Program-made: the position numbers and the translations under genes | Notes under the pieces: generated by a model | Told to the model about the DNA's origin: nothing | The model's input: the letters and a program-made list of their open reading frames with translations, nothing else | Databases searched by the model: none | In this document: piece after piece, positions 1 through 60,006 of the stretch | Position numbering within the stretch: the first letter of the stretch is position 1 | How the letters are laid out: the number at the start of each line of letters is the position of its first letter | From: Aquificaceae bacterium | Lineage (GTDB): Bacteria > Aquificota > Aquificia > Aquificales > Aquificaceae | Direction of reading: 5' to 3' | Assembly (NCBI GenBank): GCA_025062075.1 | Contig: JANXBA010000046.1 | Coordinates: 1 to 60,006 of the forward strand | DNA length: 60,006 bases

Positions 1-449
1 TAGGTGTAGGGGCATTCTTGACTTATGCAGAAGTCTTCAGGGTTGTAATCGTTGTTCCTGAGCCACACACCCAGCTCCGTCCTTGCCTGTTTCCAGGCTC
101 TTTGGAGCTCTTGTGGTAACTTACCCTTCAAACTCGGATAGTTTTCAAAGAGTAGGCTTAACCGGTCTCTTGCGTTTTCCACACTATTTATCCAGCCCTT
201 GCCGGCGGTCTCGCCACCGGCTAAGTCTCTGAAGTTGTCCCACTTGTAGAGATGCTCCAGGATGACTGCCAGGTGGCTTATGCACGCTTTGAGGTCTGAC
301 CTCGCCATGTCTTGTATCTCCTCAAGGAGGTTCTCCCAGTCCACAAGCTCGTAGGCTTTTTCTTTGAGGAGCTCGTAGTTTATCTCAGCCCAAAGGGGAA
401 AGTCTTTGTCGTAGAGTTCTTTGAGCTCTTCTTTGCTTATGGTCTTCAC
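1..449 (-). CDS. DUF29 family protein, copy A (3' end beyond window)
   Basis: This is a DUF29-family protein of unknown function; the family is often found in several copies in cyanobacteria and thermophiles. It begins at GTG 449-447, which overlaps the TGA of the upstream DUF29 gene as GTGA, so the two are probably translationally coupled. The visible 149 codons contain the family landmarks: LYDKDFPLWAE near the N-terminus, the LVDWENLLEEIQDMARSD segment, the HLYKWDN segment, and a C-terminal DYNPEDF...CPYTY motif that runs into the window edge. By comparison with the neighbouring copy only about 13 residues are missing. A 76-bp block (191-266) is identical to copy B (682-757), so the pair is a recent duplication or was homogenised by gene conversion. 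The family call is firm; the function is unknown. Confidence 0.8.
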   Translation of the reverse strand, partial: MKTISKEELKELYDKDFPLWAEINYELLKEKAYELVDWENLLEEIQDMARSDLKACISHLAVILEHLYKWDNFRDLAGGETAGKGWINSVENARDRLSLLFENYPSLKGKLPQELQRAWKQARTELGVWLRNNDYNPEDFCISQECPYT

Positions 450-943
450 GTCTTTACCTCCTTCCTCAGGTCTCTGGTCATGGCCTCCTCGTAGGTGTAG
501 GGGCACCTTTTTGGTAAGGATACTTCGTCGGGGTCGTAGCCGTTGTCTTCAAGCCACCTTTCAAGACGCCTTCGAGCGTCTATCCAAGCAATGTCCACTT
601 GCAAGGGTAGCTTCGTCTTTAGGCTCGGGTACTTTTCAAAGTCTGCGAGTATGTCCTTCCTTGCGTTGTTAATGCTCTTCATCCAGCCCTTGCCGGCGGT
701 CTCGCCACCGGCTAAGTCTCTGAAGTTGTCCCACTTGTAGAGATGCTCCAGGATGACCGCCAGATAACTTATGCAGGCCTTTAGGTCTGACCTTGCCATG
801 TCTTGTACTTCCTCCAGTAGGTTCTCCCAGTCCACAAGCTCGTAGGCTTTTTCTTTCAAAAGCTGGTAGTTTATCTCAGCCCAAAGGGGAAAGTCTTTGT
901 CGTAGAGCTCTTTGAGCTTTTGCACGCTTTCTACTTCTTTCAT
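446..943 (-). CDS. DUF29 family protein, copy B
   Basis: This is a complete 165-residue DUF29 protein with the usual family features: an N-terminal YDKDFPLWAE segment, a central helical LLEEVQDMARSDLKAC region, and a C-terminal NGYDPDEVSLPKRCPYTYEEA segment. No enzyme motif, signal peptide or membrane segment is visible, so it is probably a small cytoplasmic helical protein. It is the first gene of a two-gene unit; copy A follows with a 4-nt overlap. No Shine-Dalgarno precedes ATG 943. Instead TATATT ends 8 nt before it, suggesting a leaderless mRNA. It diverges from moaC, whose start is only about 56 bp away. The function is unknown; roles in toxin-antitoxin or mobile regions have been suspected for this family but nothing here demonstrates one. 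Confidence 0.85.
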   Translation of the reverse strand: MKEVESVQKLKELYDKDFPLWAEINYQLLKEKAYELVDWENLLEEVQDMARSDLKACISYLAVILEHLYKWDNFRDLAGGETAGKGWMKSINNARKDILADFEKYPSLKTKLPLQVDIAWIDARRRLERWLEDNGYDPDEVSLPKRCPYTYEEAMTRDLRKEVKT

Positions 944-951
944 GAGTATTA

Positions 952-957
952 AATATA
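952..957 (-). promoter_or_regulatory. -10-like TATATT for DUF29 pair (leaderless)
   Basis: Minus-strand TATATT, then 8 nt, then ATG at 943. No Shine-Dalgarno lies between them, and no convincing -35 is seen. Confidence 0.5.
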
Positions 958-985
958 GCCCTTGCCTACTGGGCGTATTTTTGCT

Positions 986-991
986 TATAGT
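986..991 (+). promoter_or_regulatory. -10-like TATAGT for moaC (leaderless)
   Basis: TATAGT, then 8 nt (992-999), then GTG at 1000. There is no Shine-Dalgarno, so +1 would coincide with the start codon. Confidence 0.5.
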
Positions 992-999
992 TTTACGGC

Positions 1000-1764
1000 G
1001 TGAGGTCGGTGGATATAAGCCACAAGCCAGAGACTCTCAGAAGTGCCTCCGCTTACGGTAGGATAAGGCTCAGACGGGAGACGGTAAGTCTCATACGGGA
1101 AGGGAAAGTTCCGAAAGGTGATGTGCTCTATGCCTGTAGGTTGGCGGGCCTGATTGCGGTGAAAAGAACTCCGGAGCTCCTCCCCTTCTGCCACCCAGTA
1201 GGCGTGGAGAGCGCAGAGGTGCAGGCAGAGCTCCTGCAAGACTGCGTGGAGGTCTTCTCTACAGTAAAGGGCACCCACAAGACGGGCTACGAGATGGAAG
1301 CCCTCACTGCGGTGAGCGTGGCTCTTTTGACTGTCTACGACATGTGCAAAGGCCTTGACGACAGCATGGTGATAGAGGAGATAAAACTCTTGGAAAAGTC
1401 CGGAGGAAAGTCTCAGTGGTCCAAAAGTCTTTCGGGTCTTTGCGTGAAAGTGCTCTCAGAGGGAGCCATGCGAGAACTCCTTGAAAGAGAGCTCTCAAGG
1501 CTGGGTGCGGTTCTCTGCGAAGAAAGTCCCCAGCTAGTCGTGAGCACGGTACCCTTAGAACTCTCCAGCGTGTGGGGCATATCCTGCGTGGTAAACCAGA
1601 AGCTCTTTACCCTTCTGCCCGAGCGGTTAAAGAGGGGCGTAAGGGTGGGCTCTTTCAGAGGAAAGCCCTGCGTGGAGATAGAGGCGGACCAGGAGGTGGT
1701 AAAGGCCTTCTTTGAAAGCTTTGGAGGTCTTTTGGGAAATTGGGCGGATGGAGGAGCTGTATAA
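1000..1764 (+). CDS. moaC: Cyclic pyranopterin monophosphate synthase MoaC with C-terminal extension
   Basis: MoaC converts the cyclic 8-oxo-GTP product of MoaA into cyclic pyranopterin monophosphate, the second step of molybdenum cofactor synthesis. Residues 1 to about 145 are a standard MoaC domain: VDIS near the start, KGDVLYACRLAGL, the FCHPV histidine motif, the EMEALTAVS glutamates, YDMCKGLD with the catalytic Asp and Lys, and IKLLEKSGGKS. MoaC normally stops here at about 160 residues. This protein continues for about 100 more residues that match no domain I recognise, ending in a Gly/Phe-rich segment. It is not an obvious MogA/MoaB domain: the TTGGTG motif is absent, and a separate mogA lies at 34490-35020. 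GTG 1000 was chosen because the second candidate, GTG 1009, would trim conserved N-terminal residues. It overlaps dprA by 17 nt. Confidence 0.9.
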   Translation: MRSVDISHKPETLRSASAYGRIRLRRETVSLIREGKVPKGDVLYACRLAGLIAVKRTPELLPFCHPVGVESAEVQAELLQDCVEVFSTVKGTHKTGYEMEALTAVSVALLTVYDMCKGLDDSMVIEEIKLLEKSGGKSQWSKSLSGLCVKVLSEGAMRELLERELSRLGAVLCEESPQLVVSTVPLELSSVWGISCVVNQKLFTLLPERLKRGVRVGSFRGKPCVEIEADQEVVKAFFESFGGLLGNWADGGAV

Positions 1765-2761
1765 CTGGTTGACCCTGAAGGCAGTAAAGGGTCTGGGAGA
1801 AGTTTCCATAAAAAGGCTCTGGCTTAGGTTTGGCTCCGCAAAGGCCATTCTCTGCGCGGACCCATCAGAACTAAGAAGCATCATAGGTATCCAGAGGACG
1901 AGAGCTCTCCTCAGAAGGTCGCTGTCCTTTGACCCTGAGCGGGTGATAAAAGTGGTGGAGAGGGAAGGCATAGGCTGGCTTACGCCAGAGGGAGAGCTCT
2001 ATCCTTCCGCCTTCAGAGAGCTGGAGGACCCACCAACAGTGCTTTTTTACAGAGGAGAACTTAAGGCGGTGCCCATGATAGGTGTTGTGGGCACCAGGAG
2101 GCCTGAACTCCAGAGCCTGAGCTTCATAAAGGCTTTGGCGAGGGAAGCGGTGAGCAGAGGCTACGGTGTCTGCTCGGGAGGGGCTCCCGGCTGTGACTAC
2201 CAGAGTCACGTAGAGTGTCTCTTGGCTGGTGGATACACGGTGTGCCTGCTGGGCATGGGTTTGCTAAAAGCACCTCCCTACCTGCAAAAACTTGTAGGGG
2301 AAAGAGGCCTGCTCATGTCTGAGTTCTTGCCCGAGACCAGGGCAGAGGAATACACCTTCACCAAGAGAAACAGACTTATAAGCGGACTCTCCGAGGCTCT
2401 GGTGGTGGTGGAGGCTGGAGAAAAGAGCGGAGCTCTCATAACTGCCCGCCACGCCACGAGGCAAAGGAAACCCCTCTGGGTGTATATAGGCAACTCCTCA
2501 AGTCAGAGGTGGCTCGGTTGTGTGAAGCTGGTAAACGAGCAAGGAGCCAAGGTCCTACACAGCCCTTCTGCCCTTTTTGGGGAAGCGCCCACGCCGGCTG
2601 GCTCACGCGAGCCCATTCTGGCCCTGCTGTCCACTCCCAAGACCTTTGACCAACTTCTGGAGCTCTTAGGTGCTGACCCATCTGAGCTCAACCTTAAGCT
2701 CCTACAGCTTGAGATGGAAGGTAAAATAGCCCGGCAGGGCTACTACTACGTGACCCTTTAA
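1748..2761 (+). CDS. dprA: DNA-processing protein DprA
   Basis: DprA binds single-stranded DNA entering by natural transformation and loads RecA on it. The 338-residue product has the Rossmann-like DprA core: GVVGTRRPELQS corresponds to the GSR motif, followed by GVCSGGAPGCDYQSH (usually SGGAxGID), KRNRLISGLSEA, and KSGALITARHA. The last 60 residues (PILALLSTPKTFDQLLELLG onward) form the winged-helix tail common in the family. The N-terminal 60 residues are a helical SAM-like region. The start at ATG 1748 overlaps the moaC stop; a farther upstream ATG at 1712 would deepen the overlap without adding family sequence. Pairing with comEC (25176-26441) suggests the organism is naturally transformable. 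Confidence 0.93.
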   Translation: MEELYNWLTLKAVKGLGEVSIKRLWLRFGSAKAILCADPSELRSIIGIQRTRALLRRSLSFDPERVIKVVEREGIGWLTPEGELYPSAFRELEDPPTVLFYRGELKAVPMIGVVGTRRPELQSLSFIKALAREAVSRGYGVCSGGAPGCDYQSHVECLLAGGYTVCLLGMGLLKAPPYLQKLVGERGLLMSEFLPETRAEEYTFTKRNRLISGLSEALVVVEAGEKSGALITARHATRQRKPLWVYIGNSSSQRWLGCVKLVNEQGAKVLHSPSALFGEAPTPAGSREPILALLSTPKTFDQLLELLGADPSELNLKLLQLEMEGKIARQGYYYVTL

Positions 2762-2782
2762 TACAATCTTAACACTTGGAGT

Positions 2783-2797
2783 GTAGCATATAGCTAC
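2783..2797. repeat. Inverted repeat abutting the arsC start codon
   Basis: GTAGC-ATATA-GCTAC has 5-bp arms and a 5-nt centre, with the ATG following immediately. It could be an operator for an ArsR-type repressor, or a hairpin that brings the distant GGAG (2778-2781) close to the start codon. It also contains TAGCAT (2784-2789), ending 8 nt before ATG, which fits the leaderless pattern seen elsewhere in the window. Confidence 0.4.
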
Positions 2798-3244
2798 ATG
2801 AAGATAGCCTTTATATGCACGGGCAACTCGGCCAGAAGTCAGATGGCGGAGGGCTTTGCCAAAAGTTTTGCCCGTGCCTTAGGGATGGAGCTTCTGGTCT
2901 ACTCGGCGGGCTCGGAGCCTGCGCAGGAGGTAAACCCGCTGGCGGTGATGGTCATGAGGGAAAAAGGGGTGGACATATCCACTCACAAGCCCAAGGGGCT
3001 GGAGGCCATACCCTACAAGGAGATGGACCTTATAATCACCCTCTGCGACCACGCCAGTCAGACCTGTCCAGAAGTGCCAGGGGTTAGGAAGGAGCACTGG
3101 AACCTGCAAGACCCTGCCAGCTTCGTGGGTTCGGAGGCGGAAAAGATAGAGTTTTTCAGAAGGGTAAGGGACGACATAGAGGAGAGGGTGTGGGACCTTC
3201 TGCAAAGTTTACAGCTAAAACAGGGCACTTCCACAAGACCCTAA
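2798..3244 (+). CDS. arsC: Arsenate reductase, thioredoxin-coupled (low-MW phosphatase fold)
   Basis: This enzyme reduces arsenate to arsenite in the cytoplasm using a cascade of three cysteines and thioredoxin. The 148-residue protein has the low-molecular-weight phosphatase P-loop CTGNSARS with the nucleophile at Cys7. It also has a redox pair at Cys83 and Cys90 in LCDHASQTC, the spacing of the Staphylococcus/Bacillus ArsC type. This separates it from plain tyrosine phosphatases, which lack that pair. No arsR or arsB is nearby. It follows dprA by 36 nt and has no ordinary Shine-Dalgarno. trxB at 12740-13669 could supply reducing power. Confidence 0.9.
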   Translation: MKIAFICTGNSARSQMAEGFAKSFARALGMELLVYSAGSEPAQEVNPLAVMVMREKGVDISTHKPKGLEAIPYKEMDLIITLCDHASQTCPEVPGVRKEHWNLQDPASFVGSEAEKIEFFRRVRDDIEERVWDLLQSLQLKQGTSTRP

Positions 3245-3252
3245 ACACGACG

Positions 3253-3663
3253 ATGCTTCTGAACTACCAGTGCAAAGTGAGGGCAAAAGTGGATAAAGTC
3301 CGCTCCTTTTTCAAAGACCCGCAAAACCTTCTGCGGATAACGCCTCTGTCTTACCTTATGAGAGTAGAGCCTTGCGGGGAGCTTAGAGAAAACTTGAGAG
3401 TGAGACTTACTTTTGCAGGGTTTCTTCTGATGGAAAGCCTGATAAAAGACGTGAGGCCAGAAGGCTTCACGGATAGAGCTCTGCGAAGACCTCCTTTTAT
3501 TGAGCACTGGGAGCATGAGCACCTTTTCTTACCTGCAGGCGCCTTAACGGTAATAGAAGACCGTTTAGTGGTGGAGACTTGCCTACCATCTTTCTTGATG
3601 AGGGTAGTCTTGGGACTTATGTTTAATTACAGATGCAGGGCTATGAGAAGGCTTCTCGAGTAG
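3253..3663 (+). CDS. SRPBCC (START/polyketide cyclase-like) domain protein
   Basis: The 136-residue protein fits the SRPBCC ligand-binding fold of the coenzyme-Q-binding/polyketide cyclase superfamily. An N-terminal strand is followed by a helix with VRSFFKDPQNLLRITPL, which resembles the membrane-associated cyclase/CoxG pattern, then beta strands and a C-terminal helix (RCRAMRRLLE). Such proteins bind small hydrophobic ligands; no catalytic function can be assigned. I chose ATG 3253 because the frame upstream of it lies inside arsC and does not look like SRPBCC sequence. It is 8 nt downstream of arsC and overlaps the next gene by 31 nt, so it is probably cotranscribed. Confidence 0.7.
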   Translation: MLLNYQCKVRAKVDKVRSFFKDPQNLLRITPLSYLMRVEPCGELRENLRVRLTFAGFLLMESLIKDVRPEGFTDRALRRPPFIEHWEHEHLFLPAGALTVIEDRLVVETCLPSFLMRVVLGLMFNYRCRAMRRLLE

Positions 3664-4100
3664 AGCCTCAGAAATACGCCCTCGTGGGGACTCTTTTGCT
3701 CCCACTGGGAGGACTTCACTACTTTTTTGTCCTTGCGGGTGGGTTTGCCCTGTTGTATGGCATGGCAGGGCTTTTGGAGAAGGCCTCGCTGGAGGACAAG
3801 AAAAAGCTCTTTGGAGCAGGGCTCGGGCTTGCCATACTGGGAGGGCTGTGGGCCAAGCACACGCTGAACCAACACGGGTTTGACGTTCCGAGGCTACTGC
3901 TCACTTCTTTGATATCCGGGTTTGGACTTTACCTACAGTCCATGTGCTACACCGCCCTGGCAAGGGTGCACAAGAAAGAGCTGTTAGAGCTCGGAGGTTT
4001 ACTCTTGGTGGTAGGCTCTGCCACTTTTTGGTTTTATGTGGGTTTTTTGCCCCTCTCTGCGGGCGTGTTACTGATTGCTTACTCCTTCTGGAGGTGGTAG
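3633..4100 (+). CDS. Small multi-spanning membrane protein, unknown
   Basis: This 155-residue protein has about five hydrophobic segments: LVGTLLLPLGGLHYFFVLAG, ALLYGMAGLL, FGAGLGLAILGGLW, LLLTSLISGFGLYL, and a C-terminal pair ending in LIAYSFWRW. No conserved family is recognised. Its start overlaps the SRPBCC gene by 31 nt, and its stop is 1 nt before the peroxiredoxin start, so it belongs to the same transcript. No catalytic residues stand out. Confidence 0.65.
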   Translation: MQGYEKASRVEPQKYALVGTLLLPLGGLHYFFVLAGGFALLYGMAGLLEKASLEDKKKLFGAGLGLAILGGLWAKHTLNQHGFDVPRLLLTSLISGFGLYLQSMCYTALARVHKKELLELGGLLLVVGSATFWFYVGFLPLSAGVLLIAYSFWRW

Positions 4101-4101
4101 C

Positions 4102-4605
4102 ATGAAGGAGATGCTCCTGAAGTTTTTGGCCCTACTGGGTATAGCTCAGGCGGGAAGCCCCATCCAAGAAGGACAGCCTGCTTACCTTTTTAGCCTGAAA
4201 AACCACGAGGGCAAGGTGGTAAACCTTTCAGAATACAGAGGAAGGTGGGTGGTGCTCTACTTCTACCCAAAGGCGGACACGCCGGGTTGCACCACTCAGG
4301 CAAAGGAGTACACTCGTCTGATGCCCGAGTTTGAAAAGCTAAGAGTCAAGGTCTTTGGCGTCAGCACCGACACTGTGGAAAGCATAAAAAGGTTCAGGGA
4401 AAAGTACGGGCTGGCGGTAGAGTTTCTTTCAGACCCGAAGGGGAGCGTGGCAAAGGCCTACGGCGTGACAGTGATAGCCGGCTTCTGCTCCAGAGACACG
4501 GTGCTACTGAATCCAGAGCTCAAGGTGGAAAAAATCTACAGGGGCGTTGACCCCTCCGCAGACCCTGGGCGCGTGCTGGACTTCGTAAAGAGCAAAATCA
4601 GATAA
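4102..4605 (+). CDS. bcp: Peroxiredoxin, Bcp/PrxQ-like
   Basis: This thiol peroxidase of the AhpC/TSA superfamily, Bcp/PrxQ branch, reduces hydroperoxides using thioredoxin-type donors. The peroxidatic cysteine is Cys63 in ADTPGCTTQA, and VVLYFYPKADTPGC is the branch signature. Typical PrxQ has the resolving Cys five residues later; here there is none, and the only other Cys is Cys129 in AGFCSRD, so resolution is either through that distant residue or 1-Cys. The 167-residue chain starts with KEMLLKFLALLGIAQAGS, which looks like a weak signal peptide or membrane anchor, so a periplasmic location is possible (inference). The start is ATG 4102, 1 nt after the preceding gene. Confidence 0.88.
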   Translation: MKEMLLKFLALLGIAQAGSPIQEGQPAYLFSLKNHEGKVVNLSEYRGRWVVLYFYPKADTPGCTTQAKEYTRLMPEFEKLRVKVFGVSTDTVESIKRFREKYGLAVEFLSDPKGSVAKAYGVTVIAGFCSRDTVLLNPELKVEKIYRGVDPSADPGRVLDFVKSKIR

Positions 4606-4613
4606 AAAAATTA

Positions 4614-4640
4614 TATAATCTACACAAAACACAAAAGGAG
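4614..4640 (+). promoter_or_regulatory. Promoter -10 and ribosome binding site for the 4647 gene
   Basis: TATAAT at 4614-4619 lies in an A-rich gap just after the peroxiredoxin stop. AAGGAG at 4635-4640 precedes ATG 4647 by 6 nt. No clear -35 is seen. This is one of the normally leadered starts. Confidence 0.6.
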
Positions 4641-4646
4641 CGTGCC

Positions 4647-4892
4647 ATGGAAGACCAATTTTACGCAGTCCCTTTCAGCCTTGTGGGCTTTTTCTTTACC
4701 AACAAGTCCGTAGAGGAGAGCATAAGAGGAGACCTCAGTCCTGAGGAGTTGGAGAAGCTTCAGGATATATTGAGCAGGTTTCTCTTTACGGAGGGCGTTC
4801 AAGTCACTCTCTACCCTTCGGTGGTTCCACCTGACCAAGCGGAGGATGCGGTGGGAGAGCTGGAAGACATGATATTTGGGGAAGAGGAATGA
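4647..4892 (+). CDS. Small acidic protein, unknown
   Basis: The product has 81 residues and ends in a strongly acidic tail (EDAVGELEDMIFGEEE). A helix-like LSPEELEKLQDILSRFLF segment lies in the middle. No cysteines, membrane segments or recognised motifs are seen. It is supported as a gene by its own promoter-like -10, a good Shine-Dalgarno and a 4-nt ATGA overlap with dapB, with which it is probably cotranscribed and coupled. The function is unknown; no link to lysine synthesis is implied by sequence. Confidence 0.75.
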   Translation: MEDQFYAVPFSLVGFFFTNKSVEESIRGDLSPEELEKLQDILSRFLFTEGVQVTLYPSVVPPDQAEDAVGELEDMIFGEEE

Positions 4893-5683
4893 CGCGGGCG
4901 GTGGTGTGCGGTGCTCTGGGGAGAATGGGCAGGAGCATACTCCGGCTGTCCTTGGAGTACTCGGACTTTCAGGTAGTCGGGGGCGTGGAGCACCCAGACT
5001 GCGTGAGCTCCAAAGACCTCGGCGAGGCCACTGGCCTGCAGGAGCTGAAGGGAGTTCTTCTTACCTCCTCCTTGGAGGAGCTCCTCCCTTCCTGTCAGGT
5101 GGTGGTTGAGTTCTCCGGAAACCCCCTTGCAGCGCTCTCCCACGCCAAAGTCTCCGCACTGGCAGGCAAGGCAGTGGTGGTAGGCACTACGGGCTTTAGC
5201 AAGCAGGAGTTGGAGGAGCTCAGGTCTTACTCCCAACATGCTCCCATACTCTTTGCTCCCAACATGAGCTTGGGGGTAAACCTTCTTTTCCGGCTGGTGG
5301 CCATAGTCGGTCAGGTCCTAAAGGGTAGAGGGTTTGATGCAGAGGTGTTGGAAGTGCACCACCGCTTTAAGAAGGATGCCCCCAGCGGCACCGCCCTTCG
5401 TCTGGAGGAGATACTCAAAGAGCACATGGAGCTCACACAGAGTGTGTACGCCCGAGAGGGGACTGCGGAGAGAAAGCCCGGCGAGGTGGGGGTGATGGCC
5501 CTGCGCGGAGGTGATGTGGTAGGGGAACACACGGTCTACTTTCTGGGCTTTGGGGAGAGGCTGGAGCTCACCCACAGGGCCACTTCAAGAGACGTATTCG
5601 CAAAGGGTGCCATAGAGGCCAGTAGGTGGATAAGGGGGAAACCGCCCGGTTGGTACTCCATGTTTGACGTGCTCGGTATATGA
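4889..5683 (+). CDS. dapB: 4-hydroxy-tetrahydrodipicolinate reductase
   Basis: DapB reduces hydroxy-tetrahydrodipicolinate with NAD(P)H in the diaminopimelate/lysine pathway, feeding peptidoglycan. The 264-residue length is typical. The N-terminal GALGRMG is the dinucleotide-binding loop. GTTGFS and FAPNMSLGVN are conserved core segments. The catalytic signature EVHHRFKKDAPSGTA lies near residue 153 and has the expected His-His, Lys and PSGTA substrate-binding residues. The start ATG 4889 overlaps the upstream stop (ATGA), and its own TGA overlaps the next start in the same way. Confidence 0.96.
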   Translation: MTRAVVCGALGRMGRSILRLSLEYSDFQVVGGVEHPDCVSSKDLGEATGLQELKGVLLTSSLEELLPSCQVVVEFSGNPLAALSHAKVSALAGKAVVVGTTGFSKQELEELRSYSQHAPILFAPNMSLGVNLLFRLVAIVGQVLKGRGFDAEVLEVHHRFKKDAPSGTALRLEEILKEHMELTQSVYAREGTAERKPGEVGVMALRGGDVVGEHTVYFLGFGERLELTHRATSRDVFAKGAIEASRWIRGKPPGWYSMFDVLGI

Positions 5684-6522
5684 AAAAGTACTTAGAGCTC
5701 ACCCGCTTTGAGCACACTCTTTTTGCCTTGCCCTTCGCCCTTGCCAGCGTGGCCTTGCTCTATGAGGATGTGCCCTCCCCGTGGAAACTTTTCTGGGTGC
5801 TTTTGGCCTTCGTCAGTGCCAGAAGTGCAGGCATGGCTCTAAACAGGCTCATAGACCTGCCTATAGACAAGCTAAACCCGCGCACGAGAGACTGGGTCCA
5901 CAGCAGAGGCGAGGTGTCCGAGGAGGGGATAAAGAGGTTTGCCCTTGTCTCTTCTGGACTCTTTCTGCTCTCTTGTCTTTTTATAAACCTCTACGCCTTT
6001 CTGCTGGCACCGGTGGTGCTCTTGCTCCTGTGGTTTTATCCCTACGCAAAGAGAGTTACTCACTACCCACATCTGGTTCTAGGCTGTGTCTACTTCTTGG
6101 TCCCTCTGGCGGTAGATGTCTCTTTCAATGAGAGAGTTTCGTTCAACGCAATCCTGCTTGGGCTGGCCATGGGCTTTTGGGTGGCAGGCTTTGACGTGCT
6201 GTACTCTCTCCAGGACTACTCCTTTGACAGGGAGCACGGCCTTAAGTCCATACCCGTAAGGTGGGGCATAGGGGGAGCTCTCCTCTTTGCCCGCCTCTTT
6301 CACTCTCTAACCTTTTTACTTCTCCTCTTGCTAACTTTTCGGGTTGACTTTCTGGGGCCAGTTTACCTCTTGGGTCTTCTGCTCATAGCAGGCTTTTTGT
6401 ACTATGAGCACAGGTTGGTAAAGCCGGAGGACCTTTCTATGATAAACAGGGCCTTTTTTACCGTGAACGGGTACGTGAGCGTAGTTTTTCTGGCGGTAGT
6501 GCTCTTGGAGAGACTGCTCTAA
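5680..6522 (+). CDS. UbiA-family prenyltransferase (4-hydroxybenzoate or MqnP-like)
   Basis: This integral membrane prenyltransferase of the UbiA superfamily attaches a polyprenyl chain to an aromatic quinone precursor. The 280-residue chain has 8-9 hydrophobic segments. The two metal-diphosphate motifs are seen as MALNRLIDLPIDKLNPRT (first motif, with Asn/Asp/Asp spacing) and FDVLYSLQDYSFDREHG (second motif). The N-terminal LTRFEHTLFALPFA is typical of the menaquinone-linked branch annotated as UbiA or MqnP. Sequence alone does not decide which substrate is used. It overlaps dapB by 4 nt. Together with the ubiE-like gene at 24581 it fits menaquinone-type quinone synthesis, consistent with what is known of Aquificales. 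Confidence 0.88.
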   Translation: MKKYLELTRFEHTLFALPFALASVALLYEDVPSPWKLFWVLLAFVSARSAGMALNRLIDLPIDKLNPRTRDWVHSRGEVSEEGIKRFALVSSGLFLLSCLFINLYAFLLAPVVLLLLWFYPYAKRVTHYPHLVLGCVYFLVPLAVDVSFNERVSFNAILLGLAMGFWVAGFDVLYSLQDYSFDREHGLKSIPVRWGIGGALLFARLFHSLTFLLLLLLTFRVDFLGPVYLLGLLLIAGFLYYEHRLVKPEDLSMINRAFFTVNGYVSVVFLAVVLLERLL

Positions 6523-7271
6523 AGGGCTACCTGCTCCATGACCTCCTTCGGGATGTCAAAGTTGGCCACCACCTCCTTTACGTCTTCCAGGTCTTCTAAG
6601 AGGTCTAAGAGCTTGAGGATTTTCCTCGCGGTCTCCGCGTCCTGGACCTGCACCAGCGTGTTGGGCTTGTAGGCTATCTCCGCCCTGTCCACCTGCAAGC
6701 CCAAGGTTTGGAGAGCTCCTTTCACGCCGTAGAGCTCCTCGGGCTTGGTGTACAGAGTGTAGGCAAGCTCGCCCACCTCTATGTCTTGCACCCCTGCCTC
6801 TATGGCCTTCTCGTAAAGCTCCTCCTCTGAGATACTCTCCTTCGGCACTTCTATTACGCCGACCCGCTCAAAGAGGAAAGAGACGCAACCTGAAGAGCCA
6901 AGGTTCCCTCCATGTTTGGAAAGCACGTGCCTTATCTCGGATGTGGTCCTGTTTCTGTTGTCCGTCTGGGTCAGTATCATGAGGGCCACACCGCCCGGGG
7001 CGTATCCTTCGTAGAGCACCTCCTCGTAGTTTTCACCGCCCAGCTCGCCCGTTCCCTTCTTTATGGCCCTTTCTATGGTTTCGGAGGGCATGTTCACCTT
7101 CCTGGCGTTTTCTATCGCAGTTCTGAGCCGTGGGTTCGTGTCCGGGTTAGGACCTCCTTCCCTTACCGCCACCGTAATTTCTCTGATGATTTTGGTAAAA
7201 ACCTTACCTCTTTGAGCGTCTATCTTGGCCTTCTTGTGCTTAATCTGAGCCCAGTGACTGTGCCCTGCCAT
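6519..7271 (-). CDS. yebC: YebC/PmpR family protein
   Basis: YebC-family proteins were first described as DNA-binding regulators; some members are now linked to translation of difficult sequences such as polyproline. The 250-residue protein begins with the family signature AGHSHWAQIKHKKAKIDAQRGK and contains GPNPDTNPRLRTAIENAR, GTGELGGENYEEVLYEGYAPGG, and NRTTSEIRHVLSKHGGNLG. The true start is ATG 7271; an upstream in-frame extension would run into trpE and is not family sequence. AAGGG lies 8 nt before this ATG, and TATAAT on the minus strand at 7290-7295 gives an 18-nt leader. The gene ends by overlapping the UbiA gene tail-to-tail by 4 nt. Confidence 0.95.
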   Translation of the reverse strand: MAGHSHWAQIKHKKAKIDAQRGKVFTKIIREITVAVREGGPNPDTNPRLRTAIENARKVNMPSETIERAIKKGTGELGGENYEEVLYEGYAPGGVALMILTQTDNRNRTTSEIRHVLSKHGGNLGSSGCVSFLFERVGVIEVPKESISEEELYEKAIEAGVQDIEVGELAYTLYTKPEELYGVKGALQTLGLQVDRAEIAYKPNTLVQVQDAETARKILKLLDLLEDLEDVKEVVANFDIPKEVMEQVAL

Positions 7272-7282
7272 GAGTAAACCCT

Positions 7283-7295
7283 TACTATTATTATA
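7283..7295. promoter_or_regulatory. Overlapping divergent -10 boxes: trpE (+) and yebC (-)
   Basis: Plus strand: TACTAT (7283-7288), 7 nt, then trpE ATG 7296. Minus strand: TATAAT (7290-7295) serves yebC with an ordinary leader and Shine-Dalgarno. Only 24 bp separate the two start codons, so each promoter's -35 side lies inside the other gene. Confidence 0.5.
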
Positions 7296-8783
7296 ATGTT
7301 TCTCAGCTTTACCTTTGAGGAGATAGAAGAGCTGCTCCGGGAGTACGACCCTGTGCCTCTTTTTGCGGAGTTTGTCGCAGACACGGACACGCCCCTGTCT
7401 CTCTACCTCAAGCTGAGGGAGGGCTGGAAGCACAGCTTCCTTTTGGAGAGCGCAGAGGGCGGAGCCAAGTGGGGCAGGTACTCTTTTATAGTTCTGTCCT
7501 CAGGGTCTTACTACGCCTTCAAAGAGGGGACGGGCTACCTCTACCGGGAGGGTAGAGTAAGGCTCTTTCGGGAAAAGGACCCCCTCAGGCCCGTAGAGGA
7601 GCTCCTGAGGAGCTTCAGGCCCTACAAAGACCGCAGACTTCCTCGCTTCTGGGGAGGGCTGGTGGGCTACGTGGGCTACGAGGTGGTGAGCTCCTACGAG
7701 CCGGTGGGTCGCCCAGACAGGGATGCGCTGGAGCTCTTTGACCTTTTCATGGTTATGAGTCAGGTGGTGGTAGTGCACGACAACCTGAGCGGTAGCATCA
7801 AGGTCATAGTTCCCCTGCGCAGAGAGGGAGGAGCCCTCCAAGAATACCAAAGAGCCAGAGAGACCATCCAAGAGGTAAAGAGGAGAATATTCAAGACCGC
7901 GGTCCAGCCCGTGCACCTCTCTACCTGCGAGCCGGAGCTCCAAGAGTGGCACTCTAACTTTACGCAGGAGGGCTTCATGGAAGCGGTAAGCAGGGCAAAG
8001 AACTACATAGCCCAGGGGGACGTGGTGCAGGTGGTGCTCTCTCAGAGGTTTGGAAAGAGCTTCTCGGGAAAGCCGGAGAACATATACCGAGCCCTCAGAC
8101 ACCTAAACCCTTCATCCTACATGTACTACGCGGACTTAGGAGAGCTCAAGCTCGTGGGCTCCTCGCCGGAGGTGCTGGTGAGGCTGGAAGAGGGCAGGAT
8201 ACACACCAGGCCTATCGCGGGCACGCGCAGGAGAGGGCAGACCGAGGAGGAAGACCTTAAGCTGGAGAAGGAGCTCACCCAAGACCCGAAAGAGAGGGCG
8301 GAGCACCTTATGTTGGTAGACCTTGCCAGAAACGACGTGGGTAGGGTAAGCAAACCTGGAAGCGTGAAGGTGGAGAGCTTTATGAGAGTGGAAAGGTACT
8401 CTCACGTGATGCACATGGTTAGCGACGTGGTGGGCGAGCTGAGAGAGGGGCTGTCTGCCACGGAGGTCCTGAGAGCTGTCTTTCCTGCGGGCACCGTCTC
8501 CGGAGCACCGAAGGTCAGAGCCATGCAGATAATCCGAGAGCTGGAGGGGGAAGCCAGAGGGGTGTACGCAGGTGCGGTAGGCTATATCTCCTTTGAGGGC
8601 AACATGGACATGGCCATAGCCATAAGGACTGCGGTGGTCTTAGGGGGGCAGGTCTTCGTTCAGGCGGGGGCGGGCGTGGTTGCAGACTCAGACCCCTACG
8701 GGGAGTGGCTGGAGACGGTAAACAAGGCAAAGGCTCTCATGAAGGCGGTGCGCATGGCAGAGTCAGTCCACGAAGAGGGATAG
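7296..8783 (+). CDS. trpE: Anthranilate synthase component I
   Basis: TrpE is the chorismate-binding subunit that makes anthranilate, the first step of tryptophan synthesis; it needs TrpG, which is not in the window. The 495 residues are typical. SFLLESAEGGAKWGRYSFI near residues 48-66 corresponds to the tryptophan feedback site (LLES). The catalytic C-terminal half has GDVVQVVLSQRF, LKLVGSSPEVLV, RPIAGTRRRG, LVDLARNDVGRV and FPAGTVSGAPKVRAMQ. It is isolated from other trp genes, as in other Aquificales with scattered pathways. There is no Shine-Dalgarno before ATG 7296, so it is probably leaderless. Its last 21 nt overlap the convergent gene at 8763. Confidence 0.95.
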   Translation: MFLSFTFEEIEELLREYDPVPLFAEFVADTDTPLSLYLKLREGWKHSFLLESAEGGAKWGRYSFIVLSSGSYYAFKEGTGYLYREGRVRLFREKDPLRPVEELLRSFRPYKDRRLPRFWGGLVGYVGYEVVSSYEPVGRPDRDALELFDLFMVMSQVVVVHDNLSGSIKVIVPLRREGGALQEYQRARETIQEVKRRIFKTAVQPVHLSTCEPELQEWHSNFTQEGFMEAVSRAKNYIAQGDVVQVVLSQRFGKSFSGKPENIYRALRHLNPSSYMYYADLGELKLVGSSPEVLVRLEEGRIHTRPIAGTRRRGQTEEEDLKLEKELTQDPKERAEHLMLVDLARNDVGRVSKPGSVKVESFMRVERYSHVMHMVSDVVGELREGLSATEVLRAVFPAGTVSGAPKVRAMQIIRELEGEARGVYAGAVGYISFEGNMDMAIAIRTAVVLGGQVFVQAGAGVVADSDPYGEWLETVNKAKALMKAVRMAESVHEEG

Positions 8784-9302
8784 GCTCTTCAGCCCAGCCC
8801 TTTGCAGGAGCTCTCTCTTTACCATGCTCTTGAGGAGCTCCTCGTTGTCCTTAAAGACCTTGAACTTTTTCAGGAGTTCAGTTCTTTCCTCCCTGGTGAG
8901 CCTCTCCCACAGAAGGCGGGCAATCCTGCCTTCTAAGGCCATCAGAAACTCCTCCGCCTCCTTTACGCTCTTTACCTCGGGCTCGGACAGGCTCTCACCC
9001 AAAAGACTCTCTGCCCTTTTGAGCTTTTGTCTGAACCTTTCTTTCCAGCCCTCCGCCTCTTTTTGCCTTTTTAGGTAGCGCCTTTTTAGCTTCTTGATTT
9101 CTCCAAAGCTCATGAACAGGGGCAGTTTTGACCTCTTCTCGGGCGGGTAAAAGAGAAAGAACTTCCTTATGCCCTCTCGCACCACCTCAAGGGGATAGCC
9201 CTCCCTCTCCAGAAAGTTCAGAAACCAGACCTCTCTGGGCGAGAGGAAAAAGCCGCCCCTGAGCTCTAACACCATGTCCTTAAGCTCTCTGTAGTAGCTC
9301 AT
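8763..9302 (-). CDS. Highly charged helical protein, unknown
   Basis: I do not recognise this 179-residue protein. It is rich in Lys, Arg and Glu and probably all helical. A central segment (about residues 65-130, KLKRRYLKRQKEAEGWKE onward) is predicted by eye to be coiled coil. There is no signal peptide, cysteine or catalytic motif. It overlaps the upstream trm1 by 23 nt and the convergent trpE by 21 nt. The length of these overlaps and sound codon structure support a real gene. As the last gene of a hemE-trm1 unit it might act on RNA, but that is only a guess from context. Confidence 0.7.
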   Translation of the reverse strand: MSYYRELKDMVLELRGGFFLSPREVWFLNFLEREGYPLEVVREGIRKFFLFYPPEKRSKLPLFMSFGEIKKLKRRYLKRQKEAEGWKERFRQKLKRAESLLGESLSEPEVKSVKEAEEFLMALEGRIARLLWERLTREERTELLKKFKVFKDNEELLKSMVKRELLQRAGLKSLSLFVD

Positions 9303-10398
9303 CTTTTCTTCGGAGCACCTCCTGATGGCTCAGAGCGGTTCTGAAGCCCTCACCGCTGAAGTGCGTCCTGACCCCTTCAAAAACCTCCAAGAACTTCTCC
9401 ACGGGCGGGGGCTGACCCACGCCGAGAGCTCTTCCGAAGGCGGACACGGTGTAAAAGCCCACCGTCTGCAGTTTGCTCTCCTCTCTTATCCTTCTCAGGA
9501 GCTTGAGGGTGGTAGGGGAAAGCTCTACTGAGCCCCTTCTCTCCCACAGCTCTTCCACCAGCTCAGTGTCCCAGAGCTCTCCAATCCAGAGCGGTCCCGC
9601 CACCAAAAGAGAGCTCCCGCAGTGAGGACAGCTTCTCTTTATCTCCTCTATCTGCACCCCCTGCCGGTAGAGACACCTCTGGCAGTAGAGCAGGTAGCCT
9701 ACCTTTTGCAGGAGAGCGTCCGCCCTTTTTGCACCCAACTCCTTCTGGAAAAAGACCCTGTAGTAGTGCCTGTAGGAGTAGGAGAAAATCGGCCTCATGG
9801 CAAAGTCCATCTTTGACCCCTCTTCCACCACCTTTTTTATGAGTATCCTTAGCCCCACCTCGTGGTAGAACTCTGCACTGAGCAAGGGTCTTGAGCCGTA
9901 GCGTCTCAAACAGGTGGAGGGGTAGGTGCCGGAGAGCACCGAGGTGTCGGTGGCGGAGACCGCCAGCACGCCCCGCCTTGCCACCGCCAGAACTCCGCCC
10001 TCCAAGAAGGGCACGGGAGAGCCAAAAGGGTCTATGTCCACGTAGTGTATTCCCCGGAGCTCCCTCAGGAAAAGAGAAGCCTCCCTTGAGTGCACCTCCA
10101 CCCTGTCTTCCAAGGAGTAGCTCCTTACAAGCGCTCTAAAAAAGTCCACCGCCCTCTGACTCAGGTCGTTGTAGAGTGCTCTTTCCACCTTGTCCGTTTC
10201 CAACAGCATGCGTAGGAGCCTGACACCGCTGGCGCCCATCGGGTCGCAGACCTTTACCTTGGGAAAAGGCAGGTGCAAAAGCACGAGCAGGCTTATGTCC
10301 CTGTTTTCTCTCATGTGGGGGTTGTAGAAGACCTCCATCTCCGAGGAGACCACCTGCGGAACGCAGAGCTCAAACAGCACTTTGCCTTCCCTTAGCAT
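9280..10398 (-). CDS. trm1: tRNA (guanine26-N2)-dimethyltransferase Trm1
   Basis: Trm1 methylates guanine 26 of tRNA using S-adenosylmethionine. It is a eukaryotic/archaeal enzyme that is rare in bacteria but known in Aquifex aeolicus. The 372-residue protein has VFYNPHMRENRD near the N-terminus, the SAM-binding VKVCDPMGASGVRLLR, a DIDPFGSPVPFLE motif matching the Trm1 DPFG(S/T) signature, SATDTSVLSG, and a C-terminal zinc-ribbon pattern CQRC...CPHC. The start ATG 10398 overlaps the hemE stop by 7 nt. This is a strong lineage marker and probably an ancient transfer from archaea or eukaryotes. Confidence 0.93.
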   Translation of the reverse strand: MLREGKVLFELCVPQVVSSEMEVFYNPHMRENRDISLLVLLHLPFPKVKVCDPMGASGVRLLRMLLETDKVERALYNDLSQRAVDFFRALVRSYSLEDRVEVHSREASLFLRELRGIHYVDIDPFGSPVPFLEGGVLAVARRGVLAVSATDTSVLSGTYPSTCLRRYGSRPLLSAEFYHEVGLRILIKKVVEEGSKMDFAMRPIFSYSYRHYYRVFFQKELGAKRADALLQKVGYLLYCQRCLYRQGVQIEEIKRSCPHCGSSLLVAGPLWIGELWDTELVEELWERRGSVELSPTTLKLLRRIREESKLQTVGFYTVSAFGRALGVGQPPPVEKFLEVFEGVRTHFSGEGFRTALSHQEVLRRKDELLQRA

Positions 10399-11399
10399 GA
10401 AAGCGAGTGGCTCTTTACCGTGTCCACCAAAAGCCTTACCTTTTGAAGGTCCATGTCGGGCATGAGCCCGTGTCCCAAGTTAAACACGTAGAGCGTTCTT
10501 CTGGGCAAGCCTTTGAGAAAGTCCCGCACCTTTTCCACGAGGACCTCTTCACTGCAGTAGAGCAGGGCAGGGTCTAAGTTGCCCTGAAGTGCCTTGGAGC
10601 TCTCCCGCATGACGCTCTTTATGTCCACCGTCCAGTCCACGGAGAGGACATCCACCGGCAGGTCCTCAAGAGCCCTCAAAAAAGAGCCAGAGCCCCTGTA
10701 AAAGTATACAAGTGGCACGGAGGAAAACTTCTTTAGCTCCTCAAAAAGCCTCCTGAGGTGGGTCTGGGCGTAGGTCTGAAACTCCTCGTAGGGCAAATGC
10801 AGTGCCCAGCTGTCAAAGACCTGCACCACGTCCGCACCCGCCCTTACCTGCCCCTTTAAGTACTCCACCAAGTTCTCCGTCAGCAAGGACATGAGCCTTT
10901 GCGCTTTTTCCCCCTCTTCCCAGAGGAACCTTTTGGTCTTTCTAAAGTCCTTGCTTGAGCCCCCCTCCACCATGTAGGCCATCAGGGTAAAGGGAGCACC
11001 GCAAAAGCCTATTACGGGCAAGTCCTTTGCCAGCGCCTTTAACTTGGCTACTATCTCTCCCACGAAGGCAGTCTGGGAAAAGTCTATTTTTTTAAGGCTT
11101 TCCACCTTTCCTTCCCAGAAGAGCCTCGGGCCTTCCCCCTCCGCAAACTCCACCCTCACGCCCATGGGCTCTAGGGGCACCAGTATGTCGGAGAAAATTA
11201 TTAACGCATCCACGCCCAAGAGCTCCAAGGGCAGGAGGCTTACTCTGGTTGCTAGCTCCACGTTCTTACAGAAAGAGAGAAAGTCTTTCTCCTTTTCTCT
11301 GAGCTCCCTGTACTGGGGCATGTACCTACCCGCCTGACGCATGAGCCAGACGGGAAACCGGGGAATTTCTTCCCCTCTTAGGCTTTTCAAGAGTAGCAT
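10392..11399 (-). CDS. hemE: Uroporphyrinogen decarboxylase
   Basis: HemE removes the four acetate carboxyls of uroporphyrinogen III to give coproporphyrinogen III in heme synthesis. The 335-residue length is typical. PVWLMRQAGRYMPQYRELR near the N-terminus is the classic signature with the substrate-binding Arg, and FCGAPFTLMAYMVEGG is the second signature. VFDSWA and VDWTVDI are also conserved, and NLGHGLMPD is near the C-terminus. It has its own -10-like element TATACT, 8 nt before ATG, in the 29-nt gap after purB, with no Shine-Dalgarno. It leads a unit with trm1. hemN at 53890 performs the next anaerobic step. Confidence 0.97.
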   Translation of the reverse strand: MLLLKSLRGEEIPRFPVWLMRQAGRYMPQYRELREKEKDFLSFCKNVELATRVSLLPLELLGVDALIIFSDILVPLEPMGVRVEFAEGEGPRLFWEGKVESLKKIDFSQTAFVGEIVAKLKALAKDLPVIGFCGAPFTLMAYMVEGGSSKDFRKTKRFLWEEGEKAQRLMSLLTENLVEYLKGQVRAGADVVQVFDSWALHLPYEEFQTYAQTHLRRLFEELKKFSSVPLVYFYRGSGSFLRALEDLPVDVLSVDWTVDIKSVMRESSKALQGNLDPALLYCSEEVLVEKVRDFLKGLPRRTLYVFNLGHGLMPDMDLQKVRLLVDTVKSHSLSC

Positions 11400-11407
11400 G
11401 GCTTTAT

Positions 11408-11413
11408 AGTATA
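11408..11413 (-). promoter_or_regulatory. -10-like TATACT for hemE (leaderless)
   Basis: Minus-strand TATACT, then 8 nt, then ATG 11399, in the 29-nt purB-hemE gap. Confidence 0.5.
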
Positions 11414-11428
11414 AGCCGGCGTGAGCCT

Positions 11429-12730
11429 TTAGCCCAGCGCACGCTCGTATATTCTCCGGATGTGTTTTAAAAAGCCGTTGGGGTTTAGGAGCTCCGCCAG
11501 CTCTTCTTGGCTCAGTAGGGCGCTCACCTCCGGGTCTTCTAACAGAGCTCTTTCAAAGCGGAGGCCCTCCTGCCAGCTTCTCATGGCACAGCGCTGGACC
11601 ATGTGGTAGGCCCTGTCTCTGGCTATGCCCTTCTCTGTGAGCCTTACCAGCACCTTGGAGGAGGCGTAAAGCCCGTGGGAGAGCTCCATGTTTCTTTCCA
11701 TGCGCTCCTCGTGAACCACCAGTCCCTGGAGCATTTCAAGAAAAAGGGTTAGCATGTAGTCCAAGGCTATGGTGGAGTCTGGCAGGATTACCCTCTCGGC
11801 GGAGGAGTGGGATATGTCTCTTTCGTGCCACAGGGGGATGTTTTCTAAAGCTACCATTAGGTTTGCCCTTACGAGGCGGGCAAGCCCGCACAACCTCTCT
11901 GCGTGGATGGGGTTCTTCTTGTGAGGCATGGCGGAGGAGCCCCTTTGACCTTCTGAGAAAGGCTCGGAGAGCTCCAGCACCTCCGTCCTCTGCAGGTGTC
12001 TTATCTCGGTGGCAAACCTCTCCAGCGCGGAGGCGGTAGAGGCCAGGGCGTACATGACCTGAGCGTGTCTGTCCCTGGGGACCACCTGCGTAGACACGGG
12101 CTCGGGCTTAAGACCCAGCTCTTTTAGGGCTATCTCCTCCACCTGCGGGTCTAAGTTAGAGTAGGTCCCTACCGCACCCGATAGCTTGCCATAGGAGATG
12201 GTCTCCAAAGCCTGCAGAAGTCTTTCTCTGTTTCTTTTCATCTCCTGATGCCAGCTGAGGAACTTAAGACCGAGGGTTATGGGCTCTGCGTGCACCCCGT
12301 GCGTCCTACCCATCATGAGTCTGTCCTTGTGCCTCAAGGCGAGCTCTTGGAGCTCCTTTATGACCTTCTCCAGCTGTTCAAGGATTAGGCTGAGAGCCTG
12401 CCTGAGCTGGAGGGCGAGGGCGGTGTCCACCACGTCCGAAGAGGTAAGCCCCATGTGAAAGTAGTGAGAGTGCTCAGGTATCTGCTCACCTATGGCGGAC
12501 ACAAAAGCAAGCACGTCGTGCTTGTACTTTTTCTCGTACTGGCTTATGCGCTCTAAGACGCTCTCGTCCACGAAGGTGTTTTCCTCCACGGCCTTCAGAG
12601 CCTGCGCGGGCACCTTGCCCAGTTTGTGCCACGCCCTGCAGACCGCCCGCTCCACCAAAAGCCAAAGCCTGTACTTGTTTAAGTCAGACCAGACCTGACC
12701 CATTTCCCTTCTGGTGTACCTTTCTATCAT
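11429..12730 (-). CDS. purB: Adenylosuccinate lyase
   Basis: PurB cleaves SAICAR and adenylosuccinate in purine synthesis. The 433-residue chain starts IERYTRREMGQVWSDLNKY, the common N-terminus of the thermophile branch. It contains TSSDVVDTALALQ, GRTHGVHAEPITLGLK with the catalytic His, and the fumarase-superfamily signature GSSAMPHKKNPIHAE. I chose ATG 12730 because family members start with MIERYTR; an in-frame GTG nine nucleotides upstream is also possible. GGTGGAAGG just upstream can act as Shine-Dalgarno. It follows trxB by 9 nt and is probably cotranscribed. Confidence 0.96.
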   Translation of the reverse strand: MIERYTRREMGQVWSDLNKYRLWLLVERAVCRAWHKLGKVPAQALKAVEENTFVDESVLERISQYEKKYKHDVLAFVSAIGEQIPEHSHYFHMGLTSSDVVDTALALQLRQALSLILEQLEKVIKELQELALRHKDRLMMGRTHGVHAEPITLGLKFLSWHQEMKRNRERLLQALETISYGKLSGAVGTYSNLDPQVEEIALKELGLKPEPVSTQVVPRDRHAQVMYALASTASALERFATEIRHLQRTEVLELSEPFSEGQRGSSAMPHKKNPIHAERLCGLARLVRANLMVALENIPLWHERDISHSSAERVILPDSTIALDYMLTLFLEMLQGLVVHEERMERNMELSHGLYASSKVLVRLTEKGIARDRAYHMVQRCAMRSWQEGLRFERALLEDPEVSALLSQEELAELLNPNGFLKHIRRIYERALG

Positions 12731-12739
12731 GCCTTCCAC

Positions 12740-13669
12740 CTATATCCAAGAGCTTATGCCGTAGGTGAGGTCGTGGTAAACGGAGAGCAGGGCTTTGGCC
12801 CCCTCGCCTGCGGAGACTATTATCTGCCGAGCGAAGACGTTGGTGCAGTCGCCGGCGGCGTATACGCCCCTTTCTGAAGTCCTGTTGTTGCAGTCCACGA
12901 CAATCTCACCCTTCTGGGTGGTAAGCACTCCAAGAGACTGGGCAAGCTCCGAGTTGGGCTTTAGCCCTATCTCCACGAAGACGCCTTCCACCGGGAGCTC
13001 AAAGACCTCGCCCCCGCTGAGGTTCTCTAATAGCACGGAGCTCACGCCTTGCTGGCTCCCCCTTATTTCAACCACCCTGTGCCTTAGCAGGGCTTTCACC
13101 TTGGGGTTTGGCAGAACCTTTTCTCTCAAGACCTCGTCCGCCCTAAAGAGCTCTGAGTGCTCTACCAAGTATATCTCCCGTGCGTACTTAAGGAGTTGGT
13201 CTGCCGCCTCAAAGCCGGAGTTTCCACCGCCTACCACCACCACGCGGGCGTCCTTGAAAAAGGGTGCATCACAGGTGTAGCAGTAGGAGACTCCTCTGCC
13301 TGTGTACTCCTTCTCACCCGGCACGCCCAGCTTTCTGTAGTCCGCACCTGTGCAGAACAGGAGGTTTTTCGCCTCGTACTCCTTGCCAGAGAGAGTCTTA
13401 AGGAGAAAGCCTTCGCCCTTTCTCTCTACTTGGACCACCTCGTCGTAAACAGGTTGGACGCCCAGCCTTTCCATCTGCTCCATCATCTTCTGCACGAGGA
13501 CAAAGCCGTCCACCAGAGCGTAGCCTAAGTAGTTCTCTATCTCCCCCGCCTTTACGACCTGTCCGCCTACTTCTCTCGTGATGAGCAGAAAGTCCATCCT
13601 CTTCCTCTGGGCGTATATGCTGGCGGATATGCCCGCAGGACCTCCTCCTATTATGGCCAGCTGGTGCAT
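12740..13669 (-). CDS. trxB: Thioredoxin reductase (NAD(P)H, FAD)
   Basis: This flavoprotein passes electrons from NAD(P)H through FAD and a Cys pair to thioredoxin. The 309-residue chain has the FAD-binding GGGPAGISASIYA at the N-terminus and the redox-active CYTC at residues 130-133. It also has the NAD(P)H-binding VVVVGGGNSGFEAAD and the C-terminal FAD site GVYAAGDCTN. The Cys pair and absence of long extensions favour TrxB over ferredoxin-NADP reductase homologs. TAAAAT ends 7 nt before ATG 13669 and no Shine-Dalgarno is present. Likely clients in the window include ArsC, the peroxiredoxin and the membrane thioredoxin at 30588. Confidence 0.95.
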   Translation of the reverse strand: MHQLAIIGGGPAGISASIYAQRKRMDFLLITREVGGQVVKAGEIENYLGYALVDGFVLVQKMMEQMERLGVQPVYDEVVQVERKGEGFLLKTLSGKEYEAKNLLFCTGADYRKLGVPGEKEYTGRGVSYCYTCDAPFFKDARVVVVGGGNSGFEAADQLLKYAREIYLVEHSELFRADEVLREKVLPNPKVKALLRHRVVEIRGSQQGVSSVLLENLSGGEVFELPVEGVFVEIGLKPNSELAQSLGVLTTQKGEIVVDCNNRTSERGVYAAGDCTNVFARQIIVSAGEGAKALLSVYHDLTYGISSWI

Positions 13670-13676
13670 GGTATAA

Positions 13677-13682
13677 ATTTTA
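13677..13682 (-). promoter_or_regulatory. -10-like TAAAAT for trxB (leaderless)
   Basis: Minus-strand TAAAAT, then 7 nt, then ATG 13669. No Shine-Dalgarno. Confidence 0.5.
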
Positions 13683-13683
13683 C

Positions 13684-13708
13684 CAGGGGCGGGAGGCTAC
13701 CGCCTGAG
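13684..13708 (-). terminator. GC-rich hairpin after the TPR gene (possible terminator)
   Basis: On the minus strand GGCGG and CCGCC arms enclose a 7-nt loop just after the TPR gene stop. There is no U-run, so termination activity is uncertain. Confidence 0.3.
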
Positions 13709-13717
13709 GCACTCTCG

Positions 13718-14197
13718 TCAGTTTAGCATACTGAGAATCTGATGCCTTAACACGTGGCTGGGTTTGTAGTCGGGGGCAAGTTTTACGGCGTTTTCCACCT
13801 CTATGAGGGCGTCTTGGAACTTACCTTTCATCATGTATAGCCTTGCCAAGTTTATGTGGGGGTAGTGTCTGGGCTCGTAGCGGGGTGCGGTGATGGCCTT
13901 CTTGAGCCAAGGAAGGGCCTCGTCGAGCCTTCCCATGGCTATGAGATAGGAGCCTATGTCGTTGTAGGGGTTGCCGAACCCTGGGTCTATGTCTATAGCC
14001 TTGAGACATAGGTCTATGGCGGTCTCCAGCTCTCCCATCATGCTGTATGCCCAGCCCATGTAGGTGTAGGCTTCTGCGGTGGGTTGAAGTTCGATGGACT
14101 TCTGGTAAAACTCTATGGCCTTCTGCAGGTTGCCCGCCATGTGCTCCTGAAGAGCCCTCTCCAAGAGCTCCTTTGCTTCCCTGTTTATGTCCCTCAT
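13718..14197 (-). CDS. Tetratricopeptide repeat protein
   Basis: The 159-residue protein is made of about three to four TPR units: KAIEFYQKSIELQPTAEAYTYMGWAY, TAIDLCLKAIDIDPGFGNPYNDIG, EALPWLKKAI, and DALIEVENAVKLAPDY. TPRs are protein-protein interaction scaffolds; no enzymatic domain or signal peptide is present, so it is a cytoplasmic adaptor of unknown partner. TATATT ends 7 nt before ATG 14197 with no Shine-Dalgarno, and a -35-like TTGTCA (+ strand 14227-14232) sits 16 bp further out, one of the better promoters of this type in the window. Confidence 0.88.
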   Translation of the reverse strand: MRDINREAKELLERALQEHMAGNLQKAIEFYQKSIELQPTAEAYTYMGWAYSMMGELETAIDLCLKAIDIDPGFGNPYNDIGSYLIAMGRLDEALPWLKKAITAPRYEPRHYPHINLARLYMMKGKFQDALIEVENAVKLAPDYKPSHVLRHQILSMLN

Positions 14198-14204
14198 GCC
14201 TTTA

Positions 14205-14232
14205 AATATATGCTTGTCAGAAAAATTGACAA
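14205..14232 (-). promoter_or_regulatory. Promoter of the TPR gene (leaderless)
   Basis: Minus strand TTGTCA, 16 bp, TATATT, 7 nt, then ATG 14197. Confidence 0.6.
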
Positions 14233-14245
14233 CGCTTTACTAAGA

Positions 14246-15037
14246 TTACTCCCACTCGCTTTCCCGAAGGGACTTCTCCAGGCTGGCTGGCACCTCCGCA
14301 GGAAGGCCCAAGAGCAGTTTAAACTGCAAGGCGTTGAGCACCGCCTGAGCCCTTAAAGTGTTGTTGAAAAAGACGAAGGTCTCCCTCTTGGGCAGTTTCC
14401 TTAGCTTGTCTTTTAGCTTTCGGAGCTCTTCCAGGGAATAGAGGTAGTCGTAGGGCTTTTGTGGGTCTCTTCCGTGGAGCCTCAGGTAGTTTATCTCCCC
14501 TACGCCTACCCAAGGACCTACAAGAAAGCCTTCTCCCTTGGGTGCGTCCACGTTGACCATGGAAAAGCCCATCTCCTGAACAAGTGCGTAGAAGTCCGCC
14601 TTTTTAAAGCTCTTGTTTCTCACTTCCACCACCTTTGGCAGGCCTCTGAAGGCCTTGGAAAGACCCTTTATGTACTCCACCTGCTCCTGACCGTATCCGA
14701 AGCTCTCGGGAAACTGAAAAAGAAGGGCCACAAACCTGTCCTCCGCAAGGACCGGCTCAAGGGCTTGAAGAAACTTCTTTGCCCCCTCCTCTGTGTAGTT
14801 TCTCGTGTGGGTAAAGCTCCTGTGGGCCTTGAAGGCAAAGCGCAGGTTGGGAGCTCGGGAGAGCATGCTTTTGACGGTTCCTCTGTTGGGGAAGGTGTAG
14901 AAGGAGGCGTTTACCTCCACCACTTCAAAGTGCTTGGCGTAAAAGCGCAGGTAGTCTTCTCTTTTGAGGGAGGCGGGGTAGAAGTTCCCCACCCAGTCCT
15001 TGTAATAAAAACCGCTACAGCCTACATAGACCCTCAA
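14246..15037 (-). CDS. DUF72 family protein
   Basis: This is a DUF72-family TIM-barrel-like protein of unknown biochemical role. The 263 residues begin [20 protein letters not shown], the hallmark GxSGxxYxxWxGxFYP motif. They continue with [56 protein letters not shown] and VFFNNT, all conserved positions in the family. It overlaps the atpA stop by 4 nt as the downstream gene, so it is probably read through from atpA. The gene ends about 50 nt before the TPR gene's start. Confidence 0.93.
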
Positions 15038-16545
15038 GGAATGAACTTGGACTTGAAGTCCTTCAGGGCCTCGTTTAACTTCGTCTTTAGCTGGTCGTCC
15101 AGCGTCTTTTTCTGTCTTATCTCCGCAAGGAGGTCAGCCTTCTCCTTGTCCAAGTAGGTGTAGAGCTCCTTCTCAAACTTTCTCACCGAGCTCACCGGGA
15201 TGTCGTCCAAGTAGCCGTTTGTTCCTGCGTATATGGCGACTATCTGCTTCTCCACGGGGATGGGGCTGTAGGGCTCTTGCTTGAGGAGCTCCACAAGCCT
15301 TAGACCCCTGTTTATGGTCTGCTGGGTTGCCTTGTCCAGCTCGGAGGCAAACTGCACGAAGGCTTCCAACTCTCTAAACTGGGCCAGGTCAAGCCTTAGC
15401 GTGCCTGCCACCTGCTTCATCGCCTTTATCTGAGCCGCACCGCCAACCCTTGAGACGGACAGTCCCACATTTATGGCGGGTCTTACTCCCTTGTTGAAGA
15501 GGTCCGGCTCTAGGTATATCTGACCGTCGGTGATGGAAATCACGTTGGTAGGTATGTAGGCGGCTACGTCCCCTGCCTTTGTCTCTATGATGGGCAAGGC
15601 GGTCAAGGACCCTGCGCCCAGCTCGTCGTTTAGCTTGGCGGCGCGCTCTAACAGTCTGGAATGTAGGTAGAAGACGTCACCTGGGTAGGCCTCCCTTCCG
15701 GGTGGTCTTCTCATGAGGAGCGAGAGCTGTCTGTAGGCTTCCGCATGCTTGGACAGGTCGTCGTAAACTATCAGGGCGTGCTTGCCGTTGTCTCTGAAGT
15801 ATTCCCCTATGGTGCAACCTACGAAGGGTGCAAGGTACTGCAGGGAGGCCGGGTCGGTGGCGGAGGCCACCACCACGCAGGTGTAGTCCATGGCACCGCT
15901 CCTTTCTAAGAGCTCTATGATTCTGGCGGTGGTGGACCTTTTCTGCCCTACCGCTACGTATATGCAGTAGACGTCCGTGTCCTTCTGGTTGAGGATGGTG
16001 TCTATGCATACGGTAGTTTTTCCCGTGGACCTGTCGCCTATAATCAGCTCGCGCTGTCCTCTGCCTATGGGTATCATGGCGTCTATCGCCTTTATGCCCG
16101 TCTGGAGAGGCTCGTGAACGGACTTTCTTTTGACCACGCCCGGTGCTATCTTCTCCACGGGAGACCTGTACTCGTACTTCAGAGGTCCTTTGCCGTCCAA
16201 GGGGTTGCCCAGCGGGTCTATCACCCTTCCGATGAGCCCATCGCCCACGGGCGCGTCCAGTATCCTACCTGTTCTCTTGACCACCGAGCCCTCTCTTATG
16301 CCGCTCTCGCTCCCTAGCACGATGATACCCACGTTGTCCTCTTCAAGGTTAAAGGCAAGGCCCATGACTCCGCCTTCAAACTCCACCAGCTCGTTGGCCA
16401 TCACGTTCTCAAGCCCGTAGGCTCTTGCCACTCCGTCGCCCACGTAGTAAACCACGCCCACCTCCTCCATCTTTGCGGAGGCTTCAAAGCCCTTTATCTG
16501 CTCCTTTAACAGCTGAAGGGCCTCTTCGTAGGTTATGGTAGCCAT
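15034..16545 (-). CDS. atpA: ATP synthase F1 subunit alpha
   Basis: This is the non-catalytic nucleotide-binding alpha subunit of the F1 sector. The 503-residue length is standard. It shows [26 protein letters not shown], the Walker A loop GDRSTGKTT near residue 169, [25 protein letters not shown] (Walker B) and [20 protein letters not shown]. None of the other ATP synthase genes is nearby; scattered atp genes are known in Aquifex. It starts 1 nt after archaemetzincin with GGAGG just before ATG 16545, and shares an ATGA overlap with DUF72. Confidence 0.98.
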
Positions 16546-16546
16546 A

Positions 16547-17071
16547 TCAGACCTCCTGAGCTTTTGACAATATTTTATTACACTCCTCGCACAGAAACCT
16601 ACCTTTGGCGTCTACCTGCTGGGGGCTTTCGGAGGGGTTCATCACGCAGCCGGGCGTCCCGCAGTGCAGTAGCCCGAAGGTGTGACCCAGCTCGTGGTTC
16701 ACCTCTTTGCAAACCCTCTCAAAGTATAGCCTCTCCTCTGCACTTGTCAGCCTGAAAGTCCCCACAAGCCCGTGTTCTCCACTCAGTCGGGACAGACCGA
16801 AGATAAAGTCTACACCCTCCTCGTAAAGGTCAAAGGGGAAAAGGCCTACCAGCTTTAGCATACGAGGATAGTTTACCCTCGTAAGGAAGTCAAGGAGCAC
16901 GCCCGCTCTGTGCTGTCTGCGATGCGGGTCGTAAGCCAAGTAGGGCGGTAGGACTATGTGAGAAAGCCTCACCTCACGCTTGAAGACTTCCTTTACGCTT
17001 TTTGCCACCGCCAGCAGAAGCCTTTTTTCCACCCCAAAGCCCACAAGGTATATGTAGCTACCTTCTGACAC
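16547..17071 (-). CDS. Archaemetzincin-like zinc metallopeptidase
   Basis: This belongs to the archaemetzincin (AmzA) family, zinc peptidases found mostly in archaea and some bacteria; physiological substrates are unknown. The 174-residue chain carries the extended metzincin zinc motif [13 protein letters not shown], followed by CVMNPS (the Met of the Met-turn) and a second Cys pair CEEC that together form the structural zinc site of this family. No signal peptide is seen, so it is cytoplasmic. It overlaps the mltG stop by 14 nt and sits 1 nt upstream of atpA. Confidence 0.92.
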
Positions 17072-18032
17072 TTCTGAGCTCTCTCACCCACCGGTTGTGC
17101 TCTTCCAAAGTCCTGCTGAAGTTGTGCCCACCGCTACCGTCCGCCACAAAGTACAGGTAGTCCACGGGGGCTGGCTCAAGGGCAGCCTTTAGAGAGTCAA
17201 GCCCCGGGTTGCAGATGGGGGAAGGAGGAAGCCCGTAGTAGTAGTAGGTATTGTAGGGGTCCTCTTCCCGAAGGTGGCTGGGGGTGAGCTTGCCCTCCCA
17301 GAGTCCTTTTCTCTTGAGGGCGTAGATGACGGTAGGGTCTATCTGAAGCTTCATGCCACTCTTTATTCTGTTGTGAATGACCGCAGATATAAGAGGTCTC
17401 TCTTCGGGCTTTGCGGTCTCTTTCTCCACCATGGAGGCGATGGTAACCCAGCTTTCAAGGCTCAGACCCTTCTCCGCGAGACGTTGTCTGAGTTCCTGAG
17501 TTCTACGCAGGAAGTTTTTGTGCATGGTGTCTATGACCTTTAGAGGGTGGGTGTTTTTGGAGAAAAAGTAGGTGTCGGGAAAGAGAAAGCCTTCCAATGT
17601 GTGGGTTTTGAGTCCGTACTTTTTTGCCACGTCTTCAGAAAGGGCATAATTGAGAAAGTCCTCGGAGGAGCATATGCCCTTCTCCTCCAAGAGGCGGGCT
17701 ATCTCGTAAAGGTCTGACCCTTCGGGTATGGTTACCTTGTAGACCTTTCTCAGACCCTTGCTTAGCTTCTCATAAACCTCCCACGGGAAGACGAGCCCCT
17801 CAAACTCGTACTCCCCTGCCTCTATCTTGCCCCTTTTCACGCTCTGCAGAAAGAGAAAGGAGAGAGGACTGCGGATGAGACCCTCCTCGTAGAGGAGGAA
17901 GGCCACTCTGAGGGTCGACGTGCCGTAGGCCACCTCCACCGTCTTTTTCTCCAGCCTCACGGGCAGGAAAGAGTAGGCTATCGCTCCTACCAGCCCAAAA
18001 AGAGCCAAGAGGGGCGTCCAAAGCTTTATCAT
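17058..18032 (-). CDS. mltG: Endolytic transglycosylase MltG
   Basis: MltG (YceG) cleaves nascent glycan strands at the inner membrane and is thought to set peptidoglycan chain length. The 324-residue protein has a single N-terminal membrane segment (LLALFGLVGAIAYSFLPV), a LysM-like region, then the catalytic YceG domain. That domain contains WVTIASMVEKETAKPEERPLIS, with the catalytic Glu, and NRIKSGMKLQIDPTVIYAL. NTYYYYGLPPSPICNPGLDSLKA near the C-terminus is the other family signature. It overlaps the ruvX stop by 4 nt. Confidence 0.95.
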   Translation of the reverse strand: MIKLWTPLLALFGLVGAIAYSFLPVRLEKKTVEVAYGTSTLRVAFLLYEEGLIRSPLSFLFLQSVKRGKIEAGEYEFEGLVFPWEVYEKLSKGLRKVYKVTIPEGSDLYEIARLLEEKGICSSEDFLNYALSEDVAKKYGLKTHTLEGFLFPDTYFFSKNTHPLKVIDTMHKNFLRRTQELRQRLAEKGLSLESWVTIASMVEKETAKPEERPLISAVIHNRIKSGMKLQIDPTVIYALKRKGLWEGKLTPSHLREEDPYNTYYYYGLPPSPICNPGLDSLKAALEPAPVDYLYFVADGSGGHNFSRTLEEHNRWVRELRSVRR

Positions 18033-18427
18033 AGGCTCTCTAAGTACTCAAGGAGTAGCACGTAGGCGGAGAGGCTGTCTTTGAGCTCTCTCTTTTTCCT
18101 ATGCCCCTGCAGGAGGCGGTAGGCCTCTTGCGTGGTGTCTCGCTCGTCCCACAGGAGCATGTCCACCTCTTGCGGCATGAGCTCTCTCAGCCTGCTGAAG
18201 AACTCCTTTACCTCCGAGGCTCTCTGCCCTTCCCTGCCAGTGGGCGTCAAAGGCAAGCCCACCAAAACCAGGGACACGCCGTGCTCTTTTACCTTTTCTA
18301 CTATGGACTGGAGCGTGGCCTCTCCCCTGTTTTCCAAACTGCCTACGGGCGTGGCCAAACCCAACCTACTGTCGCCGAGGGCAAGGCCTATGCGCCTGCT
18401 CCCGTAGTCTAAGGCCAGAATCTTCAA
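18029..18427 (-). CDS. ruvX: YqgF/RuvX family putative pre-16S rRNA nuclease
   Basis: YqgF is an RNase H-fold nuclease, involved in 16S rRNA 5'-end processing in E. coli and also proposed as a Holliday junction resolvase. The 132-residue protein begins KILALDYGSRRIGLALGD, the metal-binding first strand. It also has GLPLTPTGREGQRASEV and LWDERDTTQEAYRLL, where the catalytic acidic residue lies, plus a C-terminal acidic Asp region (KDSLSAYVLLLEYL). I place the start at TTG 18427, which overlaps the TGA of the upstream gene as TTGA. The longer in-frame version would cover the whole DUF2892 gene in another frame. Confidence 0.9.
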   Translation of the reverse strand: MKILALDYGSRRIGLALGDSRLGLATPVGSLENRGEATLQSIVEKVKEHGVSLVLVGLPLTPTGREGQRASEVKEFFSRLRELMPQEVDMLLWDERDTTQEAYRLLQGHRKKRELKDSLSAYVLLLEYLESL

Positions 18428-18609
18428 CCCGTCTTCATGCCAGTCACCTTGTAGAGGGGACAAAAGCCTACCGCAGAGGTCCCCAAGAGCACCAAGCCCA
18501 CAAGCCCAAGTAGCCACCACACCCCACCGTTGGTAAACGCAAGGTAAAGAAGTACGAGCGCAAGGACTACCCTAACGAGCCTGTCCCAGCTTGCCATGTT
18601 TTTCTCCAT
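18424..18609 (-). CDS. DUF2892 (YgaP-like) small membrane protein
   Basis: The 61-residue protein has the DUF2892 pattern: an N-terminal SWDRLVRVVLALVLLYLAF segment, two hydrophobic helices, and the C-terminal SAVGFCPLYKVTGMKT signature. It is an inner-membrane protein; such domains occur alone or fused to rhodanese and are of uncertain role. A strong AAGGAGG precedes ATG 18609, and a TATCAT -10 lies just upstream, so this is a normally leadered first gene of the unit DUF2892-ruvX-mltG-amz-atpA. It diverges from the DUF62 gene. Confidence 0.88.
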   Translation of the reverse strand: MEKNMASWDRLVRVVLALVLLYLAFTNGGVWWLLGLVGLVLLGTSAVGFCPLYKVTGMKTG

Positions 18610-18625
18610 GGGAACACCTCCTTTC

Positions 18626-18631
18626 TAAAAT
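18626..18631 (+). promoter_or_regulatory. -10-like TAAAAT for the DUF62 gene (leaderless)
   Basis: TAAAAT, 8 nt, then ATG 18640; no Shine-Dalgarno on this side. Confidence 0.45.
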
Positions 18632-18639
18632 GATAACCT

Positions 18640-19425
18640 ATGAGGCCCGTCGTTGCAATGATAACGGATTTTGGTCTCAAGGACGGCTTCGTGGGTGCCA
18701 TGAAGGGCGTCATACTCAGTATAAACCCTCACGTTCAGATAGTGGACATAAGCCATCAGGTGGAGCCCTTTCAGATAGTGCAGGGTGCCCTTCTCCTGCG
18801 GGCCCACTTTTCCTACTTTCCGAAGGGCACCTGCTTTCTGTGCGTGGTGGACCCGGGCGTGGGCTCAGAGAGACTTCCTCTGATAGTCAGAGCGGGAGAC
18901 TACACCTTCGTGGGTCCTCACAACGGCCTTTTTGACCTAGCGCTCAGAAGCATAGGGCAGAGCCCCCGGGCTTACAGGATAGAGAAGTATGCTCTGCCCG
19001 CCCCCAACCAGACCTTTCACGGAAGGGACGTGTTTGCGCCCGCCTGCGCCCACCTGACCGTGGGCCTTGACCCTCTTGAAGTAGGCAGTCCCGTTGAGTA
19101 CAGCTTTTTGCTCCCCTGGGAAGAGCCCTTCAGGGAAGGTCAGTGGCTGGTGGGTCGCGTAGTTTACTTTGACCACTTTGGCAACTGCGTAACCAACCTG
19201 CCATGCGGTAGTTACGAGGAAGGGACCTTCAGAAGCTACAGGCTAAAGGTGGTTTCTCACTTCCTCCAAGGTAAGAAAGGTAGTCCCGCCTTGGTGTGCG
19301 GAAGCTTTGGGCTCATGGAGCTCTTCCTGCCCATGGACAGTGCCAAGGAAAGGCTAGGGGTCCGCTTGGGCGAGGAGGTGAAGGTCAGACCAGCCTCAGG
19401 AGCTCCTGAGTGTAGGGATGCTTAG
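18640..19425 (+). CDS. SAM hydrolase/adenosyltransferase (DUF62)
   Basis: This DUF62 protein is related to fluorinase and chlorinase; characterised microbial members hydrolyse S-adenosylmethionine to adenosine and methionine. The 261-residue protein has ITDFGLKDGFVGAMKG at the N-terminus, VDISHQVEPFQIVQGA, CVVDPGVGS, FVGPHNGLF and TFHGRDVFAPACAHL, all conserved in the SAM hydroxide branch. GRVVYFDHFGNCVTNLP starts the C-terminal domain. The Asp and His of the hydroxide pathway (VDISHQ, HGRD) argue against a halogenase. Its 3' end overlaps the convergent oppD by 41 nt. Confidence 0.92.
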   Translation: MRPVVAMITDFGLKDGFVGAMKGVILSINPHVQIVDISHQVEPFQIVQGALLLRAHFSYFPKGTCFLCVVDPGVGSERLPLIVRAGDYTFVGPHNGLFDLALRSIGQSPRAYRIEKYALPAPNQTFHGRDVFAPACAHLTVGLDPLEVGSPVEYSFLLPWEEPFREGQWLVGRVVYFDHFGNCVTNLPCGSYEEGTFRSYRLKVVSHFLQGKKGSPALVCGSFGLMELFLPMDSAKERLGVRLGEEVKVRPASGAPECRDA

Positions 19426-20131
19426 GGTTGTCAAAAAGGTCAAAAACGCTACCCTCTTCCACCACCGTGCCCTCTTTCAGCACCATGACCCTGTCTGCCA
19501 CCTCTGCCACCACGCCAAAGTCGTGGGTCACCAGCAGGACGCTCCTTCCCTCCCCCTTCATGTCTCTGAAAAGTTTGAGAATCCTGCTCTGTAGGGAAAC
19601 GTCCAGCGCAGTGGTGGGCTCGTCCGCCAGCACCAGCTCCGGGTTGCAAACGGTGGCTATGGCTATGCACACTCTCTGCTTCAAACCTCCTGACAGGTGG
19701 TGGGGATAGCTCTCGTAGACTTTCTCCGCCTCTTGAATGCCCGCCTTTCTCAGGGCCTGTATGGCCTTTTCTTTGGCCTTGTCGTCCTTGTAGTGAGCCC
19801 GGTAGGCCTCTTCCACCTGCGGACCTACTTTGAAAAGAGGGTCCAAGTAGACGGAGGGCTCTTGGAAGACTATGGAAATGTGCCTTCCCCTTATCTTTCT
19901 GTATTCTCTCTCGGACAGGCCTACGAGCTCTCTGCCCATGAAGAGCACAGAACCCTTCAGATGTGCCCCTTTGGGCAAAAGCCCAAGAAGAGAGTAGAGC
20001 ACGGAGGTCTTGCCCGAGCCAGACTCACCTACCAGACAGAGCACCTCACCCCTATTCAGGGAAAAGCTCACCCCTTTGAGCACGTGCCGGTCCCCATACC
20101 AAAGCTGTAAGTCCTTCACTTCAAGAAGCAT
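19385..20131 (-). CDS. Oligopeptide-type ABC transporter ATPase (OppD/DppD-like, short)
   Basis: This ATP-binding subunit is of the peptide/nickel ABC importer class. Its 248 residues show Walker A GESGSGKTS, the signature LSGGLKQRVCIA, Walker B ELVLADEPTTALD, and the H-loop VTHDFG. Typical OppD proteins are about 320 residues and end in a Cys-rich oligopeptide-transporter domain; that tail is missing here. The partner OppF-like ATPase lies 35 kb away at 55257-56165 and retains the tail. No permease or binding-protein genes are in the window. It is the last gene of the murC-recJ unit, overlapping the HIT gene by 11 nt. Confidence 0.88.
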   Translation of the reverse strand: MLLEVKDLQLWYGDRHVLKGVSFSLNRGEVLCLVGESGSGKTSVLYSLLGLLPKGAHLKGSVLFMGRELVGLSEREYRKIRGRHISIVFQEPSVYLDPLFKVGPQVEEAYRAHYKDDKAKEKAIQALRKAGIQEAEKVYESYPHHLSGGLKQRVCIAIATVCNPELVLADEPTTALDVSLQSRILKLFRDMKGEGRSVLLVTHDFGVVAEVADRVMVLKEGTVVEEGSVFDLFDNPKHPYTQELLRLV

Positions 20132-20624
20132 TCAGGAACCTCAAGAAGAGAGGCCTCATCCTGTCGTAGAGCTCAAAAAGGTCCTGAGAGATGACCCTGA
20201 CCTCCGCCAGCGTCTGCATAAAGTTGGTATCTCCAAACCATCTGGGGACCACGTGCAGGTGAAGGTGGGACTCCAAGCCTGCACCCGCAGCCCTTCCCAA
20301 GTTGTAGCCCAAGTTCACACCGTGGGCTTTCATCACCTCTTTCATAAGGCTCAAACAGACCTTGGTGAGCCTGTGCATCTCCAAGACCGTGTCCTCGTCC
20401 AGAAGCTGGTAGTCGCCCACGTGGTCTATGGGTGCCACCATGAGGTGTCCGGGGTTGTAGGGGAACTTGTTGAAAATCACGAAGGCCTTCCTGCCCCTGT
20501 AGAGCACCAAGTGGTCTCTGAGCTTTTCCTCAGGTTGGGAGGCCGCTTCACAGAGAAAACAGCCCTTCTGCTCGTCTACCTTCTCCACGTACTGACTGCG
20601 CCAAGGAGCCCACAGCATCCTCAT
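20121..20624 (-). CDS. HIT family nucleotide hydrolase/transferase (Ap4A phosphorylase-like)
   Basis: This HIT-superfamily protein probably cleaves dinucleoside polyphosphates or AMP-containing substrates. The 167 residues include the catalytic His triad HLHLHVVPRW at residues 120-124, an N-terminal CFLC pair (Cys22, Cys25) that may bind zinc as in the longer thermophile members, and YNPGHLMVAPIDHVGDY. The NLGRAAGAGLESHLHLHVVPRW segment resembles the Ap4A phosphorylase-like HIT branch. The start overlaps the stop of the upstream thioredoxin-fold gene by 4 nt. Confidence 0.9.
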   Translation of the reverse strand: MRMLWAPWRSQYVEKVDEQKGCFLCEAASQPEEKLRDHLVLYRGRKAFVIFNKFPYNPGHLMVAPIDHVGDYQLLDEDTVLEMHRLTKVCLSLMKEVMKAHGVNLGYNLGRAAGAGLESHLHLHVVPRWFGDTNFMQTLAEVRVISQDLFELYDRMRPLFLRFLNAS

Positions 20625-20950
20625 AGTCTGAGTAGTCTCCTTATGGCCTTGTCTACTTCCTCCTCGGAGGGCACATAATCGTGTCTTTCCAACTCCATGG
20701 TGTCTCTAAAGTAGAGCACGGTGGGGAAGCTGAAAACGCCCAGGTCCTCCGCGCTGGTGTGCTTGCTCACGTCTAACCAGTAGAAGTTTATCTTGTCGCC
20801 GTACAGCTTCTGATACTTGAGCAGTATCTGGTGCAAAGCCGTGTTCTTAGGATTGTCCGGGGTGGTAAGGAGTGCCACTGCAGGTTTTTCCCCCGCCATC
20901 GCCTTCTCGTAAAAGTCCTTGTCGGTGAGCTCTTCAAAGCCCTCAAACAT
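20621..20950 (-). CDS. Thioredoxin-fold protein without CxxC
   Basis: The 109-residue protein follows the thioredoxin pattern: an N-terminal helix (ELTDKDFYEKAMAGEKPAVALLTT), a helix after the active-site position, INFYWLDVSKHTSAEDLGVFSFPTVLYFRD with the conserved cis-Pro motif (FSFPTV), and a C-terminal helix. Where CxxC should be it reads TTPDNPKNT, and there is no cysteine in the whole chain, so it cannot do thiol exchange. It may act as a chaperone or scaffold. The start ATG 20950 is 1 nt after the DUF2227 gene; an upstream frame extension lies inside that gene and is not real. Confidence 0.78.
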   Translation of the reverse strand: MFEGFEELTDKDFYEKAMAGEKPAVALLTTPDNPKNTALHQILLKYQKLYGDKINFYWLDVSKHTSAEDLGVFSFPTVLYFRDTMELERHDYVPSEEEVDKAIRRLLRL

Positions 20951-20951
20951 G

Positions 20952-21485
20952 TCAGCCTCCTGAGAAAAGATTATATTTTTTTCCTCTGGTCTTCCTGCGT
21001 CGCCTCTTGGCAAAAAAACTGTCGAAGACGTCCAAAGCCACGTGAAAGACTTCGGAGGCCACCACCCCCAGGGCGAAGTAGAAGACCTCCTCCCGTTGAG
21101 CAAAATAACCCAGCAGTTCAAAGGGGTCCAGCGCAAGGAGGAGCTCCGTCAACTGCGGAGCGTATTGCCGAGAGATACCCAAAAGCACAAAGTAGAGAAA
21201 AACAAACAAAACTATCAGATAGCCAAGTCTTAGGAAGGTGCCCAGTACGGGCACATGAGAGACACCTCTGTGTCTGGAGAGGAGCTGGTAAGGTCTCCAA
21301 ATAAATCGCAGGGTTTTCCACCTCCTTGAGGGGTGGGACTGGGGCAGGTCCAAGTCCGGTGAGAGCAAGAAAGTGCCAAGCAGGTAACCTGCGGTGAAGG
21401 GCAGGTAAAACTCCTTGGGCGTGTAGTAAAGACAAAAAGGCAGGGCAAGGAGATTCACAAAGTCGTGCTTTTTGCCCAAAGCCAT
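20952..21485 (-). CDS. DUF2227-like metal-binding membrane protein
   Basis: The 177-residue protein resembles the DUF2227/YdjM group of putative metal-binding membrane hydrolases. Polar residues placed among hydrophobic segments include His7-Asp8 at the N-terminus, LSPDLDLPQSHPSRRW, and SRHRGVSHVPV, which resembles the HRGxTHS motif of YdjM. EVFHVALDVFDSF adds a further His and Asp. Three or four hydrophobic helices are visible, and a basic KRRRRKTRGKK tail is cytoplasmic. The function is unknown. It starts directly after the recJ stop. Confidence 0.7.
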   Translation of the reverse strand: MALGKKHDFVNLLALPFCLYYTPKEFYLPFTAGYLLGTFLLSPDLDLPQSHPSRRWKTLRFIWRPYQLLSRHRGVSHVPVLGTFLRLGYLIVLFVFLYFVLLGISRQYAPQLTELLLALDPFELLGYFAQREEVFYFALGVVASEVFHVALDVFDSFFAKRRRRKTRGKKYNLFSGG

Positions 21486-23108
21486 TTACTTCTCCAAGTC
21501 CACCAGCAGGAGCGTCCCAGGCCTTCTTCTGTCCACCTTGTACAGGAGCCTGCCCACGAAAGGAGAGCGCACGTGATTGAACAGCGTGCTGTCCCGCAGG
21601 AACAGCCGGTAGTCGCCCGCCTTGAGGATAAAGTACTCTCTTGTGCTTCTCTCTGGCACCACCCGCAGAGGCTCTGACAGAAACACAGGCTCAGGAAAGC
21701 CCTCTCCGTATGGCTCAAGCTCCTTCAAAAGACCGTAGAGCTCCGTGCCTACTGAAGAGGTGGGCAGGGGCAGGTCCGCGTAGAGTCTTCCTTCCGTCTT
21801 CTCAGGGAAGAAACTACTCTGTGCGAGTCTTTCAAAGAGGTCTATGTGCTCTTTTCTTATGGTAAAACCTGCCGCAGAGGCATGTCCTCCCCAGCGCACG
21901 AAAAGGTGGGAAAGTGTCTTGAGAAAACTGTAAACGTCCGTCCCCTCCGTGCCTCTCACCGAAGCGGTGGCGTACTCCTCTCCCAGGCACATAACGACCG
22001 CAGGCTTGGAAAAGGTGCTGGCAAGCCTGCCTGCCACAATACCCGCCACGCCCCCCGCCCACTCTTGGAGCTTGACTATAAAGAGTTTCTCCCTCTCTTG
22101 GCTCTGGACCTGCTTGAGAGCTTCCCGAAGGGCTTCCCAGCTCAGCCTTCTTCGGCGGGAGTTGAAGTATTCCACTTTCCTGATGAGCTCCTTTGCCCTT
22201 CTCTCGTCCTGCTCTAAAAGGAGTCTGAAGGAAAGGTAGGGGTTGGCAACCCGTCCTGGTGCGTTGAGTCTGGGCGCAAGGGAGAAGGTTATGTCTATAG
22301 AGCTTACCTCTCCTCGGATGCCTGAGTTCTCCATGAGAAGTTTTATGCCCGGGGCATGAAGACCGCCGTGCAGGATGTAGTTTAGCAGTTTCATGCCGTT
22401 GTGGACGATTATCCTGTTGAGAGAGCTCATGGGCATCACGTCCGCCACCGTCCCCAGGCAGGCAAAGTGCAGGTAGTGCCTCACATCCACCTCCAGCTGG
22501 AGCTCTCTCCGGAGAAGGGCAGCCAGGTAGAAGGCAAGGCCTGAAGAGGACAAGCTTTTAAAGTCCTCCGCTCCCTTCTCCTGCAACTTGGGGTTTACCA
22601 GTAGGGCTTTGGGCAGGGTCTCGCCCGGGTTGTGGTGGTCCAACACCACTACGGGTATGCTCAGGTAGGCGAGCTCCTCCACTGCGTTGGTGCCGTTGTC
22701 CACGGTAACAAGCAGGTCCGCGTACCTGCTCAGCTTCAGGGCTAAATCCTTCGTAAGTCCGTAGCCCATCCTTCTGGAAGGGAGCACGGGTATGACTCTG
22801 GCCTTGGCCCGCTTCAGCAGGTGATACAGAGTAGCCGTGCCCGTTATACCGTCCACATCGTAGTCCCCAAAGAGCACTATCCTCTTGCCCTTGCGCACGT
22901 AGTCCGCTATCAGGCTTACCGCCTCCTGCAGGTTAGGTATGCGGTGAGGTGGTAGCAGGTTTCTGAGCCTGTTCTCCAGCGCGGACTCGTCGGCATCTCG
23001 GTTGGCCAAGAGCTGAGCCTTGAGATAGCCCGTCTTGCGCACCAACTCTTCGCTGGGCTTTATGTGCTCGCTCAGCAGAACCCACTCCTTTCCAGAAGCA
23101 CCCTTCAT
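21486..23108 (-). CDS. recJ: Single-stranded-DNA-specific exonuclease RecJ
   Basis: RecJ is a 5'-3' exonuclease for recombination and repair. The 540-residue chain has the DHH-superfamily motifs FGDYDVDGITGTATLY, VTVDNGTNAVEELAYL, VVLDHHNPG and FACLGTVADVMP. The DHHA1 domain carries GVAGIVAGRLAS and RWGGHASAAGF, and a C-terminal OB-like RecJ domain begins around ELYGLLKELEPYGEGFPEPVF. The start ATG 23108 overlaps the murC TGA as ATGA. The N-terminus is somewhat short compared with E. coli RecJ (577 residues), as is usual for thermophiles. Confidence 0.95.
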   Translation of the reverse strand: MKGASGKEWVLLSEHIKPSEELVRKTGYLKAQLLANRDADESALENRLRNLLPPHRIPNLQEAVSLIADYVRKGKRIVLFGDYDVDGITGTATLYHLLKRAKARVIPVLPSRRMGYGLTKDLALKLSRYADLLVTVDNGTNAVEELAYLSIPVVVLDHHNPGETLPKALLVNPKLQEKGAEDFKSLSSSGLAFYLAALLRRELQLEVDVRHYLHFACLGTVADVMPMSSLNRIIVHNGMKLLNYILHGGLHAPGIKLLMENSGIRGEVSSIDITFSLAPRLNAPGRVANPYLSFRLLLEQDERRAKELIRKVEYFNSRRRRLSWEALREALKQVQSQEREKLFIVKLQEWAGGVAGIVAGRLASTFSKPAVVMCLGEEYATASVRGTEGTDVYSFLKTLSHLFVRWGGHASAAGFTIRKEHIDLFERLAQSSFFPEKTEGRLYADLPLPTSSVGTELYGLLKELEPYGEGFPEPVFLSEPLRVVPERSTREYFILKAGDYRLFLRDSTLFNHVRSPFVGRLLYKVDRRRPGTLLLVDLEK

Positions 23109-24463
23109 ACTCTCTCCAAAGATAAAAACTCTTCGCACCACCGGGAAATGCTACCCGCACCCATGAAGAGAAGAACGTCCTCTTCGCAGGCCTCCTCTCT
23201 CAGCTTCTCAAAGAGCTCCTCCTTTCCAGGACAGAAGAGACAACCCGCCCTCTTGGCTAACTCCTGACCCTCCACTCCGTAGAGGTTCTCTTCACCCGCA
23301 GGGTAGACTTCGGTAAGAAGGCACAGGTCTACCTCTTTGAGCACCTGCACGAAGTCCTGAAAAAGGTAGTGCGTGCGCGAGTATCGGTGAGGCTGAAAGG
23401 CCAGAAGCACCCTTCTGTGGGGGTAGAGCTCCCTCAGTGTTTCTATGACCGCCCTTATCTCCGTAGGATGGTGCCCGTAGTCGTCGTAAACCGGCGCATT
23501 TCGGTAAAAACCTTTTAGCTCTAGCCTTCTCTCTGCGTTTTTGAAACTCTCAAGGGCGCGCTTTACGTGCGAGAAGTCTATGCCTGCCTCCAGACACACC
23601 GCAGTGCAGGCCAAGGCGTTGTAAACGTTGTGCCTTCCCGGCACGCCCAAGTGAACCTCTCCCAGCCTTTCCTCCTCTTTGAAGACCTCAAAAAGATACC
23701 TGCCCTCTACAAGTCTCAGGTTGTAGGCCTTCAGCTGAGCCTGCCCCTTTGTGCCGTAGCTCACCACTCTCCTGCGGGTTTTCTCCCCCACCCACAGGCA
23801 GTTCTCGTCGTCCACATTGAGCACCACAAAGCCGTAGAAGGGCACTGCGTCCGCAAACTTCAAGAAGGCCTGCTTTATTTCTTCCAAGTCCTTGTAAAAA
23901 CCCAGGTGTTCCCTGTCTATGTTGGTAATTACCGCCACCGTGGGCAGGAGCTTCAGAAAACTCCCGTCGCTCTCGTCCGCTTCGGAGATGATGAGTTTGT
24001 CCTTACCCAGCTTGGCGTTGGAGCCAAGGCTATGCAAAACGCCCCCTATGAGCACGGTCGGGTCGTATCCCGCCGTGTGAAAAACATGAGCTATCATGGA
24101 AGTGGTGGTGGTCTTGCCGTGAGAACCGCACACCGCTATACCCTCGCCCAGCCTGAAGAGCTCCGCCAGCATCTCCCCTCTCGGTATGACGGGCACGCCC
24201 AGAGCTTTGGCCTTTACTATCTCAGGGTTGTCCCCCAAGACCGCCGAGGAATAGACTACCACCTGCGCTCCATCCAAGTTCTCCTCTCTGTGCCCTATGT
24301 GCACCTTTGCACCTTTTCTCCTCAGGAGCTCTGTGTTTTTGCTTTCCCTGAGGTCTGAGCCGGAGACTTGGTAGCCCATCTCCAAGAGTATCTGAGCTAT
24401 CCCGCTCATACCTATACCGCCTATTCCCACGAAGTGGAAGCTCCTGACCCTTTCTCTGAACAT
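23105..24463 (-). CDS. murC: UDP-N-acetylmuramate-L-alanine ligase
   Basis: MurC adds L-alanine to UDP-MurNAc in peptidoglycan precursor synthesis. The 452 residues begin with FHFVGIGGIGMSGIA, the dinucleotide-like UDP-binding motif. CGSHGKTTTTSMIAH is the ATP P-loop, and EADESDGSFL, NIDREHLGFY and DDYGHHPTEI are the Mur ligase signatures. No other mur genes are adjacent, again showing scattered pathways. TATAAT on the minus strand ends 7 nt before ATG 24463 with no Shine-Dalgarno, so the mRNA is probably leaderless. It leads a unit of six closely packed genes to oppD. Confidence 0.97.
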   Translation of the reverse strand: MFRERVRSFHFVGIGGIGMSGIAQILLEMGYQVSGSDLRESKNTELLRRKGAKVHIGHREENLDGAQVVVYSSAVLGDNPEIVKAKALGVPVIPRGEMLAELFRLGEGIAVCGSHGKTTTTSMIAHVFHTAGYDPTVLIGGVLHSLGSNAKLGKDKLIISEADESDGSFLKLLPTVAVITNIDREHLGFYKDLEEIKQAFLKFADAVPFYGFVVLNVDDENCLWVGEKTRRRVVSYGTKGQAQLKAYNLRLVEGRYLFEVFKEEERLGEVHLGVPGRHNVYNALACTAVCLEAGIDFSHVKRALESFKNAERRLELKGFYRNAPVYDDYGHHPTEIRAVIETLRELYPHRRVLLAFQPHRYSRTHYLFQDFVQVLKEVDLCLLTEVYPAGEENLYGVEGQELAKRAGCLFCPGKEELFEKLREEACEEDVLLFMGAGSISRWCEEFLSLERV

Positions 24464-24467
24464 CTGG

Positions 24468-24476
24468 TATATTATA
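24468..24476. promoter_or_regulatory. Divergent -10 elements for murC (-) and tRNA-Arg (+)
   Basis: Minus TATAAT (24471-24476), 7 nt, then murC ATG 24463. Plus TATATT (24468-24473), with CTGACC at 24444-24449 as an 18-bp spaced -35, would start transcription a few nt before the tRNA at 24486. Confidence 0.55.
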
Positions 24477-24485
24477 CCTTCGGGA

Positions 24486-24559
24486 GTGTCCGTAGCTCAG
24501 CTGGACAGAGCGTGGGTCTCCGGAACCCAAGGTCGGGGGTTCGAGTCCCCCCGGACACG
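24486..24559 (+). tRNA. tRNA-Arg (anticodon CCG)
   Basis: A full cloverleaf is seen. Acceptor GTGTCCG pairs with CGGACAC, the D stem is GCTC/GAGC, and the anticodon stem TGGGT/ACCCA has a 7-nt loop CTCCGGA placing CCG as anticodon. The T arm is GGGGG-TTCGAGT-CCCCC, and the discriminator is G. CCA is not encoded. It reads the Arg codon CGG and sits 22 bp from the murC start. Confidence 0.96.
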
Positions 24560-24567
24560 CAAGCCAT

Positions 24568-24573
24568 TAGAAT
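24568..24573 (+). promoter_or_regulatory. -10-like TAGAAT for the ubiE-like gene (leaderless)
   Basis: TAGAAT, 7 nt, then ATG 24581, only 9 nt after the tRNA end. There is no Shine-Dalgarno. Confidence 0.45.
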
Positions 24574-24580
24574 AGTAAGC

Positions 24581-25243
24581 ATGAGCCCGTCTGTTACCAA
24601 AAAGACCGTGCAGGAAGTCTTCTCGGGAATAAGCGGAAAGTACGACGCCCTTCTCAATGCGGTCACGTTGGGCAAGATTGAACCTTGGCAAAGAGAACTC
24701 CTTCAAATGCTCTCGCAGGAGGGCAACCGGCTGGACGTGGGCACGGGCACAGGCGAGGTGCTCCTTAAGTCTCAAAACAGAGGGCTGAGAGTGGGCATAG
24801 ACCTGTCTTTGGACATGCTAAAGGTGGCCAAGAACAAGTGCGGTGCGTGTAAGTTTCTGGTAGCGGATGCGGAGAGCATGCCCTTCAGGGCGGAAGTCTT
24901 CAGCTCCCTGACCCTTTCCCTGGTTTTCAGACACCTCATAGACAGGAAGAGCTTCCTCAAGGAGGCCAGAAGAGTCCTGAAAGAGGGGGGCGAGCTTGCC
25001 CTTTTGGACATAAACCGGTTTTCCCTTACGCCTCTGCTGGTTTTCATGATGAGGTTTCCTCTGAGGCCCCTGGGCAGGCTCCTCTTTGGAGAGGACAGAT
25101 GGAGCTTCTTTATTCATTCCTTGGAGAATGCGTTGAAAATACAGCAGGTAAAAGAAGAACTGCAGGAGGAGGGCTTTGAGGTGGTGGTGGTCCAGAAAAG
25201 GCTTTTTGGACTTGTCTACCTTCTCCTTGCCAGAAAAGGGTGA
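24581..25243 (+). CDS. ubiE: Demethylmenaquinone methyltransferase (UbiE/MenG-like)
   Basis: This SAM-dependent C-methyltransferase probably methylates demethylmenaquinone or a related quinone ring. The 220 residues start with VTKKTVQEVFSGISGKYDALLNAVTLG, the UbiE N-terminal signature (VQxxFxxIAxxYDxxN). They contain the SAM motif LDVGTGTGEVLLKS, VGIDLSLDMLKVAK, ADAESMPF and SLTLSLVFRHLIDRKSFLKEARRVLKEGG. The start ATG 24581 gives this natural N-terminus; the longer in-frame extension runs through the tRNA and murC. It overlaps comEC by 68 nt. Together with the UbiA gene it points to a menaquinone-type quinone. Confidence 0.88.
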   Translation: MSPSVTKKTVQEVFSGISGKYDALLNAVTLGKIEPWQRELLQMLSQEGNRLDVGTGTGEVLLKSQNRGLRVGIDLSLDMLKVAKNKCGACKFLVADAESMPFRAEVFSSLTLSLVFRHLIDRKSFLKEARRVLKEGGELALLDINRFSLTPLLVFMMRFPLRPLGRLLFGEDRWSFFIHSLENALKIQQVKEELQEEGFEVVVVQKRLFGLVYLLLARKG

Positions 25244-26441
25244 GCTCTTCCAGCTCCTTCTGCTCCTTGGCGCCCTTTTCTTGGCCCTGTGGAGAGTGGA
25301 AAAAGAGAACCGCTTCCTGTGGTTTGAGGAGGAGGACGTTTTGGTGCAGGTCGTCGTGCTTTCCCCACCCTACGAAGTGGACTTTGGCCTGCGGGCTACG
25401 GTAAAAGTCACTGGAGGCGAGCTCCCGGAGCTCTACGGGAGAAGAGCGGTGCTTACTCTGTACGGGACCAAGGACGTACCCTCAAAAGGCTTTTCCCTGC
25501 GGGCCAAAGTAAGGGCGGAAGAGAGAAGCTTCTTCATAAGCGGTAGCTACAGGGACATACAGGAGGTAGGCCTCTATCAGACGGGCGTCCGAGAACTCTA
25601 CATAAGAAGAGTGGAGCAAAGGCTCGAAGACCAGGAAATAAAGGCTCTGACCCTTTCTTACCTTTTCGGCGAGTCGCAGGAAACTCTTCCTCAAGACATG
25701 CAGTACTACTTTCTGAAGACAGGTCTGGTCCATCTTCTGGTCATATCGGGCTTTCACGTGGCCATGGTCTTCTTCGTGCTTAGATACCTAATGCCCTACC
25801 CTTACGGACCCTTGTTGGGAGTGATAGGCGTGAGCCTTTACGTGCTCTTGCTCGTTCCTCAAGAACCTCCCGTGCTTCGAGCGTGGCTCATGCTACTCCT
25901 GTGGGTGCTGGTAAGACTTCAGCAGGGCGTGCCCAACACCCTGAACATACTCCTGCTGTCCGCTAGCGTGCTTCTCTTTTTTAGGCCAGAGTTCGTGCAC
26001 TCATATTCGTTCTGGCTCTCCTTTTTCGCCACCCTTTACATTCTCCTGGGCCTACGCCTACTGCCAGAAGGGAACTCTGCCCTCTACAGATACCTGCTAC
26101 AGCCCCTCGGCGTTTCCTTTTTTGCCTTTTTGGGCGTCTCGCCCTTGCTTCTGAGCTTTACCCACACCAGCATGGGGAGCGTCATATTCAGCCCTCTGGT
26201 GGGCTACATGTTCTTTCCCTTTACCGTGTACGGGATTTTACAGATACTTACTTTCTTTAGCCTACCCTCTTTTCCGCTGGAGCTCCTGGGCAAGCTCATC
26301 CTCAAGACGGTAAGCCTGCTGTCCGTGTTTGACCTAAGCGTGGAGTTGCCCCTTTCTACCCAGTTTGCTTACGGCTCGAATGTGGTCTTGGCCGTGGGTA
26401 TGTACATTTTTGGGAAAGTCAGGGAGAAGGACAAGGTTTAA
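25176..26441 (+). CDS. comEC: ComEC/Rec2-type DNA uptake channel, short form
   Basis: ComEC is the inner-membrane channel for DNA uptake. The Competence core is seen as YFLKTGLVHLLVISGFHVAMV, matching the conserved GLVHLLAISGLHVG block, followed by about eight hydrophobic helices, PPVLRAWLMLLLWV and SFWLSFFATLYILL. The protein has only about 421 residues. Full ComEC proteins reach about 750 by adding a C-terminal metallo-beta-lactamase-like domain, which is absent here. The N-terminal OB-like DUF4131 region is short. TTG 25176 is used because GGAGGAGGG lies just upstream, but later TTG codons (25206, 25212, 25227) are possible. Its end is 1 nt before the porin terminator. Confidence 0.85.
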   Translation: MRWWWSRKGFLDLSTFSLPEKGELFQLLLLLGALFLALWRVEKENRFLWFEEEDVLVQVVVLSPPYEVDFGLRATVKVTGGELPELYGRRAVLTLYGTKDVPSKGFSLRAKVRAEERSFFISGSYRDIQEVGLYQTGVRELYIRRVEQRLEDQEIKALTLSYLFGESQETLPQDMQYYFLKTGLVHLLVISGFHVAMVFFVLRYLMPYPYGPLLGVIGVSLYVLLLVPQEPPVLRAWLMLLLWVLVRLQQGVPNTLNILLLSASVLLFFRPEFVHSYSFWLSFFATLYILLGLRLLPEGNSALYRYLLQPLGVSFFAFLGVSPLLLSFTHTSMGSVIFSPLVGYMFFPFTVYGILQILTFFSLPSFPLELLGKLILKTVSLLSVFDLSVELPLSTQFAYGSNVVLAVGMYIFGKVREKDKV

Positions 26442-26464
26442 AAACCCCGCGCGGGGCGGGGCTT
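26442..26464 (-). terminator. Intrinsic terminator of the porin gene
   Basis: On the minus strand a CCCCG stem, a 7-nt loop and CGGGG are followed by TTTTT, directly after the porin stop. No U-run exists on the comEC side. Confidence 0.7.
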
Positions 26465-26470
26465 GGACTT

Positions 26471-27661
26471 TTAGAACTGCACTTGGAAGGCGAGGGTGAG
26501 GTCGGTGAACTTCTTGTTGTTAGGGTTATTGTTTCTGGCTGTAAAATTGGGTTCGACTCTGTCAACCGCCAACTGCAGGAGAGCATCCTGACCCTTAAGG
26601 AAGTAGTTGACGGCACCGCCAATTCTGGTGAGCTTGCTCTTTGCCCCAGTTGCTGGGTTTTGTTCAGCGTAGTCGTACTTTATAGCTATGCCAGCCTTCC
26701 CAACGCCTATCCTCTGGTCGTTTATGGCAGACACCTGCACGTAGAAACCTCTCCTGTCATCTTTTGCGGTGTTTACGTCTTTTACGTCAAAGTAGGCTGC
26801 CTCCCAACCTGCTATGAGATTCTTGCCAAACCTCTGCTCGTGCTTGGCGTCAATGGTGAAAGCGCTCGTGGTGAAAGAAGTTCCAGCAGAACACAGACCA
26901 GTGAGTACAGGCTGACACTTCTGAGTTGTGTAGCCCAAGCCGAAGGAGAGCACGTTCTGTCTGCCGAGCTGGGTGTCTCTCAGACCGTATCCTCTCTCTC
27001 CCTTGAAGCCCAGCGTGGTGGGAGTAAACTGGACTCTTGCGGAGAACATAAGGTTGTCAGAGCCGGGGGCACCTACGCTGTTGTTGTAGGGACCGTCGAA
27101 GACACCTAAGTAGTACTTAAATGGCACATCCTTGCCACCCAACTCGCCCCATATGGCTAAACCTAAGTTCCTGTATCTGCTTGGTCCCCGCAGAGGAGCA
27201 TCTACCTCAAAGCTAACACCTGCGCGGTAATAGCCCCCAGGAACAGGCGTACCCGAATAAAAATATCCAGTAGGCACCAAGAAGGTGTAGCTGTCCGTGA
27301 GGGCAGCTCTTGAGAAAGGCGTTCTGAAAAGACCTGCCTGAACCCTGAACTCGTCCTGGAATCTTATACCTATAAAGGCGTCGCTGGCTCGAGCGGTACC
27401 GGGCTCAAAGTCCAAGTTCGCACCGAAGAACATATACTTTCCAACATTGCCGTTGGCGTAAAGCCTTACATTGTTGAGCCTAAAGTCTACGGCGCCCTTG
27501 TTGCCTGAGGTCCTCTCGCCCAGAACCTGACCCCAAATCTGGCCCCTGAAGCCCATGTTTCCGCTGATGTCTTCTGCTACTCTAAAAGCAACCGCTTCCG
27601 CTCTTTGGGGCAACGCTGCTACGCCCATTAGGGCTGCAACTGCAAGCAGGCTCTTCCTCAT
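26471..27661 (-). CDS. Outer-membrane porin
   Basis: The 396-residue protein has a clear signal peptide (RKSLLAVAALMGVAALPQRAEA) and the composition of an outer-membrane beta-barrel. Alternating strands are rich in Gly, Tyr, Asn and Phe, with no long hydrophobic helix, and the C-terminus ends in Phe (LTLAFQVQF) as needed for Bam assembly. DFRLNNVRLYANGNVGKYMFFGANLDFE and FRVQAGLFRTPFSR resemble phosphate-selective porin O/P families; substrate specificity is not decided by sequence. ATG 27661 was chosen for the signal peptide and AAGGAGGG Shine-Dalgarno. A strong consensus promoter and its own terminator suggest a highly expressed single gene. Confidence 0.85.
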   Translation of the reverse strand: MRKSLLAVAALMGVAALPQRAEAVAFRVAEDISGNMGFRGQIWGQVLGERTSGNKGAVDFRLNNVRLYANGNVGKYMFFGANLDFEPGTARASDAFIGIRFQDEFRVQAGLFRTPFSRAALTDSYTFLVPTGYFYSGTPVPGGYYRAGVSFEVDAPLRGPSRYRNLGLAIWGELGGKDVPFKYYLGVFDGPYNNSVGAPGSDNLMFSARVQFTPTTLGFKGERGYGLRDTQLGRQNVLSFGLGYTTQKCQPVLTGLCSAGTSFTTSAFTIDAKHEQRFGKNLIAGWEAAYFDVKDVNTAKDDRRGFYVQVSAINDQRIGVGKAGIAIKYDYAEQNPATGAKSKLTRIGGAVNYFLKGQDALLQLAVDRVEPNFTARNNNPNNKKFTDLTLAFQVQF

Positions 27662-27697
27662 CTTGGTACCCTCCTTTGAAAGGTTTTTGACGACTAT

Positions 27698-27727
27698 ATG
27701 ATACCAAAAGGGCGCAAGCTCTGTCAA
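27698..27727 (-). promoter_or_regulatory. Strong sigma-70 promoter of the porin gene
   Basis: Minus strand: TTGACA (+ strand 27722-27727), 18 bp, TATCAT (+ strand 27698-27703), then about 37 nt of leader with AAGGAGGG. It is one of the best consensus promoters in the window. Confidence 0.8.
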
Positions 27728-27812
27728 GCGATTTTCCTCTGTTGCACTTTTTCCAAAGCCTTTAGAAAAGCCCAGTAAACTTTGGCAACACGGCCACTAC
27801 TTGTAGCAAACG

Positions 27813-28469
27813 CTACGTATATAGAGCTCTTCTGTAGAGCTTCTTAACCACTAGGTAGCCTACCACGAAGCCCCCTATGTGGGCAAACCACGCAACCCCT
27901 CCCATACTCAGGTGGGGCAGAGTTATCAGGCCGTTCACCACCTGTATGAGCACCCACATGCCTATGAAGAAAACCGCAGGCACTTCCATCAAGGTCATGA
28001 AGAAGAACACTGGCACCAGCGCCAGTATGCGAGCGCGAGGGAAGAGCCACAGGTAGGCTCCTAAGACGCCACTTATGGCACCGCTGGCCCCTACCATTGG
28101 GACGCTTTCACCTCCGAAGAGCAGGCTCACGAAAGCTTGGATGAGGGCCGCTCCCAAACCTGAAAGCAGGTAAAAGAGCAGGTATCTGACCCTGCCTAAC
28201 CTGTCTTCCACGTTGTCTCCGAACACCCACAGAAACCACATGTTTCCTATGATGTGCAACCATCCGCCGTGCAAAAACATGTGGGTCACGAGCGTCTGGG
28301 GTCTTTGGAAAAACTCCGAAGGCACCAGCCCGTAGCTTTCCACCAACTCCTGCATCCTTTCTTCTGGAAGGCTCACCTGATACAGCCACAGGAGAGAGCA
28401 CAGAGCTATTAGGCCAGCATTTACTACAGGGAAACTCCGATGCGGGTTTGCATCTCTGATGGGTAGCAT
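27813..28469 (-). CDS. Rhomboid-family intramembrane serine protease
   Basis: This membrane protease cleaves transmembrane substrates within the bilayer. The 218-residue chain has six hydrophobic helices. FLHGGWLHIIGNMWFLWVFGDNVED is the conserved L1/helix-2 segment. The catalytic Ser129 is in VGASGAISG, and the catalytic His198 is in WFAHIGGFVVG. The N-terminal PIRDANPHRSFPVVN is typical of bacterial rhomboids such as GluP-type short members. TAAATT ends 6 nt before ATG 28469. It diverges from lptB with only 23 bp between start codons. Confidence 0.95.
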   Translation of the reverse strand: MLPIRDANPHRSFPVVNAGLIALCSLLWLYQVSLPEERMQELVESYGLVPSEFFQRPQTLVTHMFLHGGWLHIIGNMWFLWVFGDNVEDRLGRVRYLLFYLLSGLGAALIQAFVSLLFGGESVPMVGASGAISGVLGAYLWLFPRARILALVPVFFFMTLMEVPAVFFIGMWVLIQVVNGLITLPHLSMGGVAWFAHIGGFVVGYLVVKKLYRRALYT

Positions 28470-28475
28470 GCAAAT

Positions 28476-28485
28476 AATTTAAAAT
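28476..28485. promoter_or_regulatory. Overlapping divergent -10 boxes: rhomboid (-) and lptB (+)
   Basis: Minus TAAATT (28476-28481) is 6 nt from ATG 28469, and plus TAAAAT (28480-28485) is 7 nt from GTG 28493. The two boxes share bases, so the two polymerases could not bind together. Confidence 0.5.
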
Positions 28486-28492
28486 CTTTACC

Positions 28493-29206
28493 GTGCTGAT
28501 AGCAAGGCAGATAAAAAAGTACTACCGCAAGAAAGAAGTTCTAAAGGGAGTAGACATAGAGCTAAAAAGAGGCGAAATAGTGGGTCTTCTTGGCCCGAAT
28601 GGGGCAGGTAAAACGACCCTTTTTAACTGCCTTGTAGGCTTTTCCAGAGTAGACGGCGGAAGTATAGAGCTTGAAGGTGAAGACATAACCCACATGCCCG
28701 CCTACAAAAGGGCGAGAAAGGGAATCTCCTTTCTACCTCAAGAGCACACTCTCTTCGAAGACCTGACCGTCTTAGAAAACCTGCTCCTGTTTCTTGAATT
28801 TTTTGAGCCCAACAAGCAGAGCAGACTAACGAGAGCAGAGGAGCTCCTCGCAGACTTTGGGCTCCTTGACCTAAAGCACCAGAAGGCTGGCAAACTCTCC
28901 GGCGGTCAAAAGAGAAGGCTGGAGGTGGCCAGAGCTCTCATACCCAACCCCAAGTACATTTTCTTTGACGAACCCTTTACCGGCATAGACCCTATCATGC
29001 TGTCCGACATAAGGTCTATCATGGTAGACCTAAAGCTCCAGAACATAGGCATACTCATCACAGACCACAACGTGAGAGAGACCATAAAGATGGTGGACAG
29101 GGTTTATGTAATCAACGAAGGGAGCATACTTGCCCACGGAGACCCTCATGAGGTGAGCTCTCGAGAAGACGTGCGGGAGGTGTACTTAGGGCGAGACTTC
29201 CACTGA
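28493..29206 (+). CDS. lptB: LPS export ABC transporter ATPase LptB
   Basis: LptB powers extraction of lipopolysaccharide from the inner membrane with LptFG. The 237 residues show Walker A GLLGPNGAGKTTL, the LptB-typical THMPAYKRARKGISFLPQEHTLFEDLTVLENLL, signature LSGGQKRRLEVARAL, Walker B IFFDEPFTGIDP and the H-loop ITDHNVRET. The Q-loop and C-terminal VYLGRDF fit LptB better than LivG/LivF branched-chain amino acid ATPases. The start is GTG 28493 with no Shine-Dalgarno. No other lpt genes are adjacent. Confidence 0.92.
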   Translation: MLIARQIKKYYRKKEVLKGVDIELKRGEIVGLLGPNGAGKTTLFNCLVGFSRVDGGSIELEGEDITHMPAYKRARKGISFLPQEHTLFEDLTVLENLLLFLEFFEPNKQSRLTRAEELLADFGLLDLKHQKAGKLSGGQKRRLEVARALIPNPKYIFFDEPFTGIDPIMLSDIRSIMVDLKLQNIGILITDHNVRETIKMVDRVYVINEGSILAHGDPHEVSSREDVREVYLGRDFH

Positions 29207-29242
29207 GAAGGGACCGCCCTTGCCAGCGGTCAGCCTTGCAAC

Positions 29243-29248
29243 TATGAT
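29243..29248 (+). promoter_or_regulatory. -10-like TATGAT for the 29256 gene (leaderless)
   Basis: TATGAT, 7 nt, then GTG 29256. This spacing is the reason for preferring that start. Confidence 0.4.
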
Positions 29249-29255
29249 TATCTAT

Positions 29256-29855
29256 GTGATGGAAAAGAGAAGGATAGTGAGCTCTGTAAACCTCAGGGAA
29301 GACCGCCTGCCCCCAGGTCAGCGCTGGATTTCCGCACCCATAGTCTACGACATAGTGGACCACGTACCCCAATGGGACATACAGAGCTACAGGTTCAAGC
29401 TCTTCGGGCTGGTGGAAAACCCTTTGGAGTACAGCTACGAAGAGCTCCTGCGTCTCCCCTCGGTGGAGCTGGTGGCAGACTTTCACTGTGTGACCCGCTG
29501 GAGCGTCAAAGAAATCCTCTGGGAGGGCGTGCAGACGTCTTACCTGCTGAGCCTTGCCAGGCCCAAGCCCTCCGCCAAGTATGTGATGGTGCACTGCCTT
29601 GAAGGCTACACCACCAACTTACCTGTAGAGTATCTATACGAGGAGGACAGCCTGCTGGCCTACCGCATGCAGGGGGCTCCTATACCCCTTAGACATGGCT
29701 ACCCCCTGAGGCTGGTAGTGCCCAAGCTCTACGCTTGGAAGAGCGCCAAGTACGTGTGGGGCATAGAGCTCATGGAGAGGGACGCCCCGGGCTTTTGGGA
29801 GCAAAGAGGCTACAACATGAGGGGTGACCCATGGAAGGAGGAGCGATACTGGTAA
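29256..29855 (+). CDS. Molybdopterin-dependent oxidoreductase (sulfite oxidase fold, YuiH-like)
   Basis: This is a single-domain protein of the sulfite oxidase/MsrP-like molybdopterin superfamily. The 199 residues include ISAPIVYDIVDHVPQ, YRFKLFGLVENPLEYSYEELLRLP, then VADFHCVTRWSV with the Cys that would ligate molybdenum. Also present are KYVMVHCLEGYTTNLPVEYL, PLRHGYPLRLVVPKLYAWKSAKYVWGIELME and PGFWEQRGYN. It lacks the dimerisation domain and signal peptide, matching the cytoplasmic YuiH group, whose substrate is unknown. GTG 29256 fits the leaderless -10 spacing; ATG 29244 and 29259 are alternatives. moaC and mogA in this window would supply cofactor. It overlaps the next gene by 25 nt. 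Confidence 0.88.
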   Translation: MMEKRRIVSSVNLREDRLPPGQRWISAPIVYDIVDHVPQWDIQSYRFKLFGLVENPLEYSYEELLRLPSVELVADFHCVTRWSVKEILWEGVQTSYLLSLARPKPSAKYVMVHCLEGYTTNLPVEYLYEEDSLLAYRMQGAPIPLRHGYPLRLVVPKLYAWKSAKYVWGIELMERDAPGFWEQRGYNMRGDPWKEERYW

Positions 29856-30574
29856 GGCTGAACCGTTACCTCTCCATGTGTGGCATCACGTCAAGAAGAA
29901 AGGCGGAAGAGCTCCTCCTACAAGGCAAGGTTAAGGTCAACGGGCTGGTAGTGAAGGAGCTGGGCTGGAGGGTGGACCCAGAGAAAGATTTGGTGGAGGT
30001 GGACGGGAGAGAGGTCAGGCCTGTGGCTTACCGCTACGTGGCCTTTTACAAGCCCTGCTGTTACTTGTCCACGCTTGGCACTCCTCCAGATGGGAAAAAG
30101 ACCATCAAAGAGCTCCTAAAAGACATACCCCAAAGGCTCTACCCTGCAGGCAGGCTTGACTACAATGCGGAAGGTCTTTTGCTCCTGACCAACGACGGAG
30201 AGCTTGCCCACAGAGTCATGCACCCCAGACACAAACTACCTAAAACCTATCTGGTCTGGGTGCGGGGCAAGGTGCAGGGGGAGACTCTTCGCCTCATGAC
30301 CAGAGGTGCTACTTTGGAAGACGGCTTTACCAAGCCAGACCGCGTGAAGCTGGTAAAACACCAGAAAGACAAAAGTTTGCTCGAGGTGGTCTTTCACGAA
30401 GGTAGAAAGCACATAGTCAAGAGGTTTATCTCGCACTTCGGACACAGAGTGCTAAAGCTCAAAAGGGTTGCCATAGGACCGGTAGAGCTCGGAGACCTAA
30501 GACCCGGCCAGTGGAGAGACCTAAGTGGGCAAGAGCTCAAAGACCTAAGAAGGGCCTTGGGGCTGAGCCCGTAG
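29831..30574 (+). CDS. Ribosomal large/small subunit pseudouridine synthase (RluB/RsuA family)
   Basis: This enzyme isomerises a uridine in rRNA. The 247 residues show an N-terminal S4 RNA-binding domain (LNRYLSMCGITSRRKAEELLLQGKVKVNG). The RsuA-type catalytic domain follows, with PAGRLDYNAEGLLLLTNDG carrying the catalytic Asp, HRVMHPRHKLPKTYLVWV, and EGRKHIVKRFISHFGHRVLKLKRVAIGP. RluB, RluE/F and RsuA differ mainly in target; the single-copy thermophile members are usually called RluB. The start is ATG 29831; a strong GGAGGAG lies just inside the gene, so a slightly later non-canonical start cannot be excluded. Confidence 0.93.
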   Translation: MEGGAILVRLNRYLSMCGITSRRKAEELLLQGKVKVNGLVVKELGWRVDPEKDLVEVDGREVRPVAYRYVAFYKPCCYLSTLGTPPDGKKTIKELLKDIPQRLYPAGRLDYNAEGLLLLTNDGELAHRVMHPRHKLPKTYLVWVRGKVQGETLRLMTRGATLEDGFTKPDRVKLVKHQKDKSLLEVVFHEGRKHIVKRFISHFGHRVLKLKRVAIGPVELGDLRPGQWRDLSGQELKDLRRALGLSP

Positions 30575-30587
30575 GAGGCGGTCATTT

Positions 30588-30962
30588 ATGGAAAGTTTGC
30601 TAAAGCTCTTGGCCATATTTCTCCTCCTCTTTTTCAGCTTTCTGCTGGTCATGAGGCTGGTCGCAGTAAGCAGGAGCAAAAGGATGCAAGGGAAGAGCTT
30701 TGACAAACTAAAAGAGGGCATAGTTTACTTCTACTCGGAGAGGTGCGGTGCCTGTAAGCTCATGAAGCCACAGGTGGAGAAGCTAAAAGAGAGGGTGCAG
30801 GTGCTGGAAGTGGACGTAGCAAAGCCTGAAGGCTACAAGTTAGCTCAGGAGATGGGTGTAGTGGCAACGCCTACCACTCTGGTAGTCAAGGGAGGCGTAG
30901 TGCAAAGGGTCTTCGTGGGGGTGGTAAAATACTCTAGGCTACTACAGGAGGTGCTCTCTTGA
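30588..30962 (+). CDS. Membrane-anchored thioredoxin-like protein
   Basis: The 124-residue protein begins with a single hydrophobic helix (LLKLLAIFLLLFFSFLLVM), followed by a thioredoxin domain with the redox motif SERCGACKLMKP and the cis-Pro ATPTTLVV. Topology by the positive-inside rule (basic residues RLVAVSRSKRMQGK after the helix) suggests a cytoplasmic-facing domain, but this is not certain. It overlaps the next lipoprotein gene by 4 nt. It may act in thiol reduction at the membrane. Confidence 0.85.
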   Translation: MESLLKLLAIFLLLFFSFLLVMRLVAVSRSKRMQGKSFDKLKEGIVYFYSERCGACKLMKPQVEKLKERVQVLEVDVAKPEGYKLAQEMGVVATPTTLVVKGGVVQRVFVGVVKYSRLLQEVLS

Positions 30963-31324
30963 GAAAAACGCTTGCGCTGGCCCTGCTGTGTCTGTGTGCC
31001 TGCGGTCCAGCGGTGGACTACGCTGGGTCTCCTAAAGTGCCAGTAGAAGTGCTGGGCTTTGAGGAGATAAACAGAAAGCAAGTGGCGGGTGGTAGAACTT
31101 GGACGGAGACCGTATACAGGTTCTTCCTCAAGAACAGCTCGGGCGGTAATTGCAAGATGATGGGCGTGGAGTACGAAGGTCTGCACTGGAAAGACCACAC
31201 CTGCACACCTCCGGGCAACTACGCGCCTCTGGATAATGCAGTGGTCTACGCATACATCACCTCCGGCTTTACCTTTCACAAGTACACGGGCTACTGCGTC
31301 ACTGAGATAATATACAAAAAGTAG
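30959..31324 (+). CDS. Putative lipoprotein, unknown
   Basis: The 121-residue protein has a short signal peptide ending in [10 protein letters not shown], where LCAC fits a lipobox with Cys15 as the lipidated residue, so it is probably a lipoprotein of the cell envelope. The mature part has four further cysteines (in [17 protein letters not shown] and TGYC plus the second leader Cys), perhaps disulfide-bonded, and is rich in Tyr and Gly. No family is recognised. TTG 30959 overlaps the preceding TGA (TTGA), and its thioredoxin neighbour could maintain its cysteines. Confidence 0.7.
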
Positions 31325-31337
31325 AGGAGGTATTCCT

Positions 31338-31994
31338 ATGAAGTTCTTCTTAGATACGGGCAATGTGGAAGAGATAAGGCAGGCTTTGGATTGGGGTCTG
31401 CTGGACGGGGTCACTACCAACCCTACCCTTGTTGCCAAGACGGGGAGGCCTTTTCTGGAAGTTGCGAAGGAAATCCTTCAGCTTGTGGACGGCCCGGTAA
31501 GCTTGGAAACGGTTTCTAAAGACACGGAGGGAATGGTGAGAGAGGGCAAGACGCTGGCGGAGTTGGGGGACAACGTGGTGGTTAAAATCCCCATGACGCC
31601 TGAAGGCATGAAGGCGGTCCAAATCTTAGAATCTGAGGGCATACCCACCAACGTGACGCTGGTATTCTCACCTGCTCAGGCACTTATCGCCGCCAAAGCA
31701 GGTGCCAGCTTCGTATCCCCCTTCGTGGGAAGGCTGGACGACGTCTCTAACGAAGGGATGAAGCTCATAAGAGACATTAAACAGATTTTTGACAACTACG
31801 ACATGCATGACACGGAGATAATCGTGGCCAGCGTAAGACATCCCATGCACGTGGTGGAGGCAGCGCTCATAGGTGCGGACATATGCACCATGCCCTTTGA
31901 GGTCTTGAAAAAACTCTTCCAGCATCCGCTCACCGACAAGGGTATAGAGCTCTTTCTGAAAGACTGGGAAAGGGTGCCAGGAAGGCCCTTCTGA
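31338..31994 (+). CDS. tal: Transaldolase (short, TalC-type)
   Basis: This is a transaldolase of the short 215-220 residue class found in thermophiles, acting in the non-oxidative pentose phosphate pathway. The N-terminal [30 protein letters not shown] is the family signature. The Schiff-base Lys83 lies in NVVVKIPMT, and [31 protein letters not shown] plus [12 protein letters not shown] are conserved. Sequence alone cannot exclude fructose-6-phosphate aldolase activity. A good GAGGAGG precedes ATG 31338. Its end lies in an inverted repeat shared with rseP. Confidence 0.95.
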
Positions 31995-32001
31995 GGGCCT
32001 T
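31982..32001. terminator. 8-bp inverted repeat across the tal/rseP convergent stops
   Basis: AAGGCCCT-TCTG-AGGGCCTT is a perfect 8-bp stem with a 4-nt loop. It includes the tal stop codon and touches the rseP stop. A bidirectional terminator without U-tracts is plausible. Confidence 0.45.
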
Positions 32002-33286
32002 ACTTGCCCAGAAGTCTGACGATGTCGTTAATAAACACAAAGCTCGCAAGAGCCACTATAAGGGCGTAGCCCGTCTTTACCCACACCTCCTTGAACCTGT
32101 GGGGTAGAGGTCTTCGGCGAAGCGACTCCAACAGGAAGAGCAATACAAGCCCTCCGTCCAAGACGGGAAGCGGTAGCAGGTTAAACACCGCCAGCTGAAC
32201 CGATATAAAAGACATCATACCTATGAAGGAGAGAATACCCTGCTGGGCGGACTCTCCCGCCAGCTGGGCTATGGCAATGGGGCCACCCAGCGTCTTTACA
32301 GAAAGACTGCCCGTGACGAGACTCCACACCGCTTTGAGGGACAGCAGGCTCAGCAGGTAGGTTCTCTCCACACCTTCCACGAAGGCCTGATGCAACGCCT
32401 TGCTCTCTTTTACCTTTTCCACGTAGGGCCCCACGCCCAGCATAGGCATCTTCGTCTTTGGGTCTATCCTTGGGACGAGAGTTTTCTCCTCCACCTGCTC
32501 CCCTCTTTTAAGCGTAATGACCACAGGTCTGTCACCGGACTTTCTCACCTCCCTTACCAGCTCGTACCAGCCCTTTACCTCCTGGTGGTTTACCTTCAGC
32601 ACCACATCACCGGGCCTCAAACCCACCTGAAAGGCGGGACTGTCCTCAACCACCCTACCTATGACCGGCGGAAGGTAGGGCTCTGCACCAAAGTTTGCGT
32701 GCCTGGCAAGGCTTTCGCGAGCAGATAGGGATACTTCCTTACCCTCTCTCAGAACCTTTACGTGCCAGTCCTTGCTTAGCACGTTCCTCAGCAGGACCTT
32801 TTCCACTTCTCTCCAGCTGTCCACCTTTTGGGAGTTTATCTCAATCAACAAGTCCCCCTCTCTGATGCCCATGCGGTGAGCCAAACTGCCCTCTACCACG
32901 TAGCCTACTACGGGCTTCTCAAGGACGTGCTTGGGGATTTCTCCGCCCACAGCGGCCAGAAAGGTAAAGAGGAGCACCGCCAGCAGAAAGTTAAAGAGAG
33001 GACCGCCCAGAGCGATGAGAATCTTCTGCCAGTTAGGCTTGGAAGAGAAGGCCCTTGGGTCTTGTAAGTTCTCCTCTTCGCCGTAGAGCTTCACAAATCC
33101 ACCCAGAGGAAGGGCGGAGATTCTGTACTCTGTCTCTCCGAGCTTTTTACTCAGGAGCACCGGACCAAAGCCCACGGAGAAGGTCTCCACCTTGACGCCG
33201 AAGAGTTTGGCCATGAGAAAGTGCCCCAGCTCGTGAACCCATATGAGAACGCCTATAAGCACTAAAAAAGCCACCAAGTATTCCAT
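32000..33286 (-). CDS. rseP: Site-2 intramembrane zinc protease RseP
   Basis: RseP cleaves membrane-bound anti-sigma factors and leftover signal peptides. The 428-residue protein has the zinc motif HELGH at residues 18-22 in the first membrane helix, the GFGP-containing membrane-reentrant segment, and two PDZ domains (about residues 115-290). The second catalytic motif PLPVLDGG is near residue 378, and the C-terminal hydrophobic helices follow. It ends a unit mogA-DUF59-V4R-yjbQ-rseP. AAGGAGG lies before ATG 33286, only 3 nt after yjbQ. Confidence 0.95.
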   Translation of the reverse strand: MEYLVAFLVLIGVLIWVHELGHFLMAKLFGVKVETFSVGFGPVLLSKKLGETEYRISALPLGGFVKLYGEEENLQDPRAFSSKPNWQKILIALGGPLFNFLLAVLLFTFLAAVGGEIPKHVLEKPVVGYVVEGSLAHRMGIREGDLLIEINSQKVDSWREVEKVLLRNVLSKDWHVKVLREGKEVSLSARESLARHANFGAEPYLPPVIGRVVEDSPAFQVGLRPGDVVLKVNHQEVKGWYELVREVRKSGDRPVVITLKRGEQVEEKTLVPRIDPKTKMPMLGVGPYVEKVKESKALHQAFVEGVERTYLLSLLSLKAVWSLVTGSLSVKTLGGPIAIAQLAGESAQQGILSFIGMMSFISVQLAVFNLLPLPVLDGGLVLLFLLESLRRRPLPHRFKEVWVKTGYALIVALASFVFINDIVRLLGK

Positions 33287-33289
33287 ACT

Positions 33290-33688
33290 CTATTCCTCCT
33301 TCAAGACCTTTATCACCACTTTTCTTTCTCTGGGACCGTCAAACTCCGCCAAAAAGATGGCCTCCCAGGTGCCGAGTAGCAGGTCGCCCTCTTCTATCGG
33401 GACTACTCTGGAGTTGCCTATTAGGGCACTCCTTATGTGGGCTGCCGAGTTTCCTTCCGCATGGGCGTACCTGTCGCGCCAGGGTATCACCTTCTCCAGA
33501 GCGTAAGCGATGTCCTTCATCACATCCGGGTCCGCCCCTTCGTTTATGAAGACGCAGGCGGTAGTGTGAGGGACATACACTAAGCAGATGCCTGACTTGA
33601 CGCCCGAAGTCCTAACCACCTGCCTGACTTGCCCGGTTATGTTGACAAAGCTGGTGCCTTCGCCGGTCTTGACCTTTATGACCGTCAT
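33290..33688 (-). CDS. YjbQ/UPF0047 family protein
   Basis: This UPF0047 protein belongs to a family with secondary thiamine phosphate synthase activity in some members but otherwise unknown function. The 132 residues carry the conserved blocks FVNITGQVRQVV, GICLVYVPHTTACVFINEGADPDV, YAHAEGNSAAHIRSALIGNSRVVPIEEGDLLLGTWEAIFLAEFDGPR and RKVVIKVL, with the three His of the proposed metal site (HTT, HAEG, AHIRS). It lies 1 nt downstream of the V4R gene. Confidence 0.95.
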   Translation of the reverse strand: MTVIKVKTGEGTSFVNITGQVRQVVRTSGVKSGICLVYVPHTTACVFINEGADPDVMKDIAYALEKVIPWRDRYAHAEGNSAAHIRSALIGNSRVVPIEEGDLLLGTWEAIFLAEFDGPRERKVVIKVLKEE

Positions 33689-33689
33689 G

Positions 33690-34175
33690 CTACTTGACTT
33701 TTATCTTGAAGATGCACCTGTCGTATCCCTGGGCCCTGCAGGCCGTTTCTTTAACGCTCAGCTTTTTCCCGAGGAGCTCGCTCAGAAAGCCTTCAAAGAA
33801 ACCCGCCATAGGCTCACAGACGGGCTTGTCGCTCTTTCCTACCGCTTCCACCAGTATGGAGCCGTCCACCCTTATCTCCATGCTTTCCAAGTCGTACTCA
33901 AAGACGTCAAGCAGTCTGGAAGACTCCGCAATTACTGTGAGAATGTCCAACGCTTCGTCCAGCCTATCCGTGTATATGCCGTACCTTTCCTTGAGTATTC
34001 TCGCACCCTTCCTAGCACCGTAATCGGTTGCCTTTTTTATGACCTTGTCCACACCTAAATTGCTCAGCTTGTGGATGTCTCTGTAGCCGTCCACCAACGC
34101 CGCACGGTGAACGAGCACGGACTCCCTCTCTATGGCCTCGGCGAGGGCTCTAAACTTGTCCTTCAGATACTCCAT
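33690..34175 (-). CDS. V4R-type ligand-binding domain protein
   Basis: The 161-residue protein looks like a stand-alone V4R (4-vinyl reductase-like) domain, a fold that binds small hydrophobic ligands and is common in archaeal and thermophile sensors. The C-terminal SVKETACRAQGYDRCIFKIKV matches the end of V4R domains with its paired Cys. The N-terminal half is helical, with RAALVDGYRDIHKLSNLGVDKV. The assignment is moderate. It overlaps the DUF59 stop by 13 nt and is 1 nt before yjbQ. Confidence 0.65.
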   Translation of the reverse strand: MEYLKDKFRALAEAIERESVLVHRAALVDGYRDIHKLSNLGVDKVIKKATDYGARKGARILKERYGIYTDRLDEALDILTVIAESSRLLDVFEYDLESMEIRVDGSILVEAVGKSDKPVCEPMAGFFEGFLSELLGKKLSVKETACRAQGYDRCIFKIKVK

Positions 34176-34471
34176 CCCATGCTCCTAAGCAGTTCTACGC
34201 CTTCGGGGGATATTTTGTCCCTGCTCCAGGCAGGCTCAAAGACAAAGTTTACCACAACATCAGAGAGCTCTGGAAAGTGGCGTAGCACGTGCTCTCTTAC
34301 GCGCTGGGCGAAGAAGCTTCTTGCAGGACAGGAAGGCACAGTCAAGGTCATGTCTATGTATGCCACGCCCTCCTTGACCTGCACACCGTATATCAGCCCG
34401 AGGTTTACGATGTCTAGCGGTATCTCGGGGTCCTTTATGTCTTTTAGCCTCTCCAGTATGGCAAGTTCCAT
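34163..34471 (-). CDS. MIP18/DUF59 family protein (SufT/PaaD-like)
   Basis: This small DUF59 protein is implicated in iron-sulfur cluster assembly in related families. The 102 residues include LKDIKDPEIPLDIVNLGLIYGVQV, VAYIDMTLTVPSCPARSFF with the conserved Cys, and VVVNFVFEPAWSRDKISPEGVELLRSMGW, all family signatures. The Cys would be the putative cluster or metal ligand. It sits 18 nt after mogA, and the overlapping V4R gene follows. A housekeeping iron-sulfur assembly role is likely. Confidence 0.92.
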   Translation of the reverse strand: MELAILERLKDIKDPEIPLDIVNLGLIYGVQVKEGVAYIDMTLTVPSCPARSFFAQRVREHVLRHFPELSDVVVNFVFEPAWSRDKISPEGVELLRSMGWSI

Positions 34472-34489
34472 AGCTATTGAATATAGTCT

Positions 34490-35020
34490 CTACTTTGAAG
34501 GTCGAAAGGCCTTTATCCTGCTCTCCTCCGTGGTTATGTAAGGACCACCTATCAGGTCTATGCAGTAGGGGACTGCGGGGAAGACCGCATCAAGGCACAC
34601 TTTTATGGACTGCGGTTTGCCAGGGAGGTTAATAATCAAGGTCTTGTTTCTTATGCCTGCGGTTTGCCTGGAGAGTATGGCGGTAGGCACTTGCTGAAGG
34701 GAGACCTGTCTCATGAGCTCGCCAAAACCGGGGAGCATCTTTTGGCATACCCGCTCGGTGGCCTCGGGCGTCACGTCCCTCGGTGCGGGTCCAGTGCCAC
34801 CGGTGGTCAGTATGAGACAACAGCCCTCCACGTCTGCCATGTGCACCAAGGTCTCTTCTATCAGACCCTGCTCGTCGGGAATTACCCTGTAGACCACCTC
34901 AAAGGGAGAGCTCACCACCTCCCTGAGATACTCTATTATGTATCTTCCGCTCAAGTCCTCGTATTCTCCCCTGCTAGCCCTATCGGAGATGGTCAAAACA
35001 CCAAACTTTGCCCCGTCCAT
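34490..35020 (-). CDS. mog: Molybdopterin adenylyltransferase (MogA/MoaB family)
   Basis: This enzyme adenylates molybdopterin before molybdenum insertion. The 176 residues begin KFGVLTISDRASRGEYEDLSG, the N-terminal family motif. They contain LILTTGGTGPAPRDVTPEAT, with the catalytic GGTG and Asp, and NLPGKPQSIKVCLDAVFPAVPYCIDLIGG. I chose ATG 35020 because upstream in-frame sequence lies antisense to the lipoprotein gene and is not MogA-like. TATACT ends 7 nt before this ATG with no Shine-Dalgarno. With moaC and the oxidoreductase it forms a dispersed molybdenum-cofactor set. Confidence 0.93.
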   Translation of the reverse strand: MDGAKFGVLTISDRASRGEYEDLSGRYIIEYLREVVSSPFEVVYRVIPDEQGLIEETLVHMADVEGCCLILTTGGTGPAPRDVTPEATERVCQKMLPGFGELMRQVSLQQVPTAILSRQTAGIRNKTLIINLPGKPQSIKVCLDAVFPAVPYCIDLIGGPYITTEESRIKAFRPSK

Positions 35021-35035
35021 GGATAGTAGTATAAT
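35007..35035. promoter_or_regulatory. Divergent promoters for mogA (-) and the DsbC-like gene (+)
   Basis: Plus: TTTGCC (35007-35012), 17 bp, TATAAT (35030-35035), leading to GAGGAGG and ATG 35055. Minus: TATACT (35028-35033), 7 nt, mogA ATG 35020. The boxes overlap. Confidence 0.6.
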
Positions 35036-35054
35036 AGGAAGTGAGGAGGTAGCG

Positions 35055-35798
35055 ATGTTAAAAAAGACGGTTGCGCTGTCGGCCTTTCTGCTTGGTTCTT
35101 TCGCCCTTGGTGCCTGCGGGCAAAGTTCCGCCAAGTGCCCTACCAAAGACCAGATAAAGACCTCGGTAAAAGAGTTCATACCCCAGGACTTTAGCGTAGA
35201 GTCCATCTCCCCGCTGAAGGACATAAAGGGTCTGTGTGAGGTAGTGATAAAAGTAGGTGCTCAACCGCTGATTTTTTACGTGGACGGGGCAGGAAAGTAC
35301 CTGGTTGCGGGCAACCTCATAAGTCTCCAGGACAAGAAGAACATCACCCGTGACCGTCAGCAGGAGTTTATGAAGGTCTCCGCCGACCAGCTCAAGGAGT
35401 TGGAAAAGCACGTAAACATAAGGCTGGGTGAAGGGAGCAAGTTCGTCTACTTCATAACGGACCCGGATTGCCCCTTCTGCAAGAGGAGCAACCCCGTAGT
35501 GGAAGAGTGGGCAAAGAAGACGGGCGTCCAGGTCAGGGTCATCTTCTTCCCTCTACCCATACATCCTGAGGCCTTCAACAAGTCAGTGGCGGTCATATGC
35601 GACAAGAAGGGCTTCAAAGAGTACGCAGAGGGTTATACCTCCAAAAACCAGTGCGAGGAGGGCAAAAAGGCGGTGGAGGCCAACCTTCAGCTCATGAACA
35701 AGCTGGGCATAGGTGGCACGCCCACTTTTATAGGCATGAACGGCAGGATGCACTCGGGAGTGCCTACCGAAGAGGACCTTAACAAGCTCGTCAACTGA
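35055..35798 (+). CDS. DsbC/DsbG-like thiol-disulfide lipoprotein
   Basis: This is an envelope protein for disulfide isomerisation or reduction. The 247 residues start with a signal peptide and lipobox (LGAC, lipid Cys21), so it is a predicted lipoprotein. A DsbC-like N-terminal dimerisation-type region (VKEFIPQDFSVESISPLKDIKGLCEV, LIFYVDGAGKYLVAGNLISLQDKKNITRD) precedes the thioredoxin domain with CPFC at residues 139-142 in YFITDPDCPFCKRS, and a cis-Pro GTPTFIG. It has a normal promoter and Shine-Dalgarno. The adjacent convergent pel operon secretes polysaccharide through the same compartment. Confidence 0.9.
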   Translation: MLKKTVALSAFLLGSFALGACGQSSAKCPTKDQIKTSVKEFIPQDFSVESISPLKDIKGLCEVVIKVGAQPLIFYVDGAGKYLVAGNLISLQDKKNITRDRQQEFMKVSADQLKELEKHVNIRLGEGSKFVYFITDPDCPFCKRSNPVVEEWAKKTGVQVRVIFFPLPIHPEAFNKSVAVICDKKGFKEYAEGYTSKNQCEEGKKAVEANLQLMNKLGIGGTPTFIGMNGRMHSGVPTEEDLNKLVN

Positions 35799-35800
35799 CC

Positions 35801-38542
35801 TCAAAAGTGTAGCATGTAGCGCGTAAAGGGCTCCCAATAGGAGCCCCCCGTAGTCCTGAAGTTGGAAAACCTCCTGAAGCCTACAGAAAGTAGGTCTCTG
35901 TCCCACACTCGGCCCGTAAAACCTCCAGCAAGCCCGTAGCCAAAGCCAGCTCTAAGGTTGTAGTAGAGCTCTGAATCAAAAAAGGGCAGTAAAGGCCTGC
36001 TAAGGAGTTCTTTGCGATACAGCCCAAAGTTAAAGCCAAGACCTAGGGTCAGGCTGTCCTCAGGTAGCAGGCGTGGATTGGCAAAGGTAAAGAGTTTCAA
36101 GAGCTCTGGGCTGATTGGGGACTTCTCCTGGTAAAAGCCGAAGGAAGTGAACACTCTGAAAGTGTAGTCTGGATAGGCGTATCTGAGCCTGTGAAAGAGC
36201 TCTGCGTACCCTGCAAAGCCCTGACCTACGTGCCTTGCGTGAGTTGACTTGAAAAAGCTGTACTCAAGGCTGGAAGTGAAACCTATGCGGGGAGTAAAAG
36301 ACTCAAAGAGGCTCAGAGAAAAGCCGTCTTTCAGGAGGGCAAGCTGGGCGATGAGGCTCTCTACCGCAGGTCTGTTGTAGTAAGTAAAAAGGCTCACATT
36401 GTCAAGGCGAAAGAGCTTGCGGGAGATGCCTGCCTCCAAGCCTACAAAGTCTGACACGCCAGTGCCCACTCTTAGACCTACCTGGTAGTAGCCCCAGTTG
36501 GTGAGCCTTCTCAGGCTGAGACTATAACGGTGGTAAGAGGAGGGCAAGTTCCTAAAGGCAGGGTTCCGAGAGGAGGCGAGAAAACCGCCTTCGCCCGAGT
36601 AGAGAAGATACCACCTCTCCCCCAGCGCCTGTCTGAGAGAGAGCTCGTAGCTCAGGTAGTCAGTCTTCTCCAAGGCTCTGTAGCCTAAACCTACCTGCAG
36701 GCGGTTGCCGTGTTCGTGAGTGAGTTGTCTGAGTTGTTCGTAAACCAGAGCGTCCTCTGGGTTTTTCTCCAAACTTTGCTGAGCGTGCCTCATAGCCTCG
36801 CGCTTAAACCCTAACCTGCTGTAAGACTCCACCACGTCCCTGTAGGGCAGGACTTCTCTCATGTCTTCCAAGAGCTTGGCTATCCTGTCTCTGTCGTTGT
36901 TTCTGAGGGCAAGGCTCAGCTCCATCCAAGGCTTTAGTTCCAGGCGCTGTATGTGTTTGGCGTACTCCGCCCTTTCGTAGAAGGAGTTCACAAACAGGTA
37001 GCTCAGGTATATGTCCAGCCACTCCTCCGGCGTGAGCCTTTCCTTGCCTGCCGTGAGTGCCTCTTGGAGTTTTATCGCCGGCAAGATACCTATACCGCTC
37101 ATTAGTAGGAGCTTAAGCGTCTGTGGCTCTTCCGGAGCTTTTGCCTCCTTAGAGAGATTGCGTGCAAGGGCGGACCTTACCAGGTTGGCTTCCTCCGTCT
37201 TGCCCAAGACATAAAGAACGTGAGAGTAGAGTAGCAGGTCTTCCGCACCCTTGTCCTTTACCAAGTCCATGAGCTGTTTGGCCTTTTGTCCTTCCTGTCT
37301 TGCAAGGTAGAGGACGGCGAAGTCCCTTGGCAGGTTTTTCTCCTCCTTTGCGAACTTTCTCAGGATGTAGTCCGAGAGCTCCTTGTCGTTGTAGCTCACC
37401 GCTATCTGGATGCTGTTGGGCAAGGCCTGCTGGGCATCCTTTCCTTGGAGTGCCTGCAGGAGCAGTTCCCTGCCCTCTTTTCTCCTGCCAGAAGCGTACA
37501 GAGCTCTCGAGTACAGGAAAAGCAGGTAAGGGTTGGACAAGACCTTTTGTCGCTCGTAGAGCTCAAAGGCCTTCACTACACCTACCCAGTCTCTAAGGCT
37601 ACTCAGAGACTCTACCCAGAGAGTAAACAGGTACTCGTCACCAGTCTTTTCGTAGCCCTTTCTGGCGTATCTTACTGCCTTCTGGTAGTCCTTCAGGGCA
37701 GAGTAGTGGAAGTAAATTCTCACGTATTCGGGAGCTCCCGCCTTTCCCAAGCGGTCCAAGGCCTCTGCGGTTACTGCGGCAGTTTCTAAGTCTCTCATGA
37801 GCCAAGATATGGAAGACAGCCGTCGGTAGTAGGTAATCAGCAGGTCCTCTCTCTGGGTTTCTACCTTGTCAAGGTACCTGCGCAGGAGGTGGTAGTTCTC
37901 CTCCATTCTCCTCTGGGCAAAAAGCAGGTCTGAGTAGAGCAGTAGCTCGTGAAGCTTTAAAGGCCTCAGGCTTTCCAGCTCTTTAAGGTAGGACTCCGCT
38001 CTTTCTTTCTCTCCGTAGCTAAAGTCCGCCTGTGCAAGGTAGTACAGATAGTCAGGGTCTTTCTCTTTGATGTAGAGCTCCTGCACCACCTTCACAAATT
38101 CTTCAACTCTACCTGCGTTCACGTAGACAAAGTAGAGGTCTTCCACTTTCTGCTCTTTCAGGAGCTGTGGATATTTGGACAGCAAATCCACCGCGTAGTC
38201 GTACCTCTGCATGGACAGGGCTTGTCTGTACACTTCTGCGATGGTCTCTGGGGTAGGCCAGAGCTCTATGAGTTTTAGCTTGGCCTGCATGGCCTCTTCC
38301 CTCTGCCCCAACCACTCGCTTATCTTGCCGTACCACTCCCACCAGTATGGGTCTTCAGGGTACTCTTGAGCGCCCCTCTTCGCCACATCTAAGGCGTTCT
38401 TAAGGTCGTTAACCCCTAGAAAGGTGGAAAGAAAAAGCTTAAGGAGTTCCCTTCTGCTCTCCTTGGCCTGAGAAGGTTGAGAAAAGCAGGGAAAAGAGAA
38501 CAAGAGCAAAAGCAGTAGAAAAGAGCACATTCTGAGCGTCAT
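35801..38542 (-). CDS. pelB: PelB-like outer-membrane TPR/beta-barrel protein (C-terminal part)
   Basis: This is predicted to be the outer-membrane secretion channel for a Pel-type polysaccharide. The 913 residues begin with a signal peptide (TLRMCSFLLLLLLFSFPCFS). About 550 residues of degenerate TPR helices follow, for example AQQSLEKNPEDALVYEQLRQLTHEHGN. The last 300 residues show beta-barrel composition with alternating aromatic strands and a terminal Phe (RYMLHF). P. aeruginosa PelB has this order in one chain of about 1190 residues including an inner-membrane anchor; here the anchor and first TPRs are on the upstream gene. ATG 38542 overlaps that gene's stop as ATGA, and the signal peptide decides the start. 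Confidence 0.82.
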   Translation of the reverse strand: MTLRMCSFLLLLLLFSFPCFSQPSQAKESRRELLKLFLSTFLGVNDLKNALDVAKRGAQEYPEDPYWWEWYGKISEWLGQREEAMQAKLKLIELWPTPETIAEVYRQALSMQRYDYAVDLLSKYPQLLKEQKVEDLYFVYVNAGRVEEFVKVVQELYIKEKDPDYLYYLAQADFSYGEKERAESYLKELESLRPLKLHELLLYSDLLFAQRRMEENYHLLRRYLDKVETQREDLLITYYRRLSSISWLMRDLETAAVTAEALDRLGKAGAPEYVRIYFHYSALKDYQKAVRYARKGYEKTGDEYLFTLWVESLSSLRDWVGVVKAFELYERQKVLSNPYLLFLYSRALYASGRRKEGRELLLQALQGKDAQQALPNSIQIAVSYNDKELSDYILRKFAKEEKNLPRDFAVLYLARQEGQKAKQLMDLVKDKGAEDLLLYSHVLYVLGKTEEANLVRSALARNLSKEAKAPEEPQTLKLLLMSGIGILPAIKLQEALTAGKERLTPEEWLDIYLSYLFVNSFYERAEYAKHIQRLELKPWMELSLALRNNDRDRIAKLLEDMREVLPYRDVVESYSRLGFKREAMRHAQQSLEKNPEDALVYEQLRQLTHEHGNRLQVGLGYRALEKTDYLSYELSLRQALGERWYLLYSGEGGFLASSRNPAFRNLPSSYHRYSLSLRRLTNWGYYQVGLRVGTGVSDFVGLEAGISRKLFRLDNVSLFTYYNRPAVESLIAQLALLKDGFSLSLFESFTPRIGFTSSLEYSFFKSTHARHVGQGFAGYAELFHRLRYAYPDYTFRVFTSFGFYQEKSPISPELLKLFTFANPRLLPEDSLTLGLGFNFGLYRKELLSRPLLPFFDSELYYNLRAGFGYGLAGGFTGRVWDRDLLSVGFRRFSNFRTTGGSYWEPFTRYMLHF

Positions 38543-39597
38543 CTGAGGTGCACCTCCTTCAGCTCCTTGGCAACTTCCCAAGCCAGCCTCGGGTCTCCGG
38601 TGGCGTGAGCGGACTTAAGCACATAAAGCGCCATGTCTGTGTCCTTAGCAAACTCTCTGTAGTGAGACAGCATAAAGGCCCTTGCCCCTTCGTAGTCCTG
38701 TCTGGCAAAGTAGAGCTCCAGTATTTTTTTAAAAAGTGCCTTCCGCTGGGCGTAGCTCCTGCTGTTGACAAAGAGCCTTTTCTGCTCTTCTAAGAGAGTG
38801 CTGAGCTCTACGGGCGGAGCTTGAAGGACTACGCCGTCAGCAGTAGGCTGGGGGGCGCTCAAGCCACTGAGCACCTGCGCGTAAACGGCCTCCCCGAAGG
38901 CTCTTCTCAGGTATTGGAGGTTCTCTTCGCGCTTTTCGTCTTTGCCCAGCAAGTAGGTTATGTCCTTTATGTACTTGTCCTTTCTGGCCGGCTCTCTCTT
39001 GGAGAGCTCTGAAGCGTACAGGATGGCGTACTTCGTCTCCTGCAGGGCAGTGGCGTATCTGTAGGCTTCTCTCAGCCACTCCAGCTTTTCCTCCAACCTG
39101 TAGAGCTTCTCCGCCGACTGCATGACCACGAAGGGTAGGTTCATCTCTGTGGCGCTCTTCTTGATTTCCAAGATTAGTGCCCTGTCCTGGGTCAATTTGA
39201 GGGCTGCAAGGAGATACTCCTGCATGAGCTCCGTGCTTTTGTTCTGTCCTGCAAAGTACTTGTGCTTCTGTGCCCTGAAGAGGGCTAAGTAAGCTCTGTC
39301 TGCGTAGGGAGTGTTGAGCAAACTCCGGGCTTCCCTCTCCGCCTCCTGCACGTATCCTCCCTGCACCAGACTGTCCACCAGATGAAGCCTGAGGAGGGGG
39401 TCTTCCTGAATCTTGAGAAGGTTTCTCACGTAGAGAATGGAGAGCTCCACGTTGGCCCTTTCGGGGGCCAACACGTACTTTTCAAGCCTCCCCCGGGGAA
39501 AGAGCAGAAGACAAACTCCGAAAAAAAGAACTACATAAATTACCAGCTCTCTGTCTAAGAAAAACTTATCCCTTACAACGGGCTTCCAATTCTGCAT
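38539..39597 (-). CDS. Inner-membrane-anchored TPR protein (PelB N-terminal part)
   Basis: The 352 residues have one N-terminal membrane helix (ELVIYVVLFFGVCLLLF, about residues 17-33) with a basic N-terminus. The rest is a periplasmic chain of TPR-like helices: LLRLHLVDSLVQGGYVQEAEREARSLL, KLEWLREAYRYATALQETKYAILYASEL, RKALFKKILELYFARQDYEGARAFML. Alone it would be an unassigned TPR protein. It is placed between pelA and the barrel gene and is coupled to the latter by a 4-nt overlap. Its architecture equals the N-terminal third of P. aeruginosa PelB, so I infer that it is the missing half of a split PelB. It overlaps pelA by 32 nt. Confidence 0.75.
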   Translation of the reverse strand: MQNWKPVVRDKFFLDRELVIYVVLFFGVCLLLFPRGRLEKYVLAPERANVELSILYVRNLLKIQEDPLLRLHLVDSLVQGGYVQEAEREARSLLNTPYADRAYLALFRAQKHKYFAGQNKSTELMQEYLLAALKLTQDRALILEIKKSATEMNLPFVVMQSAEKLYRLEEKLEWLREAYRYATALQETKYAILYASELSKREPARKDKYIKDITYLLGKDEKREENLQYLRRAFGEAVYAQVLSGLSAPQPTADGVVLQAPPVELSTLLEEQKRLFVNSRSYAQRKALFKKILELYFARQDYEGARAFMLSHYREFAKDTDMALYVLKSAHATGDPRLAWEVAKELKEVHLR

Positions 39598-42319
39598 CTC
39601 TCTGTTCCCTGTAGCGGATGCGTAGGGCGTCTCCTGAGGTCTCTGCCGAGTAGCCCTTTGGGTTGAGGTTTATCTGACACTGAGGGGCTCGCACTTCCAG
39701 CTCCAGAGGCACGTGGGAGACCAACCTCAGTTTGTAAACACCCTGCTGGTAGCTGAAGTGTTTTACTCTACCGTTGGAGCTCACCAAGTTGAAGGAGGGA
39801 GGAGCTCCGGACAGAACGAGACGGTACTCTCCGGAAGAGTCCAAGTTTACGTAGGTGCGGTTCTCGTGGTGCCTGTAGCCTACCACGCCCTTGCTCTTGA
39901 GCATGTCCACGTGCACCTTGCCTTCTACCCTCAGAGTTCTGAGGTTTCCGCCACCGCGAATCAGAAGGTGGCCATCTACGGTATCTTGCAGAAAGGCGTA
40001 GTTTCTAAACTCCAACACCTTCTGGGCGTATTCGGACAGATACATAGGGTTCGTCTCCTGGGACATGGCCCAGTCGTAAACCTTTTTGAGGGCCTTCAGA
40101 GAGGATACCTTCTGGACGGAGTAGGTGTGGTAGTAGATGTTTATAGGCTTGATTCTGTAAGGTTTTTCAGTCATCTTAAAGGTGTCAATTACACGCACGA
40201 AGCCGTAGTAGCTAGTCCACATCTTGGTGTATATGTTCTCGTTGAGTATGGGGGCGTATATCTGAAAGTAGTCGCCCTTGTTCACGCCCATAGGACTTAT
40301 AAACATCCAGAAGGGGTCTTTTCTGTTTATCCAGGTGTAGCCTCCGTTCACGTTGTAGACGCCTGCCTCATAGGCCAGTCTGATGGCCTCCTCTGAGGGG
40401 TTGGTGTCCCCGGACCACAAAAGCACGACAGTCTTCTTACCCTTGGGGGCAAGCCTCTGGTTTATGTAGTCGATAGAGCCCTGTATTTCCCTACGCAGGT
40501 CAAATCGGTAGTTCTTTATGGGAAGGTTGTAGGTGACGGTCGGCTCGTACCTTTTGAGCCCTTTGCTGACCGCCTCTATGTCCTGCCACCTGTATGGGTG
40601 GGAGAAGGTGTGGGAAGCTATCTCCACGTTCTCAAGAGCAAAGATAGAACGGGCCACCTCTTCGAGCCTGGCGGACCTTTCGGGGTAGAGGCCGTGGGGG
40701 GCCACCTCTCCTTCTATCACGGAGAAGGTGTGGGGAATGGGGTAGGCTTTTATTATCTTGTCTCTGAGCACCTCCCCTAAGTTTTTGGAAGGCTCAAAGT
40801 CTGCGTCCCCAAAAAAGGCGTCGCCGTCGATGTGAACCAGCAGAATTCTTCTGCCTGTCTCGGTGGTCACGTCGGGGATGAAGGGCATCTCGCCAAAGAC
40901 CTTTCTAAAGAGCTCTACGGGCTCTACCGCAAACAGGGTGTGCTCGTCCTTTTGCACTAAAAAAGAGCCCGCAAGGGCATAACCACCCCAAGGGGTCACC
41001 GCCAGAGGGTAGAACTCCACGCCTCCTGAAGAGAGCTTCACGTAGGACTTTACCGAGTTTGGAAGGAGCTTTGGTATGTTGTCAAAGACGGGGTTTGTCT
41101 CAAAAAAGCTGAAAGAGCTCTCCTTTACCGTGTAGGGCTGTTTTCTGTACGTGCCTACCACTTTTATGTCAAAGTCTTTTAGGTGCCTGTTGTCTTCGGG
41201 AAAGCCGAAGGAGTTTAGGAAGAATATTTTTAGACCTTCTTCCTTCTTTTTGAGTAGCCACTTGTGGAGCTTGTCAGACCTGTGCGAGCCGGGCTCTACC
41301 ACTATACCTGCGTATATGTCCGCCATGAAGTAGGAAAGGCGGTCATCTTGTAGGGCCTTTTCTATCTCCATCAAGACGGGCACGTATCCCAAGTACTCCA
41401 GCCAGGGTTGCACAAATCTGCTGAGTTGGGTGTAAGAAGGGTCTGAGTAGAGCTTCTTGTCGTAGAGCATGAGTATTCTTCTGGGCACCAGTCTGTGATA
41501 GGACAGGCCCACTATGCGCAGGTATCTGTCGGACACGTAGGGAACAAAGCCCAGCTCTCTTATCCTGTTTGCTGTCTCCGTCTGGAGCTTTCTGTTGGTG
41601 GGCTCCACGTAGTCTATGACTATGACCTTGTAGCCTAACTGCTTGGCCTTTTTGAGCCTCTCAAGTAGCCACTGGGTCTCCTCGGGCTTCATAGGTTTGT
41701 ACTCCTTCTTCTGGTCGTAGGAGATGCCCCAGAAGAGGCTCTCCGCAACCATCGCATCCGCATGGCCCACCAGGGCCTCCATAACTTCAAAGCCTCTGTT
41801 GAGTAAGATGAGCTTGCCGGGGTAGGTCTGTCTGAGGGTCTTTACCAGCCTTATGAGGTTCTCCTGCACCTTTTTCAGGTCCCGCTCCTCCTTGAGGAAA
41901 AGCTGGTGGCTGTCCAAGGTATCCAAGAAAAAGCCGTCAAAGTCTTTTAGTCTGGGAAAGACGCGCCTCAGGAGAAAGTCCATGCACTCCTCTCTTCTCA
42001 GGTCAAGGACCATGGACTTCCAGACCTTGTTTTCTCCGAGCATGCACTCACCTTTTACCTCCTTGAAGTACTCCCTGTAGGGCTCTGCCTCACCCACGCT
42101 CACGTAGGCTACGAGCTTTGCCCTGCGGTTTTTCAGGTAGAACATGTTCATGACCCTCTTCGTATGGGGGCTGTCTGGGTCCACCACCAGCCAGTCAAAG
42201 GCGTACAGTGCCTCCTCGGGTATGGGGTCTCCGTATATCATAAAGCCCACGGACAGGTGCCTTTCCCTTGCCACCGCCAAGCTAAACAGTATGCATAAAA
42301 GTATAGTAATGAACCTCAT
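39566..42319 (-). CDS. pelA: PelA: glycoside hydrolase/polysaccharide deacetylase
   Basis: PelA trims and partially deacetylates Pel in the periplasm. The 917 residues (PelA of P. aeruginosa is about 950) start with a signal peptide (RFITILLCILFSLAVARE). Then comes a GH114/TM1410-like barrel, about residues 22-260 (FMIYGDPIPEEALYAFDWLVVD, LVAYVSVGEAEPYREYF, FDGFFLDTLDS). A middle region follows, then a deacetylase domain around 470-700 with ILLVHIDGDAFFG (metal/catalytic Asp pair) and IASHTFSHPYRW (HxxxH zinc motif). The last 180 residues are beta-rich. It overlaps pelG by 38 nt. Confidence 0.92.
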   Translation of the reverse strand: MRFITILLCILFSLAVARERHLSVGFMIYGDPIPEEALYAFDWLVVDPDSPHTKRVMNMFYLKNRRAKLVAYVSVGEAEPYREYFKEVKGECMLGENKVWKSMVLDLRREECMDFLLRRVFPRLKDFDGFFLDTLDSHQLFLKEERDLKKVQENLIRLVKTLRQTYPGKLILLNRGFEVMEALVGHADAMVAESLFWGISYDQKKEYKPMKPEETQWLLERLKKAKQLGYKVIVIDYVEPTNRKLQTETANRIRELGFVPYVSDRYLRIVGLSYHRLVPRRILMLYDKKLYSDPSYTQLSRFVQPWLEYLGYVPVLMEIEKALQDDRLSYFMADIYAGIVVEPGSHRSDKLHKWLLKKKEEGLKIFFLNSFGFPEDNRHLKDFDIKVVGTYRKQPYTVKESSFSFFETNPVFDNIPKLLPNSVKSYVKLSSGGVEFYPLAVTPWGGYALAGSFLVQKDEHTLFAVEPVELFRKVFGEMPFIPDVTTETGRRILLVHIDGDAFFGDADFEPSKNLGEVLRDKIIKAYPIPHTFSVIEGEVAPHGLYPERSARLEEVARSIFALENVEIASHTFSHPYRWQDIEAVSKGLKRYEPTVTYNLPIKNYRFDLRREIQGSIDYINQRLAPKGKKTVVLLWSGDTNPSEEAIRLAYEAGVYNVNGGYTWINRKDPFWMFISPMGVNKGDYFQIYAPILNENIYTKMWTSYYGFVRVIDTFKMTEKPYRIKPINIYYHTYSVQKVSSLKALKKVYDWAMSQETNPMYLSEYAQKVLEFRNYAFLQDTVDGHLLIRGGGNLRTLRVEGKVHVDMLKSKGVVGYRHHENRTYVNLDSSGEYRLVLSGAPPSFNLVSSNGRVKHFSYQQGVYKLRLVSHVPLELEVRAPQCQINLNPKGYSAETSGDALRIRYREQRDAELEARCKG

Positions 42320-43655
42320 GTAGAAACCTCCGCAGTAATACTACACCTACTGCAATACTCAGGAACACAGACACCGCAAAGCCGTAGCCGTAAAAGTAAG
42401 GTCCCAAGTGTATGCTGAGAAGACTGAGCGTTAGGTTGGAGACCGCAAATACCGCGGTAGTATAAAGGGCATACTTGAGCCTGTCAAAGTAGAACATAAG
42501 GGCCACCAAGCTGAGAAGAACCACCTGCAGAGAAGTCCCCAAAAGGAGGATGTTAAACAGGGGAATGTAAACCTTGGGCAGCTTGAAGAGGGTAAAAAGT
42601 GGCTCCTGAAGTATCACTACGAATATACTGAATATGAACTGAATCCTAAAAGTGTCCAGAAGCACCCTTCTGGCAGCCCTTATAAGCTCGTCCCCGTAGA
42701 GGTATATTCTGTCCAAGGTTGCCCCTTCTTTGACCGCCTTGTAGTACCTGTCGTAGTGTTCCGCAAACTCCCACTCCACCTTCAAAAACATGGCGGATAT
42801 CCCAGGCGCTATGGACAGGTAGGCCAGGAAAATCGGTATGTCGTAAACCACCGAGTAGTTCAGAGGTCCCAAAGCCGGGGTGCTCGTGTTGGGATTGTAC
42901 CAGAAGACCAACTTGTCTGCCCACAGGCCAAAGTTGTAGATAAATCCCGTAATTATCAGATTTCTGTACTTTTCCTCCTTCAGAAAGTCAAAGGACAGAA
43001 GGGTGTTTGAGTAGTAGTTTCTCAGTATGTACGAAATAAGCAGAGAAAACAGCAAGGAGTTAGACAGAGCAAAGGCAGACATAAGGCCAAACAGACCAAA
43101 GTAGACGAGCAGAAAAGACAGGGCAATAAAAAGCAGATAGCTCACCGCATAGGAGAACAGGATGTACTTGTAGCTCTTGAAGCCGGTAAGTATGGTATTC
43201 AGAGTCCACAGACCCATCAGGACGGTAAAAGAGAAGTTAAACGCCATAGCAAAGAGATAGCCTGTATGAGGTGCGAGCACGAACATACTGAAGAAGAAAG
43301 ACAGGACAAAACCCACCGACATGTTTATCAAAACCGCCCCCATCATGTTGGGGATTATGCTTTCCGTCCTCTTTAGGAATATCGTGTCCGCCAGAAAACG
43401 GATAAGGTAAAGAGTGCTAAAACCGCTCAGTATCAGACTAAAAGCTACGAGGTGGGTTACCGCAACCTGAAACTGGGTCAACTCTTCCCGCCTCTCTACA
43501 AAACTGTAAGCGAAGAAGTTAACCAGTATCAGGGACATGATGGTTATAAAGTAGGGTCCAGAGCTCAGGGCAAAGGAGTAGCCGAAGGCGGCCACTACTG
43601 CGGACAAACCCCTCTTTCTGAGAATCTTCTTCAGTTCAAAAGCTATGCCTGCCAT
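42282..43655 (-). CDS. pelG: PelG: Pel polysaccharide membrane transporter
   Basis: PelG is the polytopic inner-membrane protein, distantly related to MOP flippases, that works with PelD/PelE/PelF in polymer synthesis and export. The 457 residues match the 456 of P. aeruginosa PelG. AGIAFELKKILRKRGLSAVVAAFGYSFALSSGPYFITIMSLI is the family start, followed by about 12 hydrophobic helices and WNPNTSTPALGPLNYSVVYDIPIFLAYLSIAPG, a signature of PelG. ATG 43655 was chosen for this start; the longer in-frame version lies over pelF. It overlaps the pelF stop by 13 nt. Confidence 0.93.
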   Translation of the reverse strand: MAGIAFELKKILRKRGLSAVVAAFGYSFALSSGPYFITIMSLILVNFFAYSFVERREELTQFQVAVTHLVAFSLILSGFSTLYLIRFLADTIFLKRTESIIPNMMGAVLINMSVGFVLSFFFSMFVLAPHTGYLFAMAFNFSFTVLMGLWTLNTILTGFKSYKYILFSYAVSYLLFIALSFLLVYFGLFGLMSAFALSNSLLFSLLISYILRNYYSNTLLSFDFLKEEKYRNLIITGFIYNFGLWADKLVFWYNPNTSTPALGPLNYSVVYDIPIFLAYLSIAPGISAMFLKVEWEFAEHYDRYYKAVKEGATLDRIYLYGDELIRAARRVLLDTFRIQFIFSIFVVILQEPLFTLFKLPKVYIPLFNILLLGTSLQVVLLSLVALMFYFDRLKYALYTTAVFAVSNLTLSLLSIHLGPYFYGYGFAVSVFLSIAVGVVLLRRFLHEVHYYTFMHTV

Positions 43656-45151
43656 GTTAGATACTTTTTGTAGAGCTGTCTGTAGTTTTCCAGAAAGTCC
43701 TCCTTTGAGTAGAATTTTCTCACTCTGGTGAGTGCACTTTTCTGGCACCCTCTCCACAGGGATTCGTCGGTAAGGAGCTTTGCGTAGCTCTCCGCCAGAA
43801 GATTGGCGTCGCGCACCGGTGCAATCTCTCCTGCCTTGCCGATGGCCCTGTCCTCCTCGTTCAAACCGCCGTATATGAGCTGTCTGCAAGAGCCCACGTC
43901 AGTAGCCACGCAGGGAACCCCCGCAGCAAACCCTTCCAGCACTATAAGAGGCATGCCCTCACTGATGGAAGTAAGGGTCAGCACCCCTACCTTAGGCAGT
44001 ATCTCTACCGTCTTTTGAAAGCCGAGAAACTTTACCTTGTTTTCCAGCCCCATCACTTTCAGGAGCTCCAAGCACTCTTTGTAGTACTCTGGGTCTTCGT
44101 CGGTGGGACCTACTACCCACCCTTCCGCCTCAGGCACCTTTTGCACCAACAGCTTTATTGCCTTTATGAAGGTCTTTACATCTTTGATGGGCACCACTCT
44201 ACCTATGAGGGCCACCACCTTTGGAACGCCTTCGGGACGCTTCTCCAGAGCCTTTGAGTAGAGCTGTAGGTCTACTCCGTTAGGTATGACCCTGCACCTT
44301 TCTGGGTCCGCACCGTAGCTTATCTGTATCCTTTTGGCATCTTCAAAAAGGGATATAATCACGTCCGCCTTTGAGTAGGCTACGCCTCCAAGCCTGAAGA
44401 AGAAGTTAATCCAAACCTTCTTGGTGCTGGACATATCCCCCGAGCTTTTGTGTATGTAGAGCCTTTTGTCCTTCAACCAGTCCGCACCGAGCAGGTCTAT
44501 TTTTCTCTCTCGCGTGTATATGCCGTGCTCCGTGAGTATAAATGGCTTTTTTCTACTGGTTTTTAGCAGGGCGGACAGGAAGCCTGCGTAGCCGGTGGAG
44601 GGACTGTGCACGATGCCAAAATCACCCACCTTGGTGGCCACCTCCGAGACCACCCATAGAGGGGCGTGAAGGTTCCTCACGTTCCAGAAGTAGTCCATGA
44701 AAGACTCGGTCATGGCATACCTGGAGTACATGTGGGTTATGTGCTCCCAAGCTCCCTTGCTGTAGAGGAAGTCTTCGTACTTCACTGTCTTGGTTAAAAA
44801 CTCCGGACTTAGAGCGTCTTCTGGGACGCCTCTGTTTTCCTTGAAGCCTATGTGCATTTCGGTGATGTGCTTGAAAACCTTTTCCTTATCCTCTATGTAC
44901 TTTGGTTTAGGTTTTTCTCGCTCTTCAAAGAGGTACGCCACCGCAAGGTAGACTAAGTTGTCTGGCAGGGTGTACCTTATGTCTCCGTAGTCCTGGGCCC
45001 TACCCCCTAAAAAGACCACCCCAAAGGAAAAGTCTTGCAGGCCGTTTACCAAGTCGTGTATCCAGGTGGAGACGCCCCCCCTTATGTAAGGGTAGGTTCC
45101 TTCAGCCACCAGCAGGACCTGAGGTCTGCCTTTATCAATCAGAACCTTCAT
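43643..45151 (-). CDS. pelF: PelF: Pel glycosyltransferase (GT4)
   Basis: PelF polymerises UDP-sugar (UDP-GalNAc in P. aeruginosa) into Pel. The 502-residue chain agrees with the 507 of the reference. VLLVAEGTYPYIRGGVSTWIHDLVNGL is the PelF signature at the N-terminus. FGIVHSPSTGYAGFLSALLKT, RCRVIPNGVDL and VALIGRVVPIKDVKTFIKAI are GT4 segments, and ISEGMPLIVLEGFAAGVPCVATDVG holds the catalytic EX7E and donor-binding residues. It is soluble and cytoplasmic by sequence. The start ATG 45151 overlaps the PelE-like gene by 17 nt. Confidence 0.94.
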   Translation of the reverse strand: MKVLIDKGRPQVLLVAEGTYPYIRGGVSTWIHDLVNGLQDFSFGVVFLGGRAQDYGDIRYTLPDNLVYLAVAYLFEEREKPKPKYIEDKEKVFKHITEMHIGFKENRGVPEDALSPEFLTKTVKYEDFLYSKGAWEHITHMYSRYAMTESFMDYFWNVRNLHAPLWVVSEVATKVGDFGIVHSPSTGYAGFLSALLKTSRKKPFILTEHGIYTRERKIDLLGADWLKDKRLYIHKSSGDMSSTKKVWINFFFRLGGVAYSKADVIISLFEDAKRIQISYGADPERCRVIPNGVDLQLYSKALEKRPEGVPKVVALIGRVVPIKDVKTFIKAIKLLVQKVPEAEGWVVGPTDEDPEYYKECLELLKVMGLENKVKFLGFQKTVEILPKVGVLTLTSISEGMPLIVLEGFAAGVPCVATDVGSCRQLIYGGLNEEDRAIGKAGEIAPVRDANLLAESYAKLLTDESLWRGCQKSALTRVRKFYSKEDFLENYRQLYKKYLTWQA

Positions 45152-46148
45152 GCCTAGGCTCCCAAAAAACCTTCAAGTAGTATAGGGCAGGGTTGACAGA
45201 GTATTTGAGATACTCCGCACTTTCCCTGAAGATTTCCTTCACCTTATCGTAGTACCCCATACCGAAGTAGGCCTCCGCCAAGTAGGGCATATACCGTGTA
45301 GGATGCACGTTGTTGAACTCTTTTGCCTTTAGCAGAGCTCTCTCCGCCTGCGGATAGTTTCCTCTTGCGAGCTCAATCTTGCCCATGTGTATGTAAAATT
45401 CTGCGTTCTCCCTCTTCTCCATCGCCTGCATTAGGTACTCCTCCGCCTTCTTCAGCGTGAGCCTTTCCAACTCCTTGTCCAGTATGCCAAAGTAGACCAA
45501 GTCGTAGTAGCTCCGCGAAAGGTCGTACAGGAGGAGAACCCTTTTGTCTTCTGAGTCCTCCTCTTCAAGCCTCTGGATTAGGGCGTTTATCCGGTCCTGG
45601 ATGGACTTTTCTAACCTAAGAAGCGTAGAAAAAACAGAGAGTCTAAGCTCGTCGTGCTCGCCACTTACAACTCGGGAAACGTAGGCCAAAATGCGAGGAT
45701 TTTCTGCGTCAACAATGAGGGAAGATATGGAGCTCAGCTTTTGTTCGCTGACGCCACTTAGCCTGTTTAGTAGGTACAGAGGACCTTCACCAAAGGTGTT
45801 CGTCTTTAGAACGATGTTGCTCATGAAAAGCTCTTCTACGGAGAGAGTTTCCACGTCTAGAAAGGTTTCGGCCTTCTGTCTCCTTAAGAGATACAAAGTC
45901 ATCACCAAGAGCATGATGTAGCCAGGTACGAACAGAAAGAAGCCCAGAGAGGTTAGCAACAGGAAGGCTTTTAGCCTGTTTTTCTTGTAGCGCTTTGGCA
46001 ACAAAGTCTGCAAGAAAGAAGCCACCAAACCACAGGCAAAGGCATGAATCATCAGTATCATGAGCACATGGCGCAGGTCGTTCACATGGAAGAACATACC
46101 TACTACCGCAGTCTCCAACAGGATGGAATAGAGAATGTTCTTACCCAC
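45135..46148 (-). CDS. pelE: PelE-like membrane TPR protein
   Basis: The 337 residues (PelE of P. aeruginosa has 329) have three to four hydrophobic helices in the first 90 residues (YSILLETAVVGMFFH, VLMILMIHAFACGLVASFLQTLL, AFLLLTSLGFFLFVPGYIMLLVMTLYLL). A helical region and C-terminal TPRs (AEFYIHMGKIELARGNYPQAERALL) follow. PelE anchors the PelF/PelG synthase; the N-terminal ET...HAFA pattern and position directly before pelF support the assignment, but identity is modest by eye. No degenerate GGDEF (PelD) segment is present. The start is GTG 46148. TATATT (46161-46166) lies 12 nt upstream with AAGG near, so it may have a short leader. Confidence 0.75.
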   Translation of the reverse strand: MGKNILYSILLETAVVGMFFHVNDLRHVLMILMIHAFACGLVASFLQTLLPKRYKKNRLKAFLLLTSLGFFLFVPGYIMLLVMTLYLLRRQKAETFLDVETLSVEELFMSNIVLKTNTFGEGPLYLLNRLSGVSEQKLSSISSLIVDAENPRILAYVSRVVSGEHDELRLSVFSTLLRLEKSIQDRINALIQRLEEEDSEDKRVLLLYDLSRSYYDLVYFGILDKELERLTLKKAEEYLMQAMEKRENAEFYIHMGKIELARGNYPQAERALLKAKEFNNVHPTRYMPYLAEAYFGMGYYDKVKEIFRESAEYLKYSVNPALYYLKVFWEPRHEGSD

Positions 46149-46160
46149 GGCCTTGTTTTA

Positions 46161-46184
46161 AATATATTACTTTAAGCATAAAAT
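46161..46184. promoter_or_regulatory. Divergent AT-rich promoter region, pel operon (-) and wzz-like gene (+)
   Basis: Minus TATATT (46161-46166) serves the pel operon. Plus TAAAAT (46179-46184) serves the wzz-like gene, followed by AGGAAGG and ATG 46206. The 57-bp gap is the only regulatory space for about 10 kb of pel genes. Confidence 0.55.
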
Positions 46185-46205
46185 AAAAACCGCACAGGAA
46201 GGCGC

Positions 46206-47180
46206 ATGGGCGATAAGTTTCCAGAAAAAGGCCAAGAGAGGGCGGTAGACTACGAGGAGATAGACCTGCTAGAGCTCCTGCTAATTCTGTGGAAGAGCAG
46301 AAGACTCATACTCTTGTTAACTCTGACCTCCGCGCTTTTGGCCTTTTTGCTTGCGGTGATTGTGCCCAAGACCTACACCTCCAAGTCCGCATTAGCCCCA
46401 GTGCCCAGAGGCCTTAGTGACTCTGCCATTCTTCTCTCTATTTATGCAAACGCTCCCGTGACCATTGATTTGGAATCCTCAGAATTGGACATAAAGCGTA
46501 CTCTTAAAAGCTACGAGCTCAGCATGAGAGTGATAAGAGAGCTGGGGCTTGAGAGGGAGCTCAGGACCCGCAGTAGACAAAGCCCAGAAGAAATCTTGGA
46601 AAGGTTCAGAGACAGAGTTAAGATAGTGCACAGGGAAGGCGTGCTGTTTATATCAGTGGAGTGGAACGACCCAGATAAAGCCAAGAGAATTAACGAAAGC
46701 ATCTTAAAAAACCTCAACCTTTTGCTCAACGAGAAAAAGACGGAGAGAATCAGCTACTACACATCTATCTACGAAAAAAAGCTTGAAGAGATTGGCAAAG
46801 AACTTGCGGAAAAGACGGGCAGGCTCAATAGACTTCTGGATAAAAAGACTGTAAGCGCCGGCCACCCTAACGTCTCTTTGGAAGGTCTTTACTTGCCACC
46901 TGGTTTAGGCGGGGAGAAGTTGGTAGAGTACGTAGACACTTACCTGCAAATAGTGGACCTTATGGAAAAGCAAAGAAGGCTGAGCTTACTGCTGGAAAAG
47001 ATGAGGATGATGACCGCAAAAGAGATTAAACAAGTAGAGATTATTCAGCCCGCTTCCTACCCCACCAAACCATCAAGGCCACAGATACCTTTGATGGTGA
47101 CCGCCGGCCTCGTAGCTGGCTTCGTGTTCTCTGTGTTTGTAAGCCTACTCAAGCACTCCCTAAAGAGCAAAAGAAGATGA
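46206..47180 (+). CDS. Wzz-type polysaccharide chain-length/co-polymerase protein
   Basis: The 324-residue inner-membrane protein has the polysaccharide co-polymerase layout. An N-terminal cytoplasmic segment is followed by a first membrane helix with EIDLLELLLILWKSRRLILLLTLTSALLAFLLAVIVPKTYTSKSAL, a periplasmic coiled coil (about residues 150-260), the Pro-rich IQPASYPTKPSRPQIPLMVT and a second helix (GLVAGFVFSVFVSLL) ending in basic residues. Wzz proteins control O-antigen or capsule chain length. Here it is divergent from pel rather than next to O-antigen genes, so a role in Pel chain length is a hypothesis. It overlaps nadD by 4 nt. Confidence 0.87.
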   Translation: MGDKFPEKGQERAVDYEEIDLLELLLILWKSRRLILLLTLTSALLAFLLAVIVPKTYTSKSALAPVPRGLSDSAILLSIYANAPVTIDLESSELDIKRTLKSYELSMRVIRELGLERELRTRSRQSPEEILERFRDRVKIVHREGVLFISVEWNDPDKAKRINESILKNLNLLLNEKKTERISYYTSIYEKKLEEIGKELAEKTGRLNRLLDKKTVSAGHPNVSLEGLYLPPGLGGEKLVEYVDTYLQIVDLMEKQRRLSLLLEKMRMMTAKEIKQVEIIQPASYPTKPSRPQIPLMVTAGLVAGFVFSVFVSLLKHSLKSKRR

Positions 47181-47770
47181 AAATCTTCTTTGGTGGTAGT
47201 TTTGACCCGGTCCATGTGGGTCACCTTATCGTAGCCAGAGATGTGCTCGAGGCTATGGCCTTTGAGAAGGTGGTCTTCCTGCCCGCCTATCAGACACCCA
47301 TGAAAGAGCCCCATATGGCAAGTCCCGAGGACAGGCTTCGCATGTTAGAGCTCTGTGTGGAGGGCTTTTCCATGTACGAAGTGAGCGACTTGGAGATAAG
47401 GAGAGGAGGCGTGTCTTACACGGTGGACACCGCAAGGGAGCTCCAGGAGCTCTACGGGGAAAGGCCCTTCTTCCTGCTGGGGGCGGACAGCTTTCTGACC
47501 TTACACAAGTGGAAGTCGCCCGAAGAGCTCACCAAAGTTGCCCGCTTCGTGGTGGTGGACAGGGAGGGCAAGTGGGAACTGGTAAAGACATACCTCCGTG
47601 AGCACTTCCCTAACTTGCAGGAAGGTAGCGACCTTTTCCTTCTCTCCGTGCGCAGGCTGGACCTGTCTTCTACCGAGATAAGGGAGAGAGTAAAGAGGGG
47701 CAAGAGCATAAGATGGATGGTGACGCCGGAGGTGGAGGACTACATAAGAGCCAAAGGGCTCTACCTTTAG
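47177..47770 (+). CDS. nadD: Nicotinate-nucleotide adenylyltransferase
   Basis: NadD adenylates nicotinate mononucleotide in NAD synthesis. The 197 residues have the nucleotidyltransferase motif GGSFDPVHVGHL (the HxGH motif), PAYQTPMKEPH, RGGVSYTVDTARELQELYG, FLLGADSFLTLHKWKSPEEL, and the C-terminal LSSTEIRERVKRGKSIRWMV (ISxTxIR). It is coupled to the wzz-like gene by a 4-nt overlap and converges on sulP with a 4-nt overlap. Confidence 0.96.
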   Translation: MKIFFGGSFDPVHVGHLIVARDVLEAMAFEKVVFLPAYQTPMKEPHMASPEDRLRMLELCVEGFSMYEVSDLEIRRGGVSYTVDTARELQELYGERPFFLLGADSFLTLHKWKSPEELTKVARFVVVDREGKWELVKTYLREHFPNLQEGSDLFLLSVRRLDLSSTEIRERVKRGKSIRWMVTPEVEDYIRAKGLYL

Positions 47771-49545
47771 ACTGCCTTTTCCAAGGGCTTGAAGTTCTCC
47801 TCTTTTACGCTCCAGCACTCTCTGAAAACTGCGTAGGGACAGCGTTTTCTGCAGTATTCTTGGTCCAACCTCTTGAAGAGTTCCACTATGGAGCGACCCT
47901 TGGAGTCAAAGAACAGATCCACCTGCATGTGACGGTCTATGTGCACATTCTCCAGCAGAGGGTAGAGGGTGCATCCCACGTTTGCCAGAGCTGGCTCAAC
48001 ACCCATGGACCTAAGCCTGTCCAAAAGCCTTATAAGCATGAGACTGCCCGAGGCATCTATGTAGTTGACCGCCTCCATGTCCAAAAGGAGAAACTTCAGC
48101 GCCTTCTTGCGCTCTTCCACCTTCTGGAGCACGTACTCGTAAACGTACTCCGCGTTGCCAAAGTAGATGGACATGTTGGGTCTTATGTAAAGAATCTGAG
48201 GGCACTCTGGCAAGTTCTCTCTCTCGGCGTTTACGAAGGTGGAGGAGCTACTGTTTCTAGTGAGCACCACGATGCGCGGGTACATGGTTTTGTGCACGAA
48301 GCCCCCTAAGGCTATGAGAGTGCCTAAGGTGATGGCAACCCACAGGTCCATGAAAAAGACGGTGGCAAAGGTCACACCCGCCACAACGCCGTCAATGGGG
48401 TTTATCCTGTAGAGCTTGAGTATCTCCTGGGGTTTTATCAGGTCTATGACTGCGGAGAGGACTACCGCAGAGAGAGTAGCCTTGGGAAGGTAGTAAAACA
48501 GAGGTGCTAGAAAGAGGAGGGTAAGACCTACGACGGAGCCAGTTATTACGCTGGCTATGGGCGTCTTTGCCCCAAGCTGAAAGTTCAAGGCGGACCGAGA
48601 AAAGGAGCCCCCAACGGGAAAGCCCTTGAAAAGCCCGGCCACTATGTTGGCAAGACCCTGACCTACGAGCTCCTGGTTAGGGTCCCACTTGTCCCTTGCT
48701 CTTATGGCGAGCTGTTTGGCTATGGCTACCGCCTCCATAAGCCCGAAGGCGGATATGACCAAGGCACCCACCCAGAGCTGGGAAAAGGTGCTGTAGTCCA
48801 CCGAAGGTATGTGTATGGCGGGAAGACCGCTGGGCACACTACCCACCAAAGAGACCCCGAAGTTTTGAAGACCAAAAAGGTAAGAGGCCAAGGAAGTGAC
48901 TATAACCGCCAGCAAGGCACCAGGAATTAAAGGGCTTACCTTTCTTGAAGCCCATATTATGGCGTAGGCAAAAACTCCGACCGCCAGAGTATAAGGATTT
49001 GTCTGGGAGACTTTGCTGAAGATGTCCACCAAGACCTCGTATATGTGGGTGCTCTGGGTTATTTTAAAGCCCAGCAGGTGTCCTACCTGACTGAGTGCTA
49101 TGACCAGGGCACCCGCACTGGTAAAGCCCACGATGACGCTGTTGGATATGAGCTCCACTATAAAGGCAAGCTTTAGAAGGCCCACGACCAGCCTTATGAA
49201 GCCCACCATCAGGGCAAGCACCGCCGCAAGGGTTATCCACTCCTGGCTTCCTGGCTCCGCCAGTCCGTAGAGGGCAGAGCTCGTAAGTAGGGCGGTCATG
49301 GCAACAGGGCCAGTGGCAAGAAAGCGCGAGCTCCCAAAGAGAGAGGCCACTATCACTGGAAGAAAAGAAGCGTACAGGCCGTATATGGGGGGCATGCCAG
49401 CCAGTAGGGCGTAGGCCATGGACTGGGGCACGAGGACCGCCGCCACGGTCAGACCGGCTACCAAGTCTCTGGTAAACTTTTCCCTGTCGTAGTTGGTAAG
49501 CCAGGGCATAAAGGGGGCAAGGTCAAAGGTGATGCTTATCTTCAT
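47767..49545 (-). CDS. SulP-family anion transporter with STAS domain
   Basis: This inner-membrane secondary transporter of the SulP/SLC26 family probably imports sulfate or bicarbonate. The 592 residues have about 12 hydrophobic helices with VAAVLVPQSMAYALLAGMPPIYGLYASFLPV and VGFTSAGALVIALSQV. GLANIVAGLFKGFPVGGSFSRSALNFQLGAKT is the family signature. A C-terminal STAS domain follows, about residues 440-560 (LKFLLLDMEAVNYIDASGSLMLIRLLDRL). A Cys-containing tail (EYCRKRCPYAVFRECW) is unusual and could bind metal. The start ATG 49545 overlaps the proA stop as ATGA. Confidence 0.93.
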   Translation of the reverse strand: MKISITFDLAPFMPWLTNYDREKFTRDLVAGLTVAAVLVPQSMAYALLAGMPPIYGLYASFLPVIVASLFGSSRFLATGPVAMTALLTSSALYGLAEPGSQEWITLAAVLALMVGFIRLVVGLLKLAFIVELISNSVIVGFTSAGALVIALSQVGHLLGFKITQSTHIYEVLVDIFSKVSQTNPYTLAVGVFAYAIIWASRKVSPLIPGALLAVIVTSLASYLFGLQNFGVSLVGSVPSGLPAIHIPSVDYSTFSQLWVGALVISAFGLMEAVAIAKQLAIRARDKWDPNQELVGQGLANIVAGLFKGFPVGGSFSRSALNFQLGAKTPIASVITGSVVGLTLLFLAPLFYYLPKATLSAVVLSAVIDLIKPQEILKLYRINPIDGVVAGVTFATVFFMDLWVAITLGTLIALGGFVHKTMYPRIVVLTRNSSSSTFVNAERENLPECPQILYIRPNMSIYFGNAEYVYEYVLQKVEERKKALKFLLLDMEAVNYIDASGSLMLIRLLDRLRSMGVEPALANVGCTLYPLLENVHIDRHMQVDLFFDSKGRSIVELFKRLDQEYCRKRCPYAVFRECWSVKEENFKPLEKAV

Positions 49546-50858
49546 CGCCCCTGCATCCACTCGGGAGGGACTCCCACGCCGTCCCTGAGCTGACCGTTGC
49601 CCAAAATCACGAACTTTTGGACGGTGAGCTCCTCCAGAGCCATGGGACCCCTTGCGTGTATCTTGTCGGTGGATATGCCCATCTCCGCACCAAGACCGAA
49701 CTCGTTGCCGTCGGTGAAACGGGTGGAGGCATTCACGTAAACCGCGGCCGAGTCCACCTCCCTTATGAACTTCATGGCTTTGGCGTAGTTCTCGGTCACT
49801 ATGGCGTCAGAGTGCTTAGAGCCATACTTTTCTATGAACTCCATCGCCTCTTCCAGACTACCTACCGTCTTGACCGCGAGTATAAGGTCTAAAAACTCCT
49901 CGTAGTAGTCCTCCTCCGTGGCAGGCACGGCCTTCACGTGGGAGAGCTCCGGCCTTGACCTTATGACCTCCAAGCTCTCTGGGTCGCATCTGAGCTCTAC
50001 GCCTGCCTTTGCTAGTATGTCCGCCATCTTGGGCCAGAAGGTCTGTAGCAGGCTTCTGTGAATTACGAGGTTTTCCACCGCGTTGCAGACGGAGGGTCTT
50101 TGCACCTTTGCGTTGTAAACTATGTGGTAGGCCTTGTTGAGGTCCGCCTCCTCGTCCACATATATGTTGCAGACGCCTTTGTAGTGCTTTATTACTGGCA
50201 CCCTGGCCTTTTCAGCCACGGCCCTTATGAGGCTCTCCCCACCCCTTGGTATGGCCACGTCCACCTTGCCCTCCATCTTAAGCACCTCCCACACCACCTC
50301 CCTCTCAGGGCGGTCTACGAACTGCACCGCCTCCTCGGGAAAGCCCACTTCCCTGCAGGCTTGATGAAGAACTTCCACGAGAGCTCGGTTGGAGTTTATG
50401 GCCTCTTTGCCACCTCTGAGGAGAACTGCGTTGGAGGACTTCATGCAAAGGGAGGCGGCCTCTATGGTGACGTTTGGTCTTGCCTCGTAGACAATAAAGA
50501 TAAGTCCTAGAGGCACCCTCATCCTACCCACCTGAAGGCCGTTGGGCAGGGTCCACATGCGAGTAATCTCCCCCACCGGGTCTGGCAGGCTTGCCACATC
50601 TCTCAGCACCTTCACCATGGCCTCTATCCGCCTGTCGTTGAGCAGGAGCCTGTCTACCAGTGCGGGCGGAAGCCCCTGAGACTTGGCGTACTCTACGTCC
50701 TTTTGGTTCTCCTGTATCAGAAACTCCTTCCTCTCCTGCAGGAGCTCCCCTGCCCTTATGAGGGCTTGGTTCTTGACCTGAGTGCTGATGGATGTGAGCC
50801 TTCTCAGGACTGACCTTGCCAACTCCACCTTGGCCCTGGCGTACTCCGTTACTTCCAT
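49542..50858 (-). CDS. proA: Gamma-glutamyl phosphate reductase
   Basis: ProA reduces gamma-glutamyl phosphate to the semialdehyde in proline synthesis. The 438-residue chain has LPNGLQVGRMRVPLGLIFIVYEARPNVTIEAA, LLRGGKEAINSN, the catalytic-Cys region (QRPSVCNAVENLVIH), VDSAAVYVNASTRFTDGNEFGLGAEMGISTDKIHARGPMALEEL. All are classic motifs. TATAAT on the minus strand ends 6 nt before ATG 50858 and lies at the end of cstA. proB is not in the window. Confidence 0.97.
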   Translation of the reverse strand: MEVTEYARAKVELARSVLRRLTSISTQVKNQALIRAGELLQERKEFLIQENQKDVEYAKSQGLPPALVDRLLLNDRRIEAMVKVLRDVASLPDPVGEITRMWTLPNGLQVGRMRVPLGLIFIVYEARPNVTIEAASLCMKSSNAVLLRGGKEAINSNRALVEVLHQACREVGFPEEAVQFVDRPEREVVWEVLKMEGKVDVAIPRGGESLIRAVAEKARVPVIKHYKGVCNIYVDEEADLNKAYHIVYNAKVQRPSVCNAVENLVIHRSLLQTFWPKMADILAKAGVELRCDPESLEVIRSRPELSHVKAVPATEEDYYEEFLDLILAVKTVGSLEEAMEFIEKYGSKHSDAIVTENYAKAMKFIREVDSAAVYVNASTRFTDGNEFGLGAEMGISTDKIHARGPMALEELTVQKFVILGNGQLRDGVGVPPEWMQGR

Positions 50859-50864
50859 GGTGGT

Positions 50865-50870
50865 ATTATA
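50865..50870 (-). promoter_or_regulatory. -10-like TATAAT for proA (leaderless)
   Basis: Minus-strand TATAAT, 6 nt, ATG 50858. It overlaps the cstA stop codon. Confidence 0.45.
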
Positions 50871-52890
50871 AACCGAGAGCTCCGCCCCGCCTAAGCCTTA
50901 GAAAGGCCCTGTAGAGGGCTATAAGAACTATGAAAAGCACCAGCGACACGTAGAGAAGGGCCATGAAGGCGTTGACGTAGTTGTTGAAGATGACCCTCTG
51001 GGCTATCTCGGGGCTGGGGACTGTGGGAGGGAGCTCGCCCGCCTGTAGCATGCCGGCAAGCCACTGGGCGTGAGACAGAAAGCCTATGGCTTTGTCAGAG
51101 TGAAAGACCCTCTCTAAACCTGCGGTTATGGTGTTCAAGCCTAAGAAGAGGGCGGGAAGACCCGTTACCCAAGCGTACTTTAAGCTACCTGCGTTTAGCA
51201 GGTAGACGGTTGCGATTACCAAGGCGGTGGTTGCCAACAGCTGATTGGATATGCCAAAGAGGGGCCACAGGGTCTTTATGCCACCGTAGGGGTCCACCAC
51301 GCCCACGTAGAGGAAGTATCCCCAGGCCAAGACGGTCACACCGCTGGCAAAGAGGTTGACCCAGAGGTTTCTGTAGTCCTTGAAGACGGGGTGAAGGCCC
51401 GAGAGCATGTCTTGGAGAATATACCGGCCGACGCGCGTTCCCGTGTCTATGGTGGTCAGTATGAAGACCGCCTCAAAGAGTATGGCAAAGTGATACCAGA
51501 AGGCCAAGAGGGCCTCACCGGTCACGCGGGCAAAGATAAGGGCCATTCCTATGGCCAAGGCGGGAGCTCCGCCCGTCCGAGACAGTATGGTGGACTCCTC
51601 TATCTTGCGGGCCATCTCCTGCAGGTACTCGGGGGTTATGTGAAAGCCCCAGCTGGATATCTTCGCAGCCGCCTCTTGCACGGTCTTTCCTATCTCCGAG
51701 GCAGGACTGTTTATGGCAAAGTAAAGACCCGGCTCCATGGAGACCGCCGCTATCAGAGCCATGACCGCCACAAAAGACTCACCCAACATCCCCCCGTAGC
51801 CTACCAGCCTTACGTGGCTCTCCTTGTCCAAGAGCTTGGGAGAGGTGCCGGAGGATATAAGGGCGTGAAAGCCGGAGACCGCACCGCAGGCTATGGTGAT
51901 GAAAAGAAAGGGGAAAAGGTCGCCCTTCCAGACGGGACCGTAGCCCGTGTAGGCAAACTGCGTAAGGGCTGGCATCTTTATCTCGGGGTTTACCACAGCC
52001 ACCGCAAGGCCTATGACTACCACCGTGCCGAGTTTTAAAAAAGTGCTAAGGTAGTCTCTCGGAGCCAGCAGGAGCCACACGGGCAGGACGGAGGCAAAAA
52101 AGCCGTAAACCATCAGAGCTATCGCCAGCTGGGGCTCGGAGAGGGTAAAGAGGGGACCCCAAAAGGGGTGCTGTGCCACCAACCTACCCAAGTAAAGGCT
52201 AAAGAGCAAAGCCAAAACTCCAAAGAGAAAAGACTGTAAGACCGCACCCGGCCTTATGTGCCACATGTACACGCCCATGAGCATGGCAATAGGTATGGTC
52301 ATGAAAACGGAGAAAGTGGCCCAAGGGCTCTGAGCAAGAGCCTTTATGACCACCAGTCCCAAGACAGCCAGAAGTATGATGAGTATGCTGTATATGACCA
52401 AGAGGGTGAGAACTCCACCCACTCTGCCCAACTCCTCCCGAGCTATCTGCCCTAAGCTCTTCCCGCCTTTACGCATGGAGATGGTAAGGATGACCATGTC
52501 CTGCACCGCACCTGCCAACACCACCCCAAGCAGTATCCAGAGAGTCCCGGGCAGGTATCCCATCTGAGCCGCCAAGACCGGACCTACGAGAGGACCGGCG
52601 CCAGATATAGAGGCAAAGTGGTGTCCAAAGAGCACCCACTTGTTGGTGGGCACGTAGTCAAAACCGTTGTAAAACCTGTGGGCGGGCGTGGGGTTTTGGT
52701 CGTCTACCTTAAAGACCCTGTAGGCTATAAAGTAGGAGTAGTACCTGTAGCCTATGGTGTAAAGGCAGAGGGTAGCAATCAGAAGCCACAGAGCTCCCAC
52801 GGGCTCGCCCCTGGAGAGGGCAAGCACCGCAAAGGCAAACCCGCCTAACAGGGAAAGTCCCGCAAGAAGTAGCCTATCCTTCCATGTCAT
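50866..52890 (-). CDS. cstA: Carbon starvation protein CstA (peptide/pyruvate transporter family)
   Basis: CstA-family proteins import peptides or pyruvate under carbon limitation. The 674-residue chain has about 16-18 hydrophobic helices. Signatures are NPTPAHRFYNGFDYVPTNKWVLFGHHFASISGAGPLVGPVLAAQMG near the N-terminus, FPFLFITIACGAVSGFHALISSGTSPKLLDKE in the middle and FILTTIDTGTRVGRYILQDML. It is a plausible nutrient importer for an otherwise autotrophic lineage. It overlaps the dienelactone hydrolase stop by 4 nt and is cotranscribed with it. Confidence 0.95.
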   Translation of the reverse strand: MTWKDRLLLAGLSLLGGFAFAVLALSRGEPVGALWLLIATLCLYTIGYRYYSYFIAYRVFKVDDQNPTPAHRFYNGFDYVPTNKWVLFGHHFASISGAGPLVGPVLAAQMGYLPGTLWILLGVVLAGAVQDMVILTISMRKGGKSLGQIAREELGRVGGVLTLLVIYSILIILLAVLGLVVIKALAQSPWATFSVFMTIPIAMLMGVYMWHIRPGAVLQSFLFGVLALLFSLYLGRLVAQHPFWGPLFTLSEPQLAIALMVYGFFASVLPVWLLLAPRDYLSTFLKLGTVVVIGLAVAVVNPEIKMPALTQFAYTGYGPVWKGDLFPFLFITIACGAVSGFHALISSGTSPKLLDKESHVRLVGYGGMLGESFVAVMALIAAVSMEPGLYFAINSPASEIGKTVQEAAAKISSWGFHITPEYLQEMARKIEESTILSRTGGAPALAIGMALIFARVTGEALLAFWYHFAILFEAVFILTTIDTGTRVGRYILQDMLSGLHPVFKDYRNLWVNLFASGVTVLAWGYFLYVGVVDPYGGIKTLWPLFGISNQLLATTALVIATVYLLNAGSLKYAWVTGLPALFLGLNTITAGLERVFHSDKAIGFLSHAQWLAGMLQAGELPPTVPSPEIAQRVIFNNYVNAFMALLYVSLVLFIVLIALYRAFLRLRRGGALGL

Positions 52891-53591
52891 TTAAGGTGCT
52901 TGTTGAAAAAGGCTAAGGTTTTTTCCCACACGTCGCTTGCGTACTCCTCGTGGTACACCTCAGGCCTTGAATCGTTGAAGAAGGCGTGGTCCACACCCGC
53001 GTATATGAGGAACTGGGCCTGCAGGTTGTTCTTGTTGCACTCCTCTATTGCCTTTGTTACCTCAGAGAGGGGTATAAAGGCGTCCTTGCCTGCGTGCACA
53101 GCCAACACAGGAGCCTTTATCAGAGAAAAGTCTATGGGCACTATGGAGTAGAGCCCGTAGTAGGGCACGAGAGCTCTGAAGTCCTCCGCGTACTTTGCCC
53201 CGAAGTACCAAGTGCAGGTCCCACCACAACAAAAGCCGGTCGCACCTAACATAAACTCGCCGGTGCGCGGCACATACCCCATGTCGTTCTCTCTGAAGTA
53301 CTCTACGCAGGCCTTTACCATGGCCTCCGCCTCCGCCAGCCTGTTTTGGAAAAGGTCCTGCATGAGCTCGCCCGCCCTCTGTGGGTCGCTCGCGGTTTTC
53401 CCCCCGTAAAGGTCTATGCCGAAGGCGTTAAAGCCATGGCTTGCGTACCTGTCGCACACGCTCTTTATGTGGTCCACGAGCCCCCACCACTCGTGAAACA
53501 CCAGCACCATGGGGCCCTTGACGCCCTCGGGCTCGGCAAGATAGCCAGAGACCTCCACACCGTCCCTGCTGAAAGATATCATCCTACCCAT
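52887..53591 (-). CDS. Dienelactone hydrolase family protein
   Basis: This alpha/beta-hydrolase of the dienelactone hydrolase family has 234 residues. The nucleophile is a Cys rather than Ser in FMLGATGFCCGGTCTWYF (GxCxG pattern). The acid is in VLAVHAGKDAFIP, and the catalytic His is in IYAGVDHAFFNDSRPEVYHEEYASD. Such enzymes hydrolyse lactones or esters; the true substrate is unknown. A strong GGAGGTG precedes ATG 53591, so this is a normally leadered first gene. Confidence 0.92.
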   Translation of the reverse strand: MGRMISFSRDGVEVSGYLAEPEGVKGPMVLVFHEWWGLVDHIKSVCDRYASHGFNAFGIDLYGGKTASDPQRAGELMQDLFQNRLAEAEAMVKACVEYFRENDMGYVPRTGEFMLGATGFCCGGTCTWYFGAKYAEDFRALVPYYGLYSIVPIDFSLIKAPVLAVHAGKDAFIPLSEVTKAIEECNKNNLQAQFLIYAGVDHAFFNDSRPEVYHEEYASDVWEKTLAFFNKHLK

Positions 53592-53722
53592 AACGCACCT
53601 CCTCTGTATTTTTCAATAATAGAATAACACAAAAAGGGGTGCTGTAGCCGTCCCCGGCACTGGAATACCGGTCGCCCTGTTCCAAAATAACAAGAGGTGT
53701 TAGCCCTTAACAAGTGCCTGCT

Positions 53723-53734
53723 TTAACATGTTAA
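53723..53734. promoter_or_regulatory. 12-bp perfect palindrome upstream of hemN (candidate operator)
   Basis: TTAACATGTTAA is perfectly palindromic. Related half-sites TGTTA/TAACA occur at 53698-53702, 53708-53712 and 53773-53777. The arrangement suggests a dimeric regulator, perhaps Crp/FNR-like, but the sequence is not the classic FNR box. Confidence 0.4.
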
Positions 53735-53875
53735 CTCTGCGTATGTGTATATGTCAAGTGACCAAAGGGGAATGTTAAGCGCAAAGGCTTTACGCCCGAC
53801 CCATACCTGCGTGCTTACAAGGCACGCCTACTGTCGCAACCTTTTCTGAAAAAGCCCATGCACCCTAAGAAGGCT

Positions 53876-53881
53876 TATATT
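53876..53881 (+). promoter_or_regulatory. -10-like TATATT for hemN (leaderless)
   Basis: TATATT, 8 nt, ATG 53890; no Shine-Dalgarno. Confidence 0.45.
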
Positions 53882-53889
53882 TATCAGAT

Positions 53890-55260
53890 ATGAAGACTGT
53901 CTTCAACAAAGGCCTGATAGAGAAGTACGACAGGCCAGGGCCGAGATACACCAGCTATCCGCCCGCCACCGAGTTTCACGAGGGTGTAGGGGAAAAGGAC
54001 TACGTAGAAAAACTCCACCAGAGCAACCTTAAGGGAAGGCCTCTGTCTCTCTACTTTCACATACCTTTCTGTGAGAGCGCCTGCTGGTTCTGTGGGTGCA
54101 ATGTGATTATATCCCACCGCAAGGACGTGACCAGGCGGTATTTAGACTACCTGTACAGGGAGATGGACCTGCTTGGCAAGCACTTGGACTCTTCAAGGCC
54201 CGTGGTTCAGCTCCACTGGGGAGGGGGCACGCCCAACTTCTTAAGCAAGGAGGAGATAAGGGAGCTCTTCTGCAGAATACAGGCCACCTTTAGGATAGAC
54301 CAGGGGGCGGAGATAAGCGTGGAGATAGACCCCAGATACCTCTCTGAAGGTCAGCTGGAGACCCTTAGGGATGTGGGGTTTAACCGCATCAGCATGGGCC
54401 TTCAGGACTTGGACCCGCAGGTGCAGAAGGCCATAAACCGGGTGCAACCCTACTCTCTCATGGAGAGAGTAATCAAAGAGCTCAGAACTTTAGGCTTCAA
54501 GAGCATAAACTTAGACTTAGTTTACGGCCTGCCCTACCAGAGGCCCGAGAAGTTCAAAAATACCATAGAGCGGACCATAGAGCTCGGCCCGGACAGGGTG
54601 GCGGTATTCAACTTTGCCTACGTGCCTTGGCTCAAGCCCCTGCAGAGGAGGATAGACCCCTCCACCTTGCCACCTCCCGAGGACAAGCTGGCCATGCTGG
54701 AGCTCAGCGTAGAGCTCTTCCAGCAGGCGGGTTACGTTTTCATAGGCATGGACCACTTTGCCAAGCCGGAGGACGAGCTGGCTCAAGCACAGAGGGACGG
54801 CACTCTCTGGCGAAACTTTCAGGGTTATACCACCAAAAAGGGCGTTGACCTTATAGGCATAGGTGCCACCTCCATAGGCATGCTCCATGACGCCTACTTT
54901 CAGAACTACAAGACCATAAGGGAGTACTACCTCTCCTTGGATGGCGGAAGGTTGCCCGTGCTCCGGGGCTTCCTGCTAAGCGGTGAGGATATAATAAGAC
55001 GCGAGGTCATCATGGACCTTATGTGCAACTTCAGATGCTCCTTTGAAAAAGTAGAAAACCTTTTTGGCATACGCTTTGAAGAGCACTTCTCCCAGGAGCT
55101 TGAGGAGCTCCAAGACATGGAAAGGGACGGCCTTCTGCGCGTAGAAGACAGGACCATAAAGGTCTTGCCAGAGGGGAGACTCCTCATAAGAAACATAGCC
55201 ATGGTCTTTGACCAGTACATAAGGGTCAAGAAAGAGCACAGGTTTTCCAGAACCATATGA
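53890..55260 (+). CDS. hemN: Oxygen-independent coproporphyrinogen III oxidase
   Basis: This radical-SAM enzyme converts coproporphyrinogen III to protoporphyrinogen IX without oxygen. The 456 residues carry the cluster motif CESACWFC (Cys61, Cys65, Cys68, with a further Cys70, as in true HemN). Also present are [46 protein letters not shown], the YGLPYQ segment and the HemN C-terminal domain ([17 protein letters not shown]). The CxxxCxxCxC pattern separates it from HemW. It leads a plus-strand unit hemN-oppF-cnnm-rpoN-pepQ with 4-32 nt overlaps throughout. Confidence 0.96.
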
Positions 55261-56165
55261 GAGAGCTCCTGCGGGTGGAAAGGCTTTCCAAGGTCTTCTC
55301 CGTCGGTTTTTTTTCCCGAAGGGAGGTGAGGGCTCTGACGGAGATCAGCTTCCACGTAGGACAGGGTGAGATACTGGCCCTGGTGGGAGAGTCAGGCTCG
55401 GGAAAGAGTACCACAGGTAAGATAATACTCAGGCTTGAAAAACCTACCTCTGGAAGCCTTCTCTTTGAGGGCAGGGACCCCTTCAAGATGGGAAGGGAGT
55501 ACACCAGGATGGTCTCCGCGGTCTTTCAAGACCCGAGGGCCTCCTTAAACCCAAGGTTAAAAGTGTCCCAGATAGTGGAAGAGCCCCTGCTGGTCCACGG
55601 AGAGACTCACAGAAGAGAGCGAGTGGTGCTTGCCCTCAAAAGAGCAGGGCTGGGAGAAGAGTTTCTTGAGAGAAAGCCCGAGAGCCTGTCCGGAGGTCAA
55701 AGGCAAAGGGTTGCCATTGCGAGGGCTCTGGTCATAGAGCCCAAGCTCATAGTGGCGGATGAGCCCACCTCCTCCTTGGACATGAGCTACAGAGCGGGCA
55801 TATTGGAGCTCTTTCTCAAGCTAAAAGAGGAGGGAATCAGCACCCTGCTTATAACTCACGACCTGAGGGCGGTGGAAAGGGTGGCGGACAGGACGGGCGT
55901 CCTCTACAGGGGGAAGCTTTTAGAGATAGGCCCTACCAAAAGCCTTTTAGAGACCCCCCTACATCCCTACACTCAGTACTTGATAAGCACCATGCCGGTG
56001 CGACATCCCTCCCAGAGAAGGGAGCTACCCGAAGAGCTCCCAGAAGAAAGCCCAAGCTATGCGTGTCCCTTCTACTCTCGCTGTAGCAAAAGACTAAAGG
56101 AGTGCGAGGAAGAGGTCAAGGAGGTGAAAGTAGATGGACGCATCGTCTCATGCAATCTATACTGA
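55257..56165 (+). CDS. Oligopeptide-type ABC transporter ATPase (OppF/DppF-like)
   Basis: This second ATPase of a peptide/nickel-class importer has 302 residues. Walker A is GESGSGKST, the signature [15 protein letters not shown], Walker [13 protein letters not shown] and the H-loop ITHDLR. The C-terminal oligopeptide domain includes Cys pairs in [16 protein letters not shown]. Its short OppD-like partner is at 19385-20131. No permease is in either location. It overlaps hemN (ATGA) and the next gene by 32 nt. Confidence 0.92.
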
Positions 56166-57375
56166 AGTTCTGATATTTATCTTTCTGCTCTTTATGTCGG
56201 GCTTTTTCAGCTCTTCAGAGGTGGTCTTCTTCGGCGCTAACCGCCACCTTCTCAGGTTGAGAGAGGAGAAGAAAATACACCGCTCCCTCCTGAGTTTGCT
56301 CTCCAGGCCCAGGGAGGTGCTTCTTACCATACTTTTGGGTAACGAGCTGGTAAACATCCTGATTTCTTCCTACGGGACGAAACTGTTTGTAGAGCTCCTT
56401 GGCCCGAAGGGGGCTGGTATTGCAGTGCTCTTCTCCAGCAGTCTAATCTTCCTGTTTGGAGAAGTGCTCCCCAAGAACATGGTCCTGCCCTTTAGCACCC
56501 GGCTGGCACCTGTTTACTACGTGCCCTTTTTTGTCATCCATAGGCTTATGCAACCGGTCAGGTGGGCCCTTACTGTAAGAGGGCTGGTAAGACTGCTGGA
56601 AGTGGAGGAGAGAAAAAAAGACCAGACTGAAGTTTTCAGAGAACTCCTCCAAATGGGCGTCTCCTCGGGCTACTTTGACAGGGAGGACGTGCAGTTGGCG
56701 GAAAGGGCGATTAGCCTCAAAGAGACTACCGTAAGAGAGGTTATGACCCCGCGACCAGACCTCTTTATGCTGTCCGAAGAACTCACTCTGGGAGAAGCCC
56801 TCGAACAAATCCTGCAAAGAAAGCACAGCAAAATACCACTTTTCTCCCACAGTTACGACCACGTGACCGGCATTCTCTACGTGAAGGACATACTTCCTAC
56901 CCAAGAAAACCTGAGCAAGAAGCTGGGCGAGTTTAAAAGAGAGGCCCTCTTCGTGCCTGAGATGTTGAGCATCGCTGAGCTCATAAGGGAGATGGGGGAC
57001 CACGGGACGCACGTGGCTTTGGTGGTAGGCGAGCACGGCGAGCTGGTAGGACTGGTAAGTCTGTACGACGTAATGAAGTATCTGTTTGGAGACGTGCCGG
57101 AGGGCTGGGAGGAGGACATCCTGAAGGTCTCCAAAGACACCTACGTGGTAAATGGATGGGTGGACATAGAGCGCGTGGCACAGAAGGTGGGTTTCAGACT
57201 GCCAGAAGACTACGATTACGACACGGTAGGGGGCTTTGTGATGGCCATGCTTTCTAAGGTCCCTGAAGAGGGCGACCAGTTTGTCTACGACGGCTTTAAG
57301 TTCGTAGTGGACAAGATGGAGGGCAACCGAATCGTGAGCATCTTCATAACGGTCAGGGAGGAAGAAAAGACATGA
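56134..57375 (+). CDS. CNNM/CorC-type membrane protein with CBS pair
   Basis: The 413 residues comprise an N-terminal CNNM transmembrane domain, about residues 1-185 (FIFLLFMSGFFSSSEVVFFGANRHLLRLREE, LLGNELVNILISS, LFGEVLPKNMVL). A CBS pair lies around 205-330 (TTVREVMTPRPDLFML, KIPLFSHSYDHVTGILYVKDIL, HVALVVGEHGELVGLVSLYDVM). A C-terminal CorC/HlyC domain follows around 345-410 (GWVDIERVAQKVGFRLPEDYDYDTVGGFVM). Relatives are linked to magnesium efflux or, by old annotation, hemolysins. It is coupled to rpoN by a 4-nt overlap. Confidence 0.93.
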   Translation: MDASSHAIYTEVLIFIFLLFMSGFFSSSEVVFFGANRHLLRLREEKKIHRSLLSLLSRPREVLLTILLGNELVNILISSYGTKLFVELLGPKGAGIAVLFSSSLIFLFGEVLPKNMVLPFSTRLAPVYYVPFFVIHRLMQPVRWALTVRGLVRLLEVEERKKDQTEVFRELLQMGVSSGYFDREDVQLAERAISLKETTVREVMTPRPDLFMLSEELTLGEALEQILQRKHSKIPLFSHSYDHVTGILYVKDILPTQENLSKKLGEFKREALFVPEMLSIAELIREMGDHGTHVALVVGEHGELVGLVSLYDVMKYLFGDVPEGWEEDILKVSKDTYVVNGWVDIERVAQKVGFRLPEDYDYDTVGGFVMAMLSKVPEEGDQFVYDGFKFVVDKMEGNRIVSIFITVREEEKT

Positions 57376-58469
57376 AGAGTGTGAAGGTTTTGCCCGCTAC
57401 CCACCTGAGCCTTATGCTAAAGATAGAAAACAGCTTAGAGCTCCTGACTAAGACCTCAGAAGAGCTCCTGCAAGAGCTAGAAAAGGCAGAGAGCCCCCAC
57501 CTTAAACTTACGCTAAGGAGACGACCTAAGTGGTTTTACCGAGAGCAGACCTCACCTCAGCCAGTCCACATACAGAGCTCCATCAGCAAGGTAGAAGAAC
57601 AGGTTAGGTGCGAGCTTGACGGGTTGGAGCTGGACGTAGCCTACGAGATTCTGGCAAACTTAGACCACAGGGGATTCTTTAGGGGTAGCGTTGAAGAGAT
57701 TGCCAGGCACTACGGGGTGGAAGAGGTCTTCGTGGAAGAGGTCAGAGACTTCATTAGGAGAGAGATCGAGCCCTTGGGCGTGGCCTGTAAAAGCCTTGAA
57801 GAGTTTATACTGCTTCAGGTGGAGGAGTTTTACCCAGACAAGAAGGAGCTCGCCCAGCAGGTGTTGGCGGTCCTGAAAGGTGAGAGCAGGGAACTGCAGG
57901 CTCGGAGGGTGTTATCCGAGCTAAAACTCAGCCCTTTTGAGGAGGAAGGCGCACCCGCCGCAGGCGGTAGCGTGGATGTGGTTTTTGAATACGACGGCGC
58001 TGAGTGGTACGTGTTTCTGATGGAGGACTTCTGGGAACTAGAGGCGGTAGGTGCGGGAAGGCCCGTAGCTTTTCTTCTGGAGCTGCGCAGAAGACTTATG
58101 CGCACTGTGGCCGAGCTTATTCTAGAAAGACAGAAGGGTTTTCTGTTAGGTCAGGAGGCTCTGAAAAGCCTCACCCTGAGCCACGTGGCAAGCAGGGCAG
58201 GTGTAAGCGTCTCTACTGTCAGCAGGGTGGTGAGCAGAAAGCATGCAAAAACGCCCCGGGGCGTGTATCCGCTCAGGTCTTTCTTCGTCAGGGAGAGTAT
58301 AGAGGGACTCAGCACGGAGGAGGTGCTGAGAAATCTGAAAGAACTTCTGGAAAAGGAGGGAAGAGGCAAGTCTGACAGAGAGCTCTCCCACATGCTCTCG
58401 CAGAGAGGGATAAAAGTGTCAAGAAGAACAGTTACCAAGTACAGAAGAATCCTCGAGGGCAAAGAATGA
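57372..58469 (+). CDS. rpoN: RNA polymerase sigma-54 factor, compact
   Basis: Sigma-54 directs transcription from -24/-12 promoters with enhancer-binding ATPases. The 365-residue protein is short compared with the 390-480 usual. Region I (LMLKIENSLELLTKTSEELLQELEKAE) retains the activator-binding LxxL pattern. The acidic Region II is almost absent. The core-binding part has LDVAYEILANLDHRGFFRGSVEEIA. The HTH (LTLSHVASRAGVSVSTVSRVVSRKH) and the RpoN box SRRTVTKYRR (about 350-359, consensus ARRTVxKYR) are intact. No enhancer-binding protein is in the window. It overlaps its neighbours by 4 nt on both sides. Confidence 0.95.
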   Translation: MKSVKVLPATHLSLMLKIENSLELLTKTSEELLQELEKAESPHLKLTLRRRPKWFYREQTSPQPVHIQSSISKVEEQVRCELDGLELDVAYEILANLDHRGFFRGSVEEIARHYGVEEVFVEEVRDFIRREIEPLGVACKSLEEFILLQVEEFYPDKKELAQQVLAVLKGESRELQARRVLSELKLSPFEEEGAPAAGGSVDVVFEYDGAEWYVFLMEDFWELEAVGAGRPVAFLLELRRRLMRTVAELILERQKGFLLGQEALKSLTLSHVASRAGVSVSTVSRVVSRKHAKTPRGVYPLRSFFVRESIEGLSTEEVLRNLKELLEKEGRGKSDRELSHMLSQRGIKVSRRTVTKYRRILEGKE

Positions 58470-59530
58470 GAAAAAAGAGGCAGATACAGGAGCTCTTGGA
58501 AAGACACGAGCTGGATGCCTTTCTTTTCAGCTCCCAGGCAAACGTTTTCTACCTGTCTGGCTTTAGGTCCACCCATGCCTACGTAATTGTCAGCCACGGC
58601 CCTCCTTACCTGCTGACTGACAGCAGATACTACGAGAAGGCAAAAGGTAGCCTAAAAGGCTGGCAGGTAGTTCTCATAGAGGGGAACCCTCTGAAGACTA
58701 TCTACGGAGTCTTGAGACAGATAGAGGCACTGAAGGTAGGCTACGAACAGGACAGAGTGAGCTGCGAGTTCAGCAGGAAGTTGAAAGGTGGCTTCCACTG
58801 GGTGGGCGTATCAGGCTTTTTAAAAAACTTGAGGGCCGTGAAAGACCGGGAAGAGATAGAAACCTTGCAAGAAGGGGTAAGGGCGAGCGACCGAGTGTAC
58901 ACGAAAGTCTTAGAAAACCTAAGAGAAGGGCTCACCGAGCTGGAGGTCAGGGCCATGCTCCTTTCGGAGTTTTTCAAGGAGGGGGCCATTGGGGAGAGCT
59001 TTCCCGCCATCGTGGCCAGTGGGGCAGGTTCCGCCATCCCCCACTGGGAGACCTCTTCAAGAAGGATAAAGGCCGGCGAGCCCTTGCTCATAGACATGGG
59101 CATGCTTTGGAAGGGTTATTGCACCGACTTTACGCGGACAGTCTACTTGGGCAGAGCTCCTGCGGAGTTCAAGAAAGTCTACTCAGTGGTTCGGGACGCT
59201 CACCTGTTTGCCTTAGAAAAGGTAAAAGTCGGAAAGAAGATAGGAGAAGTGGACAGAGCTGCAAGGGAGTACATAAAAAAGAAAGGCTTTGGCAGGTTTT
59301 TCACCCACTCTACCGGCCATGGTGTAGGCGTAGAAATCCACGAATTTCCTCGGGTTTACTACAAAGGTCAGGACAGGGAGGTAGTCATAGAGGAAGGTAT
59401 GGTCTTTACCGTAGAGCCCGGGATTTACCTCAGCGGGAAGTTTGGCGTCAGGCTGGAGAACATGGTGGCAGTGATAAGGGGCGTAGGCACACCGCTTTCC
59501 GCCGTTTCCCTTGACTTAGTCCAGCTGTAG
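58466..59530 (+). CDS. pepQ: Xaa-Pro aminopeptidase (M24B)
   Basis: This cytoplasmic metallopeptidase removes residues before or around proline. The 354 residues have an N-terminal creatinase-like domain (LDAFLFSSQANVFYLSGFRSTHAYVIV) and the pita-bread M24 domain. Its metal ligands are LLIDMGMLWKGYCTDFTRTVYLG (two Asp), HSTGHGVGVEIHEFP (His), EEGMVFTVEPGIYL (Glu) and FGVRLENMVAV (Glu). It may be aminopeptidase P or prolidase; length fits thermophile members. It overlaps the rpoN stop (ATGA). The tRNA promoter lies at its 3' end. Confidence 0.94.
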   Translation: MRKKRQIQELLERHELDAFLFSSQANVFYLSGFRSTHAYVIVSHGPPYLLTDSRYYEKAKGSLKGWQVVLIEGNPLKTIYGVLRQIEALKVGYEQDRVSCEFSRKLKGGFHWVGVSGFLKNLRAVKDREEIETLQEGVRASDRVYTKVLENLREGLTELEVRAMLLSEFFKEGAIGESFPAIVASGAGSAIPHWETSSRRIKAGEPLLIDMGMLWKGYCTDFTRTVYLGRAPAEFKKVYSVVRDAHLFALEKVKVGKKIGEVDRAAREYIKKKGFGRFFTHSTGHGVGVEIHEFPRVYYKGQDREVVIEEGMVFTVEPGIYLSGKFGVRLENMVAVIRGVGTPLSAVSLDLVQL

Positions 59531-59539
59531 GTTTATAAT
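59511..59539 (+). promoter_or_regulatory. Sigma-70 promoter of tRNA-fMet
   Basis: TTGACT (59511-59516), 17 bp, TATAAT (59534-59539). Transcription would start about 6 nt before the tRNA. The -35 lies inside the last codons of pepQ. Confidence 0.8.
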
Positions 59540-59551
59540 TTCATCCCTTGA

Positions 59552-59625
<74 letters not shown>

Positions 59626-59862
59626 CTTGAAACCTGCATCGCCCAGAGCCTTGAAAATAGCACCTTTCCAAAGCCTTGCCTCTCAAGTGGATTATCTCTA
59701 GAGCTTTGAGCTTCAATGGTCTGGATGACCCACAATGACCCACTAAAACCCATAAAGTCTGGTTCAATTTTTAACCTATTTTTAACCTCTGAAATCCTTG
59801 AGAGACAAGGAGTTAAAGGACACATTTTTAACCTTTTGGATTTTTAACCTTTAGACAGAGCT
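59626..59862. repeat. AT-rich non-coding stretch with TTTTTAACC and ATGACCCAC direct repeats
   Basis: TTTTTAACC occurs four times, at 59768-59776, 59779-59787, 59825-59833 and 59841-59849. ATGACCCAC occurs twice around 59724-59744. No gene is visible. Composition shifts to AT-rich right after the tRNA. Repeated short sites beside a tRNA 3' end are typical of integrase arm-binding regions (inference). Confidence 0.55.
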
Positions 59863-60006
59863 TTAAGCCTTGTCTTTCAATGTTTTGCCATCTTCTAACT
59901 TTCCAGAGATTAAAAACTGGTCTCCAAAGCTGTGGGTTATGGCCACCTTGAGCCTTTCAGTTCTGTCTTCCTTTAAACTTGCTTGACACTCTCTCAGACT
60001 TTTGCC
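59863..60006 (-). CDS. C-terminal fragment of an unrecognised protein (runs off window)
   Basis: One minus-strand frame is open for 47 codons from the window edge to TAA at 59865-59863, while both alternative frames are interrupted. The peptide (LRECQASLKED, RLKVAITHSFGDQF, LISGKLEDGKTLKDKA) is plausible protein sequence but matches no family I know. Its codons are more AT-rich than those of genes elsewhere in the window, in line with recent acquisition. It would be transcribed toward the tRNA. Confidence 0.45.
   Translation of the reverse strand, partial: GKSLRECQASLKEDRTERLKVAITHSFGDQFLISGKLEDGKTLKDKA

Follow-up and report, generated by a model that had tools for sequence, protein, structure and literature searches.

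Genes for a complete Pel exopolysaccharide system appear to lie at two loci, split between pelE and pelC, in an Aquificaceae genome

Several residues and regions of the Pel proteins have been assigned functions. In PelD of Pseudomonas aeruginosa, R367, D370 and R402 are each required for c-di-GMP binding and for pellicle formation (PMC2170427). The PelBC complex depends on Trp149 of PelC (PMC12141448), repeats 9-14 of P. aeruginosa PelB bind PelA, and the hydrolase and deacetylase residues of PelA have been functionally assigned (both PMC12022489). A 2020 study (PMC7112194) described fission and rearrangement of PelB in aquatic thermophiles; thermophile PelB homologues (PMC12141448) and full-length PelA in Aquificota (PMC12022489) followed in 2025. 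Our literature search found nothing specific on Pel or c-di-GMP in Aquificales.

The window analysed here is a stretch of 60,006 nucleotides from an Aquificaceae bacterium (contig JANXBA010000046.1). It carries six minus-strand genes, running from 46148 to 35801, which overlap or abut in the order given below. A flanking gene closes the list.

45135..46148, minus strand: pelE; 337 aa, transmembrane helices at the N terminus followed by TPR-like helical repeats; GTG start
43643..45151, minus strand: pelF; 502 aa, GT4 glycosyltransferase, presumed Pel polymerase; NF038011 PelF equivalog
42282..43649, minus strand: pelG; 455 aa, polytopic inner-membrane exporter; PF16933
39566..42319, minus strand: pelA; 917 aa, periplasmic hydrolase and deacetylase; full-length match to 9cgy
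38539..39597, minus strand: PelB N-terminal part; 352 aa, one transmembrane helix and a helical-repeat rod
35801..38542, minus strand: PelB C-terminal part; 913 aa, signal peptide, TPRs, outer-membrane beta-barrel; PF24604
34938..35798, plus strand: flanking gene on the pelB side, common to relative G038; thiol-disulphide-type protein, its family assigned by sequence reading

A sequence-only reading of this stretch had described a minus-strand unit encoding PelE-, PelF-, PelG-, PelA- and PelB-type proteins, and family tests bear it out. PelF scores 608 bits against a cut-off of 100 for the equivalog-level family NF038011 and PelG 387 bits against 29 for PF16933; the PelB barrel is also above its cut-off (see below). 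The alignment of PelA with the solved P. thermotolerans protein (9cgy, E=1.2e-133) spans almost the entire length of PelA. In this alignment the hydrolase residues D133 and E193 and the deacetylase residues D498, D500, H570, H574 and H731 are identical to the catalytic residues, all seven of those checked being kept. PelE, which sits ahead of pelF, gives weak TPR matches in Pfam. A profile built from Aquificota PelE sequences matches the ORF at the PelE position in nearly all named Pel loci, other phyla included, and the AF2 model of the protein is helical (pLDDT 75). The polymer made would be Pel. The reading of the locus as a Pel operon from a thermophilic lineage is thus supported; the earlier gene list needs correction for PelB, which is encoded here as two proteins.

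The genes for the two PelB parts are joined by an ATGA overlap. The C-terminal part matches the PelB barrel family PF24604 at 99.5 bits (cut-off 31) and TPR families as well. Its search against solved structures returned a designed repeat protein as the sole match, so that the barrel assignment rests on PF24604. The N-terminal part has no Pfam match. Its position is conserved across loci, a profile made from it also matches the N-terminal part of fused PelB in many loci, and its AF2 model is an all-helical rod (pLDDT 84). Alignments place the break at about residue 276 of a fused Atopomonas protein and, in P. aeruginosa PelB, near residue 281, ahead of the region matching the PelA-binding repeats 9-14. 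From this position, the anchored N-terminal part would presumably take the polymer at the inner membrane, with the secreted C-terminal part holding PelA, PelC and the barrel. Among the named relatives fetched, a split PelB is no rarer than a fused one: of 54 scorable named loci, 32 have split and 22 fused genes. The split form occurs also in Campylobacterota, Geobacter, Rhodoferax and relatives of Alcanivorax. With these counts and the published thermophile cases, the fission was rejected as a novelty. In two Thermocrinis MAGs (L062, L064) and in genome G052 (L053), the gene for the PelB barrel is found upstream of pelC, and the N-terminal part sits at the opposite end of the cluster; the PelB halves are therefore separable in the genome.

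The sequence-only reading had presented the operon as lacking pelC and pelD and proposed that either control differs or the missing parts lie elsewhere, a pelC or pelD gene elsewhere in the genome being the outcome that would count against it. The absence stands for the operon and the window. It does not stand for the genome: a PelD profile search of the window's own genome (G000) led to a region of contig C35, designated L044, in which both genes lie together. Parts located elsewhere are thus confirmed, and altered control finds no support.

G000:C35:15818-16363, plus strand: pelC; match to solved PelC, lipobox, equivalent of Trp149
G000:C35:16338-17699, plus strand: pelD; PF16963, match to solved PelD, c-di-GMP residues

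The two plus-strand genes overlap. The C35 PelC matches solved PelC (5t0z, E=9.6e-21) and the P. aeruginosa protein (9h80, E=7.3e-20); it has the lipobox LVSC, and its W155 aligns with Trp149. The PelC profile search of the genome found no second copy. PelD scores 33.9 bits with PF16963 (cut-off 27) and matches solved PelD (4etx, E=7.3e-8); the PelD_GGDEF family has one match above cut-off in the genome, at C35:17301-17612. In the alignment, R365, D368 and R396 of this protein correspond to R367, D370 and R402 of the P. aeruginosa receptor, so that the RxxD motif and the second arginine are kept (3 of 3 residues). All seven predicted Pel proteins are encoded in the genome, and the predicted set is complete. 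Since pelC and pelD are present on C35, the usual c-di-GMP switch would still be encoded. Contamination was considered as the source of the two genes and rejected: GC contents are similar (54.4% and 53.3%), the tree is congruent with that of the operon, and the flanks are common to G038.

The genes very probably specify a complete, c-di-GMP-responsive Pel system that occupies two loci, split by a single breakpoint between pelE and pelC. The presence, order and integrity of the genes, their key residues and their synteny are established in the sequences. The two loci would together build one machine. To it the window would contribute PelE, PelF and PelG as synthase and exporter of the inner membrane; PelA would deacetylate and trim the polymer in the periplasm, and the two-piece PelB would carry it out. 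From the C35 locus would come PelC, the lipoprotein ring of the outer membrane, and PelD, the c-di-GMP receptor by which synthesis is switched on. An ancestor presumably had pelE and pelC side by side and divergent, and one chromosomal break between them would have produced the present arrangement.

Synteny across the phylum agrees with this scheme. PelG is above cut-off in 48 of 136 phylum genomes. Of the Aquificota with PelG, 45 were tabulated, and in 37 of these the location of pelD is canonical: same strand as pelG and upstream of it by the canonical distance. The eight others comprise four members of the window's genus (G000, G038, G040 and G043) plus four with the genes on different contigs or without a PelD match, so that the clear exceptions all belong to the window's genus. 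Within it, G039 retains the canonical order C-D-E-F-G-A-Bn-Bc; in G043, C-D faces an E-F-G-A-Bn-Bc block, and in G040, G-A-Bn-Bc is inverted relative to C-D-E-F. In G038, pelE and pelC are adjacent and divergent. The pelB-side flank gene of G038 corresponds to the window's 34938..35798 gene (BLASTN, 74.7% over 747 bp), and the genes after pelD are the same in G038 and on C35. Because G038 combines pelCD beside pelE with the outer flanks of both loci, the separation is accounted for by a single break between pelE and pelC. The PelE-F-G-A-Bn tree unites G000, G038, G041 and G043 at full support, in agreement with the PelC-D tree. The pelCD pair thus shares the inheritance of the other pel genes and does not stem from contamination.

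Several further observations concern the genus and the breakpoint. The minus strand of L044 has, upstream of pelC (6484-6819), a short frame beginning MPKEPIKQQVVKKVKEVIDYL that meets a stop and seems to resume beyond it; this is perhaps a small gene that decayed at the rearrangement breakpoint. In the 94% complete assembly of G041 (L049), pelE-F-G-A-Bn is present and no PelC or PelD was found, reflecting either loss or an assembly gap. The Pel locus of RFFP01000022.1 (L058), a record titled Acidobacteria bacterium, matches that of G040 (contig C32) in the window's genus; the record is probably a mislabelled MAG. One might also picture the pel cluster of the genus as a set of shufflable modules (CD, EF, GA-Bn-Bc), with pelCD under its own promoter and the switch and ring regulated apart from the synthase, although we consider this unlikely.

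Could pelCD truly adjoin pelE, the two contigs having been misassembled at that junction? The draft assembly consists of 66 contigs, and relative G038 has the adjacent arrangement. However, pelC begins 15.8 kb into C35, about 8 kb of that contig remain beyond pelD, and pelE runs on into unrelated genes on C56, neither gene set being at a contig end. Misassembly would need both junctions to be wrong and is decidedly improbable. Next to pelE, in the place that pelC has in G038, lies a divergent plus-strand gene for a Wzz-type chain-length protein (46206-47180, 57 bp off). Its presence hints at another pathway, and the operon could in principle make a different polysaccharide. Against this, the genome has the full set of seven Pel proteins, PelF matches at equivalog level, the active sites of PelA are intact, and a wzz-like gene accompanies pel in no relative examined, leaving this explanation very little probability. 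The gene has only remote matches in the genus (up to 34% identity), none of them beside pel, and it was rejected as an eighth Pel gene because it is not conserved there in the relatives examined. Finally, a Pel system functioning without PelC and PelD under different control, as suggested by a window with no pelC, pelD or GGDEF gene, can practically be dismissed given that intact copies of both genes, with functional residues kept, lie in the same genome and follow the same tree as the operon.

A genome-wide GGDEF search placed the three GGDEF proteins of this genome on contigs C15, C4 and C57; the window has none, as the sequence-only reading had stated. Motifs were read from the sequences. 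One protein (616 aa) has GGEEF preceded by the I-site RDYD, another (276 aa) GGDEF preceded by the I-site RSSD, and the third (586 aa) combines an N-terminal EAL-type region with GGDDF. The genome also encodes one PilZ protein. Predicted c-di-GMP-making enzymes are therefore present, a c-di-GMP-breaking enzyme is probably present, and the Pel machine may well be under c-di-GMP control. On C15 (17380-20186), an epimerase-like gene, 37% identical to a gene near pel in G079, is followed on the same strand, after 44 bp, by the gene for the GGEEF protein; this pair is a possible link between UDP-GalNAc supply and c-di-GMP.

These results remove a false exception, in that Pel in this organism is not free of PelC or PelD, and a c-di-GMP-switched Pel machine appears to be complete in a thermophile phylum. 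When a gene is absent from an operon, the whole genome should be checked before altered control is claimed. The window's genus also offers a small natural series of operon break-ups. Among the other loci collected, those of Nitrosospira (L101, L107, L109, L112) have pelD immediately after pelB, and a search with the PelC profile, made at those loci only, finds no PelC; they are better candidates than the window for a Pel operon without pelC. The loci L087, L092, L102 and L132 (Helicobacteraceae, Sulfurimonas, Sulfurospirillum) carry, after the gene for the PelB barrel, a second PelA-like gene.

Compared with pelABCDEFG of P. aeruginosa, the present system encodes the same seven proteins and keeps the PelA catalytic residues, the PelD c-di-GMP-binding residues and the PelC tryptophan, but differs in gene order, in having PelB as two proteins and in the separate location of pelCD. 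It shares with other Aquificota Pel loci the split pelB, the position of pelA after pelG and the gene set. In most Aquificota (37 of 45 tabulated), in contrast, pelCD lies directly upstream of pelE, whereas here it is detached. The Gram-positive pelDEADAFG system of Bacillus cereus (PMC7112168, PMC13254593) has a synthase core with PelD, as here, while the present one has in addition the outer-membrane components PelB and PelC and a two-domain PelA. The system in the window is a known kind of Pel system with a local rearrangement.
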